From positions 235,813-299,812 of the forward strand of contig NZ_JAHEVJ010000003.1 of the NCBI RefSeq assembly GCF_018599245.1: DNA of 64,000 bases, in the 5' to 3' direction. The translations under genes and the position numbers were made by a program. This document shows positions 1 to 64,000 of this stretch, piece by piece. This stretch comes from Aliiroseovarius lamellibrachiae (lineage in GTDB: Bacteria > Pseudomonadota > Alphaproteobacteria > Rhodobacterales > Rhodobacteraceae). Each line of letters starts with the position of its first letter. The first letter of the stretch is position 1. The notes below the pieces were generated by a model, which saw only the letters and a program-made list of their open reading frames with translations, searched no databases and was not told the origin of the DNA.

Positions 1-5
1 TTCAT
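1..5 (-). CDS. Probable start of next Flp/Tad-locus gene (truncated by window edge)
   Basis: On the minus strand an ATG at 5-3 is preceded, eight bases upstream, by an AAGGA Shine-Dalgarno sequence (plus positions 14-18). It lies 50 bases after the pilin stop. Only the first codon is inside the window, so the product cannot be read. By position it may belong to the same pilus locus; that is inference. Confidence 0.35.
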
Positions 6-54
6 AGTTTCAGTCCTTGATAGAGTTGTTCGTCAGATCGTTTGAACGCTTGGC

Positions 55-252
55 TTAGCCGCCGTGGTTCATGATGGTCATTGTGTTCAGCTTCGAAGAG
101 ATCTTTGAAGCAAGGCCGGTTGTACCGCCGGAAACCGATGTCAAAACGGCGATGCCGAGGCCCACGATAGCGGCTGTCAGAACAACCCAGTCTACGGTTA
201 CTGCGCCATCTTCATCTGCGGTGAATTGGTTGATCAGGTTAAAAAGTTTCAT
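55..252 (-). CDS. flp: Flp-type pilin subunit (Flp/Fap family)
   Basis: A 65-residue protein with the layout of Flp pilins of the tight-adherence (Tad) secretion system: a short polar leader, the segment ADEDGAVTVDWVVLTA containing the expected processing region, and one hydrophobic helix (about residues 20-43). Pilins of this family are cleaved by a CpaA/TadV-type prepilin peptidase and assembled at the inner membrane into adhesive pili. The start at 252 is chosen over an in-frame codon at 285 because a GGAGGG ribosome site lies seven bases upstream (plus 257-265). The rest of the tad cluster is outside the window. The Asp-Trp pair in place of the common Glu-Tyr after the cleavage region is unremarkable in alphaproteobacterial Flp proteins. 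Family assignment is fairly sure; no function beyond pilus subunit can be read. Confidence 0.82.
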   Translation of the reverse strand: MKLFNLINQFTADEDGAVTVDWVVLTAAIVGLGIAVLTSVSGGTTGLASKISSKLNTMTIMNHGG

Positions 253-643
253 GTGTCGTCCCTCCGAAAGGTATCCAATTTGCATTCATTCCCGGGCTGG
301 CTTGCTGTGACCCTCGTTTGAGGTGTTCATCAGTGCCGCTCGGCATGTGGAAGAAATTGACCTTGGAATGGGGCAAGAGTGGGGCAGGTTTCGTTCGTTT
401 TTGCGTTTCTTAATTTTTTTTCACAATTTTCTCGTAAGAGACTGATAGTAAAGAATAATGTTAGTAAAGAAAATTAACCTCTAGGGTGTTTTAACTGTGT
501 TTGGGGCCAGTTTTGCACCGAATATGAAAGGAATTTCTGGTGTTTTTGCCTAGGATTTGCGAAAAATCGGGGCAAGAAAAATGGGAAAACCCAATTAAAA
601 ATCGTCAGCATCCACAGTTTAGCTGACCTAGGCAAAGAGAGCA
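253..643. promoter_or_regulatory. Divergent AT-rich intergenic region between flp and the transglycosylase
   Basis: A 391-base stretch without a credible gene. The part from about 400 to 610 is clearly richer in A/T than its surroundings, as expected for promoters driving flp leftwards and the transglycosylase rightwards. I see no clear -35/-10 pair, no long inverted repeat and no canonical CtrA site (TTAA-N7-TTAA). Confidence 0.4.
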
Positions 644-1492
644 GTGTTGCACATCATGCGGCGCGTCGTGACGAAATCCCTTTTGTTGGCCCATCTGGTG
701 CTGGCAATTTCATCTGGTGCGGTGCGGGCGGACAGCGCGCCGCCGCCGTTTGCCGAGTTTACCTTTAAAAAGGTGGGCGTGCCCTCGGGCGCGGGGAAAC
801 GCATCCAGGTGCAAATTGACCCGGCCGAGCAAGCCGCCGCTTTGGCGGTTCCCACGGCTGAGGATGCAACCGCCCCCAAGGGCGACGGCGCTGCTGCATT
901 GAAACCCAGCGGTTATGAATGGTTCTGGACCACGGTGTCGGCCAAACAGGATGGATCTGGCCCGGCGAACCTGCAACGCGCCTTTGTGGCCCTTGAGGAA
1001 AAAGAGGGGCTTGCGGCGCCGCGTCTGCAAGATCTTCAGGACATCGCGAAGGTCCACGGGTTGAACATCCTTAAGGCGACGGTCGGCACGGATGTCTCTC
1101 CGGCCTGGGTTTTGGCGTTGATTTCGGTGGAAAGTGCCGGGCGGGCGGATGCGATCAGTTCGGCGGGCGCGCAGGGGGTCATGCAACTGATCCCAGACAC
1201 CGCCGCGCGTTTTGGGGTCGAAGATGCCTCTGACCCTGCGCAGAACATCAAAGGGGGCGTGGCCTATATGGCGTGGCTCTTAAAACACTTCAATGGCGAC
1301 CCCATTCTGGCGATGGCCGGATATAATGCGGGTGAAAACGCCGTGAAAGACAATCAAGGCGTGCCGCCCTATCCGGAAACGCGCGCCTATATTCCCAAAG
1401 TACTTGCCGCTTGGCGGGTGGCGCGCGGGCTTTGCCTGACGCCGCCAGAACTCCTAAGCGATGGCTGCGTGTTTGCAGTGAAAGGATCTTAA
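644..1492 (+). CDS. Secreted lytic transglycosylase (SLT domain)
   Basis: A 282-residue exported murein hydrolase. An N-terminal signal peptide (positively charged start, hydrophobic core, AVRA just before the mature end at about residue 29) is followed by a low-complexity region and then an SLT/lysozyme-like domain at about 140-260. The hallmark motifs are present: the catalytic glutamate E163 in ISVESAG, the GAQGVMQLIP block at 175-184, and AGYNAGENAV near 225-234. Family enzymes cleave the MurNAc-GlcNAc bond with formation of 1,6-anhydroMurNAc. The start is uncertain: GTG at 644 or ATG at 656; neither has a strong ribosome site, and both keep the signal peptide. Only one base separates its stop from the next gene, so the two are co-transcribed. 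Which cell process it serves (pilus passage, recycling, division) cannot be read. Confidence 0.88.
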   Translation: MLHIMRRVVTKSLLLAHLVLAISSGAVRADSAPPPFAEFTFKKVGVPSGAGKRIQVQIDPAEQAAALAVPTAEDATAPKGDGAAALKPSGYEWFWTTVSAKQDGSGPANLQRAFVALEEKEGLAAPRLQDLQDIAKVHGLNILKATVGTDVSPAWVLALISVESAGRADAISSAGAQGVMQLIPDTAARFGVEDASDPAQNIKGGVAYMAWLLKHFNGDPILAMAGYNAGENAVKDNQGVPPYPETRAYIPKVLAAWRVARGLCLTPPELLSDGCVFAVKGS

Positions 1493-1493
1493 G

Positions 1494-2927
1494 ATGTCGC
1501 AAAAACCGCTGGTTCTGGATGTGGACGGCACATTCTTACGCACGGATATGTTGTTTGAATGTTTTTGGGCGGGGCTGGGGCGTGATCCGATTGCGACGCT
1601 GAAAACTTCGTTCAAGCATGTCAGTGATCCGGCCAAGCTGAAAGCGGAACTGGCAGAGATTGCGCCGCTGCGGGTGGATTTGTTGCCTGTTTCAGAACCG
1701 GTGCAGGCGCTGGTGGATCAAGCGAAAGGGGAGGGGCGCGAGGTTGTGCTTGCCTCTGCCTCGCATATTTCGCAGGTCAAACCGCTGGCTGAACATTATG
1801 AGCTGTCGACCCGTGTCTTTGCCACGCAAGGACGCCAGAACCTGAAAGGATCCGCCAAGGCCGAGGCATTGGTAGAGGTGTTCGGCGAAGGTGGCTTTGA
1901 CTACGCTGGCAATGCGCCGGTGGATAAAGCGATTTGGAAACACGCCGATCACGCCTATGTGGTGGGGGATGCAAAATCCGCAACCGAAATGCGCGCTTTG
2001 GGCAAAGAGGTGACCGAGCTTGAGGGCGGCTGGACGGGGCGGGCCCTGTTGAAAAGCTTTCGCCCGCATCAATGGGTGAAAAACGTGCTTCTGTTGGTGC
2101 CTTTGGTGGCGGCGCATGATTTTTCCCTCAGCACGCTTTTGCTGGCGCTGCTGGGCATCATCAGTTTTTCGGCGGGGGCCTCTGCGATTTATCTGGTCAA
2201 TGACCTGTTGGATTTGGAAGCGGACCGTTTGCATGTCAAGAAATGCACACGTCCCTTTGCGGCAGGCACCGTACCTTTGCAGGTCGGCATGGCGGCATTT
2301 TTTGGATTGGCCGCTTTAGCGCTGGGGTTGGCGGCGGCCCTGTCGCCCGCGTTCTTGGGCGTGGTTGCGTTTTATATGACGCTGTCGCTGGCCTATTCAT
2401 TGAAACTGAAACGCATGCGTTGGGTCGATATCGCGGTGCTGGCCAGCCTTTATACGCTGCGGGTGGTCGCGGGGGCTGCGGCCACCGGTATTTTTGTAAC
2501 CGGGTATTTGTTGGTGTTCATCTTCCCGGTGTTTATGGCGCTTGGCTGTGTGAAACGGTTGACTGAACTGACATTGGCCACCTCGGACGCGCGCCTTCCC
2601 GGGCGCGGCTACGGTCGCCCGGATCGGCCAGACCTGCTGAATGTTGCGGGGCTGGGCGTTGTGGCGGCTTTGGTGGCGTTTTTCCTCTATTCCTTCACCG
2701 ATCAGGCGATTGGGCTTTATAAAACACAATGGCTGATTTGGGTGGCTGAACTGCCGCTGGCATGGTGGCTGATCCGCATGGTGCGGCTGGGATGGTACGG
2801 CAAACAGGATTACGACCCGATTGTATTTGCGATGAAAGACAAGCGCGGTATTGGGCTGATGCTGATGACCATGGCGATCATGTTTTACGCCGCGGGCCTG
2901 TGGCATCAATGGTTTGGGATTGGCTGA
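1494..2927 (+). CDS. HAD phosphatase-UbiA prenyltransferase fusion, likely polyprenyl-P phosphoribosyltransferase type
   Basis: A 477-residue two-domain protein. Residues about 1-180 are HAD-like: motif I DVDGTF with D9 and D11, a VLASAS motif II near 85-90 and a VVGDAKSA motif IV near 156-163, the last lacking the usual second acidic residue. Residues about 185-475 are a polytopic UbiA domain with the signature RPHQWVKNVL (190-199), the metal/diphosphate motif NDLLDLEAD (N236, D240, D244) and a second loop YSLKLKRMRWVDI. The RPxQWxKN block is what I know from decaprenyl-phosphate 5-phosphoribose synthase (mycobacterial UbiA, Rv3806c type) and the rhizobial NoeC type. Together with the DprE2- and DprE1-like genes that follow convergently, transfer of phosphoribose from PRPP to a polyprenyl phosphate is the likely reaction. 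The HAD domain may remove the 5-phosphate (inference). An AAGGAT ribosome site precedes the ATG. Confidence 0.8.
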   Translation: MSQKPLVLDVDGTFLRTDMLFECFWAGLGRDPIATLKTSFKHVSDPAKLKAELAEIAPLRVDLLPVSEPVQALVDQAKGEGREVVLASASHISQVKPLAEHYELSTRVFATQGRQNLKGSAKAEALVEVFGEGGFDYAGNAPVDKAIWKHADHAYVVGDAKSATEMRALGKEVTELEGGWTGRALLKSFRPHQWVKNVLLLVPLVAAHDFSLSTLLLALLGIISFSAGASAIYLVNDLLDLEADRLHVKKCTRPFAAGTVPLQVGMAAFFGLAALALGLAAALSPAFLGVVAFYMTLSLAYSLKLKRMRWVDIAVLASLYTLRVVAGAAATGIFVTGYLLVFIFPVFMALGCVKRLTELTLATSDARLPGRGYGRPDRPDLLNVAGLGVVAALVAFFLYSFTDQAIGLYKTQWLIWVAELPLAWWLIRMVRLGWYGKQDYDPIVFAMKDKRGIGLMLMTMAIMFYAAGLWHQWFGIG

Positions 2928-2961
2928 TCCGCTGGGTCGTGCGGGTCGTGATGTAGATATT

Positions 2962-2990
2962 TCGCCTTCGGCGAGGATATTTTTGACAAG
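2962..2990 (+). repeat. Small hairpin plus GAGGATATTT...CAAGAAAAA motif (candidate dispersed intergenic element)
   Basis: A TCGCC/GGCGA hairpin (2962-2966 with 2970-2974) is followed by AGGATATTTTTGACAAGAAAAA. A close relative of the trailing motif occurs at 40234-40256 after the M20 hydrolase, also just downstream of small hairpins. Two copies in one window at gene 3' ends suggest a short dispersed element. The T run after the hairpin could also terminate the HAD-UbiA transcript. Confidence 0.45.
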
Positions 2991-2993
2991 AAA

Positions 2994-3017
2994 AAAGGGG
3001 GCGTCGCGGCCCCCTTT
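2994..3017. terminator. Bidirectional Rho-independent terminator
   Basis: Perfect nine-base-pair stem AAAGGGGGC / GCCCCCTTT (2994-3002 with 3009-3017) around a six-base loop, between two convergent genes ending at 2927 and 3040. A run of A on the left gives a T tract when read leftwards, so it suits the reductase operon best. Confidence 0.8.
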
Positions 3018-3039
3018 GTGTTTGGTCCTGATTGGGTCG

Positions 3040-3783
3040 TCAGATCGACATCTTCTTGAAAATGAATTCTGGGATGTGCCGAATGATCAACATGATGTAG
3101 CGCCAGAAAAACGGCGTGTAGATCACGTTCTTTTTCTTCTCAACCGCGCGCATCAGGTCACTTGCGACTTTGTCAGGGGACGCCACAAGGAACATGCCTT
3201 CGACGTCCCATGTCATTGCGGTGTCGACAAAGCCGGGTTTCACCGTGACCACATGGCCACCGGACCGGGTGAGGCGGTTGCGTAGGCCAGAGAGGTATGT
3301 GGCAAAACCTGCTTTCGCCGCGCCGTAGACATAGTTGCCGATCCGACCGCGATCACCTGCGACGGATCCCACGCCCACCACAGTGCCTGCACCGCGGGCC
3401 TCCATCAAAGGGGCCAAGGATTGTAAGAAGCGGGCAGGGCCGGTGAAGCTGTCCATCACCGTGCCGTCGATGAGCGATGGGTCTTCGTCGATGGCGTCCT
3501 GGGGCGGCATGGAGCCGACAAAGACGGCGGCGTTGATCACGCCCCCTACGGCGTCGGCCTCGGCAAGGATGGGCGCAAATGTTTCGGCGTCGCGGGCGTC
3601 AAATTTTACCGCGCGCGCGTCTGTGCCGCGCAGGCGCATGTCTTCTGCACTGCGTTTCAAATCATCCATATCGCGTCCAGCCAGAAGCACCACCGCGCCC
3701 TGATCCGCGACCTTACGGGCAAAGGCGCGCGCCATGGAACTGGTTGCGCCAAGGATGATCCAGGTTTGTGTCATCTCACTCAT
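3040..3783 (-). CDS. Short-chain dehydrogenase, DprE2-like (polyprenylphosphoryl 2-keto-pentose reductase)
   Basis: A 247-residue classical SDR. The Rossmann turn GATSSMARA (12-20) binds the nicotinamide cofactor; the catalytic set is S140 in VGSVAGDRG with Y153 and K157 in YVYGAAKAG. The VGSVAGDRGR...YVYGAAKAG block resembles DprE2, which with DprE1 epimerises decaprenylphosphoryl ribose at C2 to the arabinose form. The C-terminus (residues about 220-247) is basic and hydrophobic, which may place it at the membrane. Its start overlaps the stop of the upstream oxidase gene by ATGA (3780-3783), so the pair is translationally coupled, as expected for a two-enzyme epimerase. An alternative start is Met4. 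Exact substrate is inferred from the neighbours, not from a residue signature. Confidence 0.8.
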   Translation of the reverse strand: MSEMTQTWIILGATSSMARAFARKVADQGAVVLLAGRDMDDLKRSAEDMRLRGTDARAVKFDARDAETFAPILAEADAVGGVINAAVFVGSMPPQDAIDEDPSLIDGTVMDSFTGPARFLQSLAPLMEARGAGTVVGVGSVAGDRGRIGNYVYGAAKAGFATYLSGLRNRLTRSGGHVVTVKPGFVDTAMTWDVEGMFLVASPDKVASDLMRAVEKKKNVIYTPFFWRYIMLIIRHIPEFIFKKMSI

Positions 3784-5090
3784 ATCGCGTTCCTCAGGTC
3801 CAGGCGGCGGGTCATGTCGGTGGCAAAGGCGTGGTCCGGGTCGGCTTTGTCGGCCAGTTTGGTCCAGTCGCCATGCTCGGGGTACATTGCTTTGATCGCG
3901 GGGCCGGTGGCCAGCGCGTCTTTGGCCAGATACAGCCGCCCACCTGCGTCTTTGGTCATATCCTCAAGCCGGGCAATCAGGTCTTTGGCGTTGTCGCGTG
4001 CGGGGAAATCCACGGCGAGGGTATAGCCCTCCATCGGGAACGACATATGCCCCGCGCGACCCGGTCCCATGCGTTTGAGCACGGCCAAGGGCGACGCCAA
4101 ACCGGAGCGCGCAATCAGGCCCAGCATTTCGCGCAATGCGTCCATCTGATCAAGCGGAACCACGTTTTGAAACTGATGAAAGCCGCGTTTGCCATACAGG
4201 CGGTTCCAGTCGTGGATCTTATCCAATGGAAAGAAAAAGTCGTCGATCCGCTTGACCGAGCTTTTGCCTGATCCCGGAACCCGGCGGAAGTAGGCCGCGT
4301 TAAACGCGCGGACGATGGGGCCGGAAAGCGCCCAGTTTGGCGCATTCATCGGCACGGATTTGGACGGTTTGGCGGTGGGCAGAAGCCCTTTGGCCAGCTC
4401 TGCCTCTTCAATAACACCTCGCCCCAGCGCGCCGCCGGTGGCGGTGGCGTCAATCCAGCCGACGCAATATTCGGCGGTGCTGGCGTCCAGAAGGTTGATG
4501 TGCTGATCCCAATTATCCGCGCGCTGTTCGGTGACCATCATCACGTCGCCCGCGCAGGGTTTCAGTTGCAATTTCGCCTCGGCAATCACACCGGTCTGGC
4601 CAATGCCGCCCATGGTTGCGCGGAAAAGATCTTTGTTCTTCGTTGGCGTGGCGGTGGTGCGTTTGTCGCCTTGCAGCAAGGTGACCGACAGCACATGCTG
4701 GCCAAAACTGCCTGCGTTGTGGTGGTTTTTACCGTGCACATCCTGCGCGATACAGCCGCCCACCGTGGCAAACCCGGTGCCGGGCATGACCGCCGGGATC
4801 CAGCCTTTGGGGGCAAAGACATGTGCAAGCTCGCCGATGGTGATCCCGGCCTCAACCGTGACCACACCTGTGCCTGCGTCAAAGCCAAGGATGCGGTTCA
4901 TCCGGGTCATGTCGATCGCTTTGCCGTCAGAATTTAACGCCGCATCGCCGTAGGACCGGCGGTTGCCGATGGCGGGGCAGGGCGTCTTTGCAATCTCGCT
5001 TAAGGCGCGGGCGCGCTCTGGGCGGGCCAGCTGTCCGTTGGCGGATAATACCCGCCCCCAGCCTGTATATTCTGTTGTCTTCCAGCTCAT
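3780..5090 (-). CDS. FAD-dependent oxidase, DprE1-like (polyprenylphosphoryl ribose 2'-oxidase)
   Basis: A 436-residue flavoenzyme of the vanillyl-alcohol-oxidase fold. The FAD-binding half holds IGNRRSYGDAAL (41-52) and PGTGFATVGGCIAQDVHGKNHH (103-124); YCVGWIDA (208-215) and the C-terminal GRLYLAKDA block (384-392) are characteristic of DprE1. K390 aligns with the catalytic lysine of the mycobacterial enzyme, and the position 31 residues before it, the benzothiazinone-target cysteine there, is alanine here (A359). Family role: oxidation of C2 of polyprenylphosphoryl ribose to the keto intermediate that the DprE2-like partner reduces. It is second in a leftward operon: 21 bases separate it from the flippase-like gene upstream and four bases overlap the reductase downstream. 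Assignment to the DprE1 family is strong; the true pentose is inferred. Confidence 0.85.
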   Translation of the reverse strand: MSWKTTEYTGWGRVLSANGQLARPERARALSEIAKTPCPAIGNRRSYGDAALNSDGKAIDMTRMNRILGFDAGTGVVTVEAGITIGELAHVFAPKGWIPAVMPGTGFATVGGCIAQDVHGKNHHNAGSFGQHVLSVTLLQGDKRTTATPTKNKDLFRATMGGIGQTGVIAEAKLQLKPCAGDVMMVTEQRADNWDQHINLLDASTAEYCVGWIDATATGGALGRGVIEEAELAKGLLPTAKPSKSVPMNAPNWALSGPIVRAFNAAYFRRVPGSGKSSVKRIDDFFFPLDKIHDWNRLYGKRGFHQFQNVVPLDQMDALREMLGLIARSGLASPLAVLKRMGPGRAGHMSFPMEGYTLAVDFPARDNAKDLIARLEDMTKDAGGRLYLAKDALATGPAIKAMYPEHGDWTKLADKADPDHAFATDMTRRLDLRNAI

Positions 5091-5111
5091 GTCGTTCTTT
5101 CTTGCCCCGGC

Positions 5112-6194
5112 TTAAACGCGGGTGCTTTTTAGGGAGTATTTCTCTGCGATTGGGAAAATGGCGAGGCCAAGGCCAATGGCAAACCAAAGGGTTGTGACGC
5201 GGATGATGGCGGTCGCGGGAATGGAGACCTCAAGCGGGACGCCTTCGAGTGAGAGGAGCGCGATCATCGCTGCTTCTGCCCCGCCAACACCGCCGGGCGC
5301 GCCGGTCAGCCCGCCTGCGAGGGTGGAAAACACAAAGATCGCAACTGCCGTGGCAAAGCCGATGTTAGATCCCAGCCAAACAAGCAACAGGTGAAAGGCA
5401 TAGCCCTCGGCGATCCAGCCCACCACCCCCAAAAGGGCGGCAAACCCCATTAGGCTGGGCGAGGAAAAGGCCGAAAGCGAGCCTGCGGCGCGACGGATGC
5501 GCACCCAAAGTCGGGCAAACCGTCCGGTGATGCGGTGGCCGAAAGTGGCGACAGCGGCTAGGAGTTTGGGGCGGGTGGCGATGAAACCCGCGATCAGCGC
5601 AAGCATGGCCACAGGCACGCCGCCTGCGATGCCTTTCATCGACATGGAGAGGGAAACGGCGAGGATCACGGCCATGGCAGTGAGATCCGAGGCGCGATCG
5701 ACCAGCACCAAGGGCGCGGTGCGTTCAAAGGCCCAACCGGTTTCGCGTCTTAGCCAACGCATGCGCACCAGTTCCCCCACACGGCCGGGTGTGACGGACA
5801 TGGCAAAGCCGCCAAGGAAATGACGCAGGTTTTGGACAAGATGTGTGGGCAGGCCCAAGCGGCGGGCAAACAGATGCCAGCGCAGCCCGCGAAAGAGGTA
5901 ATTGACGAGCGACAGAAGGAGGAGCGCCGCAATTTGCCAAAGCGACAGCTTGGCGATTTGGGCGCGGGTTTCTTCCCATCCGGTGGCGGCGGCCAGACCG
6001 ATTAACCCGGCCAGCATGAGGGCAAACAACCCGCCCAGCACCAAAGTATCGCGCAAACGGCGATTGGGGGCGGTCCCCGCGTTGGTCCCAGTGTCGGCCC
6101 CGGTGTCGGGGGACGCGGATTGGGGGATGGAGTGTGTACTGCTCATGCTCATGTCCGCGTTTTGTCGCAGGATTGAGGCGAGAATATGAAACAA
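5112..6194 (-). CDS. Flippase-like integral membrane protein (LPG_synthase_TM / UPF0104 family)
   Basis: A protein of up to 360 residues with roughly eight hydrophobic segments, short R/G-rich loops (for example GRVGELVRMRWLRRETG) and a GLTGAPGGVGGAEA segment typical of the lysylphosphatidylglycerol-synthase transmembrane family. It lacks the soluble aminoacyl-transferase domain of true MprF, so lysinylation is not implied. As first gene of the operon with the DprE1- and DprE2-like genes, a role in moving or handling a polyprenyl-linked sugar is a reasonable guess, but unproven. The start is uncertain: methionines at 6194, 6152 and 6146 are in frame and none has a good ribosome site; the low-complexity residues about 17-45 precede the first membrane helix. 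Confidence 0.7.
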   Translation of the reverse strand: MFHILASILRQNADMSMSSTHSIPQSASPDTGADTGTNAGTAPNRRLRDTLVLGGLFALMLAGLIGLAAATGWEETRAQIAKLSLWQIAALLLLSLVNYLFRGLRWHLFARRLGLPTHLVQNLRHFLGGFAMSVTPGRVGELVRMRWLRRETGWAFERTAPLVLVDRASDLTAMAVILAVSLSMSMKGIAGGVPVAMLALIAGFIATRPKLLAAVATFGHRITGRFARLWVRIRRAAGSLSAFSSPSLMGFAALLGVVGWIAEGYAFHLLLVWLGSNIGFATAVAIFVFSTLAGGLTGAPGGVGGAEAAMIALLSLEGVPLEVSIPATAIIRVTTLWFAIGLGLAIFPIAEKYSLKSTRV

Positions 6195-6272
6195 TACGGG
6201 AAATGGCGAGGGATTTTACGAAATGTGGGGATTGTCTAACGGGATGTGACATTGGCTTGGGGATAGGACGCA

Positions 6273-6298
6273 AAAGGGCCCCCGGATGGGAGCCCTTG
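6273..6298 (-). terminator. Rho-independent terminator of the CoA-transferase operon
   Basis: Inverted repeat AAGGGC (6274-6279) / GCCCTT (6292-6297) with additional pairing of the CCC/GGG inside; read leftwards it ends in TTTTGCG. It lies 30 bases after the scoB stop. Confidence 0.75.
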
Positions 6299-6327
6299 GT
6301 TGTTCAATGGAATGATCCGTTGGACGT

Positions 6328-6954
6328 TTAGTTGACGATGGTTGCCTCGGTCGCGGCGCGCAGTTCGTCTTCGGTCACGCCATCAGCGGTCTCGACGATC
6401 TTGAGGCCACCCTCAACCACATCCAGCACACCAAGGTTGGTGATGATGCGGTCGACGACTTTTTGACCTGTCAGGGGCAGGGTACAGGATTTCAGCACTT
6501 TGCTGTCGCCGTGTTTGTTGGTGTGATCCATCACAACCACCACGCGGCCCACGCCCGCCACCAGATCCATAGCGCCCCCCATGCCTTTCACGAGCTTGCC
6601 GGGGATCATCCAGTTGGCGAGGTCGCCGTTTTCGTCCACTTCCATTGCGCCCAGGATCGCCATGGCAATCTTGCCACCACGGATCATGCCAAAGCTCATC
6701 GAGCTGTCGAAATAGGCGGTTTGTGGCAGTTCGGTGATGGTTTGCTTGCCGGCGTTAATCAGATCCGCGTCGATCTCATCTTCGGTGGGAAAAGGCCCCA
6801 TGCCGAGCATGCCGTTTTCCGATTGCAGCGTCACTTCGACCCCCTCGGGGATGTAGTTGGACACCAGCGTCGGAATGCCGATGCCAAGGTTCACATACCA
6901 ACCGTCTTGCAGTTCTTGTGCCGCGCGGGCGGCCATTTGATTACGATCCCACAT
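6328..6954 (-). CDS. scoB: 3-oxoacid CoA-transferase subunit B
   Basis: A 208-residue beta subunit of succinyl-CoA:3-oxoacid CoA-transferase (SCOT/AtoA type). The family active-site motif SENGMLG is at 45-51, with E46 the glutamate that forms the enzyme-CoA thioester. [10 protein letters not shown] near 22-31 and the glycine-rich [20 protein letters not shown] region are conserved. With the A subunit it moves CoA between succinate and acetoacetate (or a similar 3-oxoacid), linking ketone-body or PHB breakdown to the TCA cycle; acetoacetate is also the end product of the leucine operon at 50-58 kb. Length is normal. Only three bases separate it from the upstream scoA stop, so the pair forms one operon closed by the terminator at 6273-6298. 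Confidence 0.93.
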
Positions 6955-6957
6955 GGA

Positions 6958-7653
6958 TTACCCCTCCCGTACGGTGCGTTGTTCGATGCGTTTTTCGTGG
7001 TCGCCTTGGATGATGCGATGCACGTAGATGCCCGGCAGGTGGATGCTGTCGGGATCAAGTGACCCGGTTGGCACGATTTCCTCGACCTCAACCACACAGG
7101 TTTTGCCACACATGGCGGCGGGCGGGTTGAAGTTGCGGGCAGTTTTGCGGAAAACGAGGTTGCCTGTGGCATCCGCTTTCCACGCTTTTACGATCGAGAG
7201 ATCCGCAAAGATGCCTTCTTCAAGGATATAGGTCTCGCCATTGAAATCCTTGTGCTCTTTGCCTTCTGCAATCACGGTGCCCACGCCGGTTTTGGTGTAA
7301 AATCCGGGGATGCCGTGACCGGCGGCGCGCATGCGTTCGGCCAGCGTGCCTTGGGGGTTAAATTCCAGCTCAAGCTCGCCCGAGAGATACTGGCGCATGA
7401 ATTCCGCGTTTTCACCCACGTAAGACGAGATCATCTTGGAGACCTGTTTGGTCTGCAACAAAATGCCAATGCCAAAATCATCCACGCCCGCGTTGTTTGA
7501 CGCGAAGGTCAGGTTTTTGACGCCGCTGTCTTTGATCGCTTCCAGAAGCAATTCGGGGATGCCACACAGGCCAAAACCGCCTGCGGCAATCAGCATGTCG
7601 TCGGTCAAAAGCCCGTCCAGAGCTTCGGCCGCCGAGCCGTATACCTTTTTCAT
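6958..7653 (-). CDS. scoA: 3-oxoacid CoA-transferase subunit A
   Basis: A 231-residue alpha subunit: MKKVYGSAAEALDGLL at the N-terminus, then the conserved GGFGLCGIPELL CoA-binding segment (about 25-36) and SNNAGVDDFGIG. It pairs with scoB, which carries the catalytic glutamate. The start at 7653 is fixed by a GAGAGGAC ribosome site eight bases upstream; longer in-frame readings reach into non-conserved sequence. Length fits the family. No other gene lies in the operon, so the substrate (acetoacetate versus another 3-oxoacid) is taken from overall resemblance to SCOT. Confidence 0.92.
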   Translation of the reverse strand: MKKVYGSAAEALDGLLTDDMLIAAGGFGLCGIPELLLEAIKDSGVKNLTFASNNAGVDDFGIGILLQTKQVSKMISSYVGENAEFMRQYLSGELELEFNPQGTLAERMRAAGHGIPGFYTKTGVGTVIAEGKEHKDFNGETYILEEGIFADLSIVKAWKADATGNLVFRKTARNFNPPAAMCGKTCVVEVEEIVPTGSLDPDSIHLPGIYVHRIIQGDHEKRIEQRTVREG

Positions 7654-7881
7654 GAAACTGTCCTCTCGTCTGTTCTGATCAAGGTTCTGGCGCGTGAAGG
7701 GGGGCGGTGTCAACGAAACACAAAGAAAATTGGGGTTTCGGGTATTTCTACCTAGGGGAAAGCGCCGAAAAGGGGGGATATAACTTTGGGTTATTGAAGG
7801 GATTCTCATCCAAAGTCCAATATTCATGGGTGGAAAGCAGGCGCAGGTTCAGGGCATCGGATCAACAAAAGGAAAATCCAA

Positions 7882-8616
7882 ATGTTCATGAAAAAACTCT
7901 CCATCGCCGCCATCTTGTCCGTTCTGGCCCTGCCTGTGGCCGCGCAAAGCACGAAGCAAGGCGTGATTCAGTCGCTGAGCGGCAAAGGATTTACGGAAGT
8001 GCGCGTTTCGAAAACACTGTTTGGCAACACCCGGATCAAAGCCGAGGGCCCGGTGGGCGAGCGTGAAATCGTCTTGGGCAAGGATGGCACCGTTTTGCGC
8101 GATCGGTTTGACCCGAGCCATGGCAATAAGCGCGGGTCGGAAACCGCGTCGGCAAGTGTAACCACCGCCGGCAGCCATAGCTATGATGACAGTGGCAGCG
8201 ACCACAACGGTCAGGATGATAACGGCAGCGACCACAACGGTCAGGATGATAACGGCAGCGACCACAACGGTCAGGATGACAATGGCCAGGACGATAACGG
8301 CAGCGACCATAACGGTCAGGATGACAACGGCAGCGATGATAACGGCAGCGACCACAACGGTCAGGATGACAACGGCAGCGACCATAACGGCCGGGATGAT
8401 AACGGCAGCGATCATAACGGTCAGGACGATAACGGCAGCGATCGCAACGGCCAGGATGACAACGGCAGCGATGATAACGGCAACGACCATAACGGTCAGG
8501 ATGACGGTGGCAGTGATCACAACAATGACAGCAACGACGACCACGGCAACGATGACCACGGTGATGACGACCATGGTAACGACGACCATGGTGATGACGA
8601 CCACGGCGACGATTGA
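7882..8616 (+). CDS. Secreted Asp/Asn/Gly-rich repeat protein with PepSY-like N-terminus
   Basis: A 244-residue exported protein. A signal peptide (MKKLSIAAILSVLALPVAA, cleavage near residue 21-22) leads a small domain at about 22-75 that resembles a PepSY-type fold (GKGFTEVRVSKTLFGNTRIKAEG...VLGKDGTVLRD). From residue 104 the rest is a strongly acidic low-complexity tract: nine NGSDHNGQDD-type decamers and three half-units, ending in an H/D/N/G tail. Such D/N/G spacing recalls Ca2+-binding loops (RTX or dockerin-like), but no exact family motif is visible, so ion binding is inference. An AAGGA ribosome site precedes the ATG at 7882 (Met3 is an alternative). It is followed 71 bases later by a LuxR-type gene, with a perfect hairpin between. 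Confidence 0.72.
   Translation: MFMKKLSIAAILSVLALPVAAQSTKQGVIQSLSGKGFTEVRVSKTLFGNTRIKAEGPVGEREIVLGKDGTVLRDRFDPSHGNKRGSETASASVTTAGSHSYDDSGSDHNGQDDNGSDHNGQDDNGSDHNGQDDNGQDDNGSDHNGQDDNGSDDNGSDHNGQDDNGSDHNGRDDNGSDHNGQDDNGSDRNGQDDNGSDDNGNDHNGQDDGGSDHNNDSNDDHGNDDHGDDDHGNDDHGDDDHGDD
8191..8505 (+). repeat. In-frame 30-bp (15-bp half-unit) tandem repeat array
   Basis: Nine 30-base units encoding (N/S)G(S/N)D(H/R)NG(Q/R)DD interspersed with three 15-base half units (NGQDD or NGSDD). The periodicity is kept in multiples of 15 so the frame never breaks. Copies are nearly identical at the DNA level, suggesting recent expansion or slippage; copy number is likely variable between strains. Confidence 0.9.
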
Positions 8617-8623
8617 TCTCTCT

Positions 8624-8649
8624 CCGGTGGCATGAAACGATGCCACCGG
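8624..8649. other. Perfect 10-bp intercistronic hairpin
   Basis: CCGGTGGCAT (8624-8633) and ATGCCACCGG (8640-8649) form a perfect stem around the six-base loop GAAACG. It starts eight bases after the repeat-protein stop and is not followed by a T tract, so it is more like an mRNA 3'-end stabiliser, processing site or attenuating structure than a classical terminator. Confidence 0.75.
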
Positions 8650-8687
8650 CTCCCTTCCCGTACAGTATTCACATTGGAGACAAAATC

Positions 8688-9173
8688 ATGAACGCAAAAC
8701 TCCCGGCCCGTATTGGTGCGGTTTTGTTTGCTCTGTCCGCCGGGGTTTTTATACTCGAATTGTTCGGAGAGGTGACCGGGATCTGGCTGATCCGCGCCGA
8801 TTGGTTCATTCACGAAGTGACAGAATTGGCCACGCTCGTGGGCTTTATCATCGGGGGGGTGTTTATCTATCGCGCCCAACTTATGCTGAGCCAACGCAAC
8901 GAAGATGTCGAGTTTCGTTTGCGTGCGGCGCGCGGTGAATTTAACGCAATGGTCCAACAGCAGTTTGAAAAATGGCAGCTTTCCACAGCCGAACGCGACG
9001 TCGCGCTGTTAACGGTGAAAGGGCTGACTTTGGCCGAAATTGCCGACGCCCGCAGCACCAGTCAGGGCACTGTGAAGTCGCAAAACAACGCCATCTACCG
9101 CAAGGCCGGGGTGAAAAACCGCACCCAGCTGTTGGGGGCATTGATCGACGAATTGCTGTTTGACGATGGCTGA
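8688..9173 (+). CDS. Membrane-anchored LuxR-type helix-turn-helix regulator
   Basis: A 161-residue protein with two transmembrane helices (about 10-27 and 44-64), a polar linker and a C-terminal LuxR/GerE DNA-binding domain at about 96-155: LSTAERDVALLTVKGLTLAEIA, then GTVKSQNNAIYRKAGVKNRTQL, the recognition helix and dimer region. No receiver or autoinducer domain is present, so the signal would have to come through the membrane segment or a partner. The start at 8688 is set by a TTGGAGA ribosome site; an upstream in-frame ATG at 8613 would read through the intercistronic hairpin. Its position directly after the repeat-protein gene suggests co-regulation; whether it controls that gene is inference. 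Confidence 0.78.
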   Translation: MNAKLPARIGAVLFALSAGVFILELFGEVTGIWLIRADWFIHEVTELATLVGFIIGGVFIYRAQLMLSQRNEDVEFRLRAARGEFNAMVQQQFEKWQLSTAERDVALLTVKGLTLAEIADARSTSQGTVKSQNNAIYRKAGVKNRTQLLGALIDELLFDDG

Positions 9174-9180
9174 GAACACG

Positions 9181-9212
9181 AACCGGGCGCGCGCATCAGT
9201 GAGCGCCCGGTT
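9181..9212. terminator. Hairpin terminator between convergent genes
   Basis: AACCGGGCGC (9181-9190) pairs perfectly with GCGCCCGGTT (9203-9212), loop 12 bases, sitting between the LuxR-type stop (9173) and the topA stop (9224). Only short T runs follow in either direction. Confidence 0.65.
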
Positions 9213-9223
9213 CTGTCATTCAA

Positions 9224-11830
9224 TCACTTTTTGGCGGCCGCCTTTTTCGGTGCGGCCTTTTTCGCCGCCGGCGTCTTGGCGGCGGCTTTTTTCTTGGGGG
9301 CCGCCTTCTTGCGCGCCGGTTTTTTCTTGGCGGTTTTCTCGGCAATCCAGCCAACGGCCATTTCCATGGTCACGTCTTCGGGCTTTACATCATTGGGGAT
9401 GGTCGCATTGACCTTCTCCCATTTCACGTAAGGACCATAGCGGCCTTCCATCACGTTTACCGCGCCGCCATCCTCCGGGTGTTCCCCCAGTTCTTTCAAG
9501 GCTTTAGCCGCAGCCCGACGCCCGCGTCCGGGATTGGCACGCTTTTCGGCCAACATTTCCACAGCGCGGTTCATGCCAATCTCAAAGACATCCAGTGTTT
9601 CTTTGAGGTTCACATAAACGGGTTTCTCTTCATCAGGTTTTTGGTGGGCAATATAAGGCCCGAAACGGCCGAGGTTTGCTAGGATCACGCCGCCGTCTGG
9701 GTGCTGTCCGATTTCGCGCGGCAGGGTTAAAAGCGTCAGAGCCTGTTCAAACGTCAGCTCGTTTGGCCCCCAACCAGGTAGGTATTCCTTGCCCTGTTTG
9801 GGCAGCGAGGACCGCGGCGGTTTCTTGTTCTCGGGTGTGGGTTCGCCACGCTGCACATAAGGTCCGAAACGGCCGGATTTCAGGTGGATTTCATCCCCGT
9901 TGTCTTCGCCCAGAACACGTTCGTATCCTTCGGCCCCTTCGCCTGAGATTGGGCGGGTGTAGTTACACTCGGGGTAGTTGCCACAGCCGACAAACCCGCC
10001 GGTGCGCGAGGTTTTGAGGTGCAGGCTGCCGGTGCCACATTTGGGGCAGGCGCGCGGGTCGGTGCCATCTTCGCGGGGCGGATAAAGCTGAGGGGCCAAT
10101 GCGGCGTCAAGCTTGTCGAGCACTTCCGAGATGCGCAACTCAGACGTTTCGCCAATGGCGGCGGAAAAGTCGCGCCAGAACCGGTTCAGCACGTCTTTGT
10201 AATTCAATTCGCCTGCGGAGACGGTGTCCAGCTCGTCTTCCAGATTTGCGGTGAATTCATAACCCACATATTTGCGGAAGAAATTCATCAAGAAGATGGT
10301 CACAATCCGGCCTTTGTCCTCGGGGAACAGGCGGTTTTTGTCTTTGCGGACGTATTCGCGATCTTGGATTGTGGTGATCACAGATGCATAGGTCGAGGGG
10401 CGGCCAATGCCCAGCTCTTCCATCCGTTTCACCAATGTCGCCTCGGTGTAGCGGGGCGGCGGTTGGGTGAAGTGTTGTTCGGGCGTGATGATGCCTTTTT
10501 GCGCGGGCTCACCCTGCATGATTTGCGGCAAACGCTTGTCGTCATCGTCAACCACCGCGTCATCGCGACCTTCTTCGTAAACCTTCAAGAAGCCTTCAAA
10601 CACAACCACTTGACCGGTGGCGCGCAGGCCCACTTGACCGTCGGCGGATCCCACCTCAACGGTGGTGCGTTCAAACCGAGCACTGTCCATTTGGGACGCC
10701 AAGGTACGCTTCCAGATCAGGTCGTAAAGCTTGCGCTGATCAGGCTCCAGTCGCGCCAAAGCGGCCGCGTCCACGGACATATCCGTGGGTCGAATACATT
10801 CGTGGGCTTCTTGTGCGTTTTTGGCTTTGTTCTTGTAAACACGAGGTTTGGCGGGGATGAAATCCTTGCCGTAACGCGACGAGATTTCGGCGCGTGCCTC
10901 GGCCACGGCCTCGGGTGCCATATCAATGCCGTCGGTCCGCATATAGGTGATGTACCCGGCCTCATACAGGCGCTGGGCGGTCGACATGGTTTGCCGTGCG
11001 CCAAAGCCGAACTTGCGGCTGGCTTCTTGCTGTAGCGTCGAGGTCATAAAGGGCGGCGAGGGGTTGCGATTGGCGGGTTTGGCTTCCACCGATTGCACCG
11101 TCAAATCGCGTGAGGTGATCGCCTGAACCGCAAGTTCCGCCGCGGTTTCATTGCCCAGCCCGTGTTTATCAAGCTTATCGCCGCCAAGCACGGTCAGTTT
11201 GGCTTCAAACTCCTGCCCACGCGGGGTGGTCAGCATGGCTTTCACGGACCAGTATTCTTTGTTGTTAAACGCCTCGATCTCTTCTTCGCGTTCCACAATC
11301 AGGCGCAGACACACGGATTGCACCCGGCCAGCCGACCGCGCACCGGGCAGCTTGCGCCACAACACGGGCGACAGGTTGAACCCCACGAGGTAATCGAGCG
11401 CACGGCGGGCCAGATATGCTTCGACCAAATCGGTGTCCACTTGGCGCGGGTTGGCCATGGCTTCCAAAACGGCATCTTTGGTGATCGCATTAAAGGTCAC
11501 GCGGCTGACGGGCGTGTCTTTCTTGATCGAGCGGCGCTTGCGCAACGCTTCTTCAAGGTGCCACGAAATCGCCTCTCCCTCGCGGTCGGGGTCGGTTGCG
11601 AGGATCAGGGCGTTGTCTTCTTTCAGCGCGTCGGCGATCGCTTTGACGTGTTTGCGCGAATCCGCTCCGATCTCCCACACCATGTCAAATTCATGGTCGG
11701 GGTCGACGGATCCGTTTTTCGCCGGCAGGTCCCGTACGTGGCCGTAAGAGGCCAGCACAGTATAGTCTTTGCCGAGGTACTTATTAATCGTTTTGGCTTT
11801 TGCCGGGCTTTCAACAACAACGACGGGCAT
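9224..11830 (-). CDS. topA: DNA topoisomerase I (type IA)
   Basis: An 868-residue type IA topoisomerase that relaxes negative supercoils through a 5'-phosphotyrosine intermediate. The TOPRIM domain opens with VVVESPAKAKTINKYLG and has the acidic DPDREGEAISWH triad; the active-site tyrosine is Y296 in YITYMRTDG. One clear tetracysteine zinc ribbon follows (CPKCGTGSLHLKT...CGNYPEC), then repeated GRFGPY / GRYGPY topoisomerase C-terminal modules, and finally a Lys/Ala/Pro-rich basic tail of about 35 residues, which probably aids DNA or RNA polymerase contact. Start at 11830: MPVVVVESPAK is the universal N-terminus and an AGAGAA ribosome site lies upstream; an 81-base in-frame extension is not credible. 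It is divergent from uvrD. Confidence 0.97.
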   Translation of the reverse strand: MPVVVVESPAKAKTINKYLGKDYTVLASYGHVRDLPAKNGSVDPDHEFDMVWEIGADSRKHVKAIADALKEDNALILATDPDREGEAISWHLEEALRKRRSIKKDTPVSRVTFNAITKDAVLEAMANPRQVDTDLVEAYLARRALDYLVGFNLSPVLWRKLPGARSAGRVQSVCLRLIVEREEEIEAFNNKEYWSVKAMLTTPRGQEFEAKLTVLGGDKLDKHGLGNETAAELAVQAITSRDLTVQSVEAKPANRNPSPPFMTSTLQQEASRKFGFGARQTMSTAQRLYEAGYITYMRTDGIDMAPEAVAEARAEISSRYGKDFIPAKPRVYKNKAKNAQEAHECIRPTDMSVDAAALARLEPDQRKLYDLIWKRTLASQMDSARFERTTVEVGSADGQVGLRATGQVVVFEGFLKVYEEGRDDAVVDDDDKRLPQIMQGEPAQKGIITPEQHFTQPPPRYTEATLVKRMEELGIGRPSTYASVITTIQDREYVRKDKNRLFPEDKGRIVTIFLMNFFRKYVGYEFTANLEDELDTVSAGELNYKDVLNRFWRDFSAAIGETSELRISEVLDKLDAALAPQLYPPREDGTDPRACPKCGTGSLHLKTSRTGGFVGCGNYPECNYTRPISGEGAEGYERVLGEDNGDEIHLKSGRFGPYVQRGEPTPENKKPPRSSLPKQGKEYLPGWGPNELTFEQALTLLTLPREIGQHPDGGVILANLGRFGPYIAHQKPDEEKPVYVNLKETLDVFEIGMNRAVEMLAEKRANPGRGRRAAAKALKELGEHPEDGGAVNVMEGRYGPYVKWEKVNATIPNDVKPEDVTMEMAVGWIAEKTAKKKPARKKAAPKKKAAAKTPAAKKAAPKKAAAKK

Positions 11831-12049
11831 GAAATTCTCTCGATTGGGTGTGGCCGCTTGGCGGTCTTCTCTTGGGGGTCGTAAATGTGGCCTGACCGGG
11901 GGGCTTGTCAATGGCGCTTCACTTTATAATAGGGGGTGTGTTGTCGCGCCCCCTTTAGGGGGCGGGAAATTTCACCGGATTTAAGCCAAAGGTGGAACAT
12001 TTGCGGAACGCCCCCTTTCCCTGTGTCTTATCGGTTGGTAAGAGAGGGC
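11831..12049. promoter_or_regulatory. Divergent topA-uvrD intergenic region
   Basis: 219 bases carrying both promoters. A CCCCCTTTAGGGGGCGGG stretch (11950-11966) has self-complementary CCCC/GGGG parts but no T tract. I do not see a confident -35/-10 pair. Confidence 0.35.
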
Positions 12050-14671
12050 ATGAGCGATTTTGATGATGATGACCTGTTTGAGCCGATCGAGCCTGTGCAA
12101 TCTGCGCCCAAAGTGCCTTTGTCCCAGCGGGCGATGGGGCTGGCGGCGCCGCGGCCGGCCCCCTATTTGGACGGGTTGAACCCCGCGCAACGCGAAGCGG
12201 TTGAGGCATTGGATGGCCCGGTTTTGATGCTGGCGGGTGCGGGCACGGGCAAGACCAAAGCCCTGACGACGCGTATCGCGCATCTTTTGAATACAGGCCA
12301 AGCGCGGCCCAATGAAATCCTGTCAGTGACCTTCACCAACAAAGCCGCGCGCGAGATGAAGAGCCGGGTGGCGAACCTTTTGGGCCAAACGGTGGAAGGG
12401 ATGCCGTGGATGGGCACGTTCCATTCGATCTGTGTGAAACTTCTGCGTCGTCACGCGGAACTTGTGGGGCTGAAATCGAACTTTACCATTCTGGACACTG
12501 ATGATCAGAATCGGCTGTTGAAACAGTTGATTGTGGCCGCGAATATTGACGAAAAACGCTGGCCTGCGCGTCTGCTGTCTGGCGTGATTGACAATTGGAA
12601 AAACCGGGCCTGGACCCCGGCGCAGGTGCCCACCGGGGATGCCAGCGCGTTTAACGGTCAAGGTGTTGATCTGTATCACCAATATCAAGAACGCCTCAAG
12701 ACGTTGAACGCCTGTGATTTTGGTGATTTGCTGTTGCATATGGTCACAATTTTCCAGCGCCACGATGACATTCTAAAGCAATATCAGACCTGGTTTCGCT
12801 ATATCCTTGTGGACGAATACCAAGATACCAATGTGGCGCAATATCTGTGGCTAAGGCTGCTGGCGGCGGGGCATAAAAATATCTGTTGCGTCGGTGACGA
12901 TGACCAGTCGATTTACGGTTGGCGCGGGGCCGAAGTGGGCAATATTTTGCGGTTTGAGGCCGATTTCCCCGGCGCAAAAGTTGTGAAGCTTGAGCAAAAT
13001 TACCGCTCCACCGCGCATATTCTGGGGGCTGCGGCAGGTGTCATTCGTGGCAACGAAGGGCGGCTGGGCAAAGAGCTTTGGACTGATGCGGAAGGCGGCG
13101 ACAAGCTGCGTCTGATTGGCCATTGGGATGGCAACGAAGAGGCGCGCTGGGTCGGCGAAGAGCTGGAGGCGATGCAGCGTGGCACCCGTGGCAATGACCC
13201 TCTGTCGCTGGATGATATGGCGATTTTGGTGCGCGCGTCGCACCAGATGCGCGCCTTTGAAGATCGGTTTTTGACCATTGGATTGCCCTACCGGGTGATC
13301 GGCGGGCCGCGCTTTTATGAGCGCTTGGAAATCCGCGATGCAATGGCCTATTTCCGCCTTGCGGTCAGTCAGGACGATGATCTGGCGTTTGAGCGGATCG
13401 TGAACACGCCGCGCCGCGGGTTGGGCGATGTTGCTCTGAGAAAAATACGTGACCTATCAAACCAAAATGGCGTCTCGTTGGTCGAAGGCGCGCGTATCGC
13501 GGTCGAGCAGGGCGAGATCAAAGGTAAGGGCGGCAAAGGTCTCTGTGAGCTCGTGGGCGGATTGGATCGTTGGCACTTCTTTGTTGTGAATGTGGGGAGC
13601 CAAGTCGCGATTCATGATTGTGAAGTTACAATCTCTGAACTTGACCAGAAAACGAACGAGCTTTTTGTTCAAGCTGAGTTGCTTCAATCGGATTCTTATG
13701 ACGGGGAGCTGTCAGAGGAGGATCGCAAAGCACAAATTGAAATGTGTGAAGATGCTGTAAAGCAGTGCCAATCCAGAATTGAGCTACTTCAACGCGATAT
13801 TAAGGTTTTGAATGGCGACCATGTCCTACTAGCAGAGTGTCTCCTAGATGAGTCGGGCTACACCACGCATTGGATGAACGATAAAACGCCCGAGGCGCCG
13901 GGGCGGCTTGAGAACCTTAAGGAATTGGTCAAAGCACTGGAAGGGTTCGAAAATCTTCAAGGGTTCTTGGAGCATGTCTCGCTGATCATGGACAATGAAA
14001 GCGAAAGCTCGGAAGAAAAAGTCACCATCATGACGCTGCATGCCGCCAAAGGGCTGGAATACCCGGCGGTGTTTTTGCCGGGTTGGGAAGATGGTCTGTT
14101 TCCGTCGCAGCGTTCGATGGATGAAAGCGGGCTTAAGGGCCTCGAAGAAGAGCGGCGTCTGGCCTATGTGGGCATCACGCGGGCGGAGAAAATCTGTACC
14201 ATTTCCTTTGCGGCAAACCGGTTGGTCTATGGCCAATGGCAGTCACAATTGCCGTCGCGGTTTGTGGATGAATTGCCCGAAGAACATGTGGATGTGCTGA
14301 CCCCGCCGGGACTGTATGGCGGCAATTATGGCGCGGCGGGGGGTGTGTCTGGTGTTGGGTCTAAGATCGAAGAACAAGCCCTGCGCGCGGATGCCTATAA
14401 CTCGCCGGGTTGGAAGCGGATGCAGGAAAACACCGGCGGGCGGTTGCGTGCAAAATCCAGCCCAAGCGAGACGCGTGGGTTGGTGATTGATATGGCGGCG
14501 GTGTCGTCCTTTACCCAAGGCAACAGGGTGTTTCATCAGAAATTCGGCTATGGCACCGTGATGGGGATCGAAGGCGACAAGCTGGACATCGAATTTGACA
14601 AAGCCGGTGCGAAAAAGGTGATTTCCAAGTTTATTGTTCTGGCATCCGAGGCGGGCGATGTGCCGTTTTAG
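12050..14671 (+). CDS. uvrD: UvrD/PcrA-type DNA helicase with an unusual internal insert
   Basis: An 873-residue SF1A 3'-5' helicase for nucleotide-excision and mismatch repair. Visible motifs: Q-motif and Walker A GLNPAQREAVEAL...AGAGTGKT (K68), motif II LVDEYQDTN, motif III GDDDQSIYGWRGA, motif IV region LEQNYRST, motif V VTIMTLHAAKGLE and motif VI EERRLAYVGITRA. The C-terminus ends in a Tudor-like module (GYGTVMGIEGDKLDIEFDKAG) that contacts RNA polymerase in PcrA. Between DRWH and DHVLLAECLLDESGYT (about 510-590) lies some 80 residues, coiled-coil-like and of lower GC, where relatives I recall have about ten. The frame stays open. Start at 12050 is supported by an AGAGAGGG ribosome site; longer readings are non-conserved. 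Confidence 0.95.
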   Translation: MSDFDDDDLFEPIEPVQSAPKVPLSQRAMGLAAPRPAPYLDGLNPAQREAVEALDGPVLMLAGAGTGKTKALTTRIAHLLNTGQARPNEILSVTFTNKAAREMKSRVANLLGQTVEGMPWMGTFHSICVKLLRRHAELVGLKSNFTILDTDDQNRLLKQLIVAANIDEKRWPARLLSGVIDNWKNRAWTPAQVPTGDASAFNGQGVDLYHQYQERLKTLNACDFGDLLLHMVTIFQRHDDILKQYQTWFRYILVDEYQDTNVAQYLWLRLLAAGHKNICCVGDDDQSIYGWRGAEVGNILRFEADFPGAKVVKLEQNYRSTAHILGAAAGVIRGNEGRLGKELWTDAEGGDKLRLIGHWDGNEEARWVGEELEAMQRGTRGNDPLSLDDMAILVRASHQMRAFEDRFLTIGLPYRVIGGPRFYERLEIRDAMAYFRLAVSQDDDLAFERIVNTPRRGLGDVALRKIRDLSNQNGVSLVEGARIAVEQGEIKGKGGKGLCELVGGLDRWHFFVVNVGSQVAIHDCEVTISELDQKTNELFVQAELLQSDSYDGELSEEDRKAQIEMCEDAVKQCQSRIELLQRDIKVLNGDHVLLAECLLDESGYTTHWMNDKTPEAPGRLENLKELVKALEGFENLQGFLEHVSLIMDNESESSEEKVTIMTLHAAKGLEYPAVFLPGWEDGLFPSQRSMDESGLKGLEEERRLAYVGITRAEKICTISFAANRLVYGQWQSQLPSRFVDELPEEHVDVLTPPGLYGGNYGAAGGVSGVGSKIEEQALRADAYNSPGWKRMQENTGGRLRAKSSPSETRGLVIDMAAVSSFTQGNRVFHQKFGYGTVMGIEGDKLDIEFDKAGAKKVISKFIVLASEAGDVPF
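13577..13816 (+). other. Low-GC in-frame insert within uvrD (2B-subdomain region)
   Basis: About 80 codons rich in Glu, Gln, Asp and Cys with a predicted coiled-coil look (QAELLQSDSYDGELSEED then IEMCEDAVKQCQSRIELLQR). Hand count over 13561-13860 gives 135 G+C in 300 (45 percent), against 55-72 percent in sampled blocks between 13141 and 13320. Codons such as CTA, TTA-like and AGA that are rare in the flanks appear here. Boundaries are approximate. Confidence 0.7.
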
Positions 14672-14695
14672 GGCTGCGTGTGTGGTCGTAATGTA

Positions 14696-14724
14696 AAAAG
14701 GGCGGCACCAGAGGCCGCCCTTTT
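14696..14724. terminator. Bidirectional Rho-independent terminator
   Basis: AAAAGGGCGGC / GCCGCCCTTTT (14696-14706 with 14714-14724) with a seven-base loop; A run on one side and T run on the other serve uvrD from the left and dctM from the right. Confidence 0.88.
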
Positions 14725-14743
14725 CTATTTGAAATCAGAGCGT

Positions 14744-16144
14744 TCACACTTGGCTCGGCAGCCACAGCACAATCCATGGAAACGCCACGAGCAATGCGAT
14801 GGTCACCGCATCTGCGATGAAAAACGGCGTCACCCCTTTGAACACATCTTGCACTGTCAAATCATCGCGCACGCCAGCCACCACAAAGCAATTGAGGCCA
14901 ATGGGGGGGGTGATCAGGCAGAATTCGGCCATTTTCACCACCAAAATCCCAAACCAAATCGCACACATTGGGCCGGACATACCGAAGGCGCTGTCGGTGG
15001 CCGCGACGAACTCGCCGCCATTCAATGCCATCACCGCCGGGTAGACCACGGGCAGGGTTAGAAGCAGCATGCCAATTGCATCCATGAACATGCCCAATAC
15101 CGCATAAGCCAGCAGGATGCAGACGAGAATCAGCATTGGTGACAGGGTGAGCGAGGTGATCCAGTCGGAAAAGGCGCCGGGCAGATCAGCAAAGCCCAAG
15201 AACCGCACGTAAATCAGCACGCCCCAGATGATGGTGAAAATCATCGCGGACAGTTTGGCGGTTTCCAGAAGGGCGGATTTCAGCTCGGACCAGCGCATCC
15301 CACGATAAAGCGCCATAAGAAAGACCACAAAGGCGCCAATTGCGCCGCCTTCTGTTGGGGTCCCCCAAGCGTCACCGCCGAAAGGATTGTAAACAAAGAG
15401 GATAATGGTGGCGACCACCACCAGAATGGGCAAGGCAGGTGGCAATGACGCAAAGCGTTGCCGCCATGTGAACCCCGTGACGCGTGGTCCAAACCCTTTG
15501 AACGTCAGCGCAAGACCGATGATCAATAGCCCGTAAATGACGGCGGAAAATGCACCGGGAATAAACCCCGCGAGCAGGAGCTTGCCCACGTCTTGCTCCA
15601 CGATAATAGCGTAGATCACCAGAATCGCCGAGGGTGGGATGAGTGAGGCCAAGGTGCCGCCCGCCGCCACAACCCCTGCCGCAAAGCGTTTGTCATACCC
15701 GATGGCCAGCATCTCGGGGATGGCAATGCGGGCAAAGACGGCGGAGGTGGCGACCGATGCGCCAGACACCGCGGCAAACCCCGCTGTGGCAAAGATGGTT
15801 GAAACCGCCAACCCCCCCGGCACCCAGGCAAGCCAGCGTTTGGCCGCCTCAAACAAGGCTTTGGTCAGGCCTGCGTAATAGGCGAGATAGCCGATCAGGA
15901 TGAAGGTTGGGATCAGTGACAGCGCTTGGGACGCGATCTTTGAATGCGGCACCTGTCCTGCGGTTTTTACCGAAATGGTCAGGGCTTTCGTAAACTTATC
16001 AGGGTCATAGCCGAATTTGGCCCAGAAAATCCAAGTCAGGCCAATCAGTCCGGCCAGGCCCGCCGCAAAGGCCACGCGCATGCCCAACAGCACCAGAGCC
16101 AACATGCCTGCGGTGACGATGAGGCCGATATCAATGGACTCCAT
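14744..16144 (-). CDS. dctM: TRAP transporter large permease subunit
   Basis: A 466-residue DctM-family protein with about 12-13 hydrophobic segments. It is the ion-coupled transport core of a tripartite ATP-independent periplasmic transporter, working with the DctQ helix bundle and the DctP binding protein encoded just upstream. Family-typical stretches include SGASVATSAVFARIAIPEM, GTLASLIPPSAILVIYA, the central TEGGAIGAF and GMFMDAIGMLLLTLPVVYP. Start at 16144: an AAAGGAGG ribosome site sits six to seven bases upstream, and the ATG shares one base with the dctQ stop (TGATG). Length is slightly above the common 425-435 because of extra loop sequence. The substrate cannot be told from this subunit. 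Confidence 0.93.
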   Translation of the reverse strand: MESIDIGLIVTAGMLALVLLGMRVAFAAGLAGLIGLTWIFWAKFGYDPDKFTKALTISVKTAGQVPHSKIASQALSLIPTFILIGYLAYYAGLTKALFEAAKRWLAWVPGGLAVSTIFATAGFAAVSGASVATSAVFARIAIPEMLAIGYDKRFAAGVVAAGGTLASLIPPSAILVIYAIIVEQDVGKLLLAGFIPGAFSAVIYGLLIIGLALTFKGFGPRVTGFTWRQRFASLPPALPILVVVATIILFVYNPFGGDAWGTPTEGGAIGAFVVFLMALYRGMRWSELKSALLETAKLSAMIFTIIWGVLIYVRFLGFADLPGAFSDWITSLTLSPMLILVCILLAYAVLGMFMDAIGMLLLTLPVVYPAVMALNGGEFVAATDSAFGMSGPMCAIWFGILVVKMAEFCLITPPIGLNCFVVAGVRDDLTVQDVFKGVTPFFIADAVTIALLVAFPWIVLWLPSQV

Positions 16145-16782
16145 CAGTGGTCCTCCTTTGGGCTGGTCACTGTGTCGGCTTCCATTGCGGCCTGGGTGAC
16201 GGCATCGGCAACCATGGGCACGGCGATGGGGCGTTCAGCACGGGTGATAAAGGCGTGCCCGTAAGCCCAAAGTTGTAGGATGAGACGCAGACATAAGATG
16301 GTAAACGCCACAGGGGCCAGAAGCTTTGCGGGCCACAGGGGCAAGGCAATATCCATCGAGCTGTCGCGGCTCCACAATGGGGCGGTGATGTCAAAGCTGC
16401 GGTCAAAATGGGCCCAACTGCCCCAAACCATCATCACCATCAAAAGAAAAATGGCCAACGTGTTTATAAATTCCGCGGCATAAAGCGCGCGGCCCCGCAA
16501 GGCCCCCACCAGCATATCCATGCGGATATGTCCGCCGTCACGTTGCACATAGGAAATGCCCATGAACGCAATAAGCGGCATCGCTTGTTCGATCCAGTCA
16601 ACATAGCCGGGCAGGGGGTGATTGGCAAAGTTGCGTCCGGACACCGAGACAACGGCCAGGACCATAAGGGAAAATACCGCCAAGCCGGACAGCAGCGCAA
16701 ACAGGCTCTCCACAGCATAGAGACGACGATCCAATCGGCTGACAAGACTGCCATCCGACATAACAAGAGAGGTTCCAGCCAT
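16144..16782 (-). CDS. dctQ: TRAP transporter small permease subunit
   Basis: A 212-residue DctQ-family protein with four transmembrane helices and the usual WIEQAMPLIAFMGISYVQRDGGHIRMDMLV block between helices two and three. It bridges DctM and the substrate-binding protein. Start at 16782 is supported by a GGGAG ribosome site seven bases upstream; Met at 16761 is an alternative. The upstream gene is dctP, 58 bases away, and a strong hairpin terminator lies in that gap. Confidence 0.9.
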   Translation of the reverse strand: MAGTSLVMSDGSLVSRLDRRLYAVESLFALLSGLAVFSLMVLAVVSVSGRNFANHPLPGYVDWIEQAMPLIAFMGISYVQRDGGHIRMDMLVGALRGRALYAAEFINTLAIFLLMVMMVWGSWAHFDRSFDITAPLWSRDSSMDIALPLWPAKLLAPVAFTILCLRLILQLWAYGHAFITRAERPIAVPMVADAVTQAAMEADTVTSPKEDH

Positions 16783-16806
16783 TGCAGGCTCCCTGTATAG
16801 AAAAAG

Positions 16807-16833
16807 GCCCGCGCGGGGTCTTTCCGCGCGGGC
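16807..16833 (-). terminator. Intra-operon attenuating terminator between dctP and dctQ
   Basis: GCCCGCGCGG / CCGCGCGGGC (16807-16816 with 16824-16833) is a perfect ten-base stem, loop seven. Read on the minus strand it is followed by CTTTTTCTATA. It should stop part of the transcription after dctP so that the binding protein is made in excess over the permease. Confidence 0.82.
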
Positions 16834-16840
16834 TGGTGGG

Positions 16841-17851
16841 TTACATGCCTTTGGCAATCATCCCGGTAACCATGTCATAGAGCTCCTGTGCGGGCAGGCC
16901 GCGGGCGGTGTTCTCTTCGATCCAGGCTTTGGCCGCGGGTGCTGCGGCGGCATCCTTAAAGGCAGCAAGCTCAGCGTCGGTGAAAGTCACCCGTTGAATG
17001 CCACGCTCGTCCAGCGCAGGTCCCCAAGCGGCCATGGTTTTGTTGTTGTAATTGTCAATATAGTGGTCAAGGGCCTCGTCGACCGAACCCAAAAGCGCGT
17101 CGCGCTGGGCGTCAGGCAGGTCGGCCAATGCGTCAGAGTTCACCACAACGGGGCAATTCACCGTGCCGGGGTTCAGGTTGGTGGTCCACCATGTGGCATT
17201 TTCAATTGTGCCAAATGACATATGCGCGTGGGGGGCAAAGCTGACGGCCTTGACGACGCCCGAATCCATCGCCTGACGCACTTCGGTCGCCGACATAGAG
17301 GTCGGGACCGCGCCGATGGTTGCCATGGCTTGGCCAATGCCGCCGGTGGCGCGTACGGAAAGCCCCTTGAAATCTGCGAGTGTGGCAGGCGCATCACCGA
17401 CCCCAACCAGATTATATTGTGGCAAAGGTGATGGCATCAAAAGGGTGGCGTTCCACCGCGCCAGATCCGCCACTGCCGCCGGGTGCTGATACAGCGCCAT
17501 CGACAAATCTCGTTCCTGTTCAAGCGAGGTCACGCCGAGAAAGGGCAGTTCCAGAACGGTGATCGAGGGGTTTTTATCGCGGTGATACCCGGCACAAAAC
17601 TGTGCCATTTCAAACGCGCCAATGGAAATACCGTCCAGGTTTTCCTTATTCTTTGACAGACCGCCGTAGGAAATATTCAGAGTGAATTCGCCATTGGTTT
17701 TGGCGGCGACCAATTCGGCCAGCTTTTCCACATGTTCCGTAAACGCGCGGCGTTTGCCCCAGACGGAAACGCTCCATTCGGTTGCCATGGCTTCGGTTGC
17801 AAAAGCAAGAGACAGCGCGGCAACAGCCCCGCGGGTGATAAATTTGTGCAT
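16841..17851 (-). CDS. dctP: TRAP transporter periplasmic substrate-binding protein
   Basis: A 336-residue DctP-type solute receptor with a signal peptide (MHKFITRGAVAALSLAFATEAMA, cleavage near residue 23). The mature protein shows the domain order of the family, including GLSVRATGGIGQAMATIGAVPTSMSATEVRQAMDSGVVKAV; the arginine of LSVRATGG is the usual carboxylate-binding residue, so an organic acid ligand is likely. Start at 17851 is fixed by a GGGAGGAAAAC ribosome site. It is the first gene of the operon. The ligand remains unknown: neighbours (small-RNA locus, mrp, uvrD) give no clue. Confidence 0.92.
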   Translation of the reverse strand: MHKFITRGAVAALSLAFATEAMATEWSVSVWGKRRAFTEHVEKLAELVAAKTNGEFTLNISYGGLSKNKENLDGISIGAFEMAQFCAGYHRDKNPSITVLELPFLGVTSLEQERDLSMALYQHPAAVADLARWNATLLMPSPLPQYNLVGVGDAPATLADFKGLSVRATGGIGQAMATIGAVPTSMSATEVRQAMDSGVVKAVSFAPHAHMSFGTIENATWWTTNLNPGTVNCPVVVNSDALADLPDAQRDALLGSVDEALDHYIDNYNNKTMAAWGPALDERGIQRVTFTDAELAAFKDAAAAPAAKAWIEENTARGLPAQELYDMVTGMIAKGM

Positions 17852-17970
17852 GTTTTCCTCCCAGATCACGCAGATGCCCAAAGCTTACATCTTTGTGGCG
17901 AGCTGCCAATGCCCAATTCTGACCAAATGGAAAAAAGGTCTGGTGTTTGTGTGCGCAGAAGGATTGGAGC

Positions 17971-18297
17971 CGCAAAAAACAAACGGCGACGCCCGGGAGG
18001 AGGGGCGTCGCCGTCTTTTCTGATGTGGCCCTCAGGGAGGAGCGGGCCATTTCAGCTGCCATCAAGATCAGGGAGGAGATCTTTTTGGCGATGCGAACAC
18101 CCCGGGAGGAGGAAGGGGTGGTTCGTAACTTTGGGGGAGCGGCAGCCTCTTGGGAGGAGGTAAGATGCTGCCGCGTCCCATGAGCCAGCTAGGGAGGAGG
18201 AAACTGGCCCGAAAAAGGTGACTGGCGGGGGCCGGGAGGAGGTAGCCCCCGCCGTCATTCGCGGCACCGCAGGGAGGAGAGCGGTGCGCGGGAAACG
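17971..18297 (-). ncRNA. Array of eight CcsR/cuckoo-type small-RNA hairpins with CUCCUCCC loops
   Basis: Starting one base after the DUF1127 stop and running leftwards, eight hairpins each expose the loop CUCCUCCC (plus strand GGGAGGAG at 18272, 18234, 18192, 18152, 18104, 18071, 18035 and 17995, each eight bases). The stems differ: 18264-18287, 18224-18253, 18184-18208, 18139-18174, 18094-18125, 18058-18089, 18025-18050, 17984-18013. The last has an 11-bp stem followed on the minus strand by TTTGTTTTTTG, a terminator. In Rhodobacter sphaeroides four such RNAs (CcsR1-4) follow a DUF1127 gene, are processed from its transcript and respond to stress through RpoHI/RpoHII. Loops resemble the anti-Shine-Dalgarno sequence. 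Homology rests on loop, layout and neighbour; the number of mature RNAs is inferred. Confidence 0.88.
17984..18013 (-). terminator. Terminal hairpin and terminator of the CcsR-like array
   Basis: CGGCGACGCCC / GGGCGTCGCCG, perfect 11-bp stem whose loop is itself the CUCCUCCC motif; minus-strand continuation is TTTGTTTTTTGCGG. One structure thus serves as both sRNA loop and transcript end. Confidence 0.85.
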
Positions 18298-18513
18298 TTA
18301 TGCGCCGTAAGCGGCTTTGCGAGCGATCGAAGAGATTTCGCTGCGGGCGATGCCCAGGTCGCCCAGCTCGCGGGTCGACAAATTGTTCAATTCACGAACG
18401 GTTTCGCGATAGAGGCCGCGTTTTGCTTGGGCTTCTTTCCAGGTCGCAACGGTTGCGAACAGGCGGTCAACGATGCCGGCGTGGGCGTTAAAGATCTCGG
18501 TTGCATGTGCCAT
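18298..18513 (-). CDS. DUF1127 small protein (CcaF1-like)
   Basis: A 71-residue basic protein whose C-terminal half is a DUF1127 domain: RGLYRETVRELNNLSTRELGDLGIARSEISSIARKAAYG. Small DUF1127 proteins act as RNA-binding factors in several alphaproteobacteria; the R. sphaeroides member CcaF1 is encoded ahead of the CcsR RNAs and affects their maturation. Here too the gene is followed directly by the hairpin array, supporting orthology. The ATG at 18513 has only a weak GAG-type ribosome site, possibly relevant since the encoded RNAs mimic anti-Shine-Dalgarno sequence. A GCGGC/GCCGC hairpin lies in the leader (18554-18566). Confidence 0.85.
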   Translation of the reverse strand: MAHATEIFNAHAGIVDRLFATVATWKEAQAKRGLYRETVRELNNLSTRELGDLGIARSEISSIARKAAYGA

Positions 18514-18821
18514 GCTATGTACTCACTCTTCGTGTGCTTGCGCGTTTCGGTTTGCGGCTTTGCCGCTAAAATCAGGTGGCGCCGTTCTTGGCGTCGTTGG
18601 GGGATAAATGGCGCTAACGCTGCAACTGCACAATCCCTGGATCACTCAATGCCGCTATGCAGAAAATGCATACGTAGTACTGACCTATCCTCACAAAACC
18701 GTTACATTAATCTGCCGCGGCCAAAAATCAGGGTTGATTGTGTGGGGTGGAGTGTCGCGCCCCCTTGTGTCTGGTGAAAAACGCGGCAAATGTGTGCTCT
18801 GAATTGCTTCTGGAGGTGGCT
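18514..18821. promoter_or_regulatory. Divergent DUF1127-mrp intergenic region with a palindrome
   Basis: 308 bases. It contains a small leader hairpin (GCGGC TTT GCCGC, 18554-18566) and a perfect palindrome TATGCA-GAAAA-TGCATA (18656-18672) that could be an operator. I looked for heat-shock (RpoH) or RpoE promoter elements on the minus strand and found none convincing: TGATCC occurs at 18637-18642 but no matching -10 follows at the right distance. Confidence 0.4.
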
Positions 18822-19898
18822 GTGACCCAAACGCGCGACGAAATTATGTCTGTTCTGTCTTCTATCGCTTTGCCCGACGGGGGGGATCTTGCCTCTCGTG
18901 ATATGGTGCGTGCGCTTTTGATTGACGGGGGCAAGGTCAGTTTTGTGATCGAAGCTGAAAACGCCGATATGGCCGCCAAAATTGAACCACAGCGCCGTGC
19001 GGCAGAAGCGGCGGTTGCGGCACTTGATGGGGTTGAAAAGGTGTCCGTGGTGCTGACCGCGCATGGCCCCGCGCAGCCGTCAAAGCCCGCGCCAAACCTG
19101 AAAATTGGCGGTCATCCAAAACCACAAGCGGGGCCGTTGGCGGTGCCGGGCGTGAAGAACGTGATTGCGATCGCGTCTGGCAAAGGGGGTGTGGGGAAAT
19201 CCACGGTCAGTTCAAACCTTGCGGTGTCCTTGGCAAAGGCGGGGCGCAAAGTTGGCCTGCTGGACGCCGATATTCTGGGGCCAAGCCAGCCGCGGATGAT
19301 GGGCACCAATGAACGTCCCTCAAGCCCCAACGGTGAAATGCTGGTGCCGGTTGAGGCGCATGGCGTCAAACTGATGTCAATCGGCTTGATGCTAAAGTCG
19401 GATCGGGAATCGGTGATCTGGCGCGGCCCCATGTTGATGGGCGCGCTGCAACAGATGTTGTTTCAGGTCGAATGGGCCCCCTTGGATGTGTTGATCATTG
19501 ATTTGCCGCCGGGCACGGGCGACGTGCAGCTGACGCTGGCGCAAAAGTCGCAAATCTCGGGCGCGGTGATTGTTTCAACCCCGCAAGACGTGGCGCTTTT
19601 GGATGCGCGCAAGGCGATCGACATGTTTGGCAAGGTGAATATCCCCATTCTGGGTCTGATCGAAAACATGTCGAGCTATGTTTGCCCAAGCTGTGGTCAT
19701 GAGGCCCATTTGTTTGGCCATGGCGGCGTGAAGTCCGAGGCCGAAGAGCTTGGTGCGCCGTTCCTTGGCGAAATCCCCCTGTCGTTGGATGTGCGTCTGG
19801 CGGGGGATGCCGGGGCGCCCGCTGTACTTGAGGGTGGGGCCGCTGCGGACGCTTACGCGTGCATCGCGCAGGACCTGATTGGTCGCGGACTAGCCTAG
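18822..19898 (+). CDS. mrp: Mrp/ApbC-type iron-sulfur cluster carrier ATPase
   Basis: A 358-residue Mrp/NBP35-family protein. Residues about 1-80 form the MIP18/DUF59-like N-terminal domain; the P-loop [10 protein letters not shown] (119-128) is the deviant Walker A with two lysines, and VCPSCGH near the C-terminal third provides the CxxC pair that holds a bridging [4Fe-4S] cluster between two subunits. Family role: assembly or transfer of Fe-S clusters to apo-enzymes, with complex I subunits among likely clients. Start: GTG at 18822 with a TGGAGG ribosome site five bases ahead; an upstream reading to 18738 is unsupported. A terminator follows at 19932. Confidence 0.94.
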
Positions 19899-19931
19899 AG
19901 CGTTTCCAGTTCACAGTGTATCAAAGACAAG

Positions 19932-19957
19932 AAGCGCCCGCCGGAAGGTGGGCGTTT
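19932..19957 (+). terminator. Rho-independent terminator of mrp
   Basis: AAGCGCCCGCC / GGTGGGCGTTTT around a GGAA loop (two G-T pairs), beginning 34 bases after the mrp stop and ending in a T run. Confidence 0.82.
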
Positions 19958-20346
19958 TGCGTTGTAGCAGGGCGTGTTGGGCGCGCGCCGGGAATTCATG
20001 GGACAGATCGCCATTATGGGGTGGGAAATCGTGGGTCAGGTCTTTCTTTTGTGACTCGTCATTGGAATTTCCATGGGAAAAGTATGGAATTTTGCTGGAT
20101 TCCAGGATGTTTTTCGCTCATTTAGTGCTGAGTTTAAAAATATTTGGGAAATTATGGGCGAAAATGGAACTTTTTCTGCACCTCTATATGTAGTGTGCTT
20201 TCGCTGCATGCTCGCCTATATTTCGTGGTTTTTGCCGAATTCTTCAATGTTATAAGGCTGCAATTGGGGGTGTGGTTTGCGTAATTTTCCAAAAAATCCC
20301 ATCTAGGGGTATTGCTTCCCATGATTTCCCAGGCTATCACTGTATG
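19958..20346. promoter_or_regulatory. AT-rich control region upstream of the dcw leader, with phased TGGGA/TGGAA boxes
   Basis: About 390 bases without a gene. TGG-type boxes recur in register: TGGGA at 20022 and TGGGT at 20032 (10-base step); TGGAA, TGGGA, TGGAA, TGGAT at 20063, 20074, 20085 and 20096 (11-base step); and on the minus strand TGGGA at 20331 and 20321, a gap, TGGGA at 20301 and TGGAA at 20291 (10-base step). MraZ is known to bind TGGG repeats spaced by about ten bases upstream of its own operon, so the last set, overlapping a promoter, is a candidate autoregulatory operator. Confidence 0.55.
20312..20340 (+). promoter_or_regulatory. Sigma-70-type promoter of the mraZ leader
   Basis: TTGCTT (20312-20317) and TATCAC (20335-20340) separated by 17 bases; predicted start near 20347. 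Two TTCCCA boxes (complement of TGGGAA) at 20316-20321 and 20326-20331 sit between the hexamers, where a bound repressor would block polymerase. Confidence 0.65.
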
Positions 20347-20548
20347 CATGATGAGGACGGGAATTAAGAGGCAGCAAGACCTCGTGACACTCCCAAGTCA
20401 GGTTTCATACAGGCACCCGCTTTCATCAAGATAAGAGATCCGGCGCGTACGCGAGCAGACATCCCCCCAGGTGGCGCGCGTGACTGGACACCCGGCAACG
20501 GGCTTGGCGGTGGATTGATCAGTGGCAGCAGATCAATCCACCGTTTTT
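20347..20548 (+). ncRNA. UpsM-like leader small RNA upstream of mraZ
   Basis: The predicted transcript from the promoter at 20312-20340 reaches a strong terminator ending about 20548, about 202 bases. In R. sphaeroides the abundant sRNA UpsM, about 206 bases, is made from the mraZ 5' leader by termination just before mraZ. Position, length and terminator agree; primary sequence similarity was not tested. Some read-through must occur to express the dcw genes, or a second promoter exists. Confidence 0.68.
20509..20548 (+). terminator. Strong terminator immediately upstream of mraZ
   Basis: GGTGGATTGATC / GATCAATCCACC (20509-20520 with 20531-20542), perfect 12-bp stem with a ten-base loop, followed by GTTTTTAATTT. 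It ends 70 bases before the chosen mraZ start and would form the 3' end of the leader RNA. Confidence 0.92.
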
Positions 20549-20618
20549 AATTTAAGGCCTCGTGATGATCCACAAGAGTTCAGACGAGGCGGGTGAGGAC
20601 AGGAAAGGGACCGGACGC

Positions 20619-21128
20619 GTGGCACGCAGGTTCAGAGGCGAAAGCCAACATAAGGTGGACACAAAGGGCAGGGTCTCGATCCCAGCCCTGTTTCGCCGTG
20701 TGTTGGAAGCCGGCGATCCTGATTACACCGAAGGTCTGAACCCCAATCTTGTCATCGTATATGGCGATCACCGTCGTAACTATTTGGAATGTTACACGAT
20801 TGAGGCCATCGACGAAGTTGATGAACAGATTGCGAAACTGCCCCGTGGCTCGGTTGAGCGGCGCATGTTGGAACGTCTGTTTAACGGCCAATCCTTCCCG
20901 ACCTCCGTGGATGAAACCGGGCGCCTCGTGCTGCCGGCCAAGCTGCGTCAGAAGATCGGGTTGGAGAAAGAAGCGTTTTTCATGGCCACCGGTGATACTT
21001 TTCAAATCTGGAACCCAGAGACCTTTGAAGAGGTTGAAATGGCCCGCACCGAGGCGTGGTTGGATGACCAGCCTGATGATTTTGATCCGCTGACCCTCTT
21101 GTCGGGCGTAAGCGGGGCAGGGGAATGA
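20619..21128 (+). CDS. mraZ: MraZ, repressor of the division/cell-wall cluster
   Basis: A 169-residue protein with two AbrB-like SpoVT modules: [21 protein letters not shown] (about 6-26) and [21 protein letters not shown] (about 90-110), each with the DxxGR signature of MraZ. MraZ forms a ring and represses its own operon by binding TGGG repeats. The GTG at 20619 is chosen because relatives begin (M/V)ARRFRGE and a GGAAAGGGA site lies about ten bases upstream; in-frame starts at 20562 and 20565 add 19 residues with no conserved content. It is the first gene of the cluster, one base before rsmH. Confidence 0.93.
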
Positions 21129-21129
21129 G

Positions 21130-22143
21130 ATGACTGCGGCGCCTTCTGATCACCCTGAAAAAAAACCGCATGTGCCGGTGTTGCTGAGGCCGCTCCTTGA
21201 GGCGGTCTCTTCTGCAACTGGAACTGTGTCTGGCGATTGGGCCGATGGCACCTTTGGTGCGGGTGGATACACGCGTGGGCTTTTGGACGCCGGGGCCGAT
21301 TGGGTGGCTGGAATTGACCGCGATCCGATGGTGTTTGAAATGGCGCAGGCCTGGGCCGGTGACTACGGCGACCGGCTTGCGCTGTGCGAAGGCACGTTTT
21401 CGGACCTTGATCAGCTTGCAGGGCGCCCCCTTGACGGGGTTGTTCTGGATCTGGGCGTCAGCTCCATGCAGCTTGATATGGCCGAACGTGGGTTTTCCTT
21501 CATGAAAGACGGCCCGCTTGATATGCGGATGAGCCAATCTGGCCCGTCAGCCGCGGATCTGGTCAATGAGGCGGGCGAAGATGAGATCGCCGATATCCTT
21601 TACCATTATGGCGAAGAGCGGCTGTCGCGCCGGATCGCCAAAGCCATTTTGCGCGCCCGCGCCGAGACCCCATTTGAAACAACGCTGCAACTCGCGGATG
21701 TGATTGAAAAATGCCTGCCGCGCGCAAAGCCCGGCCAAAGCCATCCGGCCACGCGCAGTTTTCAGGCGATCCGTATTGCGGTGAACGATGAATTTGGTCA
21801 GCTGATCGAAGGGTTAGAGGCCGCTGAACGCGCGCTGAAACCCGGCGGCAAGCTGGCCGTTGTGACGTTTCATTCTTTGGAAGACCGGGTTGTTAAGCGG
21901 TTTTTGCAGGCGCGTGCGTCCGCAGGTGGCGGAGGGTCGCGGTATGCACCTGAAGTGGCCGAAGAAACGCCGCGCTTTTTACTGACCCCCAAAAAGGCCA
22001 TCGGGCCGGATGATCAAGAGCTTGCGGAAAACCCGCGTTCGCGCTCGTCCCGGTTGCGGGTCGCCACGCGAACGGATGCCCCGGCGGGGCTGCCGGACCG
22101 GGTGAAACTGGGTCTTCCGAAACTTGCCATCAAAGGTATGTAA
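21130..22143 (+). CDS. rsmH: 16S rRNA m4C1402 methyltransferase
   Basis: A 337-residue RsmH (MraW). [13 protein letters not shown] opens the protein; [14 protein letters not shown] (about 39-52) is the S-adenosylmethionine motif I, and [19 protein letters not shown] and [14 protein letters not shown] are the diagnostic blocks. It N4-methylates C1402 in the ribosomal P site. Translation is coupled to mraZ (one-base gap) and to ftsL (TAATG overlap at 22143). Confidence 0.97.
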
Positions 22144-22487
22144 TGATGCGCTCGCTGTTATATGTGTGTTCTGCCCTCGCGGTTATGGGTTTGATTTATT
22201 GGGCTTATTCCGAAAACTACAAAACTCAGGCCGCCCTGGATAATGTCGAAACCCTGCAAGGGGAAATCGGCCGGATGCAAGAAGAGCTGTCGGTATTGCG
22301 TGCTGAATGGGCCTATTTGAACCGCCCGGATCGCTTGCGGGATTTGGCCGAAATGAACTTTGATCGTTTGGGGTTGTTGCCCCTTGCGCCGGAGCAATTT
22401 GGCCGTGTGGATCAAATCGCATACCCTTCAAATGATCCGCTTGCTGTCGCAAATACGGTGGATGTCAGCGCGGAGATTTCGCAATGA
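22143..22487 (+). CDS. ftsL: Cell division protein FtsL
   Basis: A 114-residue bitopic protein: a single hydrophobic helix at about 4-20, then a periplasmic heptad-like segment ([37 protein letters not shown]) matching FtsL, which pairs with FtsB and FtsQ at the septum. The fold, size and position between rsmH and ftsI carry the assignment; sequence conservation of FtsL is low. ATG ATG at the start leaves a one-codon ambiguity. Its stop overlaps the ftsI start by ATGA. Confidence 0.9.
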
Positions 22488-24268
22488 GCCGCACCCCCCT
22501 TCGCCCCCTTGCCCGTATTCTGGACGCCCGCGCAAAGGGGGAAAACCCGGACGCGATTGAGCGCGAAAACCTGAACCAACGTCACGAAGTGATCCGCGAC
22601 AAAGTGCGTTTTCAAACCGAAGGGCGCTTGCTGGTTTTGGCCGGTATGTTTCTGTCGGCCTTCATCGTCGTTGGATCGCGGATGGCGATGCTGTCCGCGA
22701 CGGAAGCACAGGAACCGCGTGCTGAGGTTGCGGGCGCGAGCATTGCCACGGCGCGTGCCGATATTGTGGATCGCAATGGGCGGATCTTGGCGACAAACCT
22801 TGTCACCCACGCCCTTTATGCCCAACCACCGCAGATGGTGGACCCGGAGCGCGCGGCGGGTGAACTGGTGAAAATCTTTCCTGATCTCAAGGTGGATCGG
22901 TTGATCAAGGATTTCACTGGCAAGCGTAAGTTCCTGTGGATCAAAAAGAAAATTAGCCCTGAGCAAAAGCAGGCTGTGTTTGATATCGGCGAGCCGGGCT
23001 TATTGTTTGGCCCGCGTGAAATGCGCCTGTTCCCGAATGGTCATCTGGCCGCCCATGTGCTTGGTGGGGCCAGTTTTGGGCGCGAAGGCGTGGCCGCGGC
23101 AGAGGTCATCGGCGTTGCTGGCGTGGAAAAACAGTTTGATGACTATCTGCGTGATCCGGCCAACGGCGGTGCGCCGCTTGAACTGTCTTTGGACCTGACG
23201 GTGCAATCCGCCATCGAACAGGTGCTTTATGGTGGCATGAAACTGATGAACGCCAAAGGGGCGGCGTCTGTGTTGATGGATGTCTATACCGGCGAAGTGA
23301 TCTCGGTTGTGTCCTTGCCGGATTTCGACCCAAACAACCGCCCGCGCGTGTTAACTGAGGGGGATCAATCCGACAGCCCGCTTTTCAACCGTGCGGTGCA
23401 GGGCGTGTATGAGCTTGGCTCGACCTTCAAGATTTTTGCAGCCATTCAGGCGATGGATCTGGGGCTTGTGAACCCAAACACGGTGATCGACACGGGCATT
23501 CCGCTGAAAATCGGCAAATTCCGCATTGGTGAGTTCAAGGGCAAGAATTACGGCAAACTCAGTGTGTCAGACATCATCGTGAAATCCTCAAACCGGGGCA
23601 CCGGGCGGCTTGCGTTGGAAATTGGGCCGGACCGTCAGCAGGAGTTCCTTAAATCCTTAGGTTTTTTTGAACGCACCCCGTTTGAGATTGTCGAAGCGCA
23701 AGGATCCCAGCCTTTGCTGCCCAAGCGCTGGGGCAAGCTCAGCTCGGTGACCATTTCATATGGCCACGGTCTGTCCTCGACCCCGATGCATTTGGCGGCG
23801 GGTTATGCGGCGATTGCCAATGGGGGCTATACGGTGAAGCCGACGGTATTAAAGCAAACCAGCGTGGCGCGCGGGACACAGGTGATGACCCCTGCGGCGG
23901 CGTCTGCTGCGCGTGAGATGCTGCGCAAAGTGGTCACCAAAGGCACCGCGTCTTTTGGCGAAGTGGAGGGCTATCAAGTGGCGGGCAAAACCGGCACGGC
24001 GGATAAACCCAAGCCGCGCGGTGGCTATTACGACAACAAGGTGATCAACACCTTTGCGAGCCTGTTTCCGGCGAATGACCCGAAATATGTGCTGATCGTG
24101 ACCTTGGACGAGCCGGTGGAAACCTCTGGTCCAAAACCGCGCCGCACGGCCGGTTGGACGGCGGTTCCGGTGGCGGCAGAAATCATCCGCAGGGCGGCGC
24201 CCTTGCTTGGGCTAAAGCCAACCGTTGAACCTTTGGACCCAACTGGGCTAACACTCACCTCAAACTAA
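22484..24268 (+). CDS. ftsI: Septal peptidoglycan transpeptidase (PBP3)
   Basis: A 594-residue class B penicillin-binding protein. One N-terminal membrane helix (about 46-65) anchors a dimerisation/pedestal domain beginning [17 protein letters not shown], followed by the transpeptidase domain with the three active-site motifs: S313-T-F-K316 in [18 protein letters not shown] (SxN) and AGKTGTAD (KTG). It cross-links septal murein with FtsW. ATGA overlap with ftsL indicates coupling. A 71-base gap without a terminator separates it from murE. Confidence 0.97.
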
Positions 24269-24339
24269 GCAAGTGGGTGTGACGGTCAAAATGGTCTGAA
24301 TGGCCCGCTTGCACAGGTGTTATGATTTGAGGGGGCCCT

Positions 24340-25854
24340 ATGGCCGAAGCTACAAACATGAAAACGCTCGCGGATTTGGGGCTGACCGCCCAAGATGGGC
24401 ATCAAGCTGGGACTGAGGCGCAAACGTCTGGCCAGATTACAGGACTGTCGGTGGACAGTCGGTTGGTTAAGCCCGGTCATTTGTTTGCGGCCCTTCCCGG
24501 CGCGCGGGTGCATGGCGGCGAATTCATCCAATATGCCTTGCGCATGCAAGCCGGCGCCATCCTGACCGATCCAGAAGGCGCGCGGATTGCCGCCCACGAG
24601 TTGGCCGCCTCTGATGCGGCTTTGGTTGTGGTGGAAGACCCGCGCATGGCCTTGGCCTATGCCGCGGCGCTTTGGTTCGGGGCGCAACCAGAAAATATGG
24701 TGGCCGTGACCGGCACCAACGGAAAGACCTCTGTGGCCAGTTTTACCCGGCAAATCTGGATGCTCTTGGGTATTGAAGCTGCCAATTTGGGCACGACAGG
24801 CGTTGAGGGGGCTTACGCCGCGCCCTTGGGGCACACCACGCCGGAACCGATCACCTTGCACCGCGTTTTGGCGGACATGGCAGGCGCAGGCATCACCCAC
24901 GGCGCGATGGAAGCATCCAGCCACGGGCTTGCGCAGCGCCGCCTGGATGGTGTGCGCCTGAAAGCGGCCGGGTTTACCAATTTCACCCAAGACCATCTCG
25001 ATTACCACGAAACCTTTGAGGAGTATTTCGCGGCCAAGGCCGGGCTGTTTGCGCGGGTTTTGCCTGATGATGGCACGGCGGTGATTAATATGGATGATCC
25101 AAAAGGGCGTGACATGTTGGCCGTGGCAGAGGGGCGTGGGCAACAAGTGCTGCGCGTTGGTACATCTGAGGATTGCGATTTGCGCCTTCAGGCCCGCCGC
25201 TTTGATGGCACCGGGCAGGATCTGCGTTTTACGTGGCTTGGCCACATGCACACCGCACGGCTGAACTTGATCGGTGGGTTTCAGGCAGAAAACGTCCTTT
25301 TGGCCGCTGGATTGGTCATTGCCTGTGGGGCGGAGCCTGCGCATGTGTTTGAGACCTTTAAGGATCTTGTGACCGTGCGGGGCCGGATGGAACATGCCGC
25401 GACCCGTGACAATGGCGCCTCTGTTTTTGTGGATTACGCCCATACGCCAGATGCGTTGCGCACCGCGCTTCGTGCCATGCGCCCGCATGTTTTGGGGCGT
25501 TTGGTTGTGGTTTTTGGCGCGGGCGGGGACCGCGACACCTCAAAACGTATTTTGATGGGACAGGCCGCGGCGGAAAACGCCGATGTGGTGTTTGTCACTG
25601 ACGACAATCCGCGCAGCGAAGAGCCTGCACTGATCCGCTCCATGGTGATGGAAGGCTGTCCTGATGCGACCAATGTGGGTGACCGGGCCGAGGCGATTTT
25701 GCGCGGCGTGGATGCGCTTGGGGCCGGGGACACGCTGTTGATCGCGGGGAAGGGTCACGAGACGGGGCAGACCGTGGGCGATGACATTTTACCATTTGAC
25801 GATGTGGAGCAAGCCTCGGTCGCGGTGGCGGCATTAGACGGGAAAATCGCATGA
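24340..25854 (+). CDS. murE: UDP-MurNAc-L-Ala-D-Glu:meso-diaminopimelate ligase
   Basis: A 504-residue Mur ligase. The ATP loop VTGTNGKTSVASF is near 128-140, the N-terminal UDP-sugar domain has LSVDSRLVKPGHLFAALPG, and DDNPRSEEPALIR carries the DNPR motif that selects meso-diaminopimelate over lysine, fitting a Gram-negative wall. It adds the third residue of the stem peptide in the cytoplasm. Start at 24340: GAGGGGG ribosome site; Met at 24358 is possible. Stop overlaps murF by ATGA. Confidence 0.96.
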   Translation: MAEATNMKTLADLGLTAQDGHQAGTEAQTSGQITGLSVDSRLVKPGHLFAALPGARVHGGEFIQYALRMQAGAILTDPEGARIAAHELAASDAALVVVEDPRMALAYAAALWFGAQPENMVAVTGTNGKTSVASFTRQIWMLLGIEAANLGTTGVEGAYAAPLGHTTPEPITLHRVLADMAGAGITHGAMEASSHGLAQRRLDGVRLKAAGFTNFTQDHLDYHETFEEYFAAKAGLFARVLPDDGTAVINMDDPKGRDMLAVAEGRGQQVLRVGTSEDCDLRLQARRFDGTGQDLRFTWLGHMHTARLNLIGGFQAENVLLAAGLVIACGAEPAHVFETFKDLVTVRGRMEHAATRDNGASVFVDYAHTPDALRTALRAMRPHVLGRLVVVFGAGGDRDTSKRILMGQAAAENADVVFVTDDNPRSEEPALIRSMVMEGCPDATNVGDRAEAILRGVDALGAGDTLLIAGKGHETGQTVGDDILPFDDVEQASVAVAALDGKIA

Positions 25855-27269
25855 CGTTGTGGACCGCAAAAGACGCAGGGGGTGCGACCGGGGGCAAGGT
25901 TCTTGGGGGGGATTGGTCTGTGGATGGCGTGTCGATTGACACCCGGACCTTGCAGCCCGGCGATCTGTTTGTGGCGTTGAAAGCTGCGCGTGACGGCCAC
26001 GAGTTTGTGGCGCAGGCGCTTAAAAACGGGGCCGGGGCCGCCCTTGTCAGTCATATCCCCGAGGGCGTGTCTGAAGATGCGCCTCTGTTGCTGGTTGATG
26101 ATGTTTTGCCCGCTCTGGAAGCCCTGGGTAAGGCGGCGCGCGCGCGCACCAAGGCGCGTGTGATTGCGGTTACAGGATCGGTTGGCAAGACATCGACCAA
26201 GGAAATGCTGCGCGCGGTGTTGACCCCTCAGGGTAAGACCCACGCAGCAGAAGCCAGTTACAACAATCATTGGGGCGTGCCCCTAACCTTGGCGCGTATG
26301 CCTGCGGATGCTGATTTTGCAGTCATTGAAATTGGCATGAACCACCCCGGAGAAATCGCCCCCTTGGCGAAAATGGCCCGCCCGCATGTGGCAATGGTCA
26401 CCACAGTTGCCGCCGCCCATTTAGAAGCGTTTGACGATATCAGTGGCATTGCGCGTGAAAAAGGCGCGATTTTTGAAGGGCTGGAGCCCGGAGGGATTGC
26501 CGTTGTGAACGGGGATCTCGACACCACGCCGATTTTGCTGAAGGCTGCGGGCACTGCGCAGGTTGAACAATTTGGTGCCAGCGCTGACCTGCCCAACCAT
26601 CTGACCCATGTGGGTCTGACCGAAGAGGCGACGATCTGTAAGGGCATGGTCTGTGGGGTCGAATATCTTTTTAAAATATCGACTGCCGGGAGGCATTTTG
26701 CCAGCAACGCGCTTGGTGTTTTGGTCGCGGTCCACGCGCTTGGGGCCGACGTGACCCTGGCGGCGCGTGACATGCCGCTATGGCACCCCCCTGCGGGGCG
26801 CGGCACGCGTGAAGAGGTGATTTTGGATGCGGCAGAAGGTCTTGGGCTTACGCTGATTGACGATGCGTTTAACGCCAACCCTACCTCGATGGCGGCGGCA
26901 TTAGAGGTGCTGTCGGTGATGATGCCAAAGGATGGTATAGGCCGCCTTCACAAAGGACGCCGGATCGCAATTTTGGGCGATATGTTAGAGCTTGGCCCGG
27001 ACGAGGCGGCGCTTCACATCGCGATCGCGGATCTTCCCCATCTTGCTGCTCTTGACCGGGTGCATTGCGTTGGGCCGCGGATGAAGGCGCTGTGGCAGGC
27101 TTTGTCAGGTGATCAACAGGGCAAATGGGTCGAAACCGCCCCGGAACTTGCCTCATGCGTTGCGTCCCTAGTGGATGCAGGTGATATTATTCTGGTAAAG
27201 GGATCCAAAGGGTCGAAGGTCAGCCTAGCGGTTGACGCGATCCGCAAATTGGGTCATCCGCACCGCTAA
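25851..27269 (+). CDS. murF: UDP-MurNAc-tripeptide:D-Ala-D-Ala ligase
   Basis: A 472-residue Mur ligase that attaches D-Ala-D-Ala. The ATP loop VTGSVGKTSTKEML is at about 105-118, the N-terminus has VSIDTRTLQPGDLFVALKAARDGHEF and the central part EASYNNHWGVPLTLARMP plus FEIGMNHPGEI-type text (VIEIGMNHPGEIAPLA), all MurF hallmarks. Coupled to murE by ATGA; mraY begins 32 bases later. Confidence 0.96.
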   Translation: MTLWTAKDAGGATGGKVLGGDWSVDGVSIDTRTLQPGDLFVALKAARDGHEFVAQALKNGAGAALVSHIPEGVSEDAPLLLVDDVLPALEALGKAARARTKARVIAVTGSVGKTSTKEMLRAVLTPQGKTHAAEASYNNHWGVPLTLARMPADADFAVIEIGMNHPGEIAPLAKMARPHVAMVTTVAAAHLEAFDDISGIAREKGAIFEGLEPGGIAVVNGDLDTTPILLKAAGTAQVEQFGASADLPNHLTHVGLTEEATICKGMVCGVEYLFKISTAGRHFASNALGVLVAVHALGADVTLAARDMPLWHPPAGRGTREEVILDAAEGLGLTLIDDAFNANPTSMAAALEVLSVMMPKDGIGRLHKGRRIAILGDMLELGPDEAALHIAIADLPHLAALDRVHCVGPRMKALWQALSGDQQGKWVETAPELASCVASLVDAGDIILVKGSKGSKVSLAVDAIRKLGHPHR

Positions 27270-27301
27270 CCCTAGTAAAGCCCCAGTAAAGGACGTTCCA
27301 G

Positions 27302-28384
27302 ATGTTGTATTGGCTTACCGAGTTTTCCGATGGTGGCGACGTGTTCAACCTGTTTCGCTACATCACATTTCGGGCGGGTGGTGCGTTTTTTACCGCGCTG
27401 ATCTTTGGGTTTATCTTTGGCAAACCGCTGATCAACATTCTGCGAAAGCGGCAAGGCAAAGGCCAGCCGATCCGCGATGATGGCCCCGAAAGCCACAAGG
27501 AAAAGCAAGGCACGCCAACCATGGGCGGGCTGTTGATCTTGTCGGCGCTTTTGGTGGCGACCTTGATGTGGGCGCGGCTCGATAATCCTTATGTCTGGAT
27601 TACGCTGTTTGTCACCTATGGCTTTGGTTTGATTGGCTTTGCCGATGATTACGCCAAAGTGTCCAAGAACAACACAGCCGGTGTGTCCGGGCGCATTCGC
27701 ATGGCGCTTGGGCTGGTTATTTCGGCCATTGCGGGCGTCTGGGCCACGGCCTATCACCCGGTGGATCTGCAATATCAACTGGCCTTTCCGGTGCTTAAAG
27801 ACAGCCTTTTGTATATGAGCTATCTGTTCATCCCCTTTGTGATGATCGTCATTGTCGGGGCCGCCAATGCGGTGAACCTGACCGATGGTCTGGATGGTCT
27901 GGCGATCATGCCGGTGATGATTGCGGCGGGCACTCTGGGCGTGATTGCCTATGCGGTGGGCCGGGTTGATTTCACCGAGTATCTGGATGTGCATTATGTG
28001 CCCGGCACCGGCGAGCTCTTTATCTTCACCTCTGCCCTCATTGGCGGCGGTTTGGGCTTTTTGTGGTACAATGCGCCACCTGCGGCGGTCTTTATGGGCG
28101 ACACAGGATCGCTTGCTTTGGGCGGTGCCTTGGGCGCGATCGCAGTGGCCACCAAGCACGAGATCGTCTTGGCGATTGTTGGCGGGCTTTTTGTGGTCGA
28201 GGCGCTTTCGGTGATCATTCAGGTGCTTTACTACAAACGCACTGGAAAGCGTGTGTTCCTGATGGCACCGATTCATCACCATTTTGAACACCTCGGCTGG
28301 AAAGAACCGCAAATCGTCATCCGCTTTTGGATCATTTCGCTGATCCTTGCTTTGGTTGGTCTGGCGACGCTGAAAGTTCGCTGA
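27302..28384 (+). CDS. mraY: Phospho-MurNAc-pentapeptide translocase (lipid I synthase)
   Basis: A 360-residue polytopic enzyme with about ten membrane helices that links UDP-MurNAc-pentapeptide to undecaprenyl phosphate. Signature blocks: [32 protein letters not shown] with the catalytic Asp pair, [29 protein letters not shown] and the [21 protein letters not shown]-terminal block. Length is standard. A terminator-like hairpin follows, so murD may rely partly on its own promoter. Confidence 0.97.
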
Positions 28385-28402
28385 CCCATCCGAGTTTACC
28401 AA

Positions 28403-28444
28403 AAAATCGCCCCGTCCTTCGAAGTGAAGCGGCGGGGCTTTTGT
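28403..28444 (+). terminator. Terminator-like hairpin between mraY and murD
   Basis: GCCCCG (28409-28414) / CGGGGC (28433-28438), with an inner CTTC/GAAG helix and a flanking A run, followed by TTTTGTTTTC. It splits the cluster between mraY and murD. Confidence 0.75.
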
Positions 28445-28502
28445 TTTCACAGCTTTTCAGGTAGCGATTTGGAAAAGCATCTGCGGTTTGGAAAGGGCAC
28501 AC

Positions 28503-29903
28503 ATGATCCCGGTCAGAGGTTATCAAGGGCAAAAAGTGGCGGTACTCGGCCTTGGGCGATCCGGCCTTGCCGCTGCACATGCGCTGGAAGAGGGCGGCGC
28601 CATTGCGCTTTGCTGGGACGATGGGCAAGAGGCGCGCGACCGTGCCGAAGGACAAGCGCTTGAGCTGTGTGACCTGTCCAAAGCCAACGTGTGGGAGGAT
28701 ATCTCGGCCCTGATCGTCAGCCCCGGCATTCCGCATCTTTACCCAGAGCCAAACCCGATTATCGCCCGTGCATTGCAAGCCGGCGTGCCAGTCGACAATG
28801 ACATCGGCCTGTTCTTTCGTAGCTTCGCGACCGAGGATTGGGACGGTTTTGCGACCATGCCCAAAGTGGTGGCCATCACCGGATCCAATGGGAAATCAAC
28901 AACATCCGCGCTGATCCATCACATCTTGGAAGAGGCCGGCCGCCCCGCGCAGCTTGCGGGCAATATCGGCCGTGGCGTGCTGGATATCGACCCCGCGCAT
29001 GACGGCGAAGTGGTGGTGTTGGAACTGTCGAGCTATCAAACCGAACTGGCCCGCGCGTTGACCCCGGATGTGGGGATTTTTACCAATCTGTCGCCCGATC
29101 ATCTGGATCGCCATGGTGGCATGGGCGGGTATTTTGCCGCCAAACGCAGGCTGTTTGCGGAAGGCGGACCTGATCGTGCGGTGATTGGTGTGGACGAGAA
29201 CGAAGGTGCCTATCTGGCTGGCCAACTGTCCGAAGGGCCCGCCGATGATCGTGTGATCCGTGTGTCGGTCGATCGCAAGCTCACCGGCCCAGGCTGGCAG
29301 GTTTTTGCGCGCAAAGGGTTCTTGTCTGAGTACCGCAAAGGGCGTCAGGTGGCGTCCATCGACCTGCGCAACATTCGCGGTCTGCCCGGCAGTCACAACC
29401 ACCAAAACGCCTGTTGCGCCTATGCGGCATGTCGCACGCTGAATTTGGCCCCGCGCCAGATAGAAGCGGCGTTCAAAAGTTTCAAAGGTCTTCCGCACCG
29501 CTCGCAATTTGTCGGGGAAAAAGACGGTGTGTCATTTGTGAATGACAGCAAAGCCACCAATGTCGACAGCGCGCGCGCCGCTTTGGGGGCCTTTAAGAAC
29601 ATCCGCTGGATCGCTGGGGGACTGGGCAAAGAGGGCGGCGTTGAGAGCCTGAAGGACGCCCTGAAAGGGGTCAGCAAAGCCTATTTGATCGGCCACTCCG
29701 CGCGGGAATTTTCCTTGCAACTCGGGGATTTGCCCTATGAGATTTGCGAAACAATGGAGCGCGCGGTGCATCTGGCCGCCCAAGAGGCAAAGGCGGGGGA
29801 TACGGTCCTGCTTGCCCCTGCGGCAGCATCCTTCGATCAATATCCAGATTTTGAAAAACGCGGCGAGGACTTTACGCGGATCGTACAGACCTGCATAGGT
29901 TAA
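28503..29903 (+). CDS. murD: UDP-MurNAc-L-alanine:D-glutamate ligase
   Basis: A 466-residue Mur ligase adding D-glutamate. [16 protein letters not shown] near 13-28 is the MurD N-terminal dinucleotide-like loop; the ATP loop is [14 protein letters not shown] (about 122-135); [11 protein letters not shown] and [15 protein letters not shown] are MurD-specific. Start at 28503: GGAAAGG ribosome site at the correct spacing; a TTG at 28488 is unlikely. The usual downstream dcw genes (ftsW, murG, murC, murB, ftsQAZ) do not follow here. Confidence 0.95.
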
Positions 29904-30006
29904 CTTTGTATCCCGCCGCATACAAAAACCGAAAAAAGTGACGTGTTTATAAAGGCTTGCAATGTGCGCGCGCTCTGCTACGTGTTGGGCGGAGGAGAAG
30001 CGCAGA

Positions 30007-31293
30007 ATGTTTTCACTGGAAGATCACCCCGATCGGTATGCCTTGGCCAACGAGCTGCATGCCCGCCCGTCCCCAGCGTTGCAAACGCCGGGAGTGGCGG
30101 TTTACCTCGCGGTGAAGCGCCCGAAAAATGCGGCAAGTCGCGACCGGGATCTTGACCGGGACCATTTGATCCAGCTGTTGGATCGCTTCGGCGCGCCCCA
30201 TCCCAGCCCTGGCGCCAACCACTATTTCGGAGAGATTGGCCGGTATCAGCTGAAATGGGAACAGCACACGGAATTTGTGACCTACACAGTGTTTGGCGAA
30301 ACTTTGACGGCGCGTGCATTTGACCCGTCTGCCTTTGATGTCTTCCCCGAGGAATGGCTGGAGGCGGCGCCCGGAAAGCGGATCACCTCGGCCCATATCC
30401 GCATCGAAGACATGCCGGCAGATGAGGCCCAGATGTCATCGGCCATTTCCAAATGGTTTGTCCCTGAAAGCGTGACGGCCACTTGGGTTCTGGACCGGGC
30501 AGCCATGGTTGCGGGCGACTTTCGGATTGATACCGCCGGGCATATGCGCTTTGTCGCCTTTATCACAGCGAACACCGGCAAGCGCCGGGTCGGGCGAATT
30601 GTGCAGCGGATTTGCGAGATCGAGACGTATAAGACCGTTTCAATGCTGGGTCTGCCGGTTGCGCGCGATTTGCACCGCCGTTTGGGGCAGGTCGACAGTG
30701 AACTGGCTGATCTGGTCAGCGCCATGACCAAATCCAACGAAGCCCCAACAAGCACGTTGGACGAACTTTTGGCAATTTCAGCAGAGCTGGAGGAAATGAT
30801 GGCCTCGACGTCGTTTCGTTTGGGGGCCACCAAAGCCTATGAAGCCATCGTGCATCAGCGCATCAATGCGCTACGCGAAGAGCGGTTTGAAGGGCGTCAA
30901 ACGCTGGCAGAGTTTATGATGCGCCGCTATGATCCGGCGATGCGCACTGTCGTGAGCGCAGAAACGCAGCTTGCGTCGATGGCGAGCCGTGCGATGCGGG
31001 CAGGGGATCTGCTGCGAACGCGTGTGGACGTGGAACGTTCCGCCCAGAACCAGGCTTTGCTTGAAAGCATGGATAAGCGGGCCCATCTTCAGCTGCGGTT
31101 GCAAGAAACGGTTGAGGGGCTGTCGGTGGTGGCGATCAGCTATTATGCGGTTTCTCTGGCCAGCTATTTCACCTATCCGCTGACGGGAATGTTGGGTATT
31201 TCCAAGGGGATGCTGACCGCCGGGCTTACGCTGCCGGTGGTGTTGCTGGTGTGGCTGATGGTGCGACGGATCCGACATTCGATTGACGATTAA
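30007..31293 (+). CDS. DUF3422 membrane protein of unknown function
   Basis: A 428-residue protein resembling the DUF3422 family: an N-terminal soluble region beginning FSLEDHPDRYALANELHARPSPALQTPGVAVYLA, a long helical middle with coiled-coil character (about 215-370), and two C-terminal transmembrane helices (about 370-420) ending RRIRHSIDD. This order (cytosolic helical body plus terminal membrane hairpin) recalls CorA-like proteins, but no GMN motif is present, so I do not assign transport. Start at 30007 is fixed by a GGAGGAGAAG site. Its last 68 bases overlap, tail to tail, the yeeE-type gene on the other strand. Confidence 0.78.
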   Translation: MFSLEDHPDRYALANELHARPSPALQTPGVAVYLAVKRPKNAASRDRDLDRDHLIQLLDRFGAPHPSPGANHYFGEIGRYQLKWEQHTEFVTYTVFGETLTARAFDPSAFDVFPEEWLEAAPGKRITSAHIRIEDMPADEAQMSSAISKWFVPESVTATWVLDRAAMVAGDFRIDTAGHMRFVAFITANTGKRRVGRIVQRICEIETYKTVSMLGLPVARDLHRRLGQVDSELADLVSAMTKSNEAPTSTLDELLAISAELEEMMASTSFRLGATKAYEAIVHQRINALREERFEGRQTLAEFMMRRYDPAMRTVVSAETQLASMASRAMRAGDLLRTRVDVERSAQNQALLESMDKRAHLQLRLQETVEGLSVVAISYYAVSLASYFTYPLTGMLGISKGMLTAGLTLPVVLLVWLMVRRIRHSIDD

Positions 31294-32293
31294 GGCGGCG
31301 GGTCAGCAGGCGATCTGCGGCGAGCGCCCCAAGAACAATCGACCCCAGGGCCACGAATGCGGCAAACGACAGGGTGGAGAGGCCGGACATTCCAGCCCCC
31401 ACAGTACAGCCGCCAGCAAAGACACCGCCCATCCCCATCAAGGCGCCTCCGGTAAGGTATTGCCCCATTTGGCCCGCGCTTTCAAAGCTCTGCCAAGCAA
31501 ACTGGCGGGTCAGAAGCGCGGTTAAAAGCGCCCCGGCCAGAACGCCGCCAATCAGACCTGTGCCAAAGTTCCCGGACACAGCAGAGGCGGCAACCGTCCA
31601 AAACAGGCTGTCGGCCCAAGGGGCGGTGAAGGCGAGGCTTTCAAAGGTGATCGGGTCAAACTCGTCTTGCAACACCAAACCTGTGCCAACCCAAGCCAAA
31701 GGGACCAAGGCCCCGATCAGGGCGCCAAGGGTCAGCTGACCCAGTGTCGGGCGATGGCGTGCGAGCATTCCGGCGACGGCGACAACGGGCGCGATTGCAA
31801 GCCAAGTTGGTAGGGGTGGGGCGGCGACAGTCATGTCTTCTAAGCCCAGCCGCAGGGGGGCGATGGCGCCTTTCAGCGTTGCAAGGGCCGTCAGGGCTGC
31901 GACGCCAAGCACAACCAGCGCACGCAGGTTCCCGGTGGCGGCCAGCACCGTTAGGCGCGACAGGCAGCCACGGGTCAGCACCATGCCCACGCCAAACATG
32001 ACACCGCCCAAAAGGATTTCAACCAGCGGCAGGTCAGGGGCCAAAAAGCGGTGTTCAGCAAAATTGATCCACCCGGCCCAGACGGCGGCTTGTGTGCCGA
32101 TGACGGCCACGGCCAGCGCCAAGAGCCAGGTGGTCAAAGCGGAGTGACGTTCGGACGCTGTGCCAACCAATCCACGGCGCAGGCAAAAACGGGAGAGGAA
32201 TGCCAATACGCCGAATGCCAGGCCAAGGGACGTACCTAACAGGACAGAGGCGCTGCGTGGGGTGAGGGTTTCAAAGCCCAATGTCTCGAACAT
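31226..32293 (-). CDS. YeeE/YedE family transporter (likely thiosulfate/sulfur compound uptake)
   Basis: A 355-residue polytopic protein with about ten hydrophobic helices in two pseudo-repeats. Three cysteine motifs characteristic of YeeE/YedE proteins are present: SRFCLRRG near the N-terminus, MVLTRGCLSRL in the first half and FAGGCTVGAGMSG in the second. In the structurally known YeeE the equivalent cysteines hand thiosulfate through the membrane, so uptake of thiosulfate or another reduced sulfur species is likely. No TusA/YeeD gene is adjacent. Start at 32293 is chosen because GGAG is eight bases upstream; Met at 32299 is too close to it. The 3' end overlaps the DUF3422 gene convergently. 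Confidence 0.85.
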   Translation of the reverse strand: MFETLGFETLTPRSASVLLGTSLGLAFGVLAFLSRFCLRRGLVGTASERHSALTTWLLALAVAVIGTQAAVWAGWINFAEHRFLAPDLPLVEILLGGVMFGVGMVLTRGCLSRLTVLAATGNLRALVVLGVAALTALATLKGAIAPLRLGLEDMTVAAPPLPTWLAIAPVVAVAGMLARHRPTLGQLTLGALIGALVPLAWVGTGLVLQDEFDPITFESLAFTAPWADSLFWTVAASAVSGNFGTGLIGGVLAGALLTALLTRQFAWQSFESAGQMGQYLTGGALMGMGGVFAGGCTVGAGMSGLSTLSFAAFVALGSIVLGALAADRLLTRRLNRQSNVGSVAPSATPATPPAA

Positions 32294-32495
32294 CTTCATA
32301 TCTCCGCTTTTGGGAATATGTTCCAAATGCAGATCAGTGTTGGGTGAATCAAGGGGATTTTGATGTCTTGGCGGCATTGATGGGGGATAATGTTCTGCGC
32401 CAGCGCCCTTTCGAAAACTTTATTCTGCCCGCCTGCGCCTCAGCAGGGGAATGATCTGACATTTGTGCAATGCACAACCCGCACGGCCTTTTTTG
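32294..32495. promoter_or_regulatory. yeeE upstream region with inverted repeat
   Basis: 202 bases between the yeeE-type start and the ABC permease stop. A near-perfect palindrome TTGTGCA-A-TGCACAA lies at 32463-32477; its one-base centre argues for a protein-binding site rather than an RNA hairpin. No terminator for the ABC operon with a clear stem was found; a T6 run (minus: A6) at 32489-32494 is not preceded by a good stem. Confidence 0.4.
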
Positions 32496-33395
32496 TTACT
32501 GGGTGTCTGCGCGTGGATCCATGGCATCGCGCAACCCATCGCCAATGTAATTGACGGATAAGACGGTCAGTGAAAGTGCCAACCCCGGCCAAATCACCCG
32601 TGCGGGCGTGAGGGTCATATAGTTTGTACCATCAAACAGCAGCCGCCCCCAGGTGGGGAAATCCGATGGAAAACCAAGCCCCAGAAATGACAGCGCGCTT
32701 TCGGTGAGAATGGCAGAGGCAAACCCCAACGTGGCAGAGACAAAGATGGGGCTGAGTACATTTGGCAGAATATGTTGCCAGATCAGGTGCCGCGGCCCTG
32801 CGCCAAGTGAGATCGCCGCCAAAATGAACTCGCGTTCTTTCAGGGCCAGTACCTCGCCACGCACAATGCGTGCGGTTTGCATCCAGCTGGTGATGCTGAT
32901 GACGCAAACGACCAGAATGAATACGCCGCTTTCTGGGCCAAAAGCCGTGCGCAAACTGTCGCGCCAGAGCATAATGACCACCAGCAAAAGTGGCAGCATG
33001 GGCAGCGCGAGGAAAAGATCCGTTAGGCGCATCAACGGCCCATCAAGCGGTTTGAACACCGCTGCGATCATCCCGACACATGTGCCCAAAACGAGCGACA
33101 GGAACATCGCCATAAACCCAACCATAAGGCTTGTCCGCCCACCGATCATCATCGCCGCAAAGAGATCGCGGCCCAATTGGTCGGTGCCCATTGGGTGCCT
33201 CAGGCTTGGCCCCTGGTGCTTGGCCGCTATGTCAAGTGTGGTGGGGTCCAGCGTCCAGATCATTGGGCCGAGGAGCGTAAGAATTGTGACCAGCAACAAG
33301 AACCACAGGCCCAGATAGGCCATTTTATGGCGGCGAAACCGTGCCCAGACATGGTGTGGTCGCGAGCGATGGGCGAGGGGGGATGCCTTACGCAT
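32496..33395 (-). CDS. Peptide/nickel-type ABC transporter permease (OppC/DppC)
   Basis: A 299-residue inner-membrane permease with six predicted helices. The N-terminal ARFRRHKMAYLGLWFL and the GTDQLGRDLFAAMMIGGRTSL block are typical of OppC/DppC, and the EAA-like coupling loop reads ALKEREFILAAISLGAGPRHLIWQHILPN. With the OppB-type partner it forms the channel of an importer for oligopeptides or related ligands. Start at 33395 overlaps the oppB-type stop by eight bases. No ATPase gene follows within the operon. Confidence 0.9.
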   Translation of the reverse strand: MRKASPLAHRSRPHHVWARFRRHKMAYLGLWFLLLVTILTLLGPMIWTLDPTTLDIAAKHQGPSLRHPMGTDQLGRDLFAAMMIGGRTSLMVGFMAMFLSLVLGTCVGMIAAVFKPLDGPLMRLTDLFLALPMLPLLLVVIMLWRDSLRTAFGPESGVFILVVCVISITSWMQTARIVRGEVLALKEREFILAAISLGAGPRHLIWQHILPNVLSPIFVSATLGFASAILTESALSFLGLGFPSDFPTWGRLLFDGTNYMTLTPARVIWPGLALSLTVLSVNYIGDGLRDAMDPRADTQ

Positions 33396-34398
33396 ACCGG
33401 ATCCTCGGGTCGAGCAGGCCATAGAGGAGGTCAGCAATCAGATTAAACAGCACAATCAGCACGGCAAACAGGAATGTCAGGGTTTGCACCAGCGGGATAT
33501 CGGCGCTTTGAATGCCGGAAATCAGCAATTGCCCCAGACCGTTTACGCGAAACACCTGTTCGGTGATGATCGCGCCGCCAAACACTTGAGGCACGCCCAT
33601 GGCAATCACCGTGACCACCGGGATCAACGCGTTGCGCAAGACATGTACCATCACCACACGTCGCTCGCCCACGCCCTTTGCCCGCGCGGTGCGCACATAA
33701 TCCTGGCTGAGGTTGTCCACCATCGAGGCGCGCATATAGCGGCTGATCTGGGCGGCGTTATAAAGTGCAAGAACACAGACTGGCATGATCATTTGCTTGA
33801 TTTGAAAGGCAAAACTCGACCAGCCCGTGATCTCGTGGGTGGTGTCATAGATTGAGGGAAGCCAGTCGAGTTGCACCGAGAAGACGACCACCATCAAAAC
33901 ACCGGTGAAAAATGTGGGCACCGAAAACCCCACCATGGCGATAAATGTGCCGATCTGGTCGAACCAGCCAAATTGGCGATAGGCCGACATCACGCCGATG
34001 GGGATCGCGATACAAATGCCCAATATATAGGACAGGCCCACCACCCATAATGTCTGTGGCAGCCGTTCGGCAATGAGATCAACCACCGGGCTGTGGGTGG
34101 ACCAACTGCGCAGGCGCAAACGATCCGGGTCACCCACAGACCATCCCGTGAGTTGTTCGAAGACATTCAGCGGTTCATTGATGAAAAACTGTTTGCACCA
34201 CAAAAGATAGCGAATGTGCGTCGGTTCGTCCAAGCCAAGGCCAAGGCGGATTTTCTCGCGCACCTCAGCCGGGATGGTCAGGGGCAGATTGCCGGTGGGG
34301 TCATTGGGGGCAAAGTCAATCAGGACAAAGATTACAAAGCTGATCAAGACCAGCACAGGCACCGCAAAAATCAACCGCCGGAGAGTGTAGTTGAACAT
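33388..34398 (-). CDS. Peptide-type ABC transporter permease (OppB/DppB)
   Basis: A 336-residue permease starting MFNYTLRRLIFAVPVL, the usual DppB/OppB opening with the first helix, and containing the coupling segment DYVRTARAKGVGERRVVMVHVLRNALIPVVT. About six helices and a large periplasmic insert after helix one (residues about 30-120) are seen. Start at 34398 is supported by an AAGG site seven bases upstream. It follows the binding-protein gene by 66 bases and overlaps the OppC-type gene. Confidence 0.9.
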   Translation of the reverse strand: MFNYTLRRLIFAVPVLVLISFVIFVLIDFAPNDPTGNLPLTIPAEVREKIRLGLGLDEPTHIRYLLWCKQFFINEPLNVFEQLTGWSVGDPDRLRLRSWSTHSPVVDLIAERLPQTLWVVGLSYILGICIAIPIGVMSAYRQFGWFDQIGTFIAMVGFSVPTFFTGVLMVVVFSVQLDWLPSIYDTTHEITGWSSFAFQIKQMIMPVCVLALYNAAQISRYMRASMVDNLSQDYVRTARAKGVGERRVVMVHVLRNALIPVVTVIAMGVPQVFGGAIITEQVFRVNGLGQLLISGIQSADIPLVQTLTFLFAVLIVLFNLIADLLYGLLDPRIRYA

Positions 34399-34423
34399 GT
34401 GTTTGCCTTGGATCCTCAAAGGG

Positions 34424-34447
34424 GCGGCGCGCTGTCTGGCCCGCCGC
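34424..34447 (-). other. GC-rich hairpin between binding-protein and permease genes
   Basis: GCGGCG (34424-34429) / CGCCGC (34442-34447), loop 12; on the minus strand followed by CCCTTTG only, so more likely an mRNA stabiliser or weak attenuator after the binding-protein gene than a full terminator. Confidence 0.45.
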
Positions 34448-34464
34448 ATTGATGCGTGTATTGA

Positions 34465-36168
34465 TTACTGTGCGCGGCCCCAATCGGCGATATTCCAAAG
34501 TTCGCTGTCCCAGGAATTCATCCGAACGCCGGTCAGGTTTTTGGCACGGGCAGACACATCGCCGCGATGCACCAGCGGGATGAGCGCGCCGTTTTGCACC
34601 AGCATGTCATTCATTGCAATTGCCAGCGCCGCGCGGTCTTCAAGCACCGCTGTTTGGCTCATCTTATCTGCCAACGCGTCATAATCGGCATTGCAAAAGC
34701 GCGGGATGTTAAAGCCCAGCCAGTTGTTTTCTGGCGCCGGAATCTGTGCGCAGGTCCAGTTTTTCATATATGTTTCCGGGTCAGAGCCGGTGAAGGTATT
34801 GGTGAACATGCCAATGTCGGCATAATGCTTTTGATAGGTGTCCGGGCTGGATTGCGATCCGCCAAAATACACGGCCGGCGCAACGTTTTTCAGCTCAACC
34901 TCAATCCCCAGTTTCGTCCACCAGGATTTTACAAGCGCTTGCGTGTCTTGACGCACCGCATTGGTCGAGGTTTGAAACAGAATTGACAGGCGCACGCCGT
35001 CTTTGCTGCGGATCCCATCAGAACCACGCAGCCAGCCGGCATCGTCAAGCATTTGATTTGCCTTGGGAATATCCTGTATCAGGCAATCATCATTGGCCGC
35101 AGACCTGTAAAGGGCCGGTGCGGGCAAGACATTGCAGGTGGGTTTACCCGCCGCCCCGTATCCGACCTCTGCCAGCACTGTGCGGTCAATCGCCATGGAA
35201 AGGGATTTGGTGACAATGGGGTCGGTCAGGAACGGATGAGCGCCGCCTTTCAAAGTGGACCGATCTGGTCCGAGGGCCGGATCTGGGTTGGTCAAATTGA
35301 CCTGCATCCGTTCCACAGCTGCTCCAAAAGCGGTGATCACCTCGCCTTTTCCGCCCTTGGCCATCTCGGCCAGAAGGCTGGGATCAATTTGCAGGTTCCA
35401 GGCATAGTCAAACTCGCCCGTTTGCAAGACCGCCCGCGCCGCCCCTGCGGCATCCCCACCGCCCTTTAGGGTCACAGTGGCAAAACCGGGTTTTCCTGGA
35501 TCGCGGTAAAAAGGATTGGCCTCAAGTGTGAGAACATCATTTGCTTTGAAATCCGTCACACGAAAGGGGCCCGTGCCGCGGGGGGCAAAATTCTCGGCCG
35601 TACAATTGGGGGCCGCCGCACCGACGCAGTTCTTGAACTGTTCCTTTTGCAGAATCGGGCTGTCATGGCCCACAAACGGCCCGTAAGGATAAGGTTTGGG
35701 TTTTTCAAACGTCACCTTAACCGTCAAATCATCCAGCGCGTCCACGGTTTTCACATCGAAGAACTTGCTTTCCTGCTGGCATCCCCCTTCGGGGCTCATG
35801 CAGTATTTAGCTGTGAAAACAACGTCATCGGCGGTGAACTTAGTTCCGTCCGACCATTTCAGTCCGGGCGTGATCCGCCAGGTGATCGTGGTCATATCCG
35901 CCGACACACCGCCATTTTCGACCGTGGGGATTTCGCGCACGAGCCAAGGCACAAGTTGGCCGTTCTCGTCATGACGCGCCAAAGGCTCCAGAATCATCGA
36001 ACTGGCTTCCGTATCTTTGATGCCGCCAGACAGAAATGGGTTCAGGATCGAGGGGGCCTGCCAATAAAGAAGGTTCAAATGACCATCTGCGCCCCGCTCA
36101 GCACGGGCCGCCATCACACTTATTGTCGCCACAGCCACGGCCGCCAAAAGTGTAGATTTGAGTGTCAT
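34465..36168 (-). CDS. Peptide-type ABC transporter substrate-binding protein
   Basis: A 567-residue SBP of the OppA/DppA (family 5) type with a signal peptide (MTLKSTLLAAVAVATISVMAARA, cleavage near residue 23). The mature part carries ITPGLKWSDGTKFTADDVVFTAKY, the family signature, plus later GTGPFRVTDFKANDVLTLEANPFYRDPGKP. Four or more cysteines (for example CMSPEGGC) suggest periplasmic disulfides. Ligands of this family range over peptides, opines, and acylated amino acids. Divergent from a deacylase-oxidase set, which could process what is imported. Start at 36168: AAGGGGAA site. Confidence 0.9.
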   Translation of the reverse strand: MTLKSTLLAAVAVATISVMAARAERGADGHLNLLYWQAPSILNPFLSGGIKDTEASSMILEPLARHDENGQLVPWLVREIPTVENGGVSADMTTITWRITPGLKWSDGTKFTADDVVFTAKYCMSPEGGCQQESKFFDVKTVDALDDLTVKVTFEKPKPYPYGPFVGHDSPILQKEQFKNCVGAAAPNCTAENFAPRGTGPFRVTDFKANDVLTLEANPFYRDPGKPGFATVTLKGGGDAAGAARAVLQTGEFDYAWNLQIDPSLLAEMAKGGKGEVITAFGAAVERMQVNLTNPDPALGPDRSTLKGGAHPFLTDPIVTKSLSMAIDRTVLAEVGYGAAGKPTCNVLPAPALYRSAANDDCLIQDIPKANQMLDDAGWLRGSDGIRSKDGVRLSILFQTSTNAVRQDTQALVKSWWTKLGIEVELKNVAPAVYFGGSQSSPDTYQKHYADIGMFTNTFTGSDPETYMKNWTCAQIPAPENNWLGFNIPRFCNADYDALADKMSQTAVLEDRAALAIAMNDMLVQNGALIPLVHRGDVSARAKNLTGVRMNSWDSELWNIADWGRAQ

Positions 36169-36463
36169 TTCATTCCCCTTCAATGTTGCTCACCGCTGAC
36201 CAAAGTCGCTGTCATAGACCATTTGTGTCCGCGTTCAAAGGAAGCGGTTGTCAAAAAGCGTCAGTTCGGACGCAATTTGAGATTAAATCTTGCGGCGATA
36301 GGTGCAATCAGAGGCGGTGTTTTGTGAAATTGCAAGCCCGATGCGGGAATTTCCCAATACTTTCAACCTATGATTTCATGATGATCGGGGGCGTGGCCCG
36401 GAAAAGCCGTTTGACACTAGGATCGCGCGACCGTTAGCGTCCACACAAACTGTGGACATCACG
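36169..36463. promoter_or_regulatory. Divergent promoter region between the ABC operon and the ArgE-type gene
   Basis: 295 bases without a gene. A TTGACA (36411-36416), 17-base spacer and TTAGCG (36434-36439) form a plausible promoter for the rightward gene; the -10 is a weak match. I see no clear operator. Confidence 0.4.
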
Positions 36464-37627
36464 ATGACATTTGACCTGACGCCGCGCGAAATCCTTGAAA
36501 AACTTGTGTCGATCCCAACGGTCAGTCGGGACAGCAATCTGGATTTGGTGGATTGGGTCGAGGGGTATCTGACCCATCACGGGGTTCCGTCAACCCGCGT
36601 TCAGAATGATGCCGGCACCAAGGCGAGCCTTTATGCCCACATTGGCCCCGAAGTGGAGGGGGGTGTCATTCTGTCTGGCCACACGGATGTTGTGCCAGTT
36701 GAAGGGCAAAGCTGGGCGACGGACCCATGGCAAGCCGTTGAAATTGAAGGACGGATTTATGGGCGCGGCACCTGCGATATGAAGGGGTTTGTGGCCCTGA
36801 TGCTTGCCGCTGTGCCCATCGCCACGACTGGAAACCTAAAGCGTCCGATACAGATTGCACTGTCATACGACGAAGAGGTTGGGTGCCTTGGCGCACCACA
36901 GATGATTGCCGAGATGGCGCAACATCTGCCCAAAGCGGCCATGGCCATCATTGGCGAACCTTCGATGATGAAGGTGGTCACAGGCCATAAAGCCGCGATC
37001 GGTTGGGCGACGTCTGTGCATGGGCATGAGGTCCATAGTTCGTTGATGCACACCGGGGTCTCTGCGGTGATGCAGGCGGCAAAATTGGTCAACTGGGCCA
37101 ATGAGACAAACGATGAAAGCGCGCGTGCCACGCCCCGCGGGGTGGATGCGATGTTTGACCCGCCCTATTCAACGCTTCATGTGGGCACGATCCGTGGCGG
37201 AACCGCGGAAAACATCACTGCGAAAGAGTGCCGTTTTGTCGTGGGGTTGCGTGCTTTGCCGGGCCAGGATCTTACCGCCTGGAAAGGTCGCTACCTTGCC
37301 AAAATTGCTGAGCTGGAGGCCGACATGAAGGCCATTCATCCCGACGCGGGGATCACCGTCTCGACCCCCTTTTTCGTGCCCGGATTGCAGCCAGAACGTA
37401 ACGGGGCGGCAGAGGGGCTTGCGCGCCGTTTGACCGGTGACAATGGCCAGCATGTGGTCAGTTACGGCACCGAAGCTGGCCAGTTTCAGAGCGCTGGTTT
37501 CTCTGCCGTTATTTGTGGTCCGGGCGATATTGCACAGGCCCATCAACCCAACGAATACCTCTCGGTGGCCCAGTTCGAAGCGGGATGGGATTTTATGCGC
37601 GATCTGTTGAAGGATTTGTCGAAATGA
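36464..37627 (+). CDS. argE: Acetylornithine deacetylase-type M20 metallopeptidase
   Basis: A 387-residue ArgE/DapE-family enzyme. Metal and catalytic residues are visible in order: LSGHTDVVPVEG (His ligand), GRGTCDMKGF (bridging Asp), SYDEEVGCLGA (catalytic and ligand Glu), IIGEPSMMKV and the late GPGDIAQAHQPNEYL (His). It hydrolyses an N-acyl amino acid, in the ArgE case N2-acetylornithine. Because it is coupled by ATGA to a DAO-family oxidase and sits beside another M20 enzyme and a peptide-type importer, a catabolic role with a different acyl amino acid is also possible. Start at 36464 (ATG); a GTG at 36452 is an alternative without a ribosome site. Confidence 0.82.
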   Translation: MTFDLTPREILEKLVSIPTVSRDSNLDLVDWVEGYLTHHGVPSTRVQNDAGTKASLYAHIGPEVEGGVILSGHTDVVPVEGQSWATDPWQAVEIEGRIYGRGTCDMKGFVALMLAAVPIATTGNLKRPIQIALSYDEEVGCLGAPQMIAEMAQHLPKAAMAIIGEPSMMKVVTGHKAAIGWATSVHGHEVHSSLMHTGVSAVMQAAKLVNWANETNDESARATPRGVDAMFDPPYSTLHVGTIRGGTAENITAKECRFVVGLRALPGQDLTAWKGRYLAKIAELEADMKAIHPDAGITVSTPFFVPGLQPERNGAAEGLARRLTGDNGQHVVSYGTEAGQFQSAGFSAVICGPGDIAQAHQPNEYLSVAQFEAGWDFMRDLLKDLSK

Positions 37628-38973
37628 AGCCCTTCCCAATCTCAGAAATCAATCCGGTGGAACATCGCACCCCCTTGCCAAAAGCCGCTGATGTTGTGGT
37701 CATCGGCGGTGGTGTGATCGGGGTCACCACTGCGCTTTTTCTGGCACGGGATGGCCTTGATGTTGTGCTGTTGGAAAAGGGGCGGATCGCAGGCGAGCAA
37801 AGCTCTCGTAATTGGGGGTGGATCCGGGTGCAGGGGCGCGATCAGGCCGAAATACCGATTGCACAAGAGGCTCAAACCCTGTGGCAAGAGCTGGCCCCGC
37901 AGCTGGAGACGGATATTGGCCTGACCCAAACCGGTGTCGCCTATGTGGCCAAATCTGACAAAGACATCGCCGAGTTTGAGGCCTTTATGAAATTGGCAAA
38001 ATCCGCGGGCTTAAGCACCCGCTTGCTTGATCAAAAGGACACTGCCGCCCTGTTTCCCAATGTCTGCGCCTCTTGGAAAGCCGCCCTGTGGACGGATACG
38101 GATATGCGGGCTGAACCCTATTTGGCGGTGCCTGCATTGGCGCGTCTTGCGGTCAAACACGGCGCGCGCATCACCGAGAACTGTGCGGTGCGCGGGTTGG
38201 ACCTGTCTGCTGGAAGGGTGACCGGTGTGATCACCGAACAAGGCGCGATCAAAACCGGACGTGTTGTGCTGGCCGGTGGGGCGTGGTCGTCGCTTTTTCT
38301 GCGCCGCCACGGCGTGTCGATCCCGCAATTGTCTGTGCTGGCCTCCGTGGCGCATACTGCGCCCGTTGCAGACGTGTTTTCGGGTGCCGCAACCGGCGGA
38401 GGAGAGGTGGCCTTTCGCAGGCGTGCGGATGGCGGATACACCCTTGCCCCAAGTGGCTTTCATGACTTTATGATCGGCCCGGATGCGTTTCGCGCGTTTC
38501 GCGCCTTTCTGCCCCAATTGATGCAAGATCCTTTTGGGCCGCGCTATCACTCCGCCGCGCCAAAAGGCTTTCCCGACGCATGGTCCACGCCGCGCCGTTG
38601 GGGGGATGATGCGATCAGCCCGTTTGAACGGATGCGTGTGCTGAACCCCAAACCGACTATGGCCAAAATCACGCCCTTGGTTCACGAATTTGAACAGCTG
38701 TTCCCGCAGCTGGGCAAGGTCACGTTAGAGCGCGCCTGGGCCGGGATGATTGACGCCACCCCAGATGTGGTGCCGATTGTGGATGAGGTGTCGCCGCTGC
38801 CGGGCCTGATCGTGGCCACCGGCATGTCAGGCCATGGCTTTGGCATTGGGCCGGGATTTGGTCGCATTCTGGCGGATATGGTTCAGGGGCACAGGCCCCG
38901 TCACGACATGACGCGCTTTCGCTTTGGGCGCTTTTTTGATGGGTCAAAGCTAAAACTTGGCCCCGCACTTTAA
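37624..38973 (+). CDS. FAD-dependent amino acid/glycine oxidase family protein (DAO)
   Basis: A 449-residue DAO-type flavoenzyme. The dinucleotide fold DVVVIGGGVIGVTTALFLARDGLDVVLLEKG (residues about 21-51) and the following GEQSSRNWGWIRVQGRD motif are typical of a bacterial branch that oxidises amines or D-amino acids. The C-terminal GMSGHGFGIGPGFGRILADMV closes the FAD site. It starts within the stop of the ArgE-type gene (ATGA at 37624-37627), so both are made together. The substrate cannot be read; a D-amino acid or N-alkyl amino acid released by the deacylase would fit. Confidence 0.82.
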   Translation: MKPFPISEINPVEHRTPLPKAADVVVIGGGVIGVTTALFLARDGLDVVLLEKGRIAGEQSSRNWGWIRVQGRDQAEIPIAQEAQTLWQELAPQLETDIGLTQTGVAYVAKSDKDIAEFEAFMKLAKSAGLSTRLLDQKDTAALFPNVCASWKAALWTDTDMRAEPYLAVPALARLAVKHGARITENCAVRGLDLSAGRVTGVITEQGAIKTGRVVLAGGAWSSLFLRRHGVSIPQLSVLASVAHTAPVADVFSGAATGGGEVAFRRRADGGYTLAPSGFHDFMIGPDAFRAFRAFLPQLMQDPFGPRYHSAAPKGFPDAWSTPRRWGDDAISPFERMRVLNPKPTMAKITPLVHEFEQLFPQLGKVTLERAWAGMIDATPDVVPIVDEVSPLPGLIVATGMSGHGFGIGPGFGRILADMVQGHRPRHDMTRFRFGRFFDGSKLKLGPAL

Positions 38974-39020
38974 CCAAGAGACGCCCACGATTGATGGGTG
39001 CAAATTGAAAGGATGGGCTT

Positions 39021-40184
39021 ATGCCGATCAAAAACCGTTTTGCCGAAATGCAGGCCGAGATCGCCGATTGGCGTCAGGATTTTCACGCGCATCCTGAGAT
39101 CCTGTTTGAAACGCATCGCACGTCAGGCATCGTTGCGGAGAAATTGGCCGAATTTGGCTGTGATGAGATTGTCACCGGGATTGGTCGCACGGGTGTTGTT
39201 GGCGTCATCAAGGGGCGCAAAGACAGTGCGGGCAAAGTGGTTGGGCTGCGCGCGGATATGGACGCGCTTCCGATCCATGAAGAAACCGGCGTGGACTATG
39301 CGTCGCAAACCGATGGGGCGATGCATGCCTGTGGTCATGACGGGCACACGGCGATGCTGTTGGGGGCGGCGAAATATCTGGCCGAGACGCGGAACTTTGA
39401 TGGGACTGTGGTGCTGATTTTCCAACCGGCCGAAGAAGGCGGCGGTGGCGGCAAGGAGATGTGTGACGACGGCATGATGGAGCGGTTTGGCATCCAAGAG
39501 GTGTACGGCATGCACAATTGGCCCGGCCAGCCTGTGGGGCAATTCGCCATTCGCCCCGGACCGTTTTTCGCAGCGACTGACGTTTGGGAGGTCGCATTTG
39601 AAGGCAAAGGCGGGCATGCCGCCAAGCCAAATGACACGGTCGACACCACCGTGATGGCGGCGCAGGCGGTTGTGGCGCTTCAGACCATTGTGGCGCGAAA
39701 TGCTGATCCGATTGAACAGTTGGTGGTCAGTTGCACCTCGTTTGAAACATCGTCGACCGCGTTTAACGTCATCCCGCAAGGGGTTGTGATCAAAGGAACA
39801 ACGCGCACGTTGTCAGGCGAGATGCGGGATTTGGCCCAAGAGCGGATCACCCAAATCTGCGAGGGGATCGCCGCCACCTTTGGTGGCACTGCCAAGGTTG
39901 AATACACCCGCAATTATCCGGCGATGGTGAACCATGAGACCCAGACCGAGTTCGCCGCCAAAGTGGCTGAGGATGTGTCTGGGGGCTGTGATGATGCGCC
40001 GCTTGTAATGGGCGGCGAGGATTTCGCCTTTATGCTGGAAGAACGTCCGGGGGCCTATATTTTGGTCGGCAATGGCGACACGGCGGCGGTGCATCACCCA
40101 AAGTACAACTTCAACGATGACGCCATTCCCGCGGGCTGTAGCTGGTGGGCCGAGATTGCGGAACAGCGCATGCCGCTTGCCTAG
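39021..40184 (+). CDS. M20D amidohydrolase (hippurate hydrolase-like)
   Basis: A 387-residue amidohydrolase. The WRQDFHAHPEILFETHRTSGIVAEKL opening, LRADMDALPIHEETGVDYAS, MHACGHDGHTAMLLGAAKYL with metal-binding Cys/His, and FQPAEEGGGGGKEM with the catalytic Glu are the M20D signatures; GGEDFAFMLEERPGAYILVGNG is the C-terminal metal site. Members remove acyl groups from aromatic or aliphatic amino acids (hippurate, IAA-amino acid, N-acetyl-cysteine). An AAGGATGGG site lies upstream. Third gene of the rightward set, 47 bases after the oxidase. Confidence 0.88.
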   Translation: MPIKNRFAEMQAEIADWRQDFHAHPEILFETHRTSGIVAEKLAEFGCDEIVTGIGRTGVVGVIKGRKDSAGKVVGLRADMDALPIHEETGVDYASQTDGAMHACGHDGHTAMLLGAAKYLAETRNFDGTVVLIFQPAEEGGGGGKEMCDDGMMERFGIQEVYGMHNWPGQPVGQFAIRPGPFFAATDVWEVAFEGKGGHAAKPNDTVDTTVMAAQAVVALQTIVARNADPIEQLVVSCTSFETSSTAFNVIPQGVVIKGTTRTLSGEMRDLAQERITQICEGIAATFGGTAKVEYTRNYPAMVNHETQTEFAAKVAEDVSGGCDDAPLVMGGEDFAFMLEERPGAYILVGNGDTAAVHHPKYNFNDDAIPAGCSWWAEIAEQRMPLA

Positions 40185-40200
40185 ATCCGAGACGCAGTGT

Positions 40201-40228
40201 GAGGGGCGCTGCCCCTCGCGCTTTGCGC
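40201..40228 (+). terminator. Tandem small hairpins after the M20D gene
   Basis: GAGGGGC-GCT-GCCCCTC (40201-40217) followed directly by GCGC-TTT-GCGC (40218-40228). No long T tract; probably a 3'-end structure that protects or ends the transcript. Confidence 0.5.
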
Positions 40229-40233
40229 TCACC

Positions 40234-40256
40234 CCGAGGTATTTCGGGCAAGAAAA
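40234..40256 (+). repeat. Second copy of the CGAGGTATTT...CAAGAAAAA motif
   Basis: CCGAGGTATTTCGGGCAAGAAAA shares its layout with 2973-2996 (GAGGATATTTTTGACAAGAAAA): GAG-purine-TATTT, a short variable part, then CAAGAAAAA. Both copies follow hairpins at gene ends. Confidence 0.45.
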
Positions 40257-40277
40257 AGAGCGCATTTAAGGGGAAGA

Positions 40278-41309
40278 TTACCCGCCGGTATGGCTCATGT
40301 GGCGCACGGTTTGCCCGCTGACTTTCTGGCGCGAGTAGTCGAAATCATGGCCTTTGGGTTTGCGGCTGATGGCGGCGTGAATGGCTTTGATCAGCGCGTC
40401 ATCATCCTTGCTGGCCCGCAGGGGACCGCGCAGGTCTGACATGCCGTCATGGCCCAAACAGGTGTAAAATTGGCCGGTACAGCTCATCCGGACCCGGTTA
40501 CAGCTTTCGCAGAAATTATGGCTTAGGGGTTGGATCAGCCCGATTTTTTGCCCGGTCTCTTCCACACGGATATAGCGCGCGGGGCCGCCGGTGTTATCTG
40601 ATAGATCGGTGAGCGTGAAGTGCTGGGCCAGTTCCGCGCGCAGATCCGTCAGGGGCCAGTATTGGCCGAGACGCGCGACCTCATCCATATCGCCCATTGG
40701 CATGACCTCAATAAAGGTCAGATCCATATCGCGTTCGGCACACCAGCTGACCAGATCAAAGAGTTCGTCCTGGTTGAAATCCTTCACCGCAACGGCGTTG
40801 ATTTTTACCCGAAGCCCCGCTTTTTGCGCCGCATCAATGCCCTTAAGCACTTGGGGAAGGCGTCCCCAGCGGGTGATTTTGGCAAATTTCTCTTCGTTTA
40901 ATGTATCAAGCGAGACGTTGACACGTTTGACCCCCGCCGCCACCAGATCATCGGAAAAGCGGTGCAATTGCGAGCCATTGGTGGTCAGCGTCAGTTCGCG
41001 CAGCGCGCCACTTTCCAAATGACGCGACATGGCGCCAAAGAAATCCATAATCCCGCGTCGCACCAAAGGCTCACCACCAGTGATACGCAGTTTTTCAACA
41101 CCTTGGGTGATAAACGCCGAACAAATCCGGTCCAACTCCTCAAGCGTCAACAAATCCTTTTTCGGCAAAAAGGTCATGTTTTCTGCCATGCAATAGGTGC
41201 AACGAAAATCGCAACGGTCTGTGACCGACAGCCGCAGATATGTGACGGGGCGTTGAAACGGGTCAACCAGACGGGGCGTTTCTTGAGGCATTTCGCGGGG
41301 CTTTTCCAT
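40278..41309 (-). CDS. moaA: GTP 3',8-cyclase, molybdenum cofactor synthesis
   Basis: A 343-residue radical-SAM enzyme that turns GTP into (8S)-3',8-cyclo-7,8-dihydroguanosine triphosphate, the first step of molybdopterin synthesis. CDFRCTYC holds the N-terminal SAM-binding [4Fe-4S] cluster; [21 protein letters not shown] provides the second, GTP-binding cluster; [11 protein letters not shown] is conserved; and the protein ends in the Gly-Gly tail that activates MoaA. MoaC and other moa genes are not adjacent. Start at 41309 with an AGGG site; Met at 41291 is an alternative. Confidence 0.96.
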
Positions 41310-41402
41310 GGCGAGACCCTATGCCTGCGCGTTTGGGCATGCAAGAGCCGACGAAGGAATTGACCGTTGAACCGCGATCAATTTTGCGTCACGCTTCGCG
41401 AT

Positions 41403-41876
41403 ATGAAACAGTTGATTTTGATCCCCGCTCTTAGTGTTCTTCTGGCCGGTTGTGCCGGATTTGATATACCTCAGATATTGCCAATGCCCTCCGCCCCGGA
41501 TGCGGGGACGACGACATCTGCTCCGGTTGCGCCGCCACCGCCTGTGGGGGCTGTTACGGTTGAGCAATTTGACACCACAAGTGCCGAAGATCGCGAAGAT
41601 GCGGTGGTTTCTACACCGCTTTCACAAGGGGCATTGGGGCAAACCATTGCCACGTTGGGGGATCCGGCGGCGCCTGGGTTTTGGCTGGAAACGCCCTTGG
41701 TGTCCTCGGAAACAGAAGGGCGCGTGACGGCGGCCAATACCGGCCGGACGGTCAAGGTGACCCTGCGACCGATTTCAGGCCCAAATGGTGCGGGAAGCCG
41801 TATTTCGCTGTCGGCTTTGCGGCTGCTTGATCTGCCCTTGGCGGGGCTGCATGAGCTTGAGGTTTATGGATTGTGA
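41403..41876 (+). CDS. Putative lipoprotein of unknown function
   Basis: A 157-residue protein with a lipoprotein signal: MKQLILIPALSVLLAGCAG, lipobox LAGC with the cysteine at residue 16. After a Pro/Ala-rich linker the body (about 50-157) looks like a small beta-rich domain with no family I recognise; TVKVTLRPISGPNGAGSRISLSALRLLDLPLAGLHELEVYGL is its most ordered part. Its stop overlaps the next gene by four bases (GTGA), so it is co-translated with the acyl-CoA synthetase. The upstream ribosome site is poor. Function unknown. Confidence 0.7.
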   Translation: MKQLILIPALSVLLAGCAGFDIPQILPMPSAPDAGTTTSAPVAPPPPVGAVTVEQFDTTSAEDREDAVVSTPLSQGALGQTIATLGDPAAPGFWLETPLVSSETEGRVTAANTGRTVKVTLRPISGPNGAGSRISLSALRLLDLPLAGLHELEVYGL

Positions 41877-43507
41877 CGGACATAACTTGGCAGGACGAAA
41901 GCCGATCGCGCAAGTTGATCAGCACTTGGGCACCGTGGGCGAAGATGCGGGCGGATTTCAATTGGACTATCCCGGAGCATTTCAACATTGCCGAACGCTG
42001 TTGTGACAGTTGGGCCGCGCGTGACCCGTCCCGCGTGGCGCTGACCCATGTGGATCAGGATGGCGGCGCGCGGGATTGGACCTATGGGGAATTGCGCGAC
42101 GCCTCTGACAGGTTTGCCACCGTTTTGCGGGCCCGCGGTGTGGTTGCTGGCGACCGGGTTGCGGTGCTGTTGGGGCAGGGGCCAGAGGTTCTGATCACCC
42201 ATTTTGCGGCCTATAAAATTGGCGCAATTGTCCTACCGCTATTCACGCTTTTTGGCGCCGATGCCTTGGCCTATCGCCTGTCTGACAGCGGTTCTAAGGT
42301 TGTGGTTACGGATCGTGCAAATCATTCAAAGCTCAGTGAAATTCGCGATGGGCTTCCGGACCTTGGCGATGTTCTTTTGTCAGACGAGGATGCGTTTTGG
42401 GCAGAGCTGAACGCCGCCACGCCGCTGGCCGAACCGATGAACACCTTGGCCGAAGATCCGGCCCTGATGATTTATACCTCTGGCACCACCGGCCCGCCAA
42501 AAGGGGTGCTGCACGCGCATCGGTTCTTGCTTGGCCATTTGCCTTGCGTGGAAACCTATAACGAGGATTTTCCGCAGGCCGGTGACAAAGGCTGGACCCC
42601 GGCGGATTGGGCGTGGATTGGGGGGCTGATGGATCTGGCGATGCCATTTCTGTATTTCGGTGTGCCGATTGTCAGCCACCGGATGCGCAAGTTTGAAGCG
42701 GAGGCCGCGTATCGCCTGATCGCCGATCATAAGATCCGCAATCTCTTTATGCCGCCGACAGCGTTGAAACTGATGCGCCAGTCGGAGGCGCCCCCAAAAG
42801 ACGTCCAAATTCGCTCGATCGGGTCGGGCGGCGAAAGCCTTGGGGCGGAGCTGCTGACATGGTCGCGCGAGGTGCTTGGGGTTGAGGTGAACGAGTTTTA
42901 CGGCCAGACCGAATGCAATCTTGTGCTGTCGTCCGTGGCCGGTGCGATGGCGGTGAAACCCGGCGCGATGGGGCAACCTATTCCGGGGCACGATGTGGCG
43001 GTGATCAACGCAGGTGGGCAGGAAGCTGCGCCCGGTGAAATGGGTGAAATTGCCGTGCGCCGCCCCGATCCGGTGATGTTTTTGCGCTATTGGAACTTGC
43101 CTGAGAAAACGGCTGAGAAGTTTCACGGGGACTGGATGCGCACCGGTGATCTGGCGTCACGGGATACGGAGGGATATTTCACCTTTGCCAGCCGCGATGA
43201 TGACGTGATCACCTCAGCGGGGTACCGCATTGGCCCCAGCGAGATCGAGAATTGTTTGATGTCCCACCCGGACGTGCTGATGGCCGCCGTGATTGGCGTG
43301 CCGGATCCCTTGCGCACCGAGGCGGTGAAAGCGGTTGTGGTGTTGCGCGAGGGGTGTGCGACGGACGGCAAGGATCGCGAATTGGTGGATCTGGTCAAAG
43401 CCCGGATCAGCCCCCATGTGGCGCCGCGTATTGTCGAGTTTGCCGACAGTTTGCCGCTGACAGCGACTGGGAAGATCATGCGCAGGGAGTTGCGCGCGAC
43501 CTCATAA
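41873..43507 (+). CDS. AMP-dependent acyl-CoA synthetase (acetyl/medium-chain type)
   Basis: A 544-residue ANL-superfamily ligase. The ATP loop YTSGTTGPPKGVLHAH (about 200-215), the adenine motif EFYGQTECN, the hinge TGDLASRD...DVITSAGYRIGPSEIE and the C-terminal catalytic lysine in LTATGKIMRREL are all in place. It makes an acyl-AMP and then acyl-CoA; the length (about 540, lacking the ACS N-terminal extension) fits medium-chain or short-chain acyl-CoA synthetases. Starts with GTG inside the preceding stop. A terminator follows at 43516. Confidence 0.9.
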   Translation: MTDITWQDESRSRKLISTWAPWAKMRADFNWTIPEHFNIAERCCDSWAARDPSRVALTHVDQDGGARDWTYGELRDASDRFATVLRARGVVAGDRVAVLLGQGPEVLITHFAAYKIGAIVLPLFTLFGADALAYRLSDSGSKVVVTDRANHSKLSEIRDGLPDLGDVLLSDEDAFWAELNAATPLAEPMNTLAEDPALMIYTSGTTGPPKGVLHAHRFLLGHLPCVETYNEDFPQAGDKGWTPADWAWIGGLMDLAMPFLYFGVPIVSHRMRKFEAEAAYRLIADHKIRNLFMPPTALKLMRQSEAPPKDVQIRSIGSGGESLGAELLTWSREVLGVEVNEFYGQTECNLVLSSVAGAMAVKPGAMGQPIPGHDVAVINAGGQEAAPGEMGEIAVRRPDPVMFLRYWNLPEKTAEKFHGDWMRTGDLASRDTEGYFTFASRDDDVITSAGYRIGPSEIENCLMSHPDVLMAAVIGVPDPLRTEAVKAVVVLREGCATDGKDRELVDLVKARISPHVAPRIVEFADSLPLTATGKIMRRELRATS

Positions 43508-43515
43508 CAAAAGGG

Positions 43516-43536
43516 TGCGGGGGGCGATCCCCCGCA
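43516..43536. terminator. Rho-independent terminator between convergent genes
   Basis: TGCGGGGG / CCCCCGCA (43516-43523 with 43529-43536), loop five, followed by GCTCTTTATT. Lies between the acyl-CoA synthetase stop (43507) and the AlkD-like stop (43542). Confidence 0.75.
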
Positions 43537-43541
43537 GCTCT

Positions 43542-44351
43542 TTATTCTTCTTCGGATGTGTGGTCAGCGGGCCCGTTGGTGTCTGTTTGGGCCATCGACA
43601 TGTCGGTCACAGCCTCTTCGTCTGGGTCATTCACGACCGGAGCAGGCAGGTCTTCTGGGGTGAACCCGATGTGCCGCCCGGCTTCTTTCACCGCAAAAGC
43701 TTTCATCGTATTGCCATGCTCCATCAGGAACATACGCACGCGATCCGCGTCATGTTTTGACAGATCCCGCAACCACCACGCCACAGCCTTTTGCATTGCG
43801 CCATGTTTCAACGAAGTCATGCCCGCAACCCAACCAAGAATGCGCTCGCGCGCCTCTTGCTCCTCAGGTTTTGGGTTGTTTTGCTTGGTCCAGGGCAGGG
43901 TGATCACAAGGGCCGCGCGGCGGGTCCAAAGCGTATCGGGCCAAGGATCTGCGGTAACCCACGCCTCAACCTCATCAAGGCGCGCGGAGTCGGCGATCAG
44001 GCGTTTTTGCCCGGCCATACAGGCGTGATCGGCAATGGCCCAGCTGTCAAACTGTGGCACCCAGCTTTTGATCAGCTCCCATGCGCCCTCATCCGGCCGC
44101 ATCCGGGCTTGGGTCAGCAGTTTGGCGGCCGCAATGCGGGCCTCAAAGATATCCGTGTTCCACAGCGCATCGGCCAGCGCCACACGTTCGTCCACGCTCA
44201 GATCCTTGCGCCAGGCTTTGGTCAGATCGTTGAGCACGGGGTTGGACACCCCCAGCACCTCACGCGTTTGCTTGTGATAGGCTGCACTTTCCACCGCCCG
44301 TTTCGGGTCGATGTGGGCGCGCATCGCGTCAAGGGCTTGGTCCAGGGTCAT
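43542..44351 (-). CDS. DNA alkylation repair protein (AlkD-like HEAT repeats)
   Basis: A 269-residue all-helical protein resembling AlkC/AlkD glycosylases of the DNA alkylation repair family: SWVPQFDSWAIADHACMAG and MQKAVAWWLRDLSKHDADRVRMFL correspond to the HEAT-like helices that hold the Trp/Asp/Arg DNA-contact residues. Such enzymes excise N3- and N7-alkylated bases without flipping them. A C-terminal acidic tail of about 35 residues (DPDEEAVTD...SEEE) is extra. Start overlaps the stop of the upstream PNPOx-type gene by ATGA, so it is the last gene of the glmU-glmS set. Confidence 0.8.
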   Translation of the reverse strand: MTLDQALDAMRAHIDPKRAVESAAYHKQTREVLGVSNPVLNDLTKAWRKDLSVDERVALADALWNTDIFEARIAAAKLLTQARMRPDEGAWELIKSWVPQFDSWAIADHACMAGQKRLIADSARLDEVEAWVTADPWPDTLWTRRAALVITLPWTKQNNPKPEEQEARERILGWVAGMTSLKHGAMQKAVAWWLRDLSKHDADRVRMFLMEHGNTMKAFAVKEAGRHIGFTPEDLPAPVVNDPDEEAVTDMSMAQTDTNGPADHTSEEE

Positions 44352-44896
44352 GTGTCGTCTCCGAAGATGCCCGTTGGCAGGCCATCAATTGTCGTTGTGT
44401 TTTTCTCGGCCCAATAATCTTCGACCGTACCGGATTTGGCGGCCATAGCGGGCAAAAGGATGTCGCGTTCGGCGGTGAATTCCATTTCTGGAACCGCATA
44501 CCCGCAGGAGGTCTGCACCGTTTCGACGTGCATGTCATAGATTTGACGGGCTGTATATGGCTCGTCAAACAGGGCCAGAGCATCTCCCCAACCCTCATCG
44601 CGCGGATGCAGCGTTTTCGCGGTGCCATAGGCGCGCAGGATCAGCGGCCGCTTGCCAAAGCTGCACCACATCAGCGTCATCCGGTTTGACAGGCGCAAAT
44701 GCCCCGCCGTTTCATTGCCTGAGCCTGTGTAATTCAGCCAAAGGATCCGATTGGGGCCGACGACGCGCAGACTGTCCATCCCCTTGGGCGAGATATTCAC
44801 GCGCCCCTCTGACGCTGCGGTGCCCGAAAAGAAGATCGGTTGCTCATTGATAAAGCTTTGATGGGCGTCTTCGATGCGCGCAAACTGTTTTGCCAT
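44348..44896 (-). CDS. Pyridoxamine 5'-phosphate oxidase-fold flavoprotein
   Basis: A 182-residue protein of the FMN split-barrel group. QPIFFSGTAASEGRVNISPKG and LWLNYTGSGNETAGHLRLSNRMTLMWCSF follow the pattern of PNPOx-like proteins that bind FMN or F420 at a dimer interface. It lacks enough of the true PdxH signature to claim vitamin B6 synthesis. It lies three bases after glmS and overlaps the AlkD-like gene, so it is in the same leftward operon. Its substrate is unknown. Confidence 0.8.
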   Translation of the reverse strand: MAKQFARIEDAHQSFINEQPIFFSGTAASEGRVNISPKGMDSLRVVGPNRILWLNYTGSGNETAGHLRLSNRMTLMWCSFGKRPLILRAYGTAKTLHPRDEGWGDALALFDEPYTARQIYDMHVETVQTSCGYAVPEMEFTAERDILLPAMAAKSGTVEDYWAEKNTTTIDGLPTGIFGDDT

Positions 44897-44899
44897 TGG

Positions 44900-46720
44900 T
44901 TATTCCACGGTCACGGATTTGGCCAAATTGCGAGGCTGGTCCACGTCTGTGCCTTTGGCAATGGCGGTGTGATAGGCGATCAATTGCGCGGGGATGGCGT
45001 AGAGGATCGGCTGAAGCAGGTCCGGCGCTTCGGGCATGGTGATCGAGGTCCAAACCCCGTCGCCCGCATCTTTCATCGCGCGCGCATCAGACACCAGAAC
45101 CACCCGTCCACCACGCGCCATCACCTCTTGCATGTTGGAAACCGTTTTGTCGAACAGCCCGTCATGCGGGGCCATTACCACAATTGGGGTGTGCTGGTCG
45201 ACCAAGGCAATAGGGCCGTGCTTCAATTCACCTGAAGCATAACCTTCGGCGTGTATGTAGCTGATTTCTTTTAGCTTTAATGCACCCTCCAGTGCGAGGG
45301 GGAACATCTGGCCGCGACCTAAGAACAGCACGTCACGCGCTTCGGCCAGTTTGGCCGAGACGGCGCGCGTGGCGTCATCAATCGACAAAGCTGCGCTCAT
45401 CAATCCAGGCAGTTGGCGCAGCTCGCCCAGCTTTTGGGCCAGGCCCGTGTCATCCAAATGCCCGCGCTGATGGGCCGCTTTCAGGGCCATCACGGCAAAG
45501 CTGGTGAGCTGTGCGGTGAAGGCTTTTGTCGAGGCGACGGACACCTCGACGCCTGCGTGGATTTCAATCGCCACATCACTTTCACGCGCGATCGAGCTTT
45601 CAGGGGCGTTGATCAGGCCGACGATGTGATCCGCTTTGCCTTGGGCATACCGAAGGGCGGCGAGCGTGTCCGCGGTCTCGCCTGATTGGCTGACGAAAAG
45701 CGCGGCGGTGCGGGGGCTAAAGGGGGCCTCGCGGTAGCGAAATTCAGAGGCCACATCAATGTCAACGGGCAGGCGGGCGTAATGTTCGAACCAATATTTG
45801 GCGGTGAGGCCCGCGTAATAGGCGGTGCCACAGGCCACAATGGACAGCCGGTCAATCTTGGCGAAATCCACCTGTCCCATGTCCATGGTGATCGTTTCGT
45901 TTTTCACATAAGCCGAGAGGACTTCGCCCACAACGGTGGGCTGCTGGGCAATCTCTTTGGCCATAAAGTGTTTATAGCCGCCTTTTTCCGCCATATTGGC
46001 ATCCATGCGCACCTGCTTCATCGGCCGGTTGGCGCGACGCCCTTCGGCATCATAAATCTCAGCGCCAGCACGGGTGACTACGGCCCAGTCGCCTTCTTCC
46101 AGATAGGTGACTTTGTCGGTCATGGGGGCCAGCGCAATTGCATCAGAGCCGACGAACATTTCGCCGTCACCGTGGCCGATGGCCAATGGGCTGCCTTTGC
46201 GGGCGGCGATCATCAGGTCATTCTCACCATCAAACAGGAAACACAGCGCAAACGCGCCATCAAGGCGGCTTAGGGTGGCCTCAACCGCATCCTTGGGGCT
46301 GGCCCCTTTGTCCAAGTGGCTTTGCGCCAAAAGGGCGACCGTTTCCGTGTCGGTTTCGGTGTTGAAGTCGAAGCCTTCGGCGGCAAGCTCGGTACGCAGC
46401 TCGCGAAAGTTTTCAATGATCCCATTATGCACAACCGCCACAGGCCCCGCGCGATGCGGGTGGGCGTTATCGGTGGTTGGGGCGCCGTGCGTGGCCCAAC
46501 GGGTGTGACCAATGCCGGACTTTCCAGCCAAGGGATTGTGCACCAGATGGTCTGATAGGTTCACCAGTTTGCCAACGGCGCGTCGGCGGTCAAGCGTGTT
46601 GGTTTCGTCAATTGTGGCAATGCCAGCACTGTCATAACCGCGATATTCCAACCGTTTAAGGGCTTCGACCAAAATGGGGGCCGCTTCGTGATTGCCCAAT
46701 ACTCCAACAATACCACACAT
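44900..46720 (-). CDS. glmS: Glutamine:fructose-6-phosphate aminotransferase
   Basis: A 606-residue enzyme making glucosamine 6-phosphate for peptidoglycan and lipid A. Residue 2 is the nucleophilic cysteine (MCGIVGVLGN); the glutaminase half includes HTRWATHGAPTTDNAHPH, and two SIS sugar-isomerase domains follow (GTAYYAGL and SQSGETADT). The C-terminus LAKSVTVE is the conserved tail. AAGGACAT ribosome site upstream. It follows glmU by one base, so amino sugar formation and its activation to UDP-GlcNAc are co-expressed. I see no glmS ribozyme in the one-base gap. Confidence 0.97.
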   Translation of the reverse strand: MCGIVGVLGNHEAAPILVEALKRLEYRGYDSAGIATIDETNTLDRRRAVGKLVNLSDHLVHNPLAGKSGIGHTRWATHGAPTTDNAHPHRAGPVAVVHNGIIENFRELRTELAAEGFDFNTETDTETVALLAQSHLDKGASPKDAVEATLSRLDGAFALCFLFDGENDLMIAARKGSPLAIGHGDGEMFVGSDAIALAPMTDKVTYLEEGDWAVVTRAGAEIYDAEGRRANRPMKQVRMDANMAEKGGYKHFMAKEIAQQPTVVGEVLSAYVKNETITMDMGQVDFAKIDRLSIVACGTAYYAGLTAKYWFEHYARLPVDIDVASEFRYREAPFSPRTAALFVSQSGETADTLAALRYAQGKADHIVGLINAPESSIARESDVAIEIHAGVEVSVASTKAFTAQLTSFAVMALKAAHQRGHLDDTGLAQKLGELRQLPGLMSAALSIDDATRAVSAKLAEARDVLFLGRGQMFPLALEGALKLKEISYIHAEGYASGELKHGPIALVDQHTPIVVMAPHDGLFDKTVSNMQEVMARGGRVVLVSDARAMKDAGDGVWTSITMPEAPDLLQPILYAIPAQLIAYHTAIAKGTDVDQPRNLAKSVTVE

Positions 46721-46721
46721 A

Positions 46722-48077
46722 TTAAATGTCCTTTTTCTTCTTGGCTTTCAGCGCCCGAAGTTTTGCAAATAGTTTCACCGCCAGCATCGGTTTGACCTGT
46801 TGATCCGCACGCGCAATGGCCAAGGCACCATTCGGGACGTCTTTGGTGATGGTAGAGCCTGAGGCGGTCATCGCCTCTGTCCCGACCCGCACAGGGGCCA
46901 CCAGCATCGTGTCCGATCCGATAAAGGCGCGTGCACCAATTTCGGTATGGTGCTTGTTCACGCCATCATAGTTGCAGGTTACGGTGCCCGCGCCAATGTT
47001 GGCCTCGTCCCCCACGGTGGCATCGCCGATGTAAGACAGGTGGTTCACCTTGGCACCTTCACCGATTTGGGCGTTTTTGATCTCGACAAAATTGCCAATT
47101 TTCGCCCCATTGGCCAATTCCGCACCGGGGCGCAGGCGGGCAAAGGGGCCGACAATGGATTTGGTTGAAACATGGCAGCCCTCAAGGTGGCTGAACGCCC
47201 GAATGCGCGCACCACTTTCGACGGTCACATCGGGGCCAAAATAGACGTTGGGTTCCACATAAGCATCGCGGCCAATCACGGTATCCAGCGAGAAATACAC
47301 GGTTTCAGCAGCCTGAAGGGTTACGCCGTCCTCAAGCGCCTCGGTGCGGCGACGGTTTTGAAACAGGGTCTCTGCGCTCGCCAGTTCGGTGCGCGAGTTG
47401 ATGCCCAGTGTTTCCGCCTCATCACAGGTGATGGCGACCGCTGACAGGTCTTGGGCGCGCGCCACTTCGACGATATCGGTCAGGTAATACTCGCCCGAAG
47501 CATTGTCGTTGCCGATGCCGTCCAGAAGATCAAACAAGGTGCTGGCCTTGGCGGCGATCACACCGCTGTTGCACAGGGTAATGGCACGCTCGTCTTCAGT
47601 TGCGTCTTTGAATTCCACAATCCGGGCCAAGGCGCCGTCTTTGACAACGAGGCGCCCGTAACGACCGGGATCCGCCGCATCAAACCCCAACACCACCACA
47701 TCGGCCCCATTCGCGCGGGCCGCACGCATCGCATCGAGCGTTTCTGGACGGATAAAAGGCGTATCCCCATAAAGCACAATTGCGTCGCCATCAAAGCCCT
47801 TCAAAGCGGCGCGTGCTTGCAGGACCGCATGTCCGGTGCCCAGCTGCTCTTCCTGCATCACAATCTGAATGTCAGGATTGATCTCTTTTGCGGCCGCTTC
47901 CACCAGATCCGAACCATGCCCGACAACAAGCACAGTGCGTGCGGGGTCAAGATCGCGGGCGGCGGCAAGCGTATGGGCAAACAGCGGCGCATTGCCCACT
48001 TGGTGCAGAACCTTTGGCAGGTCCGATTTCATGCGCGTGCCTTTACCCGCGGCCAGGACGATCAATGCTGTTGTCAT
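46722..48077 (-). CDS. glmU: Bifunctional GlcN-1-P acetyltransferase / GlcNAc-1-P uridyltransferase
   Basis: A 451-residue two-domain enzyme. The N-terminal pyrophosphorylase has LAAGKGTRMKSDLPKVLHQ; the C-terminal half is a left-handed beta-helix of hexapeptide repeats (for example GAKIGNFVEIKNAQIGEGAKVNHLSYIGDATVG) that acetylates GlcN-1-P, with the GTVTCNYDG active-site loop. It feeds UDP-GlcNAc to the wall enzymes encoded at 20-30 kb. Start at 48077; an in-frame TTG further upstream is unlikely. Divergent from gph. Confidence 0.96.
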   Translation of the reverse strand: MTTALIVLAAGKGTRMKSDLPKVLHQVGNAPLFAHTLAAARDLDPARTVLVVGHGSDLVEAAAKEINPDIQIVMQEEQLGTGHAVLQARAALKGFDGDAIVLYGDTPFIRPETLDAMRAARANGADVVVLGFDAADPGRYGRLVVKDGALARIVEFKDATEDERAITLCNSGVIAAKASTLFDLLDGIGNDNASGEYYLTDIVEVARAQDLSAVAITCDEAETLGINSRTELASAETLFQNRRRTEALEDGVTLQAAETVYFSLDTVIGRDAYVEPNVYFGPDVTVESGARIRAFSHLEGCHVSTKSIVGPFARLRPGAELANGAKIGNFVEIKNAQIGEGAKVNHLSYIGDATVGDEANIGAGTVTCNYDGVNKHHTEIGARAFIGSDTMLVAPVRVGTEAMTASGSTITKDVPNGALAIARADQQVKPMLAVKLFAKLRALKAKKKKDI

Positions 48078-48233
48078 GTGGTTCTGCTCTTTCAATATCT
48101 TTTGCCCTGTTTTACCCCTTGGGAAGTTGCTCGCAAGAGGGCTAGGTTCAATTAACCTTACTGTCGGTTACAGGCTGATAGTCTATAGAGCACAGAAAAC
48201 AAGAAAGGCGGCGCAGATTTGCCGAATTTGAGC

Positions 48234-48923
48234 ATGCAAACAGTGATTTTTGATCTGGATGGAACATTGGCGGACACCTCGGGGGATCTGATCGCCGCGG
48301 CCAATGCCTGTTTTCGTGCCTTGGGGCATGAGAATCCGCTGCATCCCCTAGATGACGCTCTGACAGCCTTTCATGGTGGGCGGGCGATGTTGCGCCTTGG
48401 ATTTGATCGGATTGGACAGGGGGGTGGCAATTGGGATGAGGCCGATGTCGACCGCGAATTCCCCAATTTGCTGATCCACTATGGCGCCAACATCGACCAA
48501 CACACGCGGATGTATCCCGGTGCAATTGAGGCCGTGAAGCGGTTGAACGCCAGCGGTTATGCGGTGGGGATCTGCACCAATAAACCAGAGGCCTTGGCGG
48601 AACAATTGCTTGGGCAATTAGGCATCCGTGATTTATTTGCGTCGATGATTGGGGCGGACACACTTCCAACGCGAAAGCCTGATCCTGCGCCGTATTTGGC
48701 GGCGGTGCGGCAAGCGGGGGGGGATCCTGCGCGCTCGTTGATCATTGGCGATACAATCACCGATCTGAACACTGCGCGCGCCGTTGGGGTGCCTTGCGTG
48801 TTGGTGGGGTTTGGCCCCGAAGGGCAGGGCGTTGCGCGCCTTGACCCTGATGCGATGCTGGATCATTTTGATCAGCTGCAAGACGTGGTGCAACGGTTGA
48901 TCGGCGTGCCGGTGGAAGCATGA
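48234..48923 (+). CDS. gph: Phosphoglycolate phosphatase-like HAD hydrolase
   Basis: A 229-residue HAD phosphatase: motif I VIFDLDGTLADTSGDL, motif II ICTNKP, lysine in TRKPDPAPYLAAV and motif IV IIGDTITDLNTARAVG, with a helical cap between motifs I and II. The pattern fits Gph, which clears 2-phosphoglycolate, though other small phosphomonoesters are possible. The start is uncertain: ATG at 48234 gives the usual short N-terminus; a TTG at 48219 adds five residues and lies nearer an AAAGGCGG site. Confidence 0.85.
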   Translation: MQTVIFDLDGTLADTSGDLIAAANACFRALGHENPLHPLDDALTAFHGGRAMLRLGFDRIGQGGGNWDEADVDREFPNLLIHYGANIDQHTRMYPGAIEAVKRLNASGYAVGICTNKPEALAEQLLGQLGIRDLFASMIGADTLPTRKPDPAPYLAAVRQAGGDPARSLIIGDTITDLNTARAVGVPCVLVGFGPEGQGVARLDPDAMLDHFDQLQDVVQRLIGVPVEA

Positions 48924-48978
48924 GTTCTTCACATCCAAGATCAGAAAACGACCCGCAGAGGCCAAGGTGGAGCCAGCC

Positions 48979-50184
48979 ATGAGCGAGATTTTTAAGGGAA
49001 ATTTCACCCAGCAAGAGCCCATTCCGGAGGACGCCATTGAGGCGGCGATGAGCGTGCTTAAAAGTGGCCGCTTGCATCGCTATAACGTGGCTGAAGGCGA
49101 GCTGTCACAAGCCGCTTTGTTGGAGCAGGAGTTCGCTGCCGCCATGGGCGCGAAATTCGCTTTGGCGGTATCATCTGGCGGCTATGCAATCGCCACGGCG
49201 CTGCGAGCGGTTGGGGTGCAACCCGGGGATCGCGTGCTGACCAACGCTTTCACGCTCGCCCCCGTGCCCGGAGCGATCGCATCCTTAGGGGCTGAGCCTG
49301 TGTTTGTTGAGGTGACCGAAGCGCTGACCATTGATCTTGAGGATCTTGCAGCGAAGATCTCGCAGGATGCTGATATCAAAGTGCTTCTGCTCAGCCATAT
49401 GCGTGGGCATATCTGTGACATGGACCGGCTGATGCAAATCTGTGATGCGGCAGGGGTGATTGTAGTTGAGGATTGCGCCCATACGATGGGCGCGCGTTGG
49501 GATGGCACATTGTCTGGGCGCCATGGTGCGATGGCCGCCTATTCCACGCAAACCTACAAGCATTTGAATTCGGGTGAAGGGGGAGTGCTGATCTCTGATG
49601 ATCCGGACCTGATGGCGCGGGCGATCATGTTGTCGGGGTCTTATATGCTTTATGAACGTCACCTTGCGGGACCACCTGCGGACGCCTTTGAAAAGGTGAA
49701 ATATGTCACCCCGAACATCTCTGGCCGGATGGACAATCTGCGCGCGGCGATCCTGCGCCCGCAATTGGCCCAGCTCGACGGTCAATGTGCGGCGTGGAAT
49801 GCGCGCTATGCCGAGGTTGAGCGGGGGCTGGAAAACACGCCGGGCCTGACGGTGATTACGCGCCCTGATGCCGAAGCCTATGTGATGTCGTCGTTCCAGT
49901 TTTTGCTGCTGGATTGGTCGGATGCGGATGTGAACAAGGTTCTTGCACGCTGCGGCGCGCGCGGGGTTGAGTTGAAGTGGTTTGGCGGGGCAGAACCGAC
50001 CGGTTTCACCAGTCGCTATGACAGTTGGCGCTATGCCGACACGCCTGACATGCCGAAAACCAACCGGATTTTGCGCGGCGTGCTGGATCTGCGCCTTCCG
50101 CTGACCTTTAGTGTTGAAGATTGTGCCCAGATTGCGCGGATTATTCGCGACGAAGTGTCCATGGTCTACCAAGCCGCCGAATAA
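48979..50184 (+). CDS. DegT/DnrJ/EryC1-type PLP aminotransferase
   Basis: A 401-residue fold-type I PLP enzyme. The PLP-binding aspartate lies in VVEDCAHTMGARW and the Schiff-base lysine in STQTYKHLNSGEGGVL; AVSSGGYAIATALRAVGVQPGDRVLTNAFTLAPVPGAI is the N-terminal cofactor loop. Most relatives aminate nucleotide-linked keto-sugars for surface polysaccharide or antibiotic synthesis, but no sugar-nucleotide genes are adjacent, and a broader amine-metabolism role is possible. Start at 48979 with a GGTGGAG site. It ends at a strong terminator (50232). Confidence 0.85.
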   Translation: MSEIFKGNFTQQEPIPEDAIEAAMSVLKSGRLHRYNVAEGELSQAALLEQEFAAAMGAKFALAVSSGGYAIATALRAVGVQPGDRVLTNAFTLAPVPGAIASLGAEPVFVEVTEALTIDLEDLAAKISQDADIKVLLLSHMRGHICDMDRLMQICDAAGVIVVEDCAHTMGARWDGTLSGRHGAMAAYSTQTYKHLNSGEGGVLISDDPDLMARAIMLSGSYMLYERHLAGPPADAFEKVKYVTPNISGRMDNLRAAILRPQLAQLDGQCAAWNARYAEVERGLENTPGLTVITRPDAEAYVMSSFQFLLLDWSDADVNKVLARCGARGVELKWFGGAEPTGFTSRYDSWRYADTPDMPKTNRILRGVLDLRLPLTFSVEDCAQIARIIRDEVSMVYQAAE

Positions 50185-50231
50185 CCGCCGCAAACGCCCG
50201 TAAAAATTATCGTTTAAATTCAAGTTTCGAG

Positions 50232-50262
50232 AGGCTGTGACGCTATGTCGTCGCAGCCTTTT
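50232..50262 (+). terminator. Rho-independent terminator after the DegT-type gene
   Basis: AGGCTG-T-GACG (50232-50242) pairs with CGTC-G-CAGCCT (50249-50259) as an 11-base stem with one wobble and a six-base loop, followed by TTTTC. Confidence 0.88.
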
Positions 50263-50263
50263 C

Positions 50264-50308
50264 TTGACTCATATTCACGGCTTGCCTAAGAACTGAACAA
50301 GCGTTCAA
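50264..50308 (+). promoter_or_regulatory. Putative promoter and operator of the leucine degradation operon
   Basis: TTGACT (50264-50269) and TAAGAA (50288-50293), spacer 18, followed at once by the perfect inverted repeat TGAAC-AAGC-GTTCA (50295-50308), which would overlap the transcription start. The repeat has the look of a TetR- or MerR-family acyl-CoA-responsive operator; no regulator gene is in the window. Confidence 0.5.
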
Positions 50309-50362
50309 TAATGGCCTCGAAACCCAACCCTTTCGTCAATGGCCCATGAAAAGGAAATCCGC

Positions 50363-51523
50363 ATGTTCACAAATTCCATGAATTTCGACCTTGGTGAAGA
50401 CGTCAATGCCGTGCGCGAGATGGTGCATGCTTTTGCCCAAGAGCGCATCAAGCCCTTGGCCGAACAAGCCGACAAAACCAACGAATTCCCAAATGAGCTT
50501 TGGAAAGAATTTGGCGAGCTGGGCCTGTTGGGTGTGACCACATCCGAGGAATACGGCGGATCGGACATGTCTTACCTCGCGCATGTTGTGATTGTCGAAG
50601 AGATCGCGCGGGCCTCGGCCTCAATCTCGCTTTCCTACGGCGCGCATTCGAACCTTTGTGTGAACCAAATCCGCCGCAACGCCAACGAAGAGCAAAAGCA
50701 GAAGTATCTGCCAAAGCTCTGTTCCGGGGAGCATGTGGGGGCATTGGCGATGTCCGAAGCGGGCGCTGGCTCTGACGTTGTGAGCATGAAATTGCGCGCC
50801 GAAAAGCGCAATGGGTACTATGTTTTGAACGGCACCAAGTTCTGGATTACCAACGGGCCGGACGCGCAGACACTGGTGGTTTACGCAAAAACCGACCCGG
50901 ATGCGGGCCCCAAAGGCATCACCACCTTCTTGATCGACAAAGACATGAAGGGCTTTAGCACTTCGGCGCATTTCGACAAAATGGGCATGCGCGGGTCAAA
51001 CACGGCTGAGCTGATCTTTGAAGACGTCGAAGTGCCGTTTGAAAACGTGCTGGGCGAAGAGGGCAAAGGCGTGAATGTTCTGATGTCCGGGCTGGATTAC
51101 GAACGCGTGGTTCTGTCGGGCATCGGCACCGGCATTATGGCCGCCTGTATGGATGAGATCATGCCCTATCTGAAAGAGCGTAAACAGTTCGGCAAACCCA
51201 TTGGTGACTTCCAACTGATGCAAGCCAAAATCGCGGATATGTACACGGCGATGAACTCGGCCCGTGCCTATATCTATGAGGTCGCCAAAGCCTGTGATCG
51301 TGGTCAGGTGACCCGTCAGGATGCCGCCGCCTGTGTGCTTTACGCGTCCGAAGAAGCAATGAAGCAAGCGCACCAAGCGGTGCAAGCGATGGGCGGCACC
51401 GGCTTTATGAATGAAAGCACCGTGAGCCGCCTGTTCCGCGACGCGAAGCTGATGGAAATCGGTGCGGGCACCTCGGAAATTCGCCGCATGTTGATTGGCC
51501 GCGAATTGATGGCGAACCAGTAA
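50363..51523 (+). CDS. ivd: Isovaleryl-CoA dehydrogenase
   Basis: A 386-residue acyl-CoA dehydrogenase. ALAMSEAGAGSDVVSMKL and FWITNGPDAQTLVVYAKT bind FAD and substrate. The catalytic glutamate is placed as in isovaleryl-CoA dehydrogenase, in LDYERVVLSG, while the site used by most other family members near the C-terminus is glycine (IGAGTSEIRR). This and the downstream mcc genes make oxidation of isovaleryl-CoA to 3-methylcrotonyl-CoA the likely reaction. Start at 50363 with an AAGGAAA site. Its stop shares a base with the next gene (TAATG). Confidence 0.95.
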   Translation: MFTNSMNFDLGEDVNAVREMVHAFAQERIKPLAEQADKTNEFPNELWKEFGELGLLGVTTSEEYGGSDMSYLAHVVIVEEIARASASISLSYGAHSNLCVNQIRRNANEEQKQKYLPKLCSGEHVGALAMSEAGAGSDVVSMKLRAEKRNGYYVLNGTKFWITNGPDAQTLVVYAKTDPDAGPKGITTFLIDKDMKGFSTSAHFDKMGMRGSNTAELIFEDVEVPFENVLGEEGKGVNVLMSGLDYERVVLSGIGTGIMAACMDEIMPYLKERKQFGKPIGDFQLMQAKIADMYTAMNSARAYIYEVAKACDRGQVTRQDAAACVLYASEEAMKQAHQAVQAMGGTGFMNESTVSRLFRDAKLMEIGAGTSEIRRMLIGRELMANQ

Positions 51524-52062
51524 TGTTGCGCTGGGCGACACTTGTTGCGCTGACCTGTGCGGGGGCTCCGGCCGCGGCACAGGACATCACCTATTCCTTT
51601 GATGCCACCGAAAACTGTCTGGCGGAAAAGGGCAAAGATGGCGAGGCGCATCAGTGTTTTGGGGCGTCTGCGACGGCCTGTATGGAGGCCGGTGAAAGCG
51701 GCTGGACCACTGTGGGCATGGTGCAATGTCTTGATGCCGAAGCGCATGATTGGGATCAGCGTTTGAACGCCGCCTACGGGCTGTTGATGGCGGGCAGCAA
51801 GGCGATGGACGCCGAAATGGCAGAGCTTGGATCAAGTGCGCCCAGTCAGGCTGACGCCTTGCGTGCGATGCAACGGGCCTGGATCCCGTTTCGCGATGCG
51901 TCTTGTGAATACGAACGCTCGACTTGGGGCGGTGGCACCGGGGGCGGTCCCGCCAGCCTGTCTTGTTATCTCAATCTGACGGCCACACAGGCCTGGTCAC
52001 TTGAACAAAATGTTGCGGCCACTTCTGCCGGAACCTGCAACCACAAGGGATGCACAGAATGA
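51523..52062 (+). CDS. Secreted DUF1311/LprI-like protein in the leucine operon
   Basis: A 179-residue exported protein: signal peptide [20 protein letters not shown] (cleavage near residue 19-20) and a DUF1311 (lysozyme inhibitor LprI N-terminal) domain at about 45-165, with conserved cysteines and the block [11 protein letters not shown]...[19 protein letters not shown]. Seven cysteines in the mature part suggest disulfides, including a CNHKGC tail. It is translationally coupled on both sides (TAATG with ivd, ATGA with mccB), which is odd for an exported protein among cytosolic enzymes. Its role in leucine breakdown, if any, is unknown; it may simply ride on the operon. Confidence 0.78.
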
Positions 52063-53663
52063 AACTTCAATCCACTGCAATGCCGGGCTCTGAGGCCTAT
52101 AAAGCCAATCGTGCTGGACATTTGGAACATTTGAAAGTGGCGGCGGATGCGGCTGAGGCGGCGATGCAAGGGGGCGGGGAGCGTTCGCGCGAACGCCACC
52201 TGTCGCGGGGCAAGATGTTGCCACGCGATCGGGTCTCGAACCTGTTGGATCCGGGCAGCCCCTTTCTGGAAATCGGCGCCACTGCGGCGCATGACATGTA
52301 TGATGGCGCAGCCCCTGCCGCAGGTGTGATTGCGGGTATTGGTCAGGTGCATGGTCAAGAATGCATGATCGTCTGTAATGATGCCACGGTGAAGGGCGGG
52401 ACCTATTATCCGCTGACCGTGAAAAAGCACCTGCGCGCACAGGAAATTGCCGAGGAATGCAACCTGCCGTGCATCTATTTGGTGGACAGCGGTGGGGCCA
52501 ACTTGCCGAACCAAGACGAAGTCTTCCCGGATCGCGATCACTTTGGGCGGATCTTCTATAACCAAGCGCGTATGTCGGCCAAAGGTATTCCGCAAATCGC
52601 GGTTGTGATGGGGTCCTGTACGGCGGGCGGCGCTTATGTGCCGGCGATGTCCGATGTGACCATCATTGTGAAAGAACAGGGCACGATCTTCCTCGCAGGT
52701 CCCCCGTTGGTGAAAGCAGCAACAGGTGAGGTTGTGACAGCTGAAGACCTTGGTGGGGGGGATGTGCACACACGCCTGTCTGGTGTGGCGGATTATTTGG
52801 CCGAAGATGATGCCCATGCGCTGGCGCTGGCCCGCCGTGCCGTTGAAAGCCTGAACCGCGAAAAGCCGTTCACTGTGAGGTGGCAGGAACCGGAAGAGCC
52901 GCTTTATGACGCAGAGGAGCTGTTGGGGGTTGTGCCTGCTGATCTTAAAACCCCCTATGACATTCGCGAGGTGATCATGCGCGTGGTGGATGGGTCAAAG
53001 TTTGACGAGTTCAAACCGCGTTTTGGCGAAACACTTGTCACGGGATTTGCGCATATCATGGGCTGCCCCGTGGGGATCATCGCCAACAACGGTGTGATCT
53101 TTTCGGAGGCCGCCCAAAAGGGTGCGCATTTTGTAGAACTGTGCTCTCAACGTAATATCCCATTGATTTTTTTGCAAAACATCACCGGCTTTATGGTCGG
53201 TCGTAAGTATGAAAACGAAGGCATCGCGCGTCACGGGGCAAAAATGGTGACCGCCGTGGCCACCACCAATGTGCCAAAGGTGACGATGGTTGTGGGCGGC
53301 TCTTACGGGGCTGGAAACTACGGCATGGCAGGGCGGGCGTATCAGCCGCGCTTCATGTGGTCCTGGCCCAATTCGCGGATCTCCGTGATGGGCGGTGAAC
53401 AGGCGGCGGGGGTTTTGGCCACCGTGAAACGCGACGGGATTGAACGCAAAGGCGGCGAGTGGTCCGCAGAAGAAGAAGCCGCATTCAAGCAGCCCACCAT
53501 TGATATGTTTGAGGAGCAGAGCCACCCGCTTTACGCCTCGGCCCGGCTTTGGGATGACGGTGTGATTGACCCGCGCAAATCGCGCGAAGTGCTTTACCTC
53601 TCGCTGCTTGCCGCCCTCAACGCCCCGATCGAAGACACGAAATTCGGCGTCTTCCGCATGTAA
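52059..53663 (+). CDS. mccB: 3-methylcrotonyl-CoA carboxylase beta subunit (carboxyltransferase)
   Basis: A 534-residue carboxyltransferase with the two crotonase-like halves: [25 protein letters not shown] and [33 protein letters not shown] in the N half, [24 protein letters not shown] and [42 protein letters not shown] in the C half. It transfers carboxylate from biotin to 3-methylcrotonyl-CoA. ATGA overlap with the LprI-like gene; mccA follows after 21 bases. The GGEQAA block separates it from propionyl-CoA carboxylase only weakly, but the neighbours decide. Confidence 0.94.
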
Positions 53664-53684
53664 TCGCCCAGAAGGGATACAGAT

Positions 53685-55619
53685 ATGTTTAAGAAAATTC
53701 TGATTGCCAACCGGGGTGAAATTGCTTGCCGCGTGATGGAAACGGCCCGCAAATTGGGTGTGGCCTCTGTGGCCGTCTACTCGGACGCTGACGCCGGTGC
53801 GCGCCATGTGATGATGGCGGATGAGGCGGTGCATATTGGCCCGCCACAGCCTGCGCAAAGCTATCTGAAGGGGGATGTGATCATTCAGGCCGCTTTGGAC
53901 ACAGGTGCCGAAGCGATCCATCCGGGCTATGGTTTCCTGTCGGAAAACCCGGATTTTGTGGATGCGGTGGAAGCGGCTGGGCTGGTGTTCATCGGACCAA
54001 GTGCGGATGCGATCCGCAAGATGGGTCTGAAAGATGCCGCCAAAAAACTGATGGTCGAGGCGGGTGTGCCTGTTGTGCCGGGCTATCACGGTGAAAACCA
54101 GGAGCCTGCGTTTTTGGCCGAAGAGGCCGTGAAGATGGGCTATCCAGTGCTGATCAAAGCGGTGGCTGGCGGCGGCGGTAAGGGCATGCGCCGCGTTGAT
54201 GATCCTGCTGATTTTGCGGATGCTTTGGCCTCGGCCCAGGGTGAGGCGCAAACCGCCTTTGGCAACGCTGATGTCCTGATTGAGAAATACATTCTAAGCC
54301 CCCGCCACATCGAAGTTCAGGTGTTTGGCGATGGCACCCAAGCGGTGCATTTGTTCGAACGCGACTGTTCCTTGCAACGTCGCCACCAAAAGGTGATCGA
54401 AGAGGCCCCCGCGCCTGATATGACCGAAGAGGTCCGCGAAGCGATGGGGCAGGCCGGTGTGTTGGCGGCCGAAGCAATTGGGTACAAAGGCGCCGGGACG
54501 GTTGAGTTTATCGTTGACGGGGCCAACGGGCTGCGCCCCGACGGGTTCTGGTTCATGGAAATGAACACCCGCCTTCAGGTCGAACACCCCGTGACCGAGG
54601 AAATCACCGGCGTTGATCTGGTGGAATGGCAATTGCGTGTCGCCTCGGGTGAAGGTCTGCCAAAACAGCAAGATGAGCTGAAAATCAACGGTCACGCCTT
54701 TGAGGCGCGCCTTTATGCGGAAGATGTGCCAAAGGGGTTCTTGCCCGCCACAGGTACGCTCACACATCTGAAATTCCCGGTGGGGGCGCGATCCGACACT
54801 GGTGTGCGCTCTGGCGATACGATCAGCCCGTTTTATGACCCGATGATTGCCAAGATCACCGTGCATGCGGCCACCCGTTCGGCGGCGTTGCGGATGATGT
54901 CCACAGCACTGGCCAAGACCGAGGTGGCTGGCTCTGTCACCAATTTGGCCTTTTTGGGCGCGTTGACCCGGCATGAAGGCTTTGCCAATGGGGACGTGGA
55001 CACCGGCCTGATTGAACGCGATTTGGATGCGCTGACCTATGAACCGGGTCCGACGCTGGGCGATATTGGGGCTGCGGCCCTTTGCGCATTGGATCTGTTG
55101 AAGCGAAAGGGATCGGGCTTTACCCTTTGGGGCGGCTTGAACCATTTCGTGACGCTGACGCATGGGGACGAAAGCTATGACATCGTTGTCACCTCATTTG
55201 GGGCCGATCGCCATGTGATCACTGTGAATGATGATAAGATCGAAGCCACCTGTCTCAATGGTCAATGGAGCATGGGCGACGACCGTGGGCCGCGCGTGGC
55301 GAAAGCCGGCAATGTGATCACCGTGTTTGCACAGTCTGGCTTGGAATTCCACATGGCCGATCCGCTGGATCGTGACACAGGGGTCGGTGCCGGGGCTGGC
55401 GTGATTGAGGCACCTATGCCGGGGCTTGTGAAAGCGGTCTTTGCCAAAGCGGGCCAAGAGGTGAAACAGGGCGACCGGTTGGCGATCTTGGAAGCCATGA
55501 AAATGGAACACTCGCTTGAGGCCGCGCGTGACGGTGTTGTGGCTGAGGTGCTTTGTGCGGATGGCGATCAGGTCGAAGCGGGTGCCCCGCTTGTGCGTTT
55601 GGAGGAAGAGGATGAGTGA
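53685..55619 (+). CDS. mccA: 3-methylcrotonyl-CoA carboxylase alpha subunit (biotin-containing)
   Basis: A 644-residue biotin enzyme. Biotin carboxylase domain (about 1-450) with IANRGEIACRVMETARKLG, the ATP-grasp loop GGGGKGMRRV and EMNTRLQVEHPVTEEITG; a BT-type linker; and a C-terminal biotinyl domain with the attachment lysine K606 in EAMKMEHS. It carboxylates its own biotin from bicarbonate and ATP. Its stop overlaps the next gene by eight bases. Confidence 0.95.
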   Translation: MFKKILIANRGEIACRVMETARKLGVASVAVYSDADAGARHVMMADEAVHIGPPQPAQSYLKGDVIIQAALDTGAEAIHPGYGFLSENPDFVDAVEAAGLVFIGPSADAIRKMGLKDAAKKLMVEAGVPVVPGYHGENQEPAFLAEEAVKMGYPVLIKAVAGGGGKGMRRVDDPADFADALASAQGEAQTAFGNADVLIEKYILSPRHIEVQVFGDGTQAVHLFERDCSLQRRHQKVIEEAPAPDMTEEVREAMGQAGVLAAEAIGYKGAGTVEFIVDGANGLRPDGFWFMEMNTRLQVEHPVTEEITGVDLVEWQLRVASGEGLPKQQDELKINGHAFEARLYAEDVPKGFLPATGTLTHLKFPVGARSDTGVRSGDTISPFYDPMIAKITVHAATRSAALRMMSTALAKTEVAGSVTNLAFLGALTRHEGFANGDVDTGLIERDLDALTYEPGPTLGDIGAAALCALDLLKRKGSGFTLWGGLNHFVTLTHGDESYDIVVTSFGADRHVITVNDDKIEATCLNGQWSMGDDRGPRVAKAGNVITVFAQSGLEFHMADPLDRDTGVGAGAGVIEAPMPGLVKAVFAKAGQEVKQGDRLAILEAMKMEHSLEAARDGVVAEVLCADGDQVEAGAPLVRLEEEDE

Positions 55620-56298
55620 TACGCCTTTTCGCCTTCACCATGTGCAATATGGGCGTTCGTTCCGGGTGTTGTGGTTGATCGAAGAGATCGGGCTTGAGGC
55701 CACTTTGGGCGTGCCGCTTGAGGTGATCCGCTATCAGATTGGGTCCAAGGAAATGGCGACGGGGGGCTTGGCAAAAGTCTCTCCGGCGACGCGCATTCCG
55801 GCGTTGGAAATTGGCGATTTGGTGATGAGCGAAAGTGGCGCCATCACCGAATATCTGGTGGAAACTTACGCGCCGCGCTTAGGCGTGGCTATTGGTCAGG
55901 CGGGCCGTACGGACTATCTGCAATGGATCCACTATTCTGAAACCATGGCGAGCCTGATTGAACAGCTGAACCTGCAGATGGTGTTTTTGCGCCCGCCTGC
56001 CAAAGCCAGCCCGATTGTGATCAAGCTGAATGTCGCGCGGTTGCGTCATACGCTCGCGGGGATGGAGGCGCGGCTTGAGGGGCGTGATTGGTTGTTGGAT
56101 CAGGGCTTTTCGGCTGCGGACATTATGATGGGGTTCAACCTGTTTGCCGCCCCCTATTATGTAAATCTTGAACAATTTCCGAACCTTATCGCCTATAAGG
56201 CGCGGATCGAGGCGATGGCATCGTATCAGCGTTGTGTGGCGCGCGAAGGTGAGCAGACGTTTTATGCGCAGGACTTCTATCCTGTGCCTGAGGAGTAA
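55612..56298 (+). CDS. Glutathione S-transferase family protein
   Basis: A 228-residue GST. The thioredoxin-like N-terminal domain (about 1-85) has the R-x-x-R-V-L-W-L-I-E-E start and KVSPATRIPALEIGDLVMSESGAITEYLVETY, which includes the cis-proline and the glutamate/serine pair that binds glutathione; a helical C-terminal domain follows. The catalytic residue of the Ser/Cys/Tyr site is not clear. Embedded in the leucine operon (start overlaps mccA, GGAGGAAGAGG site), a conjugation or isomerase role on an operon intermediate is possible but unproven. Confidence 0.85.
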   Translation: MSDTPFRLHHVQYGRSFRVLWLIEEIGLEATLGVPLEVIRYQIGSKEMATGGLAKVSPATRIPALEIGDLVMSESGAITEYLVETYAPRLGVAIGQAGRTDYLQWIHYSETMASLIEQLNLQMVFLRPPAKASPIVIKLNVARLRHTLAGMEARLEGRDWLLDQGFSAADIMMGFNLFAAPYYVNLEQFPNLIAYKARIEAMASYQRCVAREGEQTFYAQDFYPVPEE

Positions 56299-56304
56299 AT
56301 ACCC

Positions 56305-57159
56305 ATGGATCAGATCGAGATTTTTGAGGTTGGCCCGCGCGACGGGTTGCAAAACGAAAAACGCCAGATCCCAACCGCGGAAAAGATTGCCCTTGTGGAT
56401 CTTTTGTCCGGGGCAGGGTTCAAACGCATTGAAATCGCCAGTTTTGTCAGCCCCAAATGGGTGCCGCAAATGGCCGATAGCGCGGATGTTCTGGCGGGCA
56501 TCACCCGCGCGCCTGGCGTTTCGTATGCTGCATTGACCCCCAATATGCGTGGGTTTGACGGGGCGATGGCGGCCAAAGCGGATGAGATTGCTATTTTTGG
56601 CTCCGCCAGCGAGGGGTTTTCGCAGGCCAACATCAATTGTTCGATTGAGGAAAGCCTTGAGCGGTTCAAGCCCATTGCAGAGGCCGCAAAAGTCGCAAAA
56701 GTGAAAATGCGCGGCTATATCTCTTGCGTGACAGACTGCCCATATGATGGGGAAACCGCGCCGGAACAGGTGGCGTGGGTGGCGAAAAAGCTGATCGACA
56801 TGGGCTGTTATGAAATCAGCCTTGGCGACACGATTGGACAGGCCACGCCTGAGAAAATCAACAAGATGTTGGAGGCTGTTTTGGGCGTGGCGGGGCCTAA
56901 GATGTTTGCGGGTCATTATCATGACACGTCAGGGCGCGCTTGCGACAATATTGAAGCGTCCATCGCCAAAGGCCTGCGTGTCTTTGATGCGGCTGTGGGC
57001 GGCCTTGGTGGCTGTCCCTATGCGCCCGGCGCGCAGGGCAATGTGGCGACTGAGGCGGTGCATGATCGCGTGGTATCCTTGGGCATGACCACCGGGTTGG
57101 ATCGCGAAATACTAGAGCGCGGGGCCGAAATGGCGCGTGCGATGCGGATTGAGGGTTAA
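56305..57159 (+). CDS. hmgL: Hydroxymethylglutaryl-CoA lyase
   Basis: A 284-residue DRE-TIM metallolyase. VGPRDGLQNEKRQIPTAEK starts the barrel with the substrate Arg and metal Asp; GHYHDTSG holds the metal histidines and GGLGGCPYAPGAQGNVATE the catalytic cysteine. It splits HMG-CoA into acetyl-CoA and acetoacetate, the last step of leucine degradation. GAGGAG site; six bases after the GST gene. Confidence 0.95.
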   Translation: MDQIEIFEVGPRDGLQNEKRQIPTAEKIALVDLLSGAGFKRIEIASFVSPKWVPQMADSADVLAGITRAPGVSYAALTPNMRGFDGAMAAKADEIAIFGSASEGFSQANINCSIEESLERFKPIAEAAKVAKVKMRGYISCVTDCPYDGETAPEQVAWVAKKLIDMGCYEISLGDTIGQATPEKINKMLEAVLGVAGPKMFAGHYHDTSGRACDNIEASIAKGLRVFDAAVGGLGGCPYAPGAQGNVATEAVHDRVVSLGMTTGLDREILERGAEMARAMRIEG

Positions 57160-57162
57160 GCC

Positions 57163-57948
57163 ATGAATTATGAAACCATTTCAATCACCACGGATGATCG
57201 TGGTGTTGCGACGCTGCTGCTGGACCGGGCCGAAAAGCACAACGCCATGAGCGCGCAGATGATCGAAGAGCTGACCCATGCGGCCCATGCGCTGGGCACA
57301 GATGACAGCGTGCGCGTGGTGATCTTAACCGGCGATGGTAAAAGCTTTTGTGCCGGTGGTGATCTGCGCTGGATGCAGGACCAAATGGCGGCGGATCCGG
57401 TCACGCGCGGCATCGAGGCCAAAAAGCTCGCGATGATGCTGAACGCCTTGAATGTCATGCCAAAACCGCTGATTGCCAAGGTGCAAGGACAGGCGTTTGG
57501 TGGCGGTGTGGGCATGGCGTCCGTGTCGGATGTGTCCATCGGTGTGACAGGCGCAAAATTTGGCCTGACCGAAACGCGGTTGGGCCTGATCCCTGCCACC
57601 ATCGGCCCCTATGTTTTGGCCCGGTTGGGCGAGGCAATGGCGCGGCGGGTGTTCATGTCGGCACGGATATTTGACGCCGAAGAGGCCGTCACTTTGGGCC
57701 TTTTGGCAAAGGCTGTGGCGCCAGAGGATCTGGACGCGGCCATTGAGGCTGAGGTGAAACCCTATCTGAGTGTGGCGCCCGGTGCCGTGGCCGAGGCCAA
57801 AGCGCTTGCGCGTCGACTTGGGCCACCGATCACGGAAGAGATCATTGATGAGACGATTGCAGGTCTGGTCGCGCGCTGGGAAAGTGCTGAGGCGCAAGAA
57901 GGCATCGCCGCGTTCTTTGCCAAAGAAAAGCCAAGTTGGCAGTCATAG
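57163..57948 (+). CDS. liuC: Methylglutaconyl-CoA hydratase-type enoyl-CoA hydratase
   Basis: A 261-residue crotonase-fold hydratase: LTGDGKSFCAGGDLRWMQDQM supplies the oxyanion hole and KFGLTETRLGLIPATIGPYVLARLG the catalytic glutamate region. Placed next to hmgL and mcc, it should hydrate 3-methylglutaconyl-CoA to HMG-CoA, completing the pathway in this operon. The FCAGGDLxWM motif is shared with AUH/LiuC proteins. Three bases after hmgL. Last gene of the operon. Confidence 0.9.
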   Translation: MNYETISITTDDRGVATLLLDRAEKHNAMSAQMIEELTHAAHALGTDDSVRVVILTGDGKSFCAGGDLRWMQDQMAADPVTRGIEAKKLAMMLNALNVMPKPLIAKVQGQAFGGGVGMASVSDVSIGVTGAKFGLTETRLGLIPATIGPYVLARLGEAMARRVFMSARIFDAEEAVTLGLLAKAVAPEDLDAAIEAEVKPYLSVAPGAVAEAKALARRLGPPITEEIIDETIAGLVARWESAEAQEGIAAFFAKEKPSWQS

Positions 57949-58297
57949 CGCGCGGACCACGACCGGGACCGGTTAATCCTGATTGATTTTCTGGGTCTTT
58001 GGGGCGGGTGAGTCTCTTTTCAAGGGCTATGAAACAAAAGAGGGCATCTTTTTGCGGGTGCCCTTGAAAATTTTGGTTAACATGTGATGAAGGCGGGACT
58101 GCGCAAGGTCCTGAAACTTGTCGAAAAACCCTTGTAAACAAAGGTATGCTTCACATGTGACGCGCGGTCTTGCGCTATCATTCATCTGTTTGAATATGTA
58201 CCCCGATTGGTTGACCCTGACCCTGTGCGGCGGTAAACCGCACATAGCTAGCGAATGCGTGTTTGCCCAGATATGGGCCGCATAAAAGGAGCCACAC
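57949..58297. promoter_or_regulatory. Intergenic region upstream of nuoA with hairpins and a palindrome
   Basis: 349 bases. Contains a terminator-like stem AGGGCA/TGCCCT (58041-58064) followed by a short T run (58071-58074), a perfect palindrome TCACATGTGA (58151-58160; a related AACATGTGAT lies at 58079-58088), and a TGTGCGG/CCGCACA hairpin with seven-base loop (58224-58244) in the presumed nuo leader. A TTGACC at 58211 is a possible -35; no convincing -10 follows. Confidence 0.45.
58041..58074 (+). terminator. Probable terminator of the leucine operon
   Basis: AGGGCA (58041-58046) / TGCCCT (58059-58064) with extra GG/TC pairing, then TGAAAATTTT. Moderate stem and weak T tract. Confidence 0.45.
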
Positions 58298-58663
58298 GTG
58301 GAAGACCTTCTTCGGGAATACCTCCCAATCATTATTTTCCTCGGACTTGCCATTGTGATCGGACTTGTTCTGATCATCGCCGCGATGGTCTTGGCAGTTC
58401 GCAACCCCGACCCTGAAAAACTGAGCGCTTACGAATGCGGGTTCAACGCATTTGATGACGCGCGGATGAAGTTTGACGTCCGGTTTTATCTGGTGTCGAT
58501 CCTGTTCATCATTTTTGATCTCGAAATCGCGTTTCTTTTCCCTTGGGCTGTGGCCTTTAAGGGTGTCGGACTGGTCGGTTTCTGGTCGATGATGGTGTTC
58601 CTTGGCGTGCTGACCATTGGGTTTGCATATGAGTGGAAAAAGGGAGCGCTCGAATGGGAGTGA
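58298..58663 (+). CDS. nuoA: NADH-quinone oxidoreductase subunit A
   Basis: A 121-residue three-helix membrane subunit of complex I. The conserved loop [44 protein letters not shown] is near complete, including the Cys of YECGF at the quinone-site loop. Starts with GTG behind an AAAAGGAG site. Its last ten bases overlap nuoB. Confidence 0.95.
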
Positions 58664-59202
58664 TTTCAGAGGGCATTCAAACAGGCGCGAACACGGCGCA
58701 GGGCGACCGCGAACATGCGACCCGTTTGTTGAACGATCAGCTGGCCGATAAAGGCTTTTTGCTGACCACCACCGATGACATTATCAACTGGGCCCGCACC
58801 GGGTCTTTGCACTGGATGACCTTTGGTCTGGCGTGCTGTGCGGTTGAAATGATGCATGCGTCGATGCCGCGCTATGATCTGGAACGCTATGGCGTTGCCC
58901 CGCGCGCCTCCCCGCGTCAGTCGGACGTGATGATTGTGGCCGGGACGTTGACCAACAAAATGGCCCCGGCGCTGCGCAAGGTTTATGACCAGATGCCGGA
59001 TCCGCGTTACGTGATCTCGATGGGATCTTGCGCAAATGGTGGTGGCTATTACCACTATTCTTATTCGGTTGTGCGTGGCTGTGACCGCATTGTGCCGGTC
59101 GACATCTATGTGCCGGGTTGCCCCCCCACCGCTGAGGCGTTGGTGTACGGTATCCTGCAACTGCAACGCAAAATCCGCCGCACCGGCACGATTGCGAGGT
59201 AA
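58654..59202 (+). CDS. nuoB: NADH-quinone oxidoreductase subunit B
   Basis: A 182-residue subunit carrying the terminal cluster N2. The ligands are [11 protein letters not shown] (two adjacent cysteines), [10 protein letters not shown] and PGCPPTAE. It sits at the junction of arm and membrane where ubiquinone is reduced. Start at 58654 has GGGAG eight bases upstream; a longer reading would begin inside nuoA. Confidence 0.96.
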
Positions 59203-59205
59203 GAG

Positions 59206-59829
59206 ATGAGTGAAGCCCAAAAAACCGCAAGCCTGAACGAACTGGGTGCTCTGCTCGATGCAAAGCGCCCTGATTGTGTTGCGTCATGGGAGGTTGCCTT
59301 TGGCGAGTTGACCGTGACTGTGCCGCTTGCAGGTATTCCAGCGTTTATCGAGTTTTTAAAGACCGACAAGGCCTGCAAATTCTCAAGCTTGGTGGATATC
59401 ACCGCGGTGGATTACCCAACGCGCGAAGAGCGTTTTGACGTGGTGTATCATTTCCTGTCGATGTACACCAACCAACGCATCCGTGTGAAAGTTGCCGTGC
59501 GCGAAGATGAAATGGTGCCGTCAATCACCGAGGTTCACCCATCGGCCAATTGGTTCGAACGCGAAGTCTTCGACATGTTCGGGATCTTGTTCACCGGCCA
59601 CCCTGATCTGCGCCGTATTCTGACCGACTATGGCTTTCGTGGCTTCCCGCTTCGCAAGGATTTCCCAACCACGGGCTATACCGAAGTGCGTTATGACGAA
59701 GTCGAAAAGCGCGTTGTCTATGAGCCCGTGTCGCTGACGCAGGAATATCGCCAGTTTGACTTTATGTCCCCATGGGAGGGTGCAAATTACATCCTGCCGG
59801 GTGATGAAAAATCCGACGAGGCTAAGTAA
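59206..59829 (+). CDS. nuoC: NADH-quinone oxidoreductase subunit C
   Basis: A 207-residue 30-kDa-type subunit with [46 protein letters not shown], the family signature. NuoC and NuoD are separate genes here, unlike the fused form of enterobacteria. Three bases after nuoB. Confidence 0.96.
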
Positions 59830-59833
59830 ATTA

Positions 59834-59968
59834 ATGGCTTTGCTGATCGAGTTCACCGAATTGCTGACCGCGTCACTTTTGCTGTTCGCGGCATCGCCCA
59901 TTTCTAAAAATAGCTGCCCGTCACCTTTACGCGTGATTTGCACCAATAAACGGGGAGAGGGTCTATGA
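59834..59968 (+). CDS. Possible 44-residue small protein between nuoC and nuoD
   Basis: An open frame of 44 codons starts four bases after the nuoC stop and ends with ATGA overlapping the nuoD start. Residues about 2-22 ([20 protein letters not shown]) are hydrophobic enough for one membrane helix; the rest is basic with two cysteines. G/C-rich third positions in the first half match the neighbours. The ribosome site is weak (GAGG about twelve bases upstream). It may be a real coupling peptide or a chance frame in a 135-base gap. Confidence 0.35.
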
Positions 59969-61188
59969 TGGACGGCTCCAAAGGTTTCGAAGACGCCCAA
60001 AGCGGCGAACAGAAAATCCGCAATTTCAATATCAACTTTGGCCCGCAACACCCCGCCGCACACGGTGTGCTTCGCATGGTGCTGGAGCTGGATGGCGAGA
60101 TTGTTGAGCGTGCGGACCCGCACATCGGTCTCTTGCATCGCGGCACCGAAAAGCTGATGGAAAGCCGGACGTATCTGCAAAACCTGCCGTATTTTGATCG
60201 GTTGGATTATGTGGCGCCAATGAACCAGGAACACGCTTGGTGTCTGGCGATCGAAAAACTGACAGGGGTAGAGGTTCCGCGTCGCGGGTCGCTGATCCGG
60301 GTTCTGTTTTCCGAAATCGGCCGCATCCTGAACCACCTTCTGAACATCACCACGCAAGCCATGGATGTGGGCGCGTTGACGCCGCCGCTTTGGGGCTTTG
60401 AAGAGCGTGAAAAGCTGATGATTTTCTATGAACGGGCCTGTGGTGCGCGCCTGCACGCAAACTACTTCCGTCCCGGCGGTGTGCATCAGGATCTGCCAGA
60501 GGATCTGATCAACGACATCGAGACTTGGGCCAATGAATACCCCGCCAAGATGGACGATATCGACGGGTTGCTGACCGAAAACCGCATCTTTAAACAGCGC
60601 AACGCCGATATTGGTGTTGTGACCGAAGAAGAGATCCTTGACTGGGGGTATTCCGGTGTCATGGTGCGTGGTTCCGGCCTTGCGTGGGATCTGCGTCGTG
60701 CGCAACCCTATGAATGTTATGATGAATTTGACTTCCAGATCCCCGTTGGCAAGAACGGCGATTGCTATGATCGCTATCTTGTGCGGATGGAAGAGATGCG
60801 CCAGTCGCTGTCGATCATTCACCAAGCCATCGCCAAACTGCGCGCGCCCGAGGGCCAAGGCGACGTTATGGCCCGCGGCAAGCTGACCCCGCCCAAACGT
60901 GGCGAGATGAAACGCTCGATGGAAAGCCTTATTCACCACTTTAAACTCTATACCGAAGGGTTCCACGTTCCGGCCGGCGAAGTTTACGCCGCAGTGGAAG
61001 CGCCAAAAGGAGAGTTTGGTGTCTATCTGGTCGCCGATGGAACGAACAAACCGTATCGTTCGAAAATCCGCGCGCCCGGATATTTGCACCTGCAATCAAT
61101 GGACCATGTGGCCAAGGGCCACCAGCTCGCCGACGTTGCCGCCATCATCGGCACCATGGACGTCGTGTTTGGGGAGATCGACCGCTAA
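59965..61188 (+). CDS. nuoD: NADH-quinone oxidoreductase subunit D
   Basis: A 407-residue 49-kDa-type subunit. [21 protein letters not shown] holds the quinone-site histidines, [40 protein letters not shown] is conserved, and the C-terminus [27 protein letters not shown] is complete. GGAGAGGG site before ATG ATG (one-codon ambiguity). TAATG overlap with nuoE. Confidence 0.96.
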
Positions 61189-62363
61189 TGCTTCGCCGTC
61201 TGCATCATGAACAGCCCGAAAGCTTTGCTTTCACACCCGCCAACCAGGCTTGGGCCGAAGGGCAAATCACCAAATACCCCGAGGGGCGTCAGGCCTCTGC
61301 TGTGATCCCGCTTTTGTGGCGTGCGCAGGAACAAGAAGGGTGGCTGACCAAGCCTGCCCTTGAAGCGGTCGCAGATATGCTCGACATGGCGTATATTCGC
61401 GTGCTCGAAGTGGCGTCGTTTTACTTTATGTTCCAATTGCAACCGGTTGGCTCCGTGGCCCATATCCAAATCTGCGGCACCACGTCCTGCATGATTTGCG
61501 GGGCCGAGGATTTGATTGGGGTCTGTAAAGACAAGATTGCCCCCACCCCGCACACCGTGTCGGCGGATGGCAAGTTTAGCTGGGAAGAAGTTGAATGTTT
61601 GGGCGCCTGTACCAACGCGCCAATGGCCCAGATCGGCAAGGATTACTTTGAAGATCTGACCGCCGAAGGCTTTGGCAAGATGATCGACGAGATGGCCGCC
61701 GGTGGCGTGCCTGTTCCTGGCCCGCTGAACGGTCGTTACGCATCAGAGCCTTTGTCGGGTCTGACCACGCTGACCGAATATGAAAGCGGTAAAACCAAAT
61801 ATAATGCCTCGGCCCAGCTGGCCACCGATATTGGCGACAGCATCAAGCGGATCGACGGCACCGAAGTGCCTTTGTTGACCCCTTGGCTTGGCAAAAACGC
61901 GACGTCCGGCAAGGCGACCCCGCCGAAAGCGGCCGCCATGGGCAAGCCAGCCAATCAACAGGAAAAGGCGGCCAAACCCGCGGCTGAAAAGGCGCCTGCG
62001 AAAGCGGCAGCCAAACCCGCAGCGAAGAAGGCCAAAGCCGATAAAGCCGAAGCAGCCACCTCGGCTGTGACGGGTACCCCGAAAAAACCCCGCACGATGA
62101 AAGCGCCGCGCAAAGCGGGTGCAGATGATCTGAAACAGCTGAAGGGTGTTGGCCCCAAGCTGGAGACCACTCTGAACGAGCTTGGGTTCTGGCACTTTGA
62201 CCAGATCGCAAAATGGAGTGCCGACGAAATCGCGTGGGTGGATGATAATTTGAGTTTCAAAGGTCGCATTGAGCGTGATGGCTGGATCGACCAAGCCAAG
62301 ACTTTGGCCGAGGGCGGGGAAACCGCATTTTCGAACAAAGTGAAAAAAGGCAAGGTTTACTAA
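61188..62363 (+). CDS. nuoE: NADH-quinone oxidoreductase subunit E with C-terminal HhH-like extension
   Basis: A 391-residue 24-kDa-type subunit. Residues about 1-190 are the normal NuoE with the [2Fe-2S] ligands C96, C101, C137 and C141 ([11 protein letters not shown] and [10 protein letters not shown]). The remaining 200 residues are extra: a spacer, a Lys/Ala/Pro-rich linker (about 240-300) and a helix-hairpin-helix-like domain ([31 protein letters not shown]..., 313-373). That domain recurs almost unchanged in the gene at 62475. Such extended NuoE proteins occur in Rhodobacterales as I recall; the function of the tail is unknown. Confidence 0.93.
62082..62363 (+). repeat. First copy of a duplicated 93-codon domain
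   Basis: Encodes the last 93 residues of NuoE, from [19 protein letters not shown] to the stop. Matches the copy at 63021-63302 with seven amino acid changes (T/Q, I/V, S/G, A/S, S/K, I/V, T/I) and many synonymous ones. Confidence 0.92.
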
Positions 62364-62474
62364 GGATTACTTCTTTGACGATACGTCTGGGACATAAAAA
62401 GCAACTAAGGCAAAAGCCAGCGCATCCCAGCGTGTCATTTCGCACGTCCACATTTATCAACGGGGAATTGGACT

Positions 62475-63302
62475 ATGAGTAATCAAGAAACCGGGCTGTT
62501 TTCATGCCGAAACACATGCTGGATCATTGGCGCGCTTTTGGGCGTGGCGGTGTATCTGGTGCTTGGCTGTGGCATTGTGGCGCTGATTGTTGCCGCGATT
62601 GTTGGGGTTGGGGCGGCATTTTTGCTGCAGAAACTCTTTTGTGGTGAGGTGGCCGAGGCCAGCCCATCATCGCGCGCACCTATGGCAAGGTCATCGGCGG
62701 CGTCTTCAACGACCTCTGCAACTGGCACGTCCGCACCCGCGAGTGCAACGCCTGCGTCCGCAGCGCCCTCTGCGCCGGCATCAGCCGTCGACAGTGCGGC
62801 CTTGAACGCGGCACCTGTTGATGCAAAGGCAACAGAAGAAGCGGCGGAACCGGCAGCACCGAAAGCGGCGCCAAAGAAGGCGGCAGCAAAGGCAACGCCG
62901 GCCAAGGCGGCGCCTGCGGCAAAAGATGAGCCAAAAACCACAGCGGCGAAAAAGCCTGCTGCGAAAAAGGCCAAGGCGGACACGGTGAAAACCGAGGCTG
63001 CGGGTCCCACAGGAAAACCCAAAAAACCACGGACCATGAAAGCGCCGCGTAAAGCCGGCGCGGATGATCTGAAACAGCTGAAAGGTGTTGGGCCTAAGCT
63101 GGAACAGACCTTGAATGAGCTGGGTTTTTGGCATTTCGATCAAGTCGCCAAATGGGGCGCGGACGAAATTTCCTGGGTCGATGATAATTTGAAGTTTAAA
63201 GGCCGGATCGAACGAGATGGCTGGGTAGATCAAGCAAAAATCTTGGCAGAGGGCGGCGAAACCGCATTTTCCAACAAGGTCAAAAAAGGCAAGGTTTACT
63301 AA
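62475..63302 (+). CDS. Membrane protein with NuoE-like C-terminal HhH domain
   Basis: A 275-residue protein of unknown function. A short start (MSNQETGLFSCRNTC) leads two closely spaced hydrophobic stretches at about 16-55, then an Ala/Ser/Pro/Thr-rich and a Lys/Ala-rich linker (about 60-180) and a terminal domain (183-275) nearly identical to the NuoE tail, including [25 protein letters not shown]. It looks as if a membrane anchor has been joined to a copy of the nuoE 3' end. It may hold or assemble complex I at the membrane (inference). GGGGAA site upstream; 111 bases after nuoE, nine before the next start. Confidence 0.8.
   Translation: MSNQETGLFSCRNTCWIIGALLGVAVYLVLGCGIVALIVAAIVGVGAAFLLQKLFCGEVAEASPSSRAPMARSSAASSTTSATGTSAPASATPASAAPSAPASAVDSAALNAAPVDAKATEEAAEPAAPKAAPKKAAAKATPAKAAPAAKDEPKTTAAKKPAAKKAKADTVKTEAAGPTGKPKKPRTMKAPRKAGADDLKQLKGVGPKLEQTLNELGFWHFDQVAKWGADEISWVDDNLKFKGRIERDGWVDQAKILAEGGETAFSNKVKKGKVY
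63021..63302 (+). repeat. Second copy of the duplicated 93-codon domain
   Basis: Direct repeat partner of 62082-62363, 939 bases downstream and in the same orientation. Divergence is mostly at third positions, so the duplication is not very recent and the protein sequence is under constraint. Confidence 0.92.
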
Positions 63303-63311
63303 GGAATGAAT

Positions 63312-63539
63312 ATGGCAACTGACCCACATCATAAGACGGGCCGCGAGGGGCGCATGGCAGGACTTGTCATCGCCATGACCGGCGCGTTGTGGGTTGGGGC
63401 CTCTTGGGTTGGGAAAAGCTATGGGTGGTCTATGCGGACCATGGCCCTGGTGGATCTGATGGCCCTTGCCGGGTTCGTATTTGGCCTGGTTGTAACGTAT
63501 CGGATCTGGCGCAAGTCGCGCCAGCATGACGAAGGATAA
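63312..63539 (+). CDS. Small membrane protein of nuo operon (DUF5337-like)
   Basis: A 75-residue protein with two transmembrane helices (about 16-33 and 43-62) and a basic end (YRIWRKSRQHDEG). It resembles the DUF5337 proteins found between nuoE and nuoF in Rhodobacterales; function unknown. Start at 63312 is preferred over 63306 because AAGGA is then at proper distance. Six bases separate it from nuoF. Confidence 0.75.
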   Translation: MATDPHHKTGREGRMAGLVIAMTGALWVGASWVGKSYGWSMRTMALVDLMALAGFVFGLVVTYRIWRKSRQHDEG

Positions 63540-63545
63540 GAGCGA

Positions 63546-64000
63546 ATGCTGCAGGATAAAGACCGGATCTTTACCAACCTTTACGGTATGCATGACCGTA
63601 CTTTGGCGGGTGCACAGGCGCGTGGCCATTGGGATGGAACCGCCGGGATCATCAAAAAAGGTCGTGACTGGATCATTGATCAGATGAAAGCCTCGGGCCT
63701 GCGGGGTCGTGGTGGTGCGGGTTTCCCGACCGGTTTGAAATGGTCTTTCATGCCGAAGGAAAGCGATGGTCGTCCGTCCTATTTGGTGATCAATGCGGAT
63801 GAGTCAGAGCCCGGCACCTGTAAAGACCGCGAGATCATGCGCCATGATCCGCACACATTGATCGAAGGGGCGCTGATTGCCTCTTTCGCGATGAACGCCA
63901 ACACCTGTTATATCTATATCCGTGGTGAATATATCCGCGAGCGTGAAGCGCTTCAGGCCGCGATTGATGAGGCCTATGACAAAGGTATGATCGGCAAGAA
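63546..64000 (+). CDS. nuoF: NADH-quinone oxidoreductase subunit F (5' part)
   Basis: The first 151 codons of the 51-kDa-type subunit that binds NADH and [30 protein letters not shown] starts the protein, [20 protein letters not shown] is the NADH/FMN glycine-rich motif, and [26 protein letters not shown] is the FMN site. The gene runs past the window end. Confidence 0.96.

Follow-up and report, generated by a model that had tools for sequence, protein, structure and literature searches.

The locus lies on the minus strand of a 64-kb window from Aliiroseovarius lamellibrachiae, the window being the whole stretch of DNA that was analysed. A DUF1127 protein gene (71 aa; 18298-18513; PF06568, E 7.8e-10) is followed in the same direction, immediately 3′ of its stop codon, by an array of eight hairpins with the loop CUCCUCCC (17971-18297), bounded at its far end by a terminator, as the initial annotation had described. 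The divergent neighbour mrp/apbC (18738-19898, plus strand; PF10609, E 1.1e-98) is outside the mechanism and is used here as an orthology marker; the next gene directly downstream of the array is dctP, encoding a TRAP binding protein. Overlapping reading frames within the array gave no Pfam match and were dropped as genes. The array is a single locus in the genome.

CTCCTCCC is found eight times in the 64-kb window, always on the minus strand and always between 17995 and 18279 (1.4 copies expected; no shuffle reached eight). Spacing from loop to loop is 33-48 nt, and the nine-base family motif CCUCCUCCC is intact in five of the eight loops, with T or G preceding CUCCUCCC in the other three. 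The predicted fold of the 17965-18300 RNA has an energy of -164.8 kcal/mol (z = -10), with every loop placed within its own hairpin. For seven units, 0-6 of 300 arm-shuffled controls matched the observed energy; for unit 6 the figure was 16 of 300. All on the minus strand and grouped by pair (see below), the units are hairpin 1 (18260-18290; loop 18272-18279; -18.5 kcal/mol; with compensatory changes) and hairpin 2 (18219-18257; loop 18234-18241; -27.0 kcal/mol) in pair 1; hairpin 3 (18182-18210; loop 18192-18199; -13.4 kcal/mol) and hairpin 4 (18137-18177; loop 18152-18159; -19.6 kcal/mol) in pair 2; hairpin 5 (18094-18125; loop 18104-18111; -14.2 kcal/mol) and hairpin 6 (18058-18089; loop 18071-18078) in pair 3; and hairpin 7 (18020-18055; loop 18035-18042; -16.4 kcal/mol) and hairpin 8 (17981-18016; loop 17995-18002) in pair 4. 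Hairpin 8 is both an array member and the intrinsic terminator (14 pairs, then GTTTTTT). The arms of hairpin 5 are far from the sister-species sequence, with pairing nonetheless kept. Hairpin 6, which had been singled out as a weak unit, does have the weakest fold (-9.8 kcal/mol) and an AT-rich stem in this species, but its stem is stronger in other species of the genus. The eight hairpins are real RNA structures.

In all 20 same-genus genomes searched the DUF1127 gene is present and the eight hairpins correspond one-to-one, in the same order, except that the last loop is N-masked in one genome and loop 5 is degenerate in another. Cross-species chimeras, each combining the 5′ arm of one species with the 3′ arm of the corresponding unit from another, were compared with native stems unit by unit: native stems are on average ~4-9 kcal/mol more stable, and just 3-17% of chimeras equal their parents. 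Ungapped alignable close orthologues contain 35 distinct double-sided pair-keeping changes, at least one in each of the eight units, these coevolution counts not being independent events given the relatedness of the species. MAFFT alignments of the whole array or of single units, which left some loops out of phase (odd units), were replaced by the arm swaps and ungapped orthologues. The covarying arms first noticed in the window are thus seen as compensatory changes in every stem, and conservation among relatives extends beyond the octamer. Regular spacing and an identical core might also be expected of GGGAGGAG octamers without RNA structure arising by chance, or of a mobile, REP- or CRISPR-like array; the stems, however, differ and coevolve, eight units are kept over 20 species at a single genomic locus, and the chimera energies and compensatory pair changes refute this reading, which retains practically no probability. 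Together these comparisons argue strongly for selection on the stems as stems, with much of the stem sequence drifting. One congener has a second DUF1127 gene (L061:1423-1647; G157:C1:1056531), with another DUF1127-like frame behind it and then two CUCCUCCC loops set far apart, possibly a small second array.

An Rfam search of the window at gathering thresholds returned no match; in E-value mode, CcsR1 (RF02791) and ar14 (RF02344) emerge. The 83-nt CcsR1 model aligns at full length with pair 1 (18216-18296, E 1.7e-7) and pair 4 (17978-18060, E 2e-7), at 37.6 and 37.4 bits, below the gathering cut-off of 65.3 bits. This cut-off marks CcsR1 itself and not the cluster, because the remaining six pairs of the R. 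sphaeroides assembly (39-47 bits) fail it too. The covariance search advised at the outset therefore finds the CcsR family for pairs 1 and 4 by E-value (~2e-7), but not by gathering score. For ar14, the window (46.7 bits) misses the cut-off of 58.8 bits, which is passed by same-genus orthologues (e.g. L042, 76.7 bits; L039, 68.3 bits).

Since the divergent mrp, the DUF1127 gene, the promoter and the hairpins all match the R. sphaeroides locus, the window locus is identified from sequence as the orthologue of ccaF1-CcsR1-4 of Rhodobacter (Cereibacter) sphaeroides (RSP_6037-RSs0680a-d), and the DUF1127 gene as that of ccaF1. The two loci have in common a 71-aa DUF1127 gene (56% protein identity to that of G051, taken as R. 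sphaeroides), the divergent mrp, a promoter core and CUCCUCCC hairpins in pairs of a first (A) and a second (B) hairpin; mrp/apbC also adjoins most array loci of the family, including those of Cereibacter johrii and C. azotoformans. In these two species the DUF1127 gene is followed by eight loops with spacings of 39/66/37/76/39/74/39 and 39/66/38/76/40/73/40, i.e. four pairs. The window array differs in its diverged stems, in its short between-pair linkers (~30 nt shorter than in Cereibacter, where loops of neighbouring pairs are ~66-76 nt apart) and in its last hairpin, which doubles as the terminator, while Cereibacter has a separate one. Behind ccaF1, the R. sphaeroides assembly carries seven units of two hairpins, of which five are nearly identical (L092 / L027; G051:C4:691717-692437).

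In R. sphaeroides, one co-transcript with ccaF1 gives rise to the four RNAs CcsR1-4 (PMC10253847), and RS0680a (CcsR1) has two loops (PMC3927594). The initial annotation, setting four named RNAs against eight hairpins, took the array to be doubled; four RNAs, however, amount to eight hairpins because each CcsR RNA has two. A two-hairpin covariance model (R1), built on 43 units from other genera, gave 62 matches in the genus, exclusively in registers 1-2 (18 matches), 3-4 (17), 5-6 (7) and 7-8 (20), with no shifted match. Pair 2 of the window is among them (18133-18217, E 8e-8); pair 3, which is degenerate here, is not significant in the window species and was found in seven relatives. Second hairpins are also marked by the 5′ arm motif [AG]CGG[CT][GA]N, which was picked post hoc after inspection of the data and occurs in 60 of 79 second versus 1 of 76 first hairpins elsewhere and, within the genus, in 59 of 62 units 2, 4 and 8, in none of 84 units 1, 3, 5 and 7, and in 9 of 21 units 6. 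The first view that the hairpins share only the loop is therefore not upheld: the stems do differ, but those of second hairpins tend toward this common arm. A leave-one-locus-out classifier separated first from second hairpins in 137 of 155 cases. From the exclusive R1 registers and the arm motif of second hairpins, the eight hairpins are therefore read as four A-B pairs with shortened linkers. Doubling, against which stand Cereibacter species with eight or more loops and matches to all four pairs within the genus of the window, is refuted by the eight-loop Cereibacter loci and the paired-register matches and is left with only the slightest probability. The name CcsR1-4 may undercount the tandem repeat.

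Because the linkers are shorter than in Cereibacter, processing into pairs may differ here, and a compact array could be left uncut, as one eight-loop RNA (or many one-loop RNAs) that soaks up the start sites of mRNAs in the manner of a multivalent sponge. The compact arrays of other genera, which have up to 16 loops, would suit such a role, as would the ~30 nt lost between pairs; against it, the A-B grammar is retained, all R1 matches are in the paired register, and the first two between-pair linkers still slightly exceed the within-pair linkers in most species of the genus (e.g. loop spacing 40/49/38/45/38/40/43 in L041). We consider the sponge unlikely, and keep the reading of four A-B pairs. 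One congener (L056) retains 76-nt spacing between pairs 1 and 2.

Of 149 family genomes, sampled at one per genus, 122 have at least one tandem loop pair; across the order the same holds for 118 of 121 sampled genomes. The comparison of unit number called for at the outset gives 2 to 16 loops per array in relatives, with compact arrays of up to 14-16; the number eight itself is ordinary, and the genus-specific trait is that eight loops are retained. Assignment to CcsR/cuckoo-type RNAs behind a DUF1127 gene, and the anti-Shine-Dalgarno-like character of the loop, were both correctly recognised at family level from the start. The cuckoo RNA family, or CIN1 locus (Reinkensmeier and Giegerich 2015), has, as citing papers describe it, the same CCUCCUCCC loops, a variable number of hairpins and an association with short DUF1127 genes, named CIN1. 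Rhizobial alpha-r14 / NfeR1 (RF02344, ar14) likewise has adjacent hairpins with a common loop and variable stems, and a TGCA-N6-GCAT site lying about equally far upstream of the start, but it is a free-standing sRNA of three hairpins with a sigma-70 promoter and, as far as described, is not preceded by a DUF1127 gene.

A scan for sigma-70 promoters gave no candidate at the locus, and the promoter was instead recognised by conservation: TTGTGCAnnTGCAGC (18633-18619) and an RpoH-like -10 element, CGCCATTT (18613-18606), together spanning 18606-18633 on the minus strand, are conserved in 53 array loci, and the core TTGTGCAnnTGCAGC followed by a -10 of CCCATNT type is common to the window locus and Cereibacter. 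In all 53 core-bearing array loci TGC[AG]-N6-GCAT lies 36-37 nt upstream of the core, here at about -71 to -58 if the start is estimated at ~7 nt after the -10; the LsrB site of NfeR1 is at -72 to -60 (PMC10746234), and the site in array loci is predicted to be the same. In the window, TGCATTTTCTGCAT (18670-18657) overlaps TGCATAGCGGCATTG (18661-18647), giving a palindromic predicted VtlR/LsrB operator (18647-18670, minus strand). The VtlR motif of Brucella is CAATGCAGCCATGCA (PMC12595884), and the best match to its complement is at -27/-28, overlapping TGC[AG]-N6-GCAT, in 52 of 53 loci, with two or fewer mismatches in 26 of the 52 and four to six in many congeners; the window copy has 2/15 mismatches, and no other site in the 64 kb has fewer than three.

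A candidate for the regulator is encoded in the same genome. The neighbourhood of trxB was tried as a marker for lsrB and rejected: in the window genome the gene sits between an Lrp-type gene and an RHS-like fragment; because no LysR gene adjoins trxB there, the orthologue was sought by sequence, with the protein adjoining trxB in a distant alphaproteobacterium as reference. The RHS-like fragment lies directly downstream of trxB (L117:798-1409, contig C1). The best LysR protein of the window genome (G000:C14:146131-146997; L135) is 50% identical to the reference over 292 aa (E 1e-87; next best, E 3e-34), with 55 of 66 positions identical in the DNA-binding domain. One protein 45-51% identical to the reference, and far ahead of the next, is encoded by the window genome and likewise by all 11 other Rhodobacteraceae tested, orthology being judged from identity and the gap to paralogues. 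VtlR/LsrB-like LysR orthologues across Rhodobacteraceae are at L130-L141; the one of R. sphaeroides lies at G051:C4:1631580-1632446. LsrB has been called unique to Rhizobiales (PMC11975290); the protein has also been described as conserved in many Alphaproteobacteria (PMC7486931).

Brucella VtlR activates three DUF1127 genes and AbcR2 (PMC12595884). The window locus resembles the VtlR/LsrB regulon of Rhizobiales (AbcR2, three DUF1127 genes, NfeR1) in having the CAATGCAGCCATGCA complement at its promoter and a LysR orthologue in the genome, and differs in that its site is a predicted one beside an RpoH-like promoter. No literature naming VtlR or LsrB was found that also treats CcsR. On balance we favour, somewhat cautiously, the view that a VtlR/LsrB-type LysR regulator directly controls the DUF1127-CcsR operon throughout Rhodobacteraceae, acting via TGC[AG]-N6-GCAT overlapping TGCATAGCAGCATTG at a fixed position upstream of the RpoH-like promoter, as part of one ancient circuit.

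As an explanation of the locus as a whole, a ccaF1-CcsR operon producing stress-driven, processed RNAs that block Shine-Dalgarno sequences appears very likely, with stress induction, processing and mode of action carried over from the orthologous locus. The R. sphaeroides operon has an RpoHI/HII-dependent promoter and is induced by singlet oxygen and superoxide (PMC3320616); its CcsR transcript is cut by RNase E and turned over by PNPase (PMC7866481), and CcaF1, which binds RNA, influences how CcsR is processed (PMC10253847). By orthology, RpoHI/RpoHII, probably together with the VtlR/LsrB-type LysR regulator, would turn the operon on under stress, and the transcript would yield a small RNA-binding protein and, via RNase E cleavage in which that protein assists, short RNAs that each comprise one A-B pair. 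Their exposed CUCCUCCC loops would pair with G-rich Shine-Dalgarno sequences (GGGAGGA/GGGAGGAG) and stop translation of several mRNAs, plausibly those for periplasmic solute-binding proteins of transporters, so that metabolism would be throttled during stress. The loops would be redundant, and the stems would hold them open and keep the RNAs stable, with little other constraint on stem sequence except in the 5′ arm that B hairpins share.

An alternative is that the hairpins act chiefly in cis, stabilising the DUF1127 mRNA as its 3′ UTR and binding the DUF1127 protein, with the loop a protein-binding motif and not a seed for pairing with mRNA. The position of the array directly behind the DUF1127 gene across the genus, the RNA binding by CcaF1 and its effect on CcsR processing (PMC10253847), and a motif of second hairpins that extends beyond the loop into the 5′ arm would all fit. 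NfeR1, however, has the same loops and pairs with mRNAs at their ribosome-binding sites to silence them, and mutation of its three loops abolishes target silencing (PMC10746234). A mainly cis role seems improbable, more so than the sponge, and silencing in trans by a processed ccaF1-CcsR transcript remains the preferred explanation.

Prediction of targets from the loop, suggested at the outset, was carried out by pattern searches of the genome, which found 48 GGGAGGA-N4-9-ATG sites versus 3 for the reversed pattern. Among 20 encoded proteins scanned from GGGAGGA sites six are solute-binding, three of them of DctP type, a share that is indicative only, as 10 of the 20 were chosen partly for their look of transporter or stress proteins. 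The solute-binding candidates include dctP downstream of the array, whose Shine-Dalgarno region and ATG (GGGAGGAAAACATG; 17849-17862, minus strand) include 7 nt complementary to the loop. Shine-Dalgarno-like sequences are common, and all of these are predicted targets. Among the loci compared, only the sister species also has dctP as the array neighbour.

The array is a new, well-conserved member of the CcsR/cuckoo RNAs, and its comparison with relatives settles how they are to be counted, eight hairpins being four two-hairpin RNAs. The 5′ arm that second hairpins tend to share may be where CcaF1 or a processing enzyme binds. The promoter site, which is unreported, may connect the operon with a known regulator of rhizobia and Brucella, and makes it testable whether one LysR regulator stands over DUF1127 proteins and anti-Shine-Dalgarno RNAs in all Alphaproteobacteria. 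If so, an ancient alphaproteobacterial circuit, from VtlR to DUF1127 proteins and anti-Shine-Dalgarno small RNAs, would underlie both AbcR/NfeR1 in Rhizobiales and CcsR in Rhodobacterales, where protein and RNA would have been merged into a single operon.
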